From NCBI GenBank assembly GCA_905478845.1, contig CAJQKG010000193.1, positions 1 to 35,018 on the forward strand: DNA of 35,018 nucleotides. The letters run 5' to 3'. Under the pieces are notes generated by a model, which worked only from the letters and a program-made list of their open reading frames with translations, had not been told where the DNA came from and did not search any database. Positions 1-35,018 of the stretch are shown piece after piece (within the stretch, counting starts at the first letter, position 1; each line of letters opens with the position of its first letter). The stretch comes from an uncultured Luminiphilus sp. GTDB lineage: Bacteria; Pseudomonadota; Gammaproteobacteria; Pseudomonadales; Halieaceae. The position numbers and the translations under genes were made by a program.

Positions 1-105
1 GGAGACATGAATGATCGCTACCGGGCGGTCAGCTGAGACCTTGTCCAGATCATCGCGATTAGGGTGGCGCCGCTCAGCGAGCAGCGTATCGTCATAACCA
101 TGCCC
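1..105. repeat. Left arm of a 105-bp inverted repeat (partner 246-350), probable fold-back chimera
   Basis: Position i pairs with 351-i: the reverse complement of 246-350 matches 1-105 with a single mismatch (position 34 versus 317). Pairing stops at 106/245. Confidence 0.95.
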
Positions 106-1532
106 ACGGTCACTTTCCTGGGTCGGGTCAGACGGTGTTTTCTGCAGACCTCAATAGTCCACCGATCGGCGAGGTGACTCACCTGTCGCAGCTACTGGAG
201 CGGTTAACTCGCCTCGGGCAAACCCGCACGGATGGCTGGATCATAGGGCATGGTTATGACGATACGCTGCTCGCTGAGCGGCGCCACCCTAATCGCGATG
301 ATCTGGACAAGGTCTCGGCTGACCGCCCGGTAGCGATCATTCATGTCTCCGGTCACTTAGCCGTCGTGAATAGCGCTGCGCTCGCTATTCTTGGGATCGA
401 CGCCGAATCACTCGATCCTGAGGGCGGTGTGATCGTCAGAGAGCCTGATTCAGATGGCGGTCGACGTCCTAATGGTGTGTTGGAGGAAACGGCTGCGCGA
501 GCAGTCTGGGAGTACACCCTAGATCTGAGTGCGATGGATGCCTTGCGCATGACTACGCAGGCAGCGGAGGAATATCTGGCTGCAGGCGTGACGACCGCCT
601 CGGCGGGGGGGATGCCCACCACCGTTGCGACATTACTCGGGTTTTTAAGTCAGTTAAATCAGTTTCCCCAGCGAGTGGCGCTGTTTCCACTGTTTGAGGA
701 GGTGGGAGAGCAGCTACTCAACAGCAGTGCGACCTTAGACAGTTTTGCAAGGGCCAGGGTCTCTGTGCCGAGGGTCAAAATCATTGCGGACGGGAGTATT
801 CAAGGTTACACCGGTTATCTATCAGCGCCTTATCACGTGCCCTATAAGGGCGATGCTGATTATCGAGGCTATGCGTCGGTCCCCAGAGAGATACTGTTTG
901 AGCAAGTGGCTGGGCTCTATGAGCGGCGCATTCAAGTGGCAATTCATTGTAATGGTGATGCCTCGATAGAGGATGGGCTGGATGCCATTGAATATGCAAT
1001 GCAGCAGCATCCGTGGCCAGAGGCGAGACCACTGATGATTCATGCGCAAATGACCCGTGAGGACCAAATTGCGAGAATGGCTGAATTAGGCGTAACGCCG
1101 AGTTTTTTCTCAGCGCATACTTATTACTGGGGTGATCGTCATGCTGCGATTTTTATGGGGCCCGAGCGCGCCGCCAATATGAGTCCGGCTCGATGGGCCC
1201 AAGAGGCGGGCGTTCGTTTCAGTTCTCACCTCGATACCCCTGTCACGCCCATGTTGCCGCTGCAGGCCGTTTGGAGTCAGGTGGAGCGCAAGAGCACCAG
1301 TGGGACAATCATCGGGCCCGGTCAGCGCATCGATCGGCTTTCGGCGCTCCGTGCGGTGACCATTGATGCAGCCTGGCAAGTCTTTATGGATGATGTCATC
1401 GGCTCGATCGAGCCGGGGAAGGATGCCGATTTGGTTGTGCTCTCTGATAATCCATTGACCGCGCCAGATCTCCGTTCACTCAAAGTCGACAGAACGATCA
1501 TAGCGGGAGCGACCGTTTACAGGCGCCTTTAG
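105..1532 (+). CDS. YtcJ-like metal-dependent amidohydrolase, 5' end missing
   Basis: Translation has WIIGHGYDD, RPVAIIHVSGHLAVVNSAAL, VKIIADGSIQGYTG and a C-terminal GSIEPGKDADLVVLSDNP. The frame continues upstream of the called GTG (135) as HGHFPGSGQT back to about 105, where the inverted repeat begins. Confidence 0.85.
   Translation, partial: HGHFPGSGQTVFSADLNSPPIGEVTHLSQLLERLTRLGQTRTDGWIIGHGYDDTLLAERRHPNRDDLDKVSADRPVAIIHVSGHLAVVNSAALAILGIDAESLDPEGGVIVREPDSDGGRRPNGVLEETAARAVWEYTLDLSAMDALRMTTQAAEEYLAAGVTTASAGGMPTTVATLLGFLSQLNQFPQRVALFPLFEEVGEQLLNSSATLDSFARARVSVPRVKIIADGSIQGYTGYLSAPYHVPYKGDADYRGYASVPREILFEQVAGLYERRIQVAIHCNGDASIEDGLDAIEYAMQQHPWPEARPLMIHAQMTREDQIARMAELGVTPSFFSAHTYYWGDRHAAIFMGPERAANMSPARWAQEAGVRFSSHLDTPVTPMLPLQAVWSQVERKSTSGTIIGPGQRIDRLSALRAVTIDAAWQVFMDDVIGSIEPGKDADLVVLSDNPLTAPDLRSLKVDRTIIAGATVYRRL
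246..350. repeat. Right arm of the 105-bp inverted repeat, inside the amidohydrolase coding frame
   Basis: Encodes GHGYDDTLLAERRHPNRDDLDKVSADRPVAIIHVS of the amidohydrolase, so this is the native copy. Confidence 0.95.
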
Positions 1533-1545
1533 TGGCTATGGCCCC

Positions 1546-2196
1546 TTAGGCGGGCTCGATGCCGAACCTGGCACGGTCGACCTGAACAAAAATAGCGCTT
1601 GCGGTTGCTGTGAGGCTATCGCCGCAGCGCATTTCAGCCTTCACCTCGGTCCGTCGTTGATCGAGTTCTTCGGCGACGGCGCTAATCTTGATGAGCTGTC
1701 TCAGGGGGGTCGGTTTGAGATAACGCACGGTTAATCCACTGGTCATGCCGGGTTGTCCCATATGGACATGCGTCATCCCCATTAAGTGGTCCAATATGCC
1801 TGCGACCCACCCACCGTGAACATGACCAGGAGGCCCTTCAAACGCCTGGCTAAACGTCACAGTGCCTCGTAAACAGTGAGGCTCAGCATCCCAGGTCAGA
1901 TCAGGAGAGCAGGGATGACTTCGGCCCGCCATGGCAACAAACTCGCCCATAATGGTGTCGATACCGTCGTCAGGTCGCTGTCGTGCCATGCCCATGAGGC
2001 CCTCAACCTGAGGAAAGCGGTTTAGCGACGCTGCGAGGCAGGAGAGTTCATTGCTTAATTCAAGTGCCTTCTCCGGTGGGATATCCGTACTGATCAGCTT
2101 TTCGTTCAACTGGCGTGCGGCCAACGCCAATTGATGTCGTGCGCGCCAATAAGGATCATCGGTTGAATCGGTGTTATCAGCCAGTGGTGTTGCCAT
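1546..2196 (-). CDS. PaaI-like hotdog-fold thioesterase
   Basis: 216 aa; hotdog signature GPPGHVHGGWVAGILDHLMG followed by TSGLTVRYLKPTPL and a typical C-terminal strand pattern. Confidence 0.8.
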   Translation of the reverse strand: MATPLADNTDSTDDPYWRARHQLALAARQLNEKLISTDIPPEKALELSNELSCLAASLNRFPQVEGLMGMARQRPDDGIDTIMGEFVAMAGRSHPCSPDLTWDAEPHCLRGTVTFSQAFEGPPGHVHGGWVAGILDHLMGMTHVHMGQPGMTSGLTVRYLKPTPLRQLIKISAVAEELDQRRTEVKAEMRCGDSLTATASAIFVQVDRARFGIEPA

Positions 2197-2199
2197 CTG

Positions 2200-3369
2200 T
2201 TAGCGGTATCCGGTCGCGCGCAGGGCTGAGTGCCATTCGCGGAGGTCAGTGATGAATGCTTGCGGCTGCTCTAACGCCGCAAAATGGCCTCCTTGCGTAT
2301 GCTGATTGTTAAAAGTGATGAGCTTTTGGTAGCGCGTCTTAGCGAGCCGTTCTGTGCAGATAAAGAGTTCTTTCGGAAATAACGAAATGCCCATCGGGGA
2401 TTCAATAGCGCGGTAGTCTGGTGTCTTAAAGCTTTCCCAATACAAGCGAGCGCTGCTGCCACTCGAATTGGTCATCCAGTAGTGTGTGACGATATCGAGC
2501 AGGGTATCTCGAGCGATGACGTTCTCAGGGTGCCTGATGTGATGCCGTATTGAGTCAGTCCACTGTGCATACTTTTCGATAATCCATGCCATTTGGCCGG
2601 CAGGGGAGTCTGCTAATGCGTAGGCCAGTGTTTGCGGCCGCGTACTTTGCTGATTGGAGTACCCGGCTTCATGTGCTTGATAATGAAGCGCTGCTGCCAT
2701 TGTGGCTTGCTCTCCGGGATCGCTTGAGGACAGTGTCTCCTCATCGGGTAGCACGAGGGGTAGGTTCACATGACCGGCTTGGCACTGTAATGCATCATTT
2801 AGCAGGAGCGCATGTGTCACCAAGGATCCCCAGTCGCCACCTTGCGCCACATACTGGTCGTAGCCAAGACGCAGCATCAGTGTGTCCCACATAATAGCAA
2901 TGCGATCGATGCCGACACCGGGTTCGGTGGGCTTAGCTGAGAAGCCAAATCCAGGCAGACTGGGCATCACGAGGTGAAAGGCGTCCTCCGCCTGGCCGCC
3001 CCACTTTGTCGGGTCGGTAAGGGGCCCAATGATCTCTAGAAACTCCAGCACTGATCCCGGCCAGCCGTGAGTCATTAGCAGCGGCTTGGCATTGGTATGC
3101 GGGCTGCGCACATGGACCACGTGGACGTTGATCCCATCTAGCTCAGTGACCCAGTTCTGATACTGCGACAGCTGTTGAGGCACTCTTTGCCAATCGTATT
3201 CGTCCCGCCAATAGCGAACGAGTTCCTGGCAATAGCTCAGCGGTAAGCCTTGCTGCCAGTCTTCGACGGTCTCCGCTTCTGGAAATCGTGTTTGCGCTAA
3301 CCGTTGTCGCGCGTCATCAATGGCGTCGTCATCAAAGTGGGGCGTATAGGGTTCGAGTGCGTCATTCAT
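2200..3369 (-). CDS. Epoxide hydrolase, EHN-domain alpha/beta hydrolase
   Basis: 389 aa; N-terminal DDAIDDARQRLAQTRFPE, oxyanion HGWPGS, nucleophile region AQGGDWGSLV, C-terminal GGHFAALEQPQAFITDLREW. Confidence 0.88.
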   Translation of the reverse strand: MNDALEPYTPHFDDDAIDDARQRLAQTRFPEAETVEDWQQGLPLSYCQELVRYWRDEYDWQRVPQQLSQYQNWVTELDGINVHVVHVRSPHTNAKPLLMTHGWPGSVLEFLEIIGPLTDPTKWGGQAEDAFHLVMPSLPGFGFSAKPTEPGVGIDRIAIMWDTLMLRLGYDQYVAQGGDWGSLVTHALLLNDALQCQAGHVNLPLVLPDEETLSSSDPGEQATMAAALHYQAHEAGYSNQQSTRPQTLAYALADSPAGQMAWIIEKYAQWTDSIRHHIRHPENVIARDTLLDIVTHYWMTNSSGSSARLYWESFKTPDYRAIESPMGISLFPKELFICTERLAKTRYQKLITFNNQHTQGGHFAALEQPQAFITDLREWHSALRATGYR

Positions 3370-3424
3370 AGCGGCCTGCCGGTCAATGATCGAATAGCCA
3401 AAGTAACCTCACCGACGCCTTCCC

Positions 3425-4849
3425 TCAAGTGCTCTCTGCGAGATTGAGTGTCGCGTAGGTCTGGCTCAGCCAAGGTTGCAAAGCGGCTCTCTCGTCAGCT
3501 GATTCGACCGTGCGCTGGCGGAGGTGGGTGGTGCGCGGCTCTCGGTCAAGAAACAGTTGCCCGCTCGTTTTGTCCGCCTCTCTCGCGCGCGCTAGCCAGA
3601 CGATGGTGTCAGCACCCTCCTGAGAGGAACGCAGAACCCGCTGCGTTAGGCGTCTGAAGCCCGGCAACGCGCCTTGCACACCGGGCGTATCTGCCCAGCC
3701 GGGATGCATGGCATTGACCACGATATGGTCGTCTTGCCATTGTGCCGACCACAATTCGGTGAGCACGGTCAGAGCACGTTTCGCGCGAGCGTAGGCGACC
3801 GAGCCGCGATAGTCATCTGCTGACATCACCAGTGATGCGCACTGGAGTTTCTGTGTGTACATCCCCCCTGACACGACATTGATCACGCGAGCGGGCGTGT
3901 CGTGGCCAGCTAAAAGGGGGTGCAATGCTTCTGTCAGACGCCACGGCGACAAAAGCAGTAACGCGACGCTCATCTCGATGCCCTCAGACGTCTGGCAATA
4001 ATCATTGAACAAGGCGCCAGCGTTATTGATCAATACATCAATGGGTTTATTGGCGCTCAGCAGGCGCTGACTCAGCGCATTGACCTGATTCAGTAAGCTA
4101 AGATCTGCAAGTTCCACCTGATCGGCCTGCCGTCCGGTTCTCTCTAGCAAGGCTGCCTGCATCGTTGCGACTTTAGTGGGATCGCGGATGACGAGGGTGA
4201 GCGAGGCCCCGGCATCGAGCAAGTCCACGGCGGCTTCGAATCCTAAGCCCGCACTAGCGCCCGTGAGTACCACGTGCTTGCCGCTCATGTCAGTGCTCAT
4301 AGGCGCCCAAGCGCGGCGACCTCTCCGGTATCCTGCCCGCGTAAAGCACGCCAATGCGGTCAGTAGGTGTTGATCTCGCTGCGCTGTCTTTGGGCTTGCA
4401 GCGGGTGGTGCGTTGTTGTCCTGAAGTGCTCGAGCGAGCCCCTGCAGACTTTTGCGACCTAATTTTTGCATGCTGGCTTCGGTACTTTGGGCGAGCGTGC
4501 GCAAGCCGTAGTGATAGGTGAAATCAGCGCAGTAACTGATTCTAGTCGTGTTGGCTTCTCGTGTTTCGAAGGTGATGACATCTCGCACCGTGAACCAGCG
4601 ACTTTTACCCTCCAGCACGATCGACTGCCAGGGGGTGTACTCCACAATGGTGTACTGGATTGATATCGTTGTCGGGCCAGCTCGACAGAGCAGCGAAAAC
4701 TCACTCCCCAACCCAATGGGCTCATCGGTGCGCTTTTTGGCGCTGACTGCCGTTGCGTCCCACTCGACAGTGGTGCGGAAATCGGCCACATAGCGAAAGC
4801 AGGCTTCAATTGGTCGTTCAACTTCAATTACTTCTTTCAAGGAAATCAT
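3425..4849 (-). CDS. SRPBCC (polyketide cyclase/START-like) domain fused to a short-chain dehydrogenase/reductase
   Basis: 474 aa; N-terminal IEVERPIEACFRYVADFRTTVEWD (SRPBCC), then TGASAGLG, NNAGALF and YARAK (SDR) in one uninterrupted frame. Confidence 0.83.
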   Translation of the reverse strand: MISLKEVIEVERPIEACFRYVADFRTTVEWDATAVSAKKRTDEPIGLGSEFSLLCRAGPTTISIQYTIVEYTPWQSIVLEGKSRWFTVRDVITFETREANTTRISYCADFTYHYGLRTLAQSTEASMQKLGRKSLQGLARALQDNNAPPAASPKTAQRDQHLLTALACFTRAGYRRGRRAWAPMSTDMSGKHVVLTGASAGLGFEAAVDLLDAGASLTLVIRDPTKVATMQAALLERTGRQADQVELADLSLLNQVNALSQRLLSANKPIDVLINNAGALFNDYCQTSEGIEMSVALLLLSPWRLTEALHPLLAGHDTPARVINVVSGGMYTQKLQCASLVMSADDYRGSVAYARAKRALTVLTELWSAQWQDDHIVVNAMHPGWADTPGVQGALPGFRRLTQRVLRSSQEGADTIVWLARAREADKTSGQLFLDREPRTTHLRQRTVESADERAALQPWLSQTYATLNLAEST

Positions 4850-4936
4850 GATGGCAACCGTGACGGGATCAAGGGTCCTTACGGCTGCGCTGTCACCTTA
4901 GTTCATGTACCGGTGCGAATAGGATCATCTGGCTAG

Positions 4937-5266
4937 CTAGGGCTCTTCTACCCAGACGACTCGCAAAGGTTCCCCAAAATCGTCATACACGACTTGCTTG
5001 CGCTGGCGCGGGCGGCTCGGGCGCAGGGTCTTAGTTTGCGGACGCTTCGTTGCTCGGCGAGCATCGAGTGCGGCGACCACATCATTCAGCGGCGTTCTGG
5101 AGACTCTAGCGTCGGTAAAGAGCGGCGCTGGAGGCGGTATTTCATTGCGCTCATAGGCACTCTCGCCTCGCGCTAGTTCTTGGATGCTTCCCCCCGAGGA
5201 CAGGAACGCAGCCGTCTGCTGAGAGAGACGACGTCGCAGGTCTTGTTTAGAAGGCGGCTTCTTCAA
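4937..5266 (-). CDS. Small conserved-looking hypothetical protein with an FLxxGGxIQE motif
   Basis: 109 aa; TAAFLSSGGSIQELARGESAYERN, basic C-terminal half and an acidic/aromatic tail VYDDFGEPLRVVWVEEP; preceded by a perfect TATAAT on its strand. Confidence 0.65.
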   Translation of the reverse strand: MKKPPSKQDLRRRLSQQTAAFLSSGGSIQELARGESAYERNEIPPPAPLFTDARVSRTPLNDVVAALDARRATKRPQTKTLRPSRPRQRKQVVYDDFGEPLRVVWVEEP

Positions 5267-5287
5267 TTAGGTTTCTCCACAGCGCGT

Positions 5288-5293
5288 ATTATA
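5288..5293 (-). promoter_or_regulatory. Putative -10 element (TATAAT) for the 109-aa gene
   Basis: Plus-strand attata is TATAAT on the minus strand, about 20 nt upstream of the ATG at 5266; weak -35-like TTTCGC upstream. Confidence 0.45.
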
Positions 5294-5442
5294 GGCTGGG
5301 TGCTCTGCGGGCGAAAGCGAATAGTCTGCGCCAGATGGCGCTGTTTCTGGTTTAATGCCCCCCTCATGTGGGAGGTACTGGAGTCTCTCGGATTGATGCA
5401 AAGCGCTGCGAGTATCGTCAATAGGTCGTCACCCGAGGTTGG

Positions 5443-6303
5443 ATGATGCGGCCTTTGCGTTCAGTCATTGTTTTTTTATGGATGGCGGTGACCGTTATTC
5501 CGATGGCGTCGTTGATCATCCTGGCGACTCCCTTCATTAATCCCGATACGCGATGGTGGTACCTGGCGCGCCCCTGGCTACGCGGTGCGGTGGCAGCGGC
5601 GCGCTTAGTAGGTGGTGTTCAGTACGAAGTGGAGGGTGAGCATCATCTTCCTAAGAAGGCGGATAACACCCGGATTATTCTGTGTCCCAAGCATCAGTCA
5701 ACCTGGGAAACCTTTTTCTTCGCGAGTCGAATGCCGCATCCGCTCGCTTATGTCTTCAAGCGGGAACTTTTGCTCATTCCCTTTTTCGGATGGGCGATGG
5801 CATGTTTGAACATGATTCATATTGATCGCTCTGCACGCGGCGGTGCCTGGAATAAAGTCGCACTAATGGGTGAGCAACTGATGGATCGTGGCAAGTGGGT
5901 CATCATGTTTCCTGAAGGCACGCGCTCAGAGCGAGGTAAGCAAGGGACCTATAAAACGGGTGCTGCACGGCTGGCAGTAGCGACTGGCGCGAGTATCGTC
6001 CCGATTGCCGTGGCGTCAGCCCGCTGCTGGCCGCGTAAAAGCTTCACATTTTTCCCAGGAACAATAAAAGTGTCACTGGGCGCGCCAGTCGCGCCTGATC
6101 CTGCAGAGAGTCCTGGGGAGTTGATGGCGAAGGTGGAGCGATGGATTGAGCAAGAAATGCGACGGATTGACCCCGAGGCTTATCCAGAGATCGAGCGACC
6201 TGTTGACCCGGCAAAGCAGGAGGCAGCGATCCAAGCCTCATTAGACAGGCGTGCCGATGCCGCTCGCGGTTCCCACGGTGCTGCGGAGGAGTCGGGAGAA
6301 TAA
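5443..6303 (+). CDS. plsC: 1-acyl-sn-glycerol-3-phosphate acyltransferase (PlsC family)
   Basis: 286 aa; acyltransferase motifs KHQSTWET (HX4D/E-like block), FPEGTRSERG and a hydrophobic N-terminus. Confidence 0.87.
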   Translation: MMRPLRSVIVFLWMAVTVIPMASLIILATPFINPDTRWWYLARPWLRGAVAAARLVGGVQYEVEGEHHLPKKADNTRIILCPKHQSTWETFFFASRMPHPLAYVFKRELLLIPFFGWAMACLNMIHIDRSARGGAWNKVALMGEQLMDRGKWVIMFPEGTRSERGKQGTYKTGAARLAVATGASIVPIAVASARCWPRKSFTFFPGTIKVSLGAPVAPDPAESPGELMAKVERWIEQEMRRIDPEAYPEIERPVDPAKQEAAIQASLDRRADAARGSHGAAEESGE

Positions 6304-6389
6304 GGTCTTCGTAGGAGGGGGTGAAAACCGTCGCTGATGAGGCAGAGTCTGTTTACACTAACACTACATGACAAGAGAGCGGGTGATAG

Positions 6390-7010
6390 ATGGGTTTCTA
6401 TAACGACAAAATTGTCCCCAGATTGGTAACCTGTGCTTGCGGCACAAAGCCGATTCTTAAGCAGCGAGAAAAGGTGGTGCCCCAGGCGCAGGGTAATGTG
6501 CTCGAAATTGGCGTCGGGGCTGGCCACAATCTGCCTTACTATGATTCGCAGCGTGTCCAGTCTATCGTGGGGATAGATCCCTGCCAGACGAGTTGGCGAC
6601 TCGCTGCGTCTAGGGCGGCCCAGGTTGGTGTGCCGCTGGAGTTTGTTGAGGGGTCCGCCGAAAAGATGCCGCTACCTGATGGGCAATTCGATACCGTGCT
6701 GATGACCTACAGTTTGTGCACCATTCCCGATGCTCATTCTGCACTGGCCGAAATAGGACGTGTCTTGAAGCCCGGTGGCAGCCTGGTGTTTTGTGAGCAT
6801 GGCAAGGCACCGGATCCCGCTGTCGCGCGCTGGCAGCAGCGCGTCAATCCGCTGTGGCGACGTCTTCTCGGTGGCTGTAATGTTAATCGCCCTATCGTTG
6901 AATGGATCGAAAGTGCCGGCTTTGCCATACAGCAGTTAGATCAGATGTACCTTCCTGGCACGCCTCGGATAGCTGCCTTCAACATGTGGGGCACTGCTCG
7001 ACAGGCTTAG
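6390..7010 (+). CDS. Class I SAM-dependent methyltransferase, METTL7-like
   Basis: 206 aa; motif I VLEIGVGAGHNLPYY, LPDGQFDTVLMTYSLCTIPD, EIGRVLKPGGSLVFCEHG, WQQRVNPLWRRLLGGCNVNR. Confidence 0.85.
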   Translation: MGFYNDKIVPRLVTCACGTKPILKQREKVVPQAQGNVLEIGVGAGHNLPYYDSQRVQSIVGIDPCQTSWRLAASRAAQVGVPLEFVEGSAEKMPLPDGQFDTVLMTYSLCTIPDAHSALAEIGRVLKPGGSLVFCEHGKAPDPAVARWQQRVNPLWRRLLGGCNVNRPIVEWIESAGFAIQQLDQMYLPGTPRIAAFNMWGTARQA

Positions 7011-7177
7011 TGCCAATCCTTAAAGCGTCATTTTTTTTCGCGCGGGGACCCATGCTTACCCGGAGGTATTGCGTTGTGGCAGTGGTTATTTTATGAATCG
7101 ATTGGAGTGGGGCCCCGATGGGTTGGCTGTCAGTGCTGTTCATCATGCTGAGTAGTGGGGGCCGGTGGCAGCGATCG

Positions 7178-7864
7178 ATGACACAGACCTTGATGACAAT
7201 CTGCGTCCTGCTTGGGCTGTGTGGTTGCGCGGCAAGCTCGGCACCACAGCAACGGGTAGCGGATACGCCGGTCGCGGACTTTTCAGGACACTGGGAAGTT
7301 GACTATGCCCGCAGCGATAGCGTTCAAACCCAGCTCAACAGCACCTTTCGTGATATTCAGCGCCAAGCGCAGCGTCAGCGTGATGCTGCAGAGAGAGGCG
7401 TGACCTATCAGGGGCCACCAGTTGGTGATGTGGATACGATTCTCGCGCTAGCCAAAATGGCGGAGTTGGTCACGGCGTCAGATCTACTAGAGGTCCATCA
7501 GGATGTCGCTGCTATCCGGATTGATCGTGAAAATAGTTTTGCTTTGGTGTGCGATATTGAAGAGGGTCAGACATCTGCGACGCAATTAGGGCGAGAAACC
7601 TGTTGGTGGGATGGTCAGCAGTTACATTTTGCCATCGACCTGCCAGAAGGGTTGTCGATCCGGCATCGATTTATTCGTTCGGCCGATGGCGCGCTGCTCG
7701 CTCAGCGGACGAGGCTGAGTACCCGGGGTACTAAGCGGGATTTTGAGGTGAGTCGCATTTTTGCTCGTTACGAACCCTCTAATCGGGGGTATCAGTGTAT
7801 TAATACGCTCTCCCGGGGCCGTGTCTGTAGTACTAAGGCCGCTTCTTCGGACGCGCCGTTATGA
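7178..7864 (+). CDS. Putative lipoprotein of unknown function
   Basis: Internal ATG at 7178 gives MTQTLMTICVLLGLCGCAASSAP with a lipobox-like LCGC; the annotated longer start (7118) would bury this signal. Overlaps the next gene by 4 nt (ATGA). Confidence 0.7.
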   Translation: MTQTLMTICVLLGLCGCAASSAPQQRVADTPVADFSGHWEVDYARSDSVQTQLNSTFRDIQRQAQRQRDAAERGVTYQGPPVGDVDTILALAKMAELVTASDLLEVHQDVAAIRIDRENSFALVCDIEEGQTSATQLGRETCWWDGQQLHFAIDLPEGLSIRHRFIRSADGALLAQRTRLSTRGTKRDFEVSRIFARYEPSNRGYQCINTLSRGRVCSTKAASSDAPL

Positions 7865-8946
7865 GGCGTTTTTGTACCGTCGTTTGTGTGCTCTTGTGGT
7901 GTGCGGGATGTGCGACACAACCGGACGCTGAGGCCGTCACTACCCAAACGCAGGTTAACAAGGCAATGGAGACTCCCTGGGCAGGGGAGCCGTTGGTGAT
8001 CGCTGATCAGCCAAACTCTCCCGCCTTAGATGTGGGGGTGGTGCTCTTTGATCCCGGTGTGGAAGCGCAAGATGACAGCCCCTCGGCTGCGGTACGACGC
8101 CTTGAGTCTCAGCTACTAGCGGGTCAGTTACGAGATGCGTTGGTAGCAAGCAATCAGTGGGGGGTTGTGCGCATGGTACCGGCGGCGTCAGCCCTGGCTC
8201 CGGTCAATATCCGTAGCCAAATTGTGCAGTCCGACGGTCGGGATCTGATAGTACAGGTGAGCGCGATCGACGCAGCGGGCACGGTTCTGTTTGATCATTT
8301 GATCGGTCATCGAGAAACCGAAGCCGGCGAGGGTTTCTCGCCCGTATTTAATGCCATCAGTAATCGGTTGCTGCAATGGTGGGAGCAGCAAGCTCAGCGC
8401 GAGCGAGCGCTGCTGCTTTCCTTAGCAGAGGTGCGATACGCCCAGCAGCTGGCGCCCGAGGCTTTTGGCGGACTGGCAGAGCAGATAGACGGACGGTGGG
8501 TCTTGCAGAGACTGCCGGCAGACAACGATCCGATGATGCGAAGGGTGGATCGCATCCGAAACCAGGAGTACTTGTTTTGCGACACGGTGGACGAGCAATA
8601 TGTTCAGCTGTGGGAGCGAGTAGGAGGAACCTACGCGTTATGGCGCGATGCCGGGCGTGAACAGGCCTATTGGTTGGACGCTTATGAGGCACGCGTTAGC
8701 GCTCGGGGTGATCGGTCAGACGATAGCCGGTACGCCCGTATGCAGGCGGAATATGCGGCGTATCGCTCTTACCGGCTGCAAGAGCAGGCTTGGTTCGAGC
8801 TGGCAAAGGCGCTCGATGGAGAGACACAGCCCAGTGTGATCGAGACAGCTGATCGGGTTGTGACGCTCGAGGGGACACTCGATGTCCAATACGAGACGTG
8901 GCGCCGTTTATTGCGGGATATATTTGCTGCAGAGCAAGGCTTATAA
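7861..8946 (+). CDS. Putative lipoprotein of unknown function
   Basis: 361 aa; MRRFCTVVCVLLWCAGCATQPD lipobox; no recognised catalytic motif; long Trp/Tyr/Arg-rich helical C-terminal half. Confidence 0.72.
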   Translation: MRRFCTVVCVLLWCAGCATQPDAEAVTTQTQVNKAMETPWAGEPLVIADQPNSPALDVGVVLFDPGVEAQDDSPSAAVRRLESQLLAGQLRDALVASNQWGVVRMVPAASALAPVNIRSQIVQSDGRDLIVQVSAIDAAGTVLFDHLIGHRETEAGEGFSPVFNAISNRLLQWWEQQAQRERALLLSLAEVRYAQQLAPEAFGGLAEQIDGRWVLQRLPADNDPMMRRVDRIRNQEYLFCDTVDEQYVQLWERVGGTYALWRDAGREQAYWLDAYEARVSARGDRSDDSRYARMQAEYAAYRSYRLQEQAWFELAKALDGETQPSVIETADRVVTLEGTLDVQYETWRRLLRDIFAAEQGL

Positions 8947-8948
8947 AC

Positions 8949-11123
8949 ATGATGAAACAGCAGTATCTTGCGACTTCTCCAGCGGGTGTTGGTGTGTATT
9001 TAGCACAAGAGCTATTGAGCTTTGGCGCAGAGGATGTTGTTGAGCGCCCAGTGGGTGTTTCTTTTACTGGATCGCTGGCATTGGCCTATCGAGTGTGCCT
9101 GTGGAGTCGATTGGCGAACCGGGTCATTCTCCAGCTCGGTACTTTTGCCGTGCACTCCACCGATGATATTTATGAGGCTGTCAACGGGGTTGATTGGGGC
9201 GCTCACATCCGGGAGAGTGGCTCGCTAATGGTGGATTTCTCTGGCCGCTCAGAGGCCATTCGTAACGCCCAGTTTGGCGCTCAAAAAGTCAAGGACGCGA
9301 TAGTAGATCGCTATCGTCAAGCGGGGCGGAGTCGACCTTCTGTTGATCTCCGTGAGCCGGATGTCCGGGTTACCGCAAAGTTGGCAAAAGGCCAGCTGAC
9401 GATAGGAATCGATCTCTCTGGCGACAGTTTGCATCAGCGCGGTTACAGACTCGATGGTGGGCTCGCGCCACTGAAAGAGAATATTGCCGCCGCGGCATTA
9501 TGGGCCGCCGATTGGCCGGCGCGGAGTCGTCGTGGTGAGGCATTGATTGACCCCATGTGTGGTTCTGCGACGTTATTATTAGAGGGTGCACTCATGGCGC
9601 TCAACCGGGCACCCGGATTACTGCGGCAACGGTTCGGATTTGAAGGCTGGCTGGGTCATGACGAGGTGCAATGGCGGGCAGTGCGCGCGGAGGCGGTGGA
9701 GCAAAGTACGCAGGTGGCAACCACCGATGTCGAGATACGGGGTTACGATGCCGATATCTCAGCCGTCAGGCGCGCTCAAGACAACATCGTACGCTTGGGA
9801 TTAGAGCGCTCGGTGCGCATTCGCTGCAAGAGCCTATCGGGGCTAACTCGGCCGACTCACCGCGATACGGTCAACGGGTTGTTGGTCATGAATCCGCCCT
9901 GGGGCGAACGAATGGGCGATGCCTCAAGCCTTCGTCATCTCTATCATTCTATTGGGGAGGTGATCAGCAGAGAATTTGCGGGTTGGTCCGCTGCGGTGCT
10001 CACCTCGGACGTCACGCTGGGTAAAGCCATTGGCTTGCGCGCCCATAAGCGTCATCGCTTTCAAAATGGGCGACTTGAGCTGCATTGTTTGCAGTTTTCA
10101 CTGACGACCGATAACGAGTTGAGAGCGCTGCGAGAACCGCCAGCCGAACTGGCAAAAGGGGGAAAGGCGGCGCCGGCGGCGCTGTCGGAGGGAGCGCAAG
10201 GCGTTGCGAATCGGATTCGTAAAAATCTCCGCCATTTAAAGTCTTGGCGACAGCGAGAAGAGGTGACCTGCTATCGAGTCTATGACGCGGACATTCCCGA
10301 GTACGCAGTGGCGATTGATATTTACGAAGAGAAGATTCATATAGCGGAGTACGCCGCCCCACAGGATATTCCCGAGGAGAAAGCCGCGCGGCGTCTTGAG
10401 GAGGTATTGGATGCGGTGCAGGTGGTCTTTAACATTGCGGATCGTCATGACATCGCCCTGAAGCAGCGTCGCCGACAGCGGGGCGCTGAGCAATACCAGC
10501 GATCAAAACAAGAGCACACTAAGATGATCGTTCACGAATCGCCAGTCAAAGCGCTGGTCAATCTTAAGGACTACCTCGATACCGGTTTGTTCCTCGATCA
10601 TCGACCACTGCGCGGTTGGCTGCGGAGTGAGGCTAAGGGGTCGCATTTCCTCAATTTATTCAGCTATACCGGTGTGGCGACGCTTCATGCTGCGCTCGGA
10701 GGTGCGACCACCAGCACGAGTGTTGACGCGTCGAGCACCTATTTACAATGGTTCAACGAGAACCTAGCGCTGAACGGATTGTCTGAGAGGCAGCATCGAG
10801 GCGTGCGCGCCGATGTGAGGCAGTGGCTGTCTGAAGATCGGCGACACTATGATTTGATCATGGTTGATCCGCCTTCCTTTTCGAATTCAAGTGGCCTGCC
10901 TGATTTCGATGTACAGGCCGACCATGCTGAGTTGTTGGCGCTGGCCATGGAACGGTTGTCGGCGAACGGCACGCTGTACTTTTCGACCAATCACCGACGT
11001 TTTAAGTTGGACGAGGCAATCGCCACGCGCTGGGAAGTCAGCGATGTGACCTCGGCCTCTATTCCGCAAGATTTTGCGCGCAATCGGCGCATTCACGCCT
11101 GCTTTCGACTGACCCATACCTGA
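8949..11123 (+). CDS. rlmL: Bifunctional 23S rRNA methyltransferase RlmKL (RlmL and RlmK domains)
   Basis: THUMP-like N-terminus, IDPMCGSATLLLEGA, VMNPPWGERMG, then a second methyltransferase domain HRPLRGWLRSEAKGSHFLNLFSYTGVATLHAALGGA and MVDPPSFSNS. Start placed at the tandem ATG 8949. Confidence 0.92.
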   Translation: MMKQQYLATSPAGVGVYLAQELLSFGAEDVVERPVGVSFTGSLALAYRVCLWSRLANRVILQLGTFAVHSTDDIYEAVNGVDWGAHIRESGSLMVDFSGRSEAIRNAQFGAQKVKDAIVDRYRQAGRSRPSVDLREPDVRVTAKLAKGQLTIGIDLSGDSLHQRGYRLDGGLAPLKENIAAAALWAADWPARSRRGEALIDPMCGSATLLLEGALMALNRAPGLLRQRFGFEGWLGHDEVQWRAVRAEAVEQSTQVATTDVEIRGYDADISAVRRAQDNIVRLGLERSVRIRCKSLSGLTRPTHRDTVNGLLVMNPPWGERMGDASSLRHLYHSIGEVISREFAGWSAAVLTSDVTLGKAIGLRAHKRHRFQNGRLELHCLQFSLTTDNELRALREPPAELAKGGKAAPAALSEGAQGVANRIRKNLRHLKSWRQREEVTCYRVYDADIPEYAVAIDIYEEKIHIAEYAAPQDIPEEKAARRLEEVLDAVQVVFNIADRHDIALKQRRRQRGAEQYQRSKQEHTKMIVHESPVKALVNLKDYLDTGLFLDHRPLRGWLRSEAKGSHFLNLFSYTGVATLHAALGGATTSTSVDASSTYLQWFNENLALNGLSERQHRGVRADVRQWLSEDRRHYDLIMVDPPSFSNSSGLPDFDVQADHAELLALAMERLSANGTLYFSTNHRRFKLDEAIATRWEVSDVTSASIPQDFARNRRIHACFRLTHT

Positions 11124-11247
11124 GTGAGTGACGGTGATCTAACGGTCAAGCGCCGGGGCTCGGTAAGACACTGAACGATACCTGCCTCGTAACGCGTGCG
11201 CGCGAGTACCGCGTCGCCGAGTTCTGCGGCAAGTAGTCGGGCTTCAG

Positions 11248-11256
11248 TGATATACT
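11248..11256 (+). promoter_or_regulatory. Putative extended -10 (TGATATACT) upstream of leuC
   Basis: TGnTATACT followed by the GC-rich CCGCCCC, about 80 nt before the leuC ATG. Confidence 0.45.
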
Positions 11257-11337
11257 CCGCCCCTTTTCGAGACGGCAGGCCTTCCTCGTGGTGGGGGTGA
11301 GCCGGTGCTTGAGCCGAGCCACGGGAGACTAAACAGC

Positions 11338-12783
11338 ATGGCGCAAACCCTTTACGACAAATTATGGCACGCTCATCTTGTCGAGCAGCGAGAGGATGGC
11401 ACCGCCCTGATCTATATTGACCGTCACTTGCTGCACGAAGTGACTTCACCGCAGGCTTTTGAGGGTTTGACGCTGGCGCAGCGCGATTTGTGGCGGCGAA
11501 GCGCTAACCTAGCAGTGCCTGACCATAATGTGTCGACACTAGCCTCTGAGCGAGCAGAAGGGCTCGCCGCATTGCCGGACGCCATATCGAGAGTCCAGTT
11601 GCAGACGTTGGATGATAATTGCGCGGCCTTTAACGTCGTCGAAATTCCATTGGATGATATTCGTCAGGGCATCGTACACGTGATGGGTCCAGAGCAAGGT
11701 GCCGTGTTGCCTGGGATGACGGTGGTGTGTGGCGACTCCCATACCTCAACCCATGGCGCGGCTGGCGCCTTAGCACACGGTATCGGGACATCGGAGGTTG
11801 AGCACGTTTTGGCAACGCAATGTCTCATACAGCGCAAAATGAAGAATTTTCGGATTGAGGTCACCGGGGAGCTATCACCGGGCGTGACGGGGAAAGATAT
11901 TGCTTTGGCGGTGATTGGTCGCATCGGCACCGCTGGGGGTACTGGCTACGCATTGGAATTTATGGGCTCTGCGATCCGTTCGCTGACGATGGAAGGCCGT
12001 ATGACGCTCTGTAACATGGCGATCGAAGCAGGCGCGCGATGCGGCTTGGTGGCGGTCGACGACGTAACCTTAGATTATTTTCGGGGCAAGCCATTGGCGC
12101 CTGAAGGCGAGCAATGGGACGCGGCCGAGCAGTGGTGGCGAACTTTGCGGAGTGATGAGGACGCCGTATTTGATAACACTATGGTGTTAAACGGCAGCGA
12201 TATTGCGCCGCACGTCACTTGGGGAACCTCTCCGGAGATGGTGACATCGGTGCATGGAGCGGTGCCGCGTTTGGCCGATATGCCTGACGACACCGCAAAA
12301 CAAGGCCTCACCCGTGCCCTCGAGTATATGGGGCTGACGGAAGGTATGCTCATTCAGGATATTAGACCGGATGCGGTGTTCATTGGTTCCTGCACCAATT
12401 CACGAATTGAGGATCTTCGTGAGGCGGCGGCAGTGTTAACAGGTAAGCGAATCGCGCCAAGTGTGCGTAAGGCATTGGTCGTGCCGGGCTCGGGCTTGGT
12501 GAAGGCGCAAGCTGAGTCTGAGGGGCTAGACAAGATTTTTCTGGACGCGGGGATGGAGTGGCGAGAGCCAGGGTGTTCTATGTGTTTGGCAATGAATGCC
12601 GATCGATTATTGCCAGGTGAGCGGTGCGCGAGTACCTCTAATCGTAACTTTGAGGGTCGTCAAGGAAGCGGGGGGCGCACGCATCTTGTGAGCCCTGCGA
12701 TGGCAGCTGCCGCGGCGATAGCCGGGCATTTTGTACCGGTTACCACGTCGGCTGCCGCTCCCGTCAAGGAGTCGTTGTCATGA
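11338..12783 (+). CDS. leuC: 3-isopropylmalate dehydratase large subunit
   Basis: [73 protein letters not shown]. Start set at the ATG 11338. Confidence 0.97.
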
Positions 12784-13430
12784 GGGCATTTACCCGTCTC
12801 GACGGATTGGTGGCGCCGATGGATAGGGCCAATGTTGACACCGACTTGATGGTGCCCAAGCAGTTTTTAAAATCGATACAACGATCTGGTTTTGGCCCCA
12901 ATTTATTTGACGACCTGCGCTATCTCGATGAGGGAGAGCCCGGTATGGATAATGCTGCGCGGCCTTTGAATCCAGACTTCCCTCTGAATTTTCCGCGCTA
13001 TCAAGGCGCCTCCATATTGCTCACGCGAGAAAATTTTGGGTGTGGCTCGAGTCGAGAACATGCCGCTTGGGCGATGGAAGATTTTGGCTTTCGCTGTGTC
13101 ATCGCACCAAGCTTTGCCGATATTTTCAGCTCTAACGCACTCAAGAACGGCATTTTGCCCATCGCGTTAGCGTCTGATCAAGTGGAGACGCTGTTTGCGC
13201 TGCTGTATGCCGAGGAGGACTTGCACTTAACAATTGATTTGGAGGCTTGCTCAATACAGTTACCAGATGGTGCGATGTGGTCGTTTACGGTCGATGCCTT
13301 TCGCCGGGACTGCCTGCTGCAGGGGCTCGATGATATTGGTCTCACACTGCAAAGCGCAGAAGCGATTAAGCAGTTTGAGCAGCAGCACGAGGCACGTTTC
13401 CCCTGGTTGTTTAGGGATATCGCGCTGTGA
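12780..13430 (+). CDS. leuD: 3-isopropylmalate dehydratase small subunit
   Basis: [56 protein letters not shown]. Confidence 0.97.
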
Positions 13431-14512
13431 CCCAGACGGTTTTGCTATTGCCCGGTGACGGCATTGGTCCTGAGGTCGTCTGGCAAGCACGCAGAGTGCT
13501 AGAGGCGGTAGACGCACGGCATGACCTTGATCTGCAGTTTACCGAAGGGGATATCGGCGGCATTGCGGTTGAGCGGAGCGGTCAGGCGTATCCTGCCGCC
13601 ACGCGTGCCCTCGCGAACGAAGCGGATGCGATTCTCCTCGGTGCGGTGGGTGGGCCACAGTGGGATGATTTGCCGGCGCAAGAACGGCCAGAACGTGGCT
13701 TGCTGGCGATCCGGGCCGATCTGGACCTGTTTTGTAATTTGCGACCAGCGCTGCTGTTCCCTGACCTGATCGGCGCTTCAAGTCTGCGTGCTGAGCTGGT
13801 ATCGGGCCTAGATGTCTTAATAGTGCGAGAACTGACCGGTGGCATTTATTTTGGCGAGCCCAGAGGTGTTGTGACGCGTGAGGACGGCATTCGAGAGGGG
13901 TTTAATACAGACCGCTATGACGAAGTGGAAATCCGACGTATTGGGCGCTTGGCCTTTGAGGCCGCGCAGAAGCGCAGTGGTCGGCTGTGCTCCGTGGACA
14001 AAGCCAATGTGCTCGAGGTGACCATGCTGTGGCGTGAGGTCATGGAAGCGCTCAGCAGCGAGTATCCCGATGTCACGCTGTCCCATATGTATGTCGATAA
14101 TGCAGCGATGCAACTGGTGCGAGATCCGAACCAATTTGACGTGCTGGTAACGGGTAACCTGTTCGGCGATATTCTCTCGGATATCGCCGCGATGTTGACG
14201 GGTTCGATTGGTATGTTGCCGTCGGCGTCACTGAATGCGCAGGGGACAGGATTATATGAGCCAGTTCATGGCTCTGCTCCCGATATCGCGGGTGATGACA
14301 GCGCCAACCCGCTGGCGACGATTTTATCCGCTGCCATGCTGCTGCGATTTTCACTCGACGCCCCGGAAGCGGCCAATGAGATTGAGAGTGCCGTTGCGGT
14401 GGTGCTGGAAGCCGGGTTCCGCACAGCAGATATAGCGGAGCGTCATTCGCCTGCCAGCCTGATTGGAACGCAGGCGATGGGTGATGCGGTAATCGCTGCT
14501 CTCACAGATTGA
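13427..14512 (+). CDS. leuB: 3-isopropylmalate dehydrogenase
   Basis: [66 protein letters not shown] start overlapping the leuD stop. Confidence 0.97.
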
Positions 14513-14529
14513 TGCGTAAGGACGATGAA

Positions 14530-15558
14530 ATGAAGCCCATTAATATTGCAGTTGTCGGCGCGACGGGTGCCGTCGGCGAGGCCATGATCGACATCCTCGA
14601 ATCACGGCAATTTCCGGTTGATACGCTGTATCCACTGGCTTCGCCTCGGTCTGCGGGAAAATCGCTCCAGTTCAGAGGGAAGCACCATACCGTGCAGGAT
14701 TTGAGTGCGTTTGATTTTTCCAAGGCGGACATCGCCTTGTTTTCGGCGGGGGGCGACGTCAGCGCAACCTTCGCCCCTGTGGCGGCTGAAGCCGGTTGTA
14801 TCGTGATTGACAATACCTCTCACTTTAGAAGGGAGCCGGACATTCCGTTAGTGATTCCGGAGGTCAATCCAGAAGCGATTGCGGAGTATCGTCAACGAGG
14901 CATTATCGCCAACCCAAACTGCTCTACCATCCAGATGTTGGTGGCGCTCAAGCCGATATATGACGCAGTCGGTATTGAGCGGATTAACGTTGCCACCTAC
15001 CAGGCGGTGAGTGGCACGGGCAAAGAGGCGATTGAGGAGTTGGCAGGGCAAACCGCGCGTTTGCTAAATGGCAAAGCGGCAACGGCTTCAGTTTATCCGA
15101 AGCAGATCGCCTTCAATGTCATTCCGCATATTGATACGTTTCAAGACAATGGTTACACCCGCGAAGAAATGAAGATGGTGTGGGAGACGCAGAAAATCCT
15201 GTCAGACGAGGCCATTGCGGTGAACCCGACTTGCGTCCGCGTGCCGGTGTTCTTCGGTCATGCTGAAGCCCTCCACATTGAAACCCGAGACGCACTGAGC
15301 GCGGAAGAAGCGACCGCGTTACTCAGTGCAGCCGATGGGGTGGTCGTAATCGACTCGCACGAGGACGGAGGCTATCCCACACCTGTGACAGACGCTGCGG
15401 GCACTGACCCTGTCTTTGTTGGCAGGATTCGTCAGGACATTTCACATCCAAAAGGCTTGAATCTTTGGGTGGTGGCTGACAACGTGCGAAAGGGGGCTGC
15501 CCTAAACAGTGTTCAAATTGCGGAGCTGCTAGTGTCTGAGTACCTGCAGGCCTCATGA
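14530..15558 (+). CDS. asd: Aspartate-semialdehyde dehydrogenase
   Basis: IAVVGATGAVGEAMIDIL, FSAGGDVS, NPNCSTIQMLVALKPIYD, TYQAVSGTGKEAIEEL. ATG at 14530 has an upstream AGGA; an earlier TTG at 14509 is possible. Confidence 0.95.
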   Translation: MKPINIAVVGATGAVGEAMIDILESRQFPVDTLYPLASPRSAGKSLQFRGKHHTVQDLSAFDFSKADIALFSAGGDVSATFAPVAAEAGCIVIDNTSHFRREPDIPLVIPEVNPEAIAEYRQRGIIANPNCSTIQMLVALKPIYDAVGIERINVATYQAVSGTGKEAIEELAGQTARLLNGKAATASVYPKQIAFNVIPHIDTFQDNGYTREEMKMVWETQKILSDEAIAVNPTCVRVPVFFGHAEALHIETRDALSAEEATALLSAADGVVVIDSHEDGGYPTPVTDAAGTDPVFVGRIRQDISHPKGLNLWVVADNVRKGAALNSVQIAELLVSEYLQAS

Positions 15559-15648
15559 TGCCTCAGCGCATCATCGATAAAGACGCCAGGGAATGGTGAT
15601 CGGTAACACAGTCAAGCCAGACCAACGGAAGGGGAAGGCGAGTAAGTC

Positions 15649-17604
15649 ATGAGAAGACTATTTCTGCAGTGGGTGCCATGGTGCTGTTTGGCGGCGTTGT
15701 TCCATGCCCCTGCTTGGGCCGTGGGTCTGGGCGACTTGACCGTTCATAGCCACCTCAACGAGCCTTTCCATGGCGAAGTGGCACTGCTTGATGCTGAGAC
15801 ACTGGAAGTTAACGAGTTACGAGTGGCGCTTGCTTCAGAGGAGGCGTTTGCTCGATTGGGTGTTGAGCGCGTTTTCTTTCTCACACAGCTCCGCTTCGAG
15901 GTGCAGACTGACGGTGCGGAAAAGCACGTTCTGCTGACAACGGAGGCGCCGCTTAGGGAGCCTTATTTAGACTTTGTGATGGCACTGCATTGGCCGCAAG
16001 GGCGTCTATTACGAGACTATACGGCACTCATTGATCTACCGCCCAGTGCGACGGCCGGTCTGGCCTCAACGAACCCATCTGGGCCGGAGGGAGTCGGCCG
16101 GCCCGCTGAGGAGGCGCCGCAGCGCGATCCGATCATGGGCGGCCTCATTGGGGAGACACCGGAGTCGAGATCCAAGCTCGCTGTCACTGATGGCGCAACA
16201 ACCCCGATCGCCGGTGCGTTCTATTTTGTGGTTCCAAAAGATACGCTGTGGCGTATCGCCTCCAGTGTGGCGTCAGATGCCGTCTCGGTAGAGCAGGTGA
16301 TGCTGGAGATCATCCGGATGAATCCGGAGGCGTTTCAGGAGCAGAACGTGAATGGCCTGAAGGCTGGATATCGACTGCAGCTGCCGCTTGCCGCTGATAT
16401 TGCTATGGATAACGTGACGGCGATTGACGAGGTGGCACTGCAAAACAACGCATGGCGTACTAAAGATAGCGCGGAACGAGCGGGTTTGACGCTCATCGCC
16501 GATGAAGTTACTGCTGCCGGCGGGTCAGACAGTGACCTTGCCAATGCGGCCGCTGCAGCGGATGAGGCCGCCTTATCAGTCGTTGAGCCGGTGGTCGCAT
16601 CGCGACCTGTGGCGGACGAGCAGCGTGTCTTATTACCCGACACAGATGACAGACAATCGTTGGATCCCGTCTTGACGGCGCCAGAACAGCTGGAGCCCGC
16701 AGTGATCGCTTTAGGCGGGGACGTTGAGGATCTAGGGCAGCGCCGATCGGGTGCCATCGGTGCGTCGCGTGGTGATCTCGAGGCGCTGACGATGACCGTC
16801 GGAAGGCTTCAGTCGACCTTAGCGGAGTTACAGGAGCAGATTGCCCAGCGGGATGCCGAGCTGGTGTCTCTTAAGGCGGTGTTGGCGCTGCGTGACGAGC
16901 GCTTGCAAGCAGCAGTGACTGCCTTAGCAATGAGAAATGAAACCTCACCGCAGGGTCGACTCGTTGACGCAGCGACCTCACCAGCCGCCCTGTTGGGAGC
17001 CATCCTCTGCCTCGTGCTGAGCCTTGGGTGGTTTTATCGGCGCCAGCGCGCAGTGCCGGCAGACGCCCCCGCTCAGCCGGCGAGGTATCAGAGTGATCAG
17101 GCGAAAGCGACAGCAGTGGACGACAGCAATTCTGAGATCGATAGTACCGTGAAGCCGCATGAGGGTGTGTCCAATGCAGCAGCGGAGTTGCCTGCTGGGG
17201 GCGAGGGTAGCGGCGACCCCATTAGCGATGTTGGCTCGCCAGCTGAGGTGTCACCTTCGGCAGACAATGACAGTGCGTTAACGACGAGTGAGCGGACTAC
17301 GCCTGATACCGTTTCGCCGTTAGAGGGCGAGCCCGCGGCTGAGGCGGAGGCGTCAGAGTCCATGGCGCGCGATCGGCTCTCGTTAGCCCCCAAAGGCACC
17401 TTGACGCTCGAATCTCAAGCGGGTGATTCGATTTATGGATTAGAGACTGACCCGGTTGATAGCCAGCTTGACTTGGCCAGAGCCTATATTGATATGGGGG
17501 ATGAGGAGGGCGCGTATCCTGTTCTGACGCAAGTGATTGCAGAGGGTAGCCTGTCTCAACAAGCCGAGGCGAGAGCGTTGCTCAATCGTCTTGATGTGTC
17601 GTGA
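15649..17604 (+). CDS. fimV: FimV-like protein (FimV N-terminal domain, LysM, TM segment, FimV C-terminal domain)
   Basis: VGLGDLTVHSHLNEPFHGEVALL, LysM-like VVPKDTLWRIASSV...NGLKAGYRLQLP, TM LLGAILCLVLSLGWFY, C-terminal QLDLARAYIDMGDEEGAYPVLTQVIAEG. Confidence 0.9.
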   Translation: MRRLFLQWVPWCCLAALFHAPAWAVGLGDLTVHSHLNEPFHGEVALLDAETLEVNELRVALASEEAFARLGVERVFFLTQLRFEVQTDGAEKHVLLTTEAPLREPYLDFVMALHWPQGRLLRDYTALIDLPPSATAGLASTNPSGPEGVGRPAEEAPQRDPIMGGLIGETPESRSKLAVTDGATTPIAGAFYFVVPKDTLWRIASSVASDAVSVEQVMLEIIRMNPEAFQEQNVNGLKAGYRLQLPLAADIAMDNVTAIDEVALQNNAWRTKDSAERAGLTLIADEVTAAGGSDSDLANAAAAADEAALSVVEPVVASRPVADEQRVLLPDTDDRQSLDPVLTAPEQLEPAVIALGGDVEDLGQRRSGAIGASRGDLEALTMTVGRLQSTLAELQEQIAQRDAELVSLKAVLALRDERLQAAVTALAMRNETSPQGRLVDAATSPAALLGAILCLVLSLGWFYRRQRAVPADAPAQPARYQSDQAKATAVDDSNSEIDSTVKPHEGVSNAAAELPAGGEGSGDPISDVGSPAEVSPSADNDSALTTSERTTPDTVSPLEGEPAAEAEASESMARDRLSLAPKGTLTLESQAGDSIYGLETDPVDSQLDLARAYIDMGDEEGAYPVLTQVIAEGSLSQQAEARALLNRLDVS

Positions 17605-17605
17605 C

Positions 17606-18439
17606 ATGGCGCGACTCTCTAATCAGCCTTTGACCGCTGGGCAGCGCGTTGCTGCTCGCGTGGAGTATCACGGTGGTCACTATCACGGTTGGCAAGCCCA
17701 GCCGCACCTTGTTGTGCCGACGGTGCAGGAGGCGCTAGAAGAGGCCCTACAAAAAATCGCCGGCGTGCCACTGAGGACAGTTTGTGCTGGTCGCACCGAT
17801 ACAGGCGTGCATGCCTTTAGTCAGGTGATTCATTTTGACGATCCCGTCGGGCGCAGTCCTAAGGCTTGGGTCATGGGCACCAATCGTCATCTACCTGCTG
17901 ATATCAGGATTCACTGGGCAGTGCCCGTCGCCACTGAATTTCATGCTCGATTTAGCGCCACATCGCGGCGCTATCGCTACATCATCTGCAATACAGACCA
18001 GCGCCCCGCATTACTCGATGGACTAGTGGCTTGGGAGCGAAGGCCGCTTGACGTAGCGGTGATGAATGAGGCGGCACAGTGCCTGCTAGGAGAGCAAGAT
18101 TTTAGCGCCTTTCGAGCGGCTCACTGTCAGGCGAGCACACCGATGAGATGTGTTTCGGCGTGCTCCGTTGAGTCTCGTCAACAACGCGTTGTCATCGACG
18201 TCACAGCTAACGCTTTTCTCTATCACATGGTGAGAAATATCGCCGGTTCGCTCATTGCGGTGGGTCTGGGTGCCCAGTCGGTCGATGACTTTCGATCTGT
18301 ACTCATGGGCCGAGATCGGTCGGCGGCGGGAGATACTGCTCCCGCTGAGGGGCTGTATCTGGTGCAGGTGGGTTATGCCGACGCGTTTGCGTTACCCATT
18401 ACCCCCGAGGGACCGAGTCTGCTAGAGGGTTATCTGTAA
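17606..18439 (+). CDS. truA: tRNA pseudouridine(38-40) synthase
   Basis: ARVEYHGGHYHGWQAQP, VCAGRTDTGVHAFSQVIHF, FLYHMVRNIAGSLIAVG. Start set at ATG 17606 just after the fimV stop. Confidence 0.95.
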   Translation: MARLSNQPLTAGQRVAARVEYHGGHYHGWQAQPHLVVPTVQEALEEALQKIAGVPLRTVCAGRTDTGVHAFSQVIHFDDPVGRSPKAWVMGTNRHLPADIRIHWAVPVATEFHARFSATSRRYRYIICNTDQRPALLDGLVAWERRPLDVAVMNEAAQCLLGEQDFSAFRAAHCQASTPMRCVSACSVESRQQRVVIDVTANAFLYHMVRNIAGSLIAVGLGAQSVDDFRSVLMGRDRSAAGDTAPAEGLYLVQVGYADAFALPITPEGPSLLEGYL

Positions 18440-18448
18440 GAGACGCTG

Positions 18449-18462
18449 CGCGCTAGAGCGCG
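18449..18462. repeat. Small GC-rich hairpin (CGCGCT-AG-AGCGCG) between truA and trpF
   Basis: 6-bp perfect inverted repeat; no U-tract, so not called as an intrinsic terminator. Confidence 0.5.
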
Positions 18463-18470
18463 TTGGACTC

Positions 18471-18479
18471 TGTTAAACT
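18471..18479 (+). promoter_or_regulatory. Putative extended -10 (TGTTAAACT) upstream of trpF
   Basis: TGnTAAACT about 28 nt before the likely GTG start of trpF. Confidence 0.35.
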
Positions 18480-18506
18480 GTGACCCTTTTCAAAGAGGCT
18501 CGACCT

Positions 18507-19136
18507 GTGCGCATTAAAATATGCGGTATTACCCGCCGTGATGATGCGGAGAGTGCTTTGGCGATGGGGGCCGATGCGATTGGCTGTGTCTTCTACCCCA
18601 AGAGTGCGCGGGCAGTGTCTATCGAGGTCGCCGCTGACATCAGTCGGGGTATATCCGGCTTGGGTATGATGGTGGGATTATTTGTTAATCAGTCGGCCGA
18701 AGAGGTTCAGGCGGTATTGGATCGTGTGCCGTTACATGCTGTGCAATTTCACGGTGCCGAGAGCGAGGCGTTTTGCCGACAATTTAATCGGCCGTATATT
18801 AAGGCGATACCGATGTCGGGTGACGTCAATTTAGCCGCAGAGCATCTTGCTTACGACAGTGCTGCGGCGTTGCTGCTGGACAGCGTGCATGCGGGTCAAT
18901 TTGGCGGCAGTGGCCAGTCTTTCGACTGGAATTGGGTGGAACCGGGTATGAACCGCCGCCTGATATTAGCGGGTGGACTCTCGGCCGAGAACGTGGCGGC
19001 TGCCATAGCGCAGGTGCGACCTGCTGCGGTCGATGTGAGTAGTGGTGTTGAGAAAGAAGTGGGCATAAAGGACCTGACGAAAATGAAAGCATTTATTGAC
19101 GCAGTGCATTCGGCTGCAGAGGGTATCCAGTCATGA
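18507..19136 (+). CDS. trpF: Phosphoribosylanthranilate isomerase
   Basis: [65 protein letters not shown]. Likely GTG start at 18507 within the longer ORF (18480). Confidence 0.95.
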
Positions 19137-20353
19137 CAATAGAGATTACGCCAGAGCTTTTTGCGTCGGTTCCCGATGCACACGGTCGCTTCGGGCATTT
19201 CGGTGGCAAGTTTGTTGCGGAGACATTGATGTCCGCACTGTCGGATTTAGAGGCGCTCTACGCGCGTCTAAAAGATGATGCGGCGTTTCGGCGAGAGTTT
19301 GATACGGATCTAGCGCATTATGTCGGTCGGCCCTCTCCTTTATACGAGGCATCGAGATTGTCTGATGCGATCGGGGGTGGCCGCATTTATCTGAAGCGTG
19401 AAGACCTCAACCATACGGGCGCGCACAAGGTGAATAACACCATTGGGCAGGCTTTGCTCGCTAAGCATATGGGTAAGCGTCGGGTCATTGCCGAAACGGG
19501 TGCGGGTCAGCACGGTGTGGCGACAGCAACGGTAGCGGCGCGGCTTGGTTTGGAATGTCACGTCTTTATGGGTGAAGAGGATATTCGCCGTCAGTCGCTC
19601 AATGTGTACCGTATGAAGCTACTGGGTGCCGAGGTGGTGCCCGTTACCTCCGGCTCACGGACGCTCAAAGATGCCATGAACGAGGCGTTGAGAGATTGGG
19701 TGACCCGCGTTGACGATACGTTCTACATCATCGGCACTGTCGCGGGACCCCACCCCTATCCGATGCTGGTTAGAGATTTTCAAAGTGTGATTGGCCGAGA
19801 GGCGCGAGTGCAGTCATTGGCGCAAGCGGGCAAGTTACCCGACGCGCTAGTCGCCTGTGTGGGGGGGGGCTCTAACGCCATCGGCTTGTTCCACCCCTTT
19901 CTGCAAGACACTGAAGTGGCAATGTACGGTGTCGAGGCGGGCGGTAAAGGTCTCGAGACGGGCGCTCACGCCGCGCCGTTGTCGGTCGGATCTCCGGGAG
20001 TGCTGCATGGCAATCGTACCTATCTCATGCAAGACGACGACGGACAAATTCTTGATACACACTCCGTTTCTGCGGGGCTAGATTATCCCGGGGTGGGGCC
20101 TGAGCATGCTTGGTTGAAGGATATTGGGCGCGTCAATTACGTGGTGGCTAATGACGACGAAGCGTTGGCAGCCTTTCATCGACTGACTCGTGTGGAGGGC
20201 ATTATGCCCGCGTTGGAGACAGCACACGCGATGGCTTATGCAGAGCGACTGGCGGCTGAAATGTCGCCAGATGAGCACATTATTGTGAATCTATCGGGCC
20301 GCGGTGATAAAGATATCCTGACCGTGGCGGCGATTGAAGGTATTGAGGTGTAG
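19133..20353 (+). CDS. trpB: Tryptophan synthase beta subunit
   Basis: [67 protein letters not shown]. Confidence 0.98.
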
Positions 20354-20359
20354 CGCCTG

Positions 20360-21187
20360 ATGAGCCGGTTAAGCGCAACTTTTGCGCGTCTTCAGAATGA
20401 GGGTCGTCAGGGCTTGGTGTCTTATGTCGTCGCCGGCGATCCCAGTCCGAGTGGCACTGTCGGGCTGCTTCATCAGCTGGTGGCGGCGGGCGCTGACATT
20501 CTTGAGGTCGGCGTCCCATTTTCTGATCCGATGGCTGAGGGCTCGGTGATTCAAAAGGGGCACGAGCGCGCGCTGGCGAATGGCATGTCATTGCAGGGTG
20601 TTTTAGACATCGTCACCGTGTTTCGACAAGAGGATCAACAGACGCCGATCATCATGATGGGATATGCGAATCCGATCGAGCGTTTTGGTTATGAGGCGTT
20701 TGCCGCCGCCGGCGCAAAAGCAGGTGTAGACGGCCTCATTACCGTCGATCTGCCGCCAGAGGAAGTTGACGCGATAGACACGGCGTTAAAGGCCGTTGCC
20801 TTGGACAATATATTCTTGATCTCACCGACGACGCCAACGGCGCGCATTGAAACGATCGTAGAGCGGGCGCGAGGGTTCATTTATTGCGTCGCGGTAAAGG
20901 GCGTCACTGGCTCTGGGAACCTTGATGCGAATGAGGTGGCACGTAATGTGGCAGTTATTCGGAGCAAAACAGCGCTGCCTGTAGCCGTCGGATTCGGCAT
21001 TAAAGACGCGGCTAGTGCGCGCGCCGTGGCCGCCGTGGCCGACGCGGTAGTGGTTGGTAGCGCCCTGATTGATGCGATGGTGAGGGTTACTGAGCATGAG
21101 CCGGCGGCAACAGAAAGTCAGGTGCATGCCGCCGCCGTAGCACTGTTAGAAAGTATTCGACTGGGTATGGATTCTTCACCTTCCTAG
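20360..21187 (+). CDS. trpA: Tryptophan synthase alpha subunit
   Basis: [78 protein letters not shown]. Confidence 0.97.
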
Positions 21188-21203
21188 AAACGTCTCCCAC
21201 TCG

Positions 21204-21209
21204 TATACT
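21204..21209 (+). promoter_or_regulatory. Putative -10 (TATACT) upstream of accD
   Basis: TATACT followed by GAGCGCG in the short trpA-accD gap, 28 nt before the accD ATG. Confidence 0.35.
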
Positions 21210-21236
21210 GAGCGCGACAATGTGGTGGAGAATCCC

Positions 21237-22151
21237 ATGAGTTGGATTGACAAGATCCTGCCCTCTGGCGTCAAGAAAGACGAGAGTCCGCATCGGGCCA
21301 GTGTTCCCGAGGGGCTATGGAAGAAGTGCGTTAAGTGCGAAGCCGTGCTGTATAAAGCTGATCTGGAGCGCAACGCTGAGGTTTGTCCAAAATGCGACCA
21401 TCATATGCGGATTGGTGCGCGCAGGCGTCTTGAGCTGTGTTTAGACCGAGATCCCACTGAGCTGTTTGCTGACCTTGAGCCCGTCGATCATCTTAAGTTT
21501 AAAGACAAACGAAAGTATCGTGACCGATTATCCGCTGCGCAACGAAGTACGGGAGAAAGGGATGCGTTGATTGCAATGCGCGGCAGCATTCACGGTCTTG
21601 ACTTGGTCGCGGTGGCCTTCGAGTTCGACTTTCATGGTGGCTCAATGGGGTATGCGGTGGGAGAAAAATTCACCCGGGCCGCGACCGTGGCACTGGAGCA
21701 AAATATCCCGCTTATCTGTTTTTCTGCATCCGGTGGCGCGCGCATGCAGGAGGCGCTCATTTCGCTCATGCAGATGGCAAAAACATCCGCGGTTATCGAA
21801 CGGCTAAAGACGCAGGGTACGCCCTATATCTCTGTATTAACGGACCCTATTTATGGCGGCGTTTCGGCTTCATTAGCACTGCTCGGTGATATCAATATTG
21901 CGGAGCCCGATGCTCGGGCAGGTTTTGCGGGTCCTAATATCATCGAGCAAACGATCCGACAAAAGTTACCCAAGGGATTCCAGCGCAGCGAGTTCCTGCT
22001 GGAGCACGGCGCTATCGATATGATTGTGCATCGCAATGATATGAGGGATACGTTGTCGCGAGTCTTGGCAAAACTGACTAACTACGTGTCGCCTGGAGGG
22101 GTAGCGCCAGTATTGGAGGGCGAGTTAATCGAGCGCGGGGGAAGTGCCTAA
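21237..22151 (+). CDS. accD: Acetyl-CoA carboxylase carboxyltransferase subunit beta
   Basis: [10 protein letters not shown], zinc ribbon [51 protein letters not shown]. Start at ATG 21237. Confidence 0.96.
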
Positions 22152-23415
22152 CACACCGGCGCCGCGCCTCACACTGAGCGAATGGCTCAGCCGCTTAGAA
22201 TCACAACATCCTACAGAAATCGATCTTGGGCTGGACCGGGTTGCTGCGGTGGCTGAAGCACTGGGTGTGCTGCGAGGAGCGCCCAAAACGGTGACGGTGG
22301 CCGGGACAAACGGTAAGGGCAGCGTGGCGGCACTACTGACCGCAGGGCTGAAAGCCATGGGGCAGGTTGTGGGTACCTACTCTTCGCCCCATTTGTTGCG
22401 TTTTAATGAGCGGATTAGCATTGACGAGCGTGAAGCGGCGGATGCCGAGATCGTGGCAGCTTTCGAACAAATAGAAGTAGCGCGCGGTGATGTCAGTCTG
22501 ACTTATTTCGAATCGGCTACGTTGGCGGCGTTATGGTTATTTCGTGAGCGCAAGGTGGACGTACAGGTACTCGAGGTGGGGTTAGGGGGCCGTCTGGATG
22601 CGGTCAATATCCTAGATGCTGACGTCAGTGTCATCACCAGTATCGGGCTTGATCATACCGACTGGCTGGGCCCAGATCGCGGGTCTATTGGCATTGAGAA
22701 AGCCGGGATTGCTCGGCAACACCGTCCTTGTGTGGTCGCCGAGACCGACCCTCCCGACACGCTAATAGCGGCGCTAGATCAGAGAGAGGCGCACGCATTG
22801 CTGATCAACAGAGACTGGCGCATCGATGACACAGGGCTGACCACTGCCGGGGGACTGAAAACTGATTTGCCTGCTGCCAGTGGATTGTTAGCGAGCAATA
22901 TCGGCGCAGCCATACAGGCCTTAGAAGTCGCTGACTGTGGGGACCTTCATGAGGGGGTGTTGGCGCAGATGGGTCAGGTTCAACTGCTTGGCAGGCTCAG
23001 CCAACGGGTCATCGACGGAGTGGAGTATGTTTTTGACGTGGCCCACAACACCGAGTCAGTGAAGGCTCTGATGCGCCACTTAAGCGAAACACCCAGCGAG
23101 GGCACCACGCGCGCGGTGTTCGCTGTCATGGGCGATAAGCCTATCCATGATATGATTTCTGCTTGCGATGGGGCGTTCGATGAGTGGAACGTCATCGACT
23201 TGCCGCAGGTGCCTAGGGCTCAGTCAGCGGCAGAGCTGGTCGGTGTTATTGGACGGGATCGTGTAGTCGACTCAGGCACTTTTGAGCGTGTTTGGGATGC
23301 ATTAAAAAGTCGCTGCACAGCGGGTGATCGCATCGTAATCTTTGGGTCTTTTTGGTTGGTAGGCGACGCCTTTTCGATCATCGATAGTGCAAGCGAACCG
23401 GAGGAGCAGGGTTAG
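22144..23415 (+). CDS. folC: Bifunctional folylpolyglutamate synthase/dihydrofolate synthase
   Basis: [69 protein letters not shown] start overlapping accD. Confidence 0.95.
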
Positions 23416-24024
23416 TTGGATTCGTTACTGAGACAACGTCTCGTCGGAACGCTGGTGCTCGTTGCGCTAGGCATTGTCTTTTGGCCGCTGATTGTGACTG
23501 CGCCAGACGTGCGCGATCCGCTTGTACTTGCGCCAATACCTGAGGCGCCGCGAATCGATCGTACGCCGATTAGCCGCCCCAAAAGTTACCAAGCTGACGT
23601 AGAAGCCCAATTGCCGACCACGCCTAGCGTACCTGAGGCGTTGCAGAGCGCCGCCGATGACAATACCTTTATTGATCAAGGCGCGACCCTGCAGTTCGAT
23701 GTGCCAGCCGCTAATGAGGCGGCGGTGGAGGCATCGGAGGCGGCTAAGCAGCCCGATAGTGTCTTAATTGATGAAGCGGGATTGGCGCAATTTTGGGTCT
23801 TGCAAGTGGCAACGCTCGCTAGCGAGGCGCGCGCTATTGAGGTGGTCTCGAGTTTAACAAGGCAAGGTTACAAGGCATTTTATCGGCGTTTTATGCGAGG
23901 TGACGAGTCGTTGTTTCGAGTGCAGATCGGGCCTAATGCGGAACGCGAGCGGCTGCAGCGATTGAGGCCGCAAATCGATAAGGCGCTTGGTGTTGAGTCT
24001 GAGATTTTAAGGTATACGCAGTAA
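23416..24024 (+). CDS. SPOR-domain protein (DedD-like)
   Basis: N-terminal TM LRQRLVGTLVLVALGIVFWPLIV; C-terminal SPOR-type WVLQVATLASEARAIEVVSSLTRQGYKAFYRRF...FRVQIGP; TTG start directly after the folC stop. Confidence 0.82.
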   Translation: MDSLLRQRLVGTLVLVALGIVFWPLIVTAPDVRDPLVLAPIPEAPRIDRTPISRPKSYQADVEAQLPTTPSVPEALQSAADDNTFIDQGATLQFDVPAANEAAVEASEAAKQPDSVLIDEAGLAQFWVLQVATLASEARAIEVVSSLTRQGYKAFYRRFMRGDESLFRVQIGPNAERERLQRLRPQIDKALGVESEILRYTQ

Positions 24025-24025
24025 T

Positions 24026-24595
24026 ATGCTTGACGAGATTGAGAGCGCAGTGTCGGCGATGGGTGATTTCAATTTGTACGATTGGTTTATCGTCCTCGTC
24101 TGGGTCATTTCGCTGGGGTATGGTCTAGTCCGGGGATTTGCGCGGGAGGCCTTATCCATTCTCGGCTGGATCAGCGCCTTCTTGGCCGCCAATGTTTTGG
24201 TGGAGGCGGTCGCCAATCTGATGAGAGGGCTTATTGATGATCCAACGACGCGCTTCTTGTTGGGTTGGATTTTAATATTTATCGCCGTCTTACTGATGTT
24301 CGGTGTCCTTGCGGCCTTTCTGTCTAGGCAGATGAGACAACCCGGTTTTCACCTAGGTAACCGATTACTCGGGGGTCTGTTTGGCTGGTTACGTGGCGTG
24401 ATTATTGTTGCGGCGATCAGCGTCTTGTTGCGCGGTGCGCTCCCGGATTCAGATGAGGATCTGCTCGATTCCGCGGTGCTGATGCCGCCGGTTGACTGGG
24501 TGGCCGAATGGGTTGGCGCAAACTTTGATGAGGTCATGCAAGCGCAGCCTGCTGAGACAGTAAAAGAGACAATTGAATCAACCGAAATGCTCTAG
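24026..24595 (+). CDS. cvpA: CvpA family membrane protein
   Basis: NLYDWFIVLVWVISLGYGLVRGFAREALSILGWISAFLAA, multiple TM segments, position between SPOR and purF. Confidence 0.9.
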   Translation: MLDEIESAVSAMGDFNLYDWFIVLVWVISLGYGLVRGFAREALSILGWISAFLAANVLVEAVANLMRGLIDDPTTRFLLGWILIFIAVLLMFGVLAAFLSRQMRQPGFHLGNRLLGGLFGWLRGVIIVAAISVLLRGALPDSDEDLLDSAVLMPPVDWVAEWVGANFDEVMQAQPAETVKETIESTEML

Positions 24596-24610
24596 GGCTA
24601 GGATTGTAAT

Positions 24611-26134
24611 ATGTGTGGATTGGTGGGCATGGTGGGAGAGCGTGATGTTGCTGCGGACATCTATGATGCGCTGACCATGCTGCAGCATCGTGGACAAGAT
24701 GCAGCGGGCATCATGACCTGCTCAGATGGCAAGTTGATGCAGCGCAAGGGCGAGGGGCTGGTGCGCGACGTCTTTAGGTCCACTGACATGGCGCGGTTAT
24801 TGGGTCGATTTGGGATAGGGCATGCTCGGTATCCGACTCAAGGCAGCTCTGGTGCGGCACTGGCTCAGCCCTTTTATGTGAATTCGCCCTATGGCATCGC
24901 GCTCGCTCATAACGGCAATTTGACCAACTCGGCATTCCTGAGTGATGAGCTGTTTCAGTCTGATTTGCGCCACCTTAATACGGACTCCGACTCAGAAGTG
25001 CTGCTCAACGTGTTTGCTCACGAGTTGCACCGGCTAGGTAAGTTGATGCCTATGCCCGAGGATATTTTTACGGCGATCAGTACGGTTCATAAACGATGTG
25101 AAGGTGGGTATGCCGCCGTTGCCTTGATTGCTGGGTTCGGGTTGGTGGCGTTTCGCGATCCGCACGGTATTCGACCTTTGGTAGTTGGGCAGCGGGTCGC
25201 CGCGTCGGGTGTCGTCGAATATATGGTTGCCTCGGAGAGTGTGGCATTAGACGTGTCGGGTTATGAGCTGATTGGTGATGTGCATCCTGGTGAGGCTATT
25301 TGTGTTACCGAGGCCGGCACGTTGCATCGTCAGCAATGTGCTGAGAACCCCAAGCTCACGCCGTGTATTTTTGAGCACGTCTATTTCGCCCGTCCGGATT
25401 CGTTGATGGATAGCATCTCGGTGTATAAAACCCGAATGCGGCAGGGCGCGGCACTGGCCAAGAAGGTGTTGCGAGAGCGTCCGCAACATGGCATTGATGT
25501 GGTGATCCCCATTCCCGATACGAGCCGAGTGGCGGGACAGTCATTGGCCTATGAGCTGGGCGTCAAGTTCCGCGAGGGGTTCATGAAAAACCGTTACATT
25601 GGCCGAACCTTCATTATGCCGGGGCAGAGTGAGCGCAAGAAGTCAGTGCGGCAGAAACTCAACCCGGTGCCGCTTGAGTTTCAAGATAAGACAGTGCTCT
25701 TGGTCGATGATTCGATTGTCCGGGGTACGACCTGTGGGCAGATCATCCAAATGGCCCGAGAAGCGGGCGCTAAGCAGGTCTATTTTGCCTCGGCGGCACC
25801 GCCTGTTCGCTATCCCAATGTCTATGGCATCGACATGCCCGCCGCGGATGAGCTCATTGCCCATGGACGCACGGTGGAGGAAGTCCGTGAGGAAATTGGC
25901 GCAGACTGGCTGGTATATCAGGATCTTGAAGATCTGTTGGCCTGTTCACGGGAAGGTAATCCGGCCGTCGACGGCTTTGAGTCGTCGGTTTTTGACGGCC
26001 GTTATTTGACGGGTAACATTGACGAGCATTACCTGCAGTCGATTCAGGCTGCGCGTGCAGACAGTGCGAAGCGCCATGGCGACGCACGAGGGGTCAGTGA
26101 TGGCGCGGTGGTGGGCCTACACAATGACAATTGA
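24611..26134 (+). CDS. purF: Amidophosphoribosyltransferase
   Basis: MCGLVGMVG N-terminal nucleophile Cys, RYPTQGSSG, VIPIPDTSRVAGQSLAYELGVKFREGFMKNRYIGRTFI, VLLVDDSIVRGTTCGQII. Confidence 0.97.
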   Translation: MCGLVGMVGERDVAADIYDALTMLQHRGQDAAGIMTCSDGKLMQRKGEGLVRDVFRSTDMARLLGRFGIGHARYPTQGSSGAALAQPFYVNSPYGIALAHNGNLTNSAFLSDELFQSDLRHLNTDSDSEVLLNVFAHELHRLGKLMPMPEDIFTAISTVHKRCEGGYAAVALIAGFGLVAFRDPHGIRPLVVGQRVAASGVVEYMVASESVALDVSGYELIGDVHPGEAICVTEAGTLHRQQCAENPKLTPCIFEHVYFARPDSLMDSISVYKTRMRQGAALAKKVLRERPQHGIDVVIPIPDTSRVAGQSLAYELGVKFREGFMKNRYIGRTFIMPGQSERKKSVRQKLNPVPLEFQDKTVLLVDDSIVRGTTCGQIIQMAREAGAKQVYFASAAPPVRYPNVYGIDMPAADELIAHGRTVEEVREEIGADWLVYQDLEDLLACSREGNPAVDGFESSVFDGRYLTGNIDEHYLQSIQAARADSAKRHGDARGVSDGAVVGLHNDN

Positions 26135-26137
26135 ACG

Positions 26138-27346
26138 ATGACAGATGATTCGGGTGACTGGCTGAGCTCAGCAGGCTCACGCACACAAGCAGTGCGCGCA
26201 GGCATTCGGCGCACCCATGAGGCCGAACATGGAGAGCCCATATTTGCCTCATCGAGTTTTCTGTTCGCATCAGCTGAAGAGGCTGAGGCCAAGTTTTCTG
26301 GAGAGCTCGCGGGCAATGTCTATTCGCGTTACACCAACCCCACCGTTCGAGGATTTGAGGAGCGGTTGTCCGCTTTAGAGCAGGGGGAGGTCGCTGCTGC
26401 CACGGCATCTGGGATGTCCGCTATTTTGGCGTTATGCATGACACATTTGCGTGCCGGCGATCATGTCCTGTGCTCGCAGGATGTGTTTGGAGCAACAGTG
26501 GGCCTGTTTGATAAGGTCCTGAAAAAGTTTGGCGTCGAGGTCACTTTTGTGTCCTTAACGCGGGTCGATGATTGGCGTGAGGCAGCCACGCCACAGACGC
26601 GTCTCTTATTTCTCGAGACGCCGTCAAATCCCCTTAATGCGATCGCTGACCTGCCTGCATTTGCGCAGCTAAGTCGTGATCTCGATGCAATCCTCGCCGT
26701 CGATAATTGTTTTTGTACCCCGGCCCTGCAAAATCCACTGGCGTTGGGTGCCGACATCGTGACTCATTCTGCGACCAAGTATTTAGATGGGCAGGGCAGG
26801 GTCCTAGGCGGCGCGCTAGTGGGTAGCGAGGCGCTCATTGCTCCCGTGGTGGCGTTTAATCGCTCCTGTGGACCGACGATGAGTGCGTTTAATGCCTGGA
26901 TTATGCTCAAGGGCTTAGAAACACTCGATCTTCGCATGCGCGCCCACTGCCTAAATGCGCAACGTTTGGCGGAATGGTTAGTGGAGCAGCCGGGGGTTGA
27001 GCAAGTGCACTACTGTGGGCTGCCGAATCACCCCGGTCACGCCCTAGCGGCCTCACAGCAGCGCGGATTTGGGGGTGTCATTGCCTTTGAAATAACCGGT
27101 GGGCGCGAGGCGGCTTGGCGCTTTATTAACCATACGCAACTCATGTCTCTCACGGCGAATCTCGGCGACGCGAAAACGACCATTATTCACCCCGCCACGA
27201 CAACGCATGGCCGTCTGACAGAGCGCCAGCGGTCTGCCGCTGGCATTCATGAAGGCTTGATTCGTATTGCCGTTGGCCTAGAGGATGTCGAAGACCTTCA
27301 AGCCGATTGCTTGAAAGGTTTCTCAGCCGCACAGCATCGCCGCTGA
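26138..27346 (+). CDS. metZ: O-succinylhomoserine sulfhydrylase (Cys/Met metabolism PLP enzyme)
   Basis: VYSRYTNPTVRGFEERLSALE, ASGMSAILAL, HSATKYLDGQGRVLGGALVG, SLTANLGDAKTTIIHPATTTHGRL; located downstream of purF as in Pseudomonas. Confidence 0.92.
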   Translation: MTDDSGDWLSSAGSRTQAVRAGIRRTHEAEHGEPIFASSSFLFASAEEAEAKFSGELAGNVYSRYTNPTVRGFEERLSALEQGEVAAATASGMSAILALCMTHLRAGDHVLCSQDVFGATVGLFDKVLKKFGVEVTFVSLTRVDDWREAATPQTRLLFLETPSNPLNAIADLPAFAQLSRDLDAILAVDNCFCTPALQNPLALGADIVTHSATKYLDGQGRVLGGALVGSEALIAPVVAFNRSCGPTMSAFNAWIMLKGLETLDLRMRAHCLNAQRLAEWLVEQPGVEQVHYCGLPNHPGHALAASQQRGFGGVIAFEITGGREAAWRFINHTQLMSLTANLGDAKTTIIHPATTTHGRLTERQRSAAGIHEGLIRIAVGLEDVEDLQADCLKGFSAAQHRR

Positions 27347-27355
27347 GCGATTCTG

Positions 27356-29968
27356 CTAGGCGACCTCGTCAATAATCGTGGCAGCAATGCGCTGGCCATC
27401 CTCCGCCAGTTTCTGAAATGCCAGCACCCGATCAAAGTTCATATAGCGATAAATTTCATCGGCCATAGAATCGATTTTTCCGGCGTATTCGAGATATTCA
27501 GCCGGCGTCGGGAGCTTGCCAAGTAGGGCGCCTACCGCAGCCAGTTCGGCCGAGGTTAGATAGACATTAGCCCCTTCGCCGAGTCGATTGGGGAAGTTGC
27601 GCGTAGAGGTCGACAGCACCGTCGATTTCGGCGCAACGCGGGCTTGGTTGCCCATGCACAGCGAGCACCCCGGCATTTCGGTACGCGCTCCTGCGCGTCC
27701 AAAGATGGCGTAATAGCCTTCCTCCATGAGTTGGTTTTCATCCATGCGCGTGGGCGGGCAAATCCACATCCGCGTGGAAACCGGAGCCCCATGAGCCTTG
27801 AGGAGTTCTCCAGCCGCTCTGAAGTGACCGATATTGGTCATGCAGCTGCCAATAAAGACCTCATCGACGGTGTCGCCCTGAACTTCTGAAAGCAGTCGCG
27901 CATCGTCAGGATCGTTGGGTGCGCAAACGATGGGTTGATCGATGTCTGCAAGATCTATTTCGATCACCGCGGCATACTCGGCATCGTGGTCTGCAGCGAG
28001 TAGTTTGGGATCCGCTAGCCAGGCTTCCATATTCCGTGCGCGCCGCTCCAGGGTTCGTGCGTCACCGTATCCTTCAGCGATCATAGATCTCAGTAAGACA
28101 ATATTAGAGCGCAAGTATTCTGCAATCGTGTCCTCGCCCAGATTGATCGTGCAACCGGCTGCGGAGCGCTCTGCTGAGGCGTCGGACAATTCAAAGGCTT
28201 GTTCAACCGTGAGTGAATCCAACCCTTCGATTTCTAAAATACGGCCAGAAAAGATATTTTTCTTACCTTTTTTCTCCACCGTGAGCAGGTTTTGCTGTAT
28301 CGCATAGTAGGGAATGGCATGCACCAAGTCGCGCAATGTCACGCCGGGTCTCATGTCGCCCCGAAAGCGCACCAACACCGACTCTGGCATGTCTAATGGC
28401 ATCACGCCTGTTGCAGCAGCAAAGGCCACCAATCCGGATCCGGCCGGAAACGAGATCCCCATGGGGAACCGGGTATGTGAGTCGCCACCGGTGCCGACGG
28501 TATCGGGCAGCAGCATGCGGTTTAGCCAGCTATGAATAATGCCATCGCCGGGACGCAGCGAAACACCGCCGCGAGTGGTGATGAAGTCTGGGAGCGTGTG
28601 TTGCGTATTGATATCAACGGGCTTGGGGTAAGCGGCGGTGTGGCAAAAAGACTGCATGGTGAGGTCAGCTGAAAAGCCTAGGCAGGCCAAATCTTGAAGC
28701 TCGTCACGCGTCATTGGCCCGGTCGTGTCTTGAGAGCCGACGGTTGTCATCTGTGGCTCACAGTAGGTGCCCGGGCGAATGCCCTCTACGCCACAGGCTC
28801 GTCCCACCATTTTTTGAGCCAGCGTGAAGCCTTTATCCGATTCTTCAGGCGGCGTTGGCTTGCGAAAAAGCGCGCTTTCATCGAGCCCGAGTGCTTGCCT
28901 TGCTTTGGTGGTTAAGCCGCGGCCAATAATGAGATTGATGCGTCCTCCCGCCCGCACTTCGTCAAGCAGGACATCAGAGCGAAGGGCAAACTCTGACAAT
29001 ACGTCGCCCGATTCAGACAGTATGACGCCCTCATAGGGCCGTATTTCGATGACGTCACCCATTTGTAGCTGATCTACCGGGGCTTCAAATACCAGCGCGC
29101 CTGCGTCTTCCATCGTATTGTAAAAAATGGGCGCGACTTTTGCGCCGATGCAAACACCGCCGGCACGCTTGTTAGGGATGCCCGGTGTGTCCTGACCAAA
29201 ATACCAAAGCACTGAGTTCGTAGCAGACTTTCTCGAAGAGCCGGTTCCAACGACATCACCGACAAAGGCAACGGGTAGCCCGCTCGATTGAATCTCTTTG
29301 ATCAATTGGAGTGGCCCTGTGGTGCCAGGTTCATCAGGCTCGATTCCGTCTCTGGCCATTTTAAACATCGCCAGCGCATGAAGCGGAATATCAGGTCGCG
29401 ACCAAGCATCAGGAGCGGGTGAAAGATCATCTGTATTGGTTTCTCCAGTGACCTTGAAAACCACCATTTTGAGGGACTCTGGTACCTCCTGCCGGCTGGT
29501 GAACCATTCTCCTGCTGCCCAGCTGTCGAGAACCGATTGCGCATGTGCTGACCCATTCTCTGCGAGTTGCTGCACGTCGTGGAAGGCGTCAAAGACCAAA
29601 ATAGTGCGCTTTAACTCTCTCGCAGCACTGGCGCCGACCTCACCGTCCTCCAGTAAGCCAATGAGTGTTCCAATGTTGTAGCCGCCGAGCATATTGCCGA
29701 GTAAGGTCACTGCCTGCTCACGATTAATAAGCGCGCACTGTGTCTCTGCCTTCGCAATCGACGACAAAAACCCCGCCTTGACGTAGGCCGCTTCGTCGAC
29801 GCCGGGTGGGACCCGTTCCGACAGTAACTCGATGAGAAAAGCCTCTTCTCCCGCCGGGGGCTCTTGAATGAGCTCGACTAATCCCGCGACCTGCTCAGGC
29901 GACAATGGGGCGGGGGGAATGTTCATAGCGGCGCGCTCGGCCACGTGTTGTCTATAAGCGTCCAGCAT
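27356..29968 (-). CDS. acnB: Aconitate hydratase B
   Basis: 870 aa; [86 protein letters not shown]. Confidence 0.97.
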
Positions 29969-30004
29969 GAGGGGTCCTCGTTAGGGCAGTGATTCAGCGC
30001 GCGG

Positions 30005-30010
30005 AGTATA
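30005..30010 (-). promoter_or_regulatory. Putative -10 (TATACT) for acnB
   Basis: Plus-strand agtata reads TATACT on the minus strand, followed by CCGCGCG; 37 nt upstream of the acnB ATG. Confidence 0.45.
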
Positions 30011-30035
30011 GCTTGGCTGGTGTGCCATCAGTAAG

Positions 30036-30107
30036 GCAGTTTCTTCAAATATTAGGCATTCATTCGATCCATGAGCCGCCAGTGCCCGAGCGGTAGTGAG
30101 AAACTGC
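30036..30107. repeat. 9-bp perfect inverted repeat (GCAGTTTCT ... AGAAACTGC) in the acnB/DUF1289 divergent region
   Basis: Arms at 30036-30044 and 30099-30107; the right arm overlaps the putative TGCTAAACT promoter element. Confidence 0.5.
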
Positions 30108-30113
30108 TAAACT
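30105..30113 (+). promoter_or_regulatory. Putative extended -10 (TGCTAAACT) for the DUF1289-miaE pair
   Basis: TGnTAAACT about 22 nt before the GTG start at 30136, which has an upstream AGGAGAG. Confidence 0.4.
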
Positions 30114-30135
30114 TTGGGACAGTAGAGGAGAGTCC

Positions 30136-30624
30136 GTGTCGAGCTTAATCGCTATCAAAACCCCTTGTATTGGTGTCTGTTCGACCGGCATCGGCGATGT
30201 TGTCTGTCGTGGTTGCAAGCGGTTTACCCATGAGGTGATTAATTGGAACGGTTACTCACAGGAGCAAAAGCGCGCCATTGACCAGCGTTTGGCGCAGTTT
30301 CTGGCGCTTTGTGTCGCCAATAAATTCCGCATAATGGATCTAAAGCTGCTTCATTGGCAGCTGGAGGTGCAGAAAATTCGTTATCAGGCCGATCATGATC
30401 CCTACTGTCATGTGTTTGTTTTGCTGAAGGCAGGTGCTGCCCAGATTGCTGCGCCAGAGCAATTTGGTTTCGAGGTGCTTGCCCCGTTTCGACACGTGCC
30501 GTTGGTGGACTTAAGAGATCAGATTGATGAAGAGTTCTGGGTGCTGTCCTCAGCGCATTACGACCGCTATATCGCGACCGCCGATATGTTTGGCGACAAC
30601 GGCATTGAACAGGCGGCACCATGA
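30136..30624 (+). CDS. DUF1289 domain protein with C-terminal extension
   Basis: PCIGVCSTGIGDVVCRGCKRFTHEVINWNGYSQEQKRAI is a four-Cys DUF1289 pattern, followed by about 100 aa of additional sequence. Confidence 0.85.
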   Translation: MSSLIAIKTPCIGVCSTGIGDVVCRGCKRFTHEVINWNGYSQEQKRAIDQRLAQFLALCVANKFRIMDLKLLHWQLEVQKIRYQADHDPYCHVFVLLKAGAAQIAAPEQFGFEVLAPFRHVPLVDLRDQIDEEFWVLSSAHYDRYIATADMFGDNGIEQAAP

Positions 30625-31256
30625 GCGTTGATGCGCGTTTACTGGCACCCGTTGAGGCTTTTTTACCCTGTGTGACGCCAGAGGCCTGGGTGAACGAGGC
30701 GCTTCAGCCTCAGCACGAGGCCACATTGCTGATCGATCACGCCAATTGTGAAAAAAAAGCGGCGGCAACAGCGTTAAGTCTGATGCATCGCTATGTTGAG
30801 CAGGCAGGGTTGCTGGATAAAATGTCTCGATTAGCGCGGGAGGAGCTGCGGCATTTTGAGCAGGTGTTGCGGCTAATGCGATCTCGCGACATCGTTTATG
30901 CCCCACTCAGTGCGTCGAGGTATGCGCAGGGGCTGCATAAAGGGGTCAGGAAGCAAGAACCCGGACGTTTGGTCGATACGTTGATTGTGGGCGCACTCAT
31001 CGAGGCGCGCTCTTGTGAGCGGTTTGCGCGCTTGGCGCCGTCCTTGGCGCCGGAGCTCCAAGATTTTTACCAGTCGTTGCTGAAAAGCGAAGCTCGACAC
31101 TTCAACGACTACCTAACGCTCGCCAGACCGCTATGTGACGCACAAACCTTCGATCAACGCCTGACTTACTTCCGAGGCCTAGAAGCGGATTTGATACAGT
31201 CACCTGACACGGAATTTCGCTTTCACAGTGGCCCACCAGAGGCGGTCAAGGATTGA
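30621..31256 (+). CDS. miaE: tRNA-(ms2io6A)-hydroxylase, MiaE family
   Basis: Ferritin-like di-iron motifs: DHANCEKKAA, EELRHFEQVL, IEARSCERFARL, SEARHFNDYL. Confidence 0.92.
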   Translation: MSVDARLLAPVEAFLPCVTPEAWVNEALQPQHEATLLIDHANCEKKAAATALSLMHRYVEQAGLLDKMSRLAREELRHFEQVLRLMRSRDIVYAPLSASRYAQGLHKGVRKQEPGRLVDTLIVGALIEARSCERFARLAPSLAPELQDFYQSLLKSEARHFNDYLTLARPLCDAQTFDQRLTYFRGLEADLIQSPDTEFRFHSGPPEAVKD

Positions 31257-31962
31257 GACTAAAGTGCTCTAGCGTCAGGTCTGCGCCGTTTTCTCTCAGT
31301 AACCACCCCTGTTGAGCACTCCAGTCACCTAGCACAATACGCTCCCCAGCCGCAGTGCTATGCCTAGCGGGTCGGTGAGTATGTCCGTGTATCATTCTGC
31401 TGATGTCATGATCACTCATGAGTTGGGCAACTGCGCTCGCATTGACGTCCATGATGTCTTCCGCTTTGTTGCTGGCCGCATCGATACTCAGCGCTCTGAG
31501 CTGCAGCGCGAGCTCTCGGCGCTCGCCGAGGGATTTTTCCATCATCTCGGCCTGCCAATCTGGGGAGTGCACTAGGGCGCGAAACTGTTGGTAGTCGGCA
31601 TCATCGGTACACAGCGTGTCGCCGTGTAGCACGATGGCAGGCGCGCCCGCGACCTCGAGGAGGGTCACGTCAGCGAGTAACGTGCCGCCGACATCGGCGG
31701 CAAACTGCTGGCCGAGCATAAAATCTCGGTTACCCCTACACAAAAGAATTTCGCAGCCAGCCACGCTAAGCTGTCGCAGTAGGTCTTTGATTCTCTCGGC
31801 TAGCGGGTCGTCATCGTCATCGCCAACCCATGCTTCAAAAAAATCACCCAAAATAACCAGTGACTCGACACCACGCTCCCGAGTCATTAGGTCATTGAGC
31901 CCCGTCTCGATAGACGGGGTTTGATTGCTGAGGTGCAGATCGCTAATGAAAAGTCGGTGCAC
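31246..31962 (-). CDS. lpxH: UDP-2,3-diacylglucosamine diphosphatase
   Basis: FISDLHLS, LGDFFEAWVGDDD, LLCRGNRDFMLG, MIHGHTHRPARH metallophosphoesterase motifs. Confidence 0.95.
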   Translation of the reverse strand: MHRLFISDLHLSNQTPSIETGLNDLMTRERGVESLVILGDFFEAWVGDDDDDPLAERIKDLLRQLSVAGCEILLCRGNRDFMLGQQFAADVGGTLLADVTLLEVAGAPAIVLHGDTLCTDDADYQQFRALVHSPDWQAEMMEKSLGERRELALQLRALSIDAASNKAEDIMDVNASAVAQLMSDHDISRMIHGHTHRPARHSTAAGERIVLGDWSAQQGWLLRENGADLTLEHFSLNP

Positions 31963-31974
31963 CGTTCCTCCGTC

Positions 31975-32481
31975 TTACTCTGTGACTGAGATGCTCTCAA
32001 TGATGATGGGGTCTGTCGGGACGTCCTGGTGACCCCCCTGGCTACCCGTTTGCACGCTGCGAATTTTATCGAGGACTGCTTCGCCTTCTGTGATCTTACC
32101 AAAGACGGTGTATCCCCAGCCCTGCATGTTTTCGCCGGTATGATTCAGGAAGTCGTTGTCTTGCGCGTTGATAAAAAACTGTGCGGTTGCCGAGTGAGGA
32201 TCTTGGGTTCGCGCCATCGCAATGGTGCCGCGCTGATTTTGCAAGCCGTTATTCGCTTCATTATCGACGGGCGCCTGAGTGGGCTTTTGCTCCATGTCAG
32301 TTGTGAAGCCGCCACCTTGGATCATAAAGTTTTCAATGACGCGATGAAAAATCGTCCCGTCATAAAAGCCGCTGGCGACGTACGAAAGAAAATTCTCGAC
32401 TGTTTTAGGAGCCTTGTCGGCATCTAATTCCAGTGTCATCTGACCGACGGTCGTGGCTATGGTTACGTGCGCTGTTGGCAT
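31975..32481 (-). CDS. ppiB: Peptidyl-prolyl cis-trans isomerase, cyclophilin type
   Basis: [61 protein letters not shown]. Confidence 0.95.
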
Positions 32482-32595
32482 GTCGTCCTCAAGGGGTCAT
32501 TAGGAAAGCGCGAATCCTACCTGAGTTGCGAGGGGGTTGCGATCCCAAATTTGTATTAAACACACTGGGATCCCCTGCCATGGCCAGCTTCCCAT

Positions 32596-32604
32596 TGGTA
32601 TAGT
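32596..32604 (+). promoter_or_regulatory. Putative extended -10 (TGGTATAGT) upstream of glnS
   Basis: TGnTATAGT followed by ACGGCCC, about 25 nt before the glnS ATG. Confidence 0.45.
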
Positions 32605-32629
32605 ACGGCCCTCTATTTGGGGGGTGGGT

Positions 32630-34288
32630 ATGTCAGCAGAATTGCGCAGTAACTTTTTGCGGACACAAATTCAGTCTGATCTCGACGCGGGTCGGACTCG
32701 GGAGGTGGTGACAAGGTTTCCTCCTGAGCCCAATGGCTTTTTGCACATTGGGCATGCGAAGTCGATCACCGTCAACTTTGGCCTCGCTGAACAGTTTGGT
32801 GGGCGATGTCATTTGCGTTTTGACGACACCAATCCCGAGAAAGAGAGTCAAGAGTTTATTGACTCTATTCAGGAAGATGTCCGTTGGTTGGGGTACGAGT
32901 GGAGCGGCGAAGTCCGTTTTGCTTCCTCCTATTTTGAGCAGTTTTATGAATGGGCGCTGCATTTGATTGATAGCGGGCTTGCCTATGTATGCGACCTCTC
33001 TGCGGAGGAAGCGAGGCGCTATCGCGGCTCTCTGGTGGAGCCCGGTCAGAACAGCCCCTTTCGGGACCGTAGCGCGTCCGAAAGCCGGGCGCTGTTCGAG
33101 CAGATGCGTGCGGGAGCGTTTGCCGAGGGCGAAAAGGTATTGCGGGCAAAAATTGATATGGCCGCCCCCAATATGAATCTCCGAGACCCTATTCTCTACC
33201 GTATTCGTGATGTGGCACACCATCAGACCGGTACGGCTTGGACCATTTATCCCACTTACGATTTCGCGCACGGACAAGAGGATGCGATCGAGGGGATTAC
33301 CCACTCGATTTGCACCCTCGAATTTGAAGACCATCGGCCGTTATACGAGTGGTTTATCGAGCACTTGCCGGTGCCTCACACCCCGCGGCAGATTGAGTTT
33401 GCTCGGCTGAATACGAGTTACACCATAACGAGTAAGCGGCAGTTGAAGCAGTTGGTCGATGCTGCCGTGGTGACCGGCTGGGATGACCCCCGAATGCCGA
33501 CGATTGCGGGGCTGCGCAGGAGAGGCTACCCAGCGGCGGCGATTCGCCATTTCTGTGAAGAAGTTGGTACCTCCCGTTCCGATAGTATGGTTGACGTGGC
33601 AATGCTGGAGAGTGCGGTCCGTGACCATCTCAATAAGACGGCTCCCCGCGCCATGTGTGTGTTGCGGCCGCTGCGCTTAACCCTCACTAATTTGCCGAAT
33701 GAGTCCGTGTTGTCACTACCCAACCATCCTGCCGATGAGGCTTTTGGGCAGCGCGAAGTGACGTTGAGTCAGGTGCTCTTTATCGACCGTCAGGATTTTC
33801 GTGAGTCCGCCAACAAGCAGTTCAAGCGGCTGGTATTAGGAAAGCGCGTTCGTCTGCGAGGTGCGCTAGTCATCGAAGCGGAGCGCTGCGAGACAGACGC
33901 AGAAGGCAATGTGACACACGTCTTTGCGCGCTGCATCACGTTAGCGCCGGGCACGGACCCTGAGGATGGTGTCAAGCCTAAGGGCGTTATTCATTGGGTG
34001 TCAGCTGATCATTGTGTGCCTGCCGTGGTGAGATGTTATGACCGATTATTTTCTCAGGAGGCGCCGGGGCGCTGCGACGATGTCTTGGAGGCAATTAACC
34101 CAGAGAGTCTCGTGGTGGTAGAGAATGCGGTGGTGGAGCCCATGCTCGCAACGCTGGTGCCTGAGGAGGTGTACCAGTTTGAGCGTGAGGGCTATTTTGT
34201 GGCCGATCGATACGAGTATCACAGTGAGACTCCCGTTTTTAATATGACCATTGGACTACGTGATAACTGGTCGTCACCCAATGACTGA
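32630..34288 (+). CDS. glnS: Glutaminyl-tRNA synthetase
   Basis: [73 protein letters not shown]. Start placed at ATG 32630. Confidence 0.96.
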
Positions 34289-35018
34289 TTTGAGGGTCTA
34301 CAACACTGCGTCGGGCGTAAAGGAGGTCTTTACGCCAATCGATGACAGTCGCATCACCATGTATGTCTGTGGACCGACGGTCTATAACTACGCTCATATT
34401 GGGAATGCGCGACCGGTGGTGGTGTTTGATTGCCTTTATCGGCTGTTGTCTGCGCGCTACGGTAACGTGGTTTATGCCCGCAACATCACCGATATCGACG
34501 ACAAGATTATCCAGGCCGCGGTGGAAAGAAATTGTGATATCGGCGAAGTGTCTCGAGAGTTCACCAGCGCTTATCGAGAGGACATGGCGCTGCTGCACGC
34601 GCTGCCTCCCTCGATCGAGCCAATGGCCACTGAGCATATTCCCGAGATGATTGCTTTGACTGAGCGCCTGATCGAGCGCGGCCATGCTTATGTGGAGGCG
34701 GGACACGTGCTGTTTTCTGTCGAATCAATGCCCAGTTATGGCGCGCTGAGTCACCGACACCTTGACGACATGTTGGCCGGCGCCCGGGTCAAGGTCGCAA
34801 GCTATAAGCGCCATCCGGGTGATTTTGTGCTCTGGAAGCCCTCGAGCGCGGCGGAGCCTGGGTGGGAGAGCCCCTGGGGCCGAGGTCGACCGGGTTGGCA
34901 CTTAGAATGCTCTGCGATGATTAGGGCGCACTTGGGAGGCAGTATTGATATTCACGGTGGCGGGCGTGATCTGATTTTTCCTCACCACGAAAATGAACGC
35001 GCGCAAAGCTGTTGTGCG
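34281..35018 (+). CDS. cysS: Cysteinyl-tRNA synthetase, 3' end beyond window
   Basis: Absent from the ORF track (no stop in window). My translation from ATG 34281 stays open for 246 codons: [83 protein letters not shown]. Confidence 0.95.

Follow-up and report, generated by a model that had tools for sequence, protein, structure and literature searches.

Two kinds of described artefact come closest to the structure reported here. Among the chimeras generated by multiple displacement amplification (MDA) 85% are inverted, and of the inverted chimeras joining sequences <10 kb apart 93.5% have at least 2 bp of complementarity at the junction (PMC1855051). In library preparation, hairpin fill-in yields interrupted palindromes (PMC3946424), and chimeric inverted-repeat reads occur in sonicated libraries (PMC10908179).

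We have analysed the left end of a contig from an uncultured Luminiphilus sp. The window (the whole stretch of DNA that was analysed, 35,018 nt) is the entire contig C193, bases 1–35,018; whether base 1 is a contig end, a point that the preliminary description had left to be checked, can be answered in the affirmative. The assembly comprises 2,539,066 bp in 293 contigs, is 97.2% complete and 2.4% contaminated, and belongs to Luminiphilus (Halieaceae); the nearest named relatives of the genome are Luminiphilus/Halieaceae metagenome-assembled genomes. The inverted repeat at the start of C193 is an artefact and not a real biological feature, and bases 1–99 are almost certainly an in-vitro fold-back (hairpin-primed) chimera at a metagenome contig end.

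The C193 junction shares both the short microhomology and the inverted-with-deletion form of published fold-back chimeras (PMC1855051, PMC3946424). It resembles the MDA inverted chimera with an intervening deletion (Lasken and Stockwell 2007, PMC1855051) in being an inverted join, over a short distance, to nearby sequence of the same molecule; the junction microhomology is 6 nt in C193 versus 2–21 nt in MDA chimeras (PMC1855051). It also resembles library hairpin fill-in (Star et al. 2014, PMC3946424; PMC10908179), where a hairpin forms on a short natural complementarity and the 3′ end is extended on the strand's own 5′ part. Such fill-in gives equal arms at both ends of a fragment, and a fragment of exactly 1–350 would fit C193; this likeness to the library artefacts (PMC3946424, PMC10908179) is one of form, the arm in C193 measuring 105 nt with a 140-nt loop.

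Geometry of the inverted repeat and its junction

Bases 1–105 are the reverse complement of bases 246–350 at 104 of 105 positions (99% complementary), with a spacer of 140 nt between the two 105-nt arms; the single mismatch sets position 34 (T) against the complement of position 317 (C). Extent, mismatch and spacing as first described were all reproduced. The arm-to-arm match has an E-value of 2.6e-47, and no further inverted repeat of at least 24 bp was found in the whole 35-kb window; a chance origin is therefore out of the question. The features at this end of the contig are as follows (C280 is another contig of the same assembly).

1–99, minus strand: artefactual fold-back arm, non-native flank; reverse complement of 252–350, matching the native gene only in the opposite orientation, with no relative aligning on the plus strand
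100–105, unstranded: junction microhomology ATGCCC; occurs both in the native sequence of C280 (GATGCCCACGG) and, as the reverse complement of 246–251, in the folded-back copy
106–245, plus strand: spacer, native amidohydrolase coding sequence; 106–156 occur at the C280 end as well
246–350, plus strand: native right arm and fold-back template, amidohydrolase coding sequence, as seen in the repeat search, the domain match and the alignments of relatives
135–1532, plus strand: Amidohydro_3 ORF as called, 5′-truncated by the artefact; the gene's first ~100 codons, true ATG included, are on C280
1546–2196: thioesterase
2200–3369: epoxide hydrolase

At the junction, TCGATGCCCACGG is the native sequence (C280), ACCATGCCCTATG the folded-back copy and ACCATGCCCACGG the sequence of the window; the change from one to the other lies within the common ATGCCC. 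The chance of at least six bases in common at a random junction is ~0.0013 (about 0.13%). Since ATGCCC at 100–105 fits the native sequence and the copy equally well, only bases 1–99 are certainly foreign. The earlier warning that bases 1–105 should not be trusted as native flank thus holds for 1–99 and is withdrawn for 100–105, which agree with the native sequence.

The native locus on C280 and in relatives

The right arm lies inside an Amidohydro_3 gene (PF07969, E-value 9.3e-82), and the left arm is an antisense copy of the right arm's coding stretch, 95% identical to residues 36–72 on the minus strand. As called in the window, the ORF starts with GTG at 135 and encodes 465 aa with an Amidohydro_3 match but without the conserved DAHGHF motif. 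The last 57 bases of C280 (20005–20061) overlap window 100–156 at 56 of 57 positions, with the mismatch at 137, and C280 upstream of the overlap encodes the N-terminal part of the protein (MNWRVTLLILLAFLGG ... VLPGFIDAHGHFPGSGQTVFSADLN) in frame with the window ORF; this part includes the motif PGFIDAHGHF and extends upstream to an ATG. The native upstream sequence of C193 is the end of C280. The joined frame of C280 and C193 runs for ~570 codons from the ATG (~570 aa), a size in line with the open frames of relatives, which are mostly 562–601 codons long. The GTG at 135 is not the real start, because the artefact truncates the amidohydrolase ORF. The importance of the finding is one of data hygiene only: bases 1–99 should be trimmed and no amidohydrolase start should be annotated at GTG 135. 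In addition, the two contigs can be placed as neighbours, C280 before C193.

Both mismatches, at 137 and at 317, fall on third codon positions, and at 317 the alleles G and A are both found in near relatives. These mismatches are compatible with strain variants, and they date or prove nothing. At 34/317 the copy differs from the contig consensus, which would fit a sub-strain or a copying error and is not uniquely explained by either.

Bases 1–350 were searched against 57 genomes of the genus, the window's own included. Besides its own, 32 congeneric genomes align through the junction region on the plus strand, and all these alignments begin at base 100 or 102; no plus-strand alignment covering 1–99 together with the following bases was found in the congeners searched. 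Congeners match the left arm solely in reverse orientation, at the native position of 246–350. A second strain with this inverted arrangement, which the preliminary description had named as evidence against an artefact, was not found: the 56 other congeneric genomes all lack it. In all eight relatives examined, the genes of the C280 side, an intact amidohydrolase, the thioesterase and the epoxide hydrolase are collinear on one contig, and among 77 homologous loci with a recognisable start no inverted repeat >26 bp was found within ~1 kb of the gene start. The locus makes a clean worked example of a contig-end inverted repeat recognized as artefactual by means of the assembly itself and of relatives.

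Origin of the chimera and alternative readings

An in-vitro fold-back chimera is expected to be an inverted copy of nearby sequence from the same molecule, to have a short complementarity at its junction and to be absent from the native chromosome. All three properties are seen here, in the copy matching at 104/105 only 140 bp away, in the 6-nt ATGCCC, and in the C280 flank together with the congeneric alignments starting at 100 or 102. The first suggestion of a probable fold-back chimera is thus borne out by the continuation on C280, the 56 congeners lacking the arrangement, the junction microhomology and the inverted-with-deletion form. The location of the copy at a contig end also speaks for this reading.

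How the strand was primed and how the chimera arose at read level we infer as follows. A single-stranded or displaced minus-strand molecule, running from window position 350 down to ~100 and ending in GGGCAT-3′, would pair its final six bases with the complementary 6-mer lying ~140 nt towards its 5′ end (opposite 246–251). A polymerase would then extend the paired 3′ end, copying the molecule's own 5′ part, and in the product the native sequence would be joined to an inverted copy of itself, a 140-bp loop separating the two. Such a route has been published both for MDA chimeras (PMC1855051) and for hairpin fill-in in library preparation (PMC3946424). Either whole-genome amplification (MDA) or library end repair could have been the source. 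One or a few chimeric reads would form a tip that the assembler kept. Three overlaps between other contig ends of the assembly measure exactly 127 bp at 100% identity, which suggests that the assembler ran at k = 127. The chimeric tip probably survived because the native path was broken at the C280–C193 overlap, which has 57 bp with one mismatch and is shorter than the apparent k.

The alternative of a genuine recent inverted duplication, made by template switching at ATGCCC within the cell and carried by a minority strain of a marine Luminiphilus population, where it would inactivate a conserved amidohydrolase gene, is very unlikely. Natural template switching likewise uses microhomology, the arm is one base off its template, and the overlaps of other contig ends at 95–99.5% identity point to a mixture of strains. 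Still, relatives have an intact gene in conserved synteny, the arrangement is in no genome of the genus searched, and the native sequence exists in the same assembly. Moreover, the duplicated arm stops exactly at the contig end, which leaves no further sequence in support of a longer rearranged chromosome; a real chromosomal duplication would be expected to appear in independent genomes or to be followed by sequence continuing past the arm, and neither was found. The initial ranking of a real inverted duplication as the less likely explanation therefore stands, given the intact gene in relatives and the native sequence in the same assembly.

A pure mis-join by the assembler, with no chimeric molecule involved, would suit the location, a contig end, and the fragmented, strain-mixed state of the assembly; it is nevertheless extremely improbable, as joins in a de Bruijn graph require a shared word of length k, and the junction has only six bases in common versus the exact 127-bp overlaps at other ends. 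Since a 6-base overlap could not make the join at k = 127, the join was presumably already there in one or more reads. A functional inverted repeat (transposon terminal repeat, invertible switch, attenuator or hairpin), to which the long near-perfect arms and the short spacer might point, has a negligible probability, and the mobile-element and invertible-switch readings were rejected: the right arm and the spacer code for conserved protein, with nothing else between the arms, and the left arm is missing at this place in all relatives.

Fold-backs and contig ends elsewhere in the assembly

The fold-back in C193 was set against a survey of 141 contigs (1.17 Mb, 46% of the assembly) with 273 contig ends, among which the left end of C193 is the only one with a fold-back. 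Unlike the MDA chimera data (PMC1855051), the surveyed ends give this single case, with no sign of a heavy burden of MDA chimeras, and on these 141 contigs an assembly-wide fold-back problem was rejected. One end in 273 is compatible with a rare artefact rather than a systematic feature of the assembly, and does not constitute a replication.

The sole other long inverted repeat in the surveyed contigs joins the two ends of contig C13 (L118) over 240 bp at 93% identity. Its arms, 2–241 and 3510–3749, lie in opposite orientation on either side of a DEAD-box RNA helicase, and each is the start of a gene for a member of a secreted protein family. We rejected a fold-back in this case; the two genes are diverged paralogues, and it was probably at these copies that the contig broke.

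Many contig ends overlap by 140–386 bp at 95–99.5% identity (for example, L106/L114, L113/L205 and L163/L185), which fits a strain-mixed metagenome. Contig-end overlaps allow several contigs of the assembly to be ordered. The right end of C193, for which the assembly has no overlapping contig, cuts an ORF on the plus strand (34251–35018) that is cysteinyl-tRNA synthetase-like by eye. Elsewhere in the window, a single ORF on the minus strand (3425–4849) has an N-terminal Polyketide_cyc2 (START-like) domain fused to a C-terminal short-chain dehydrogenase.
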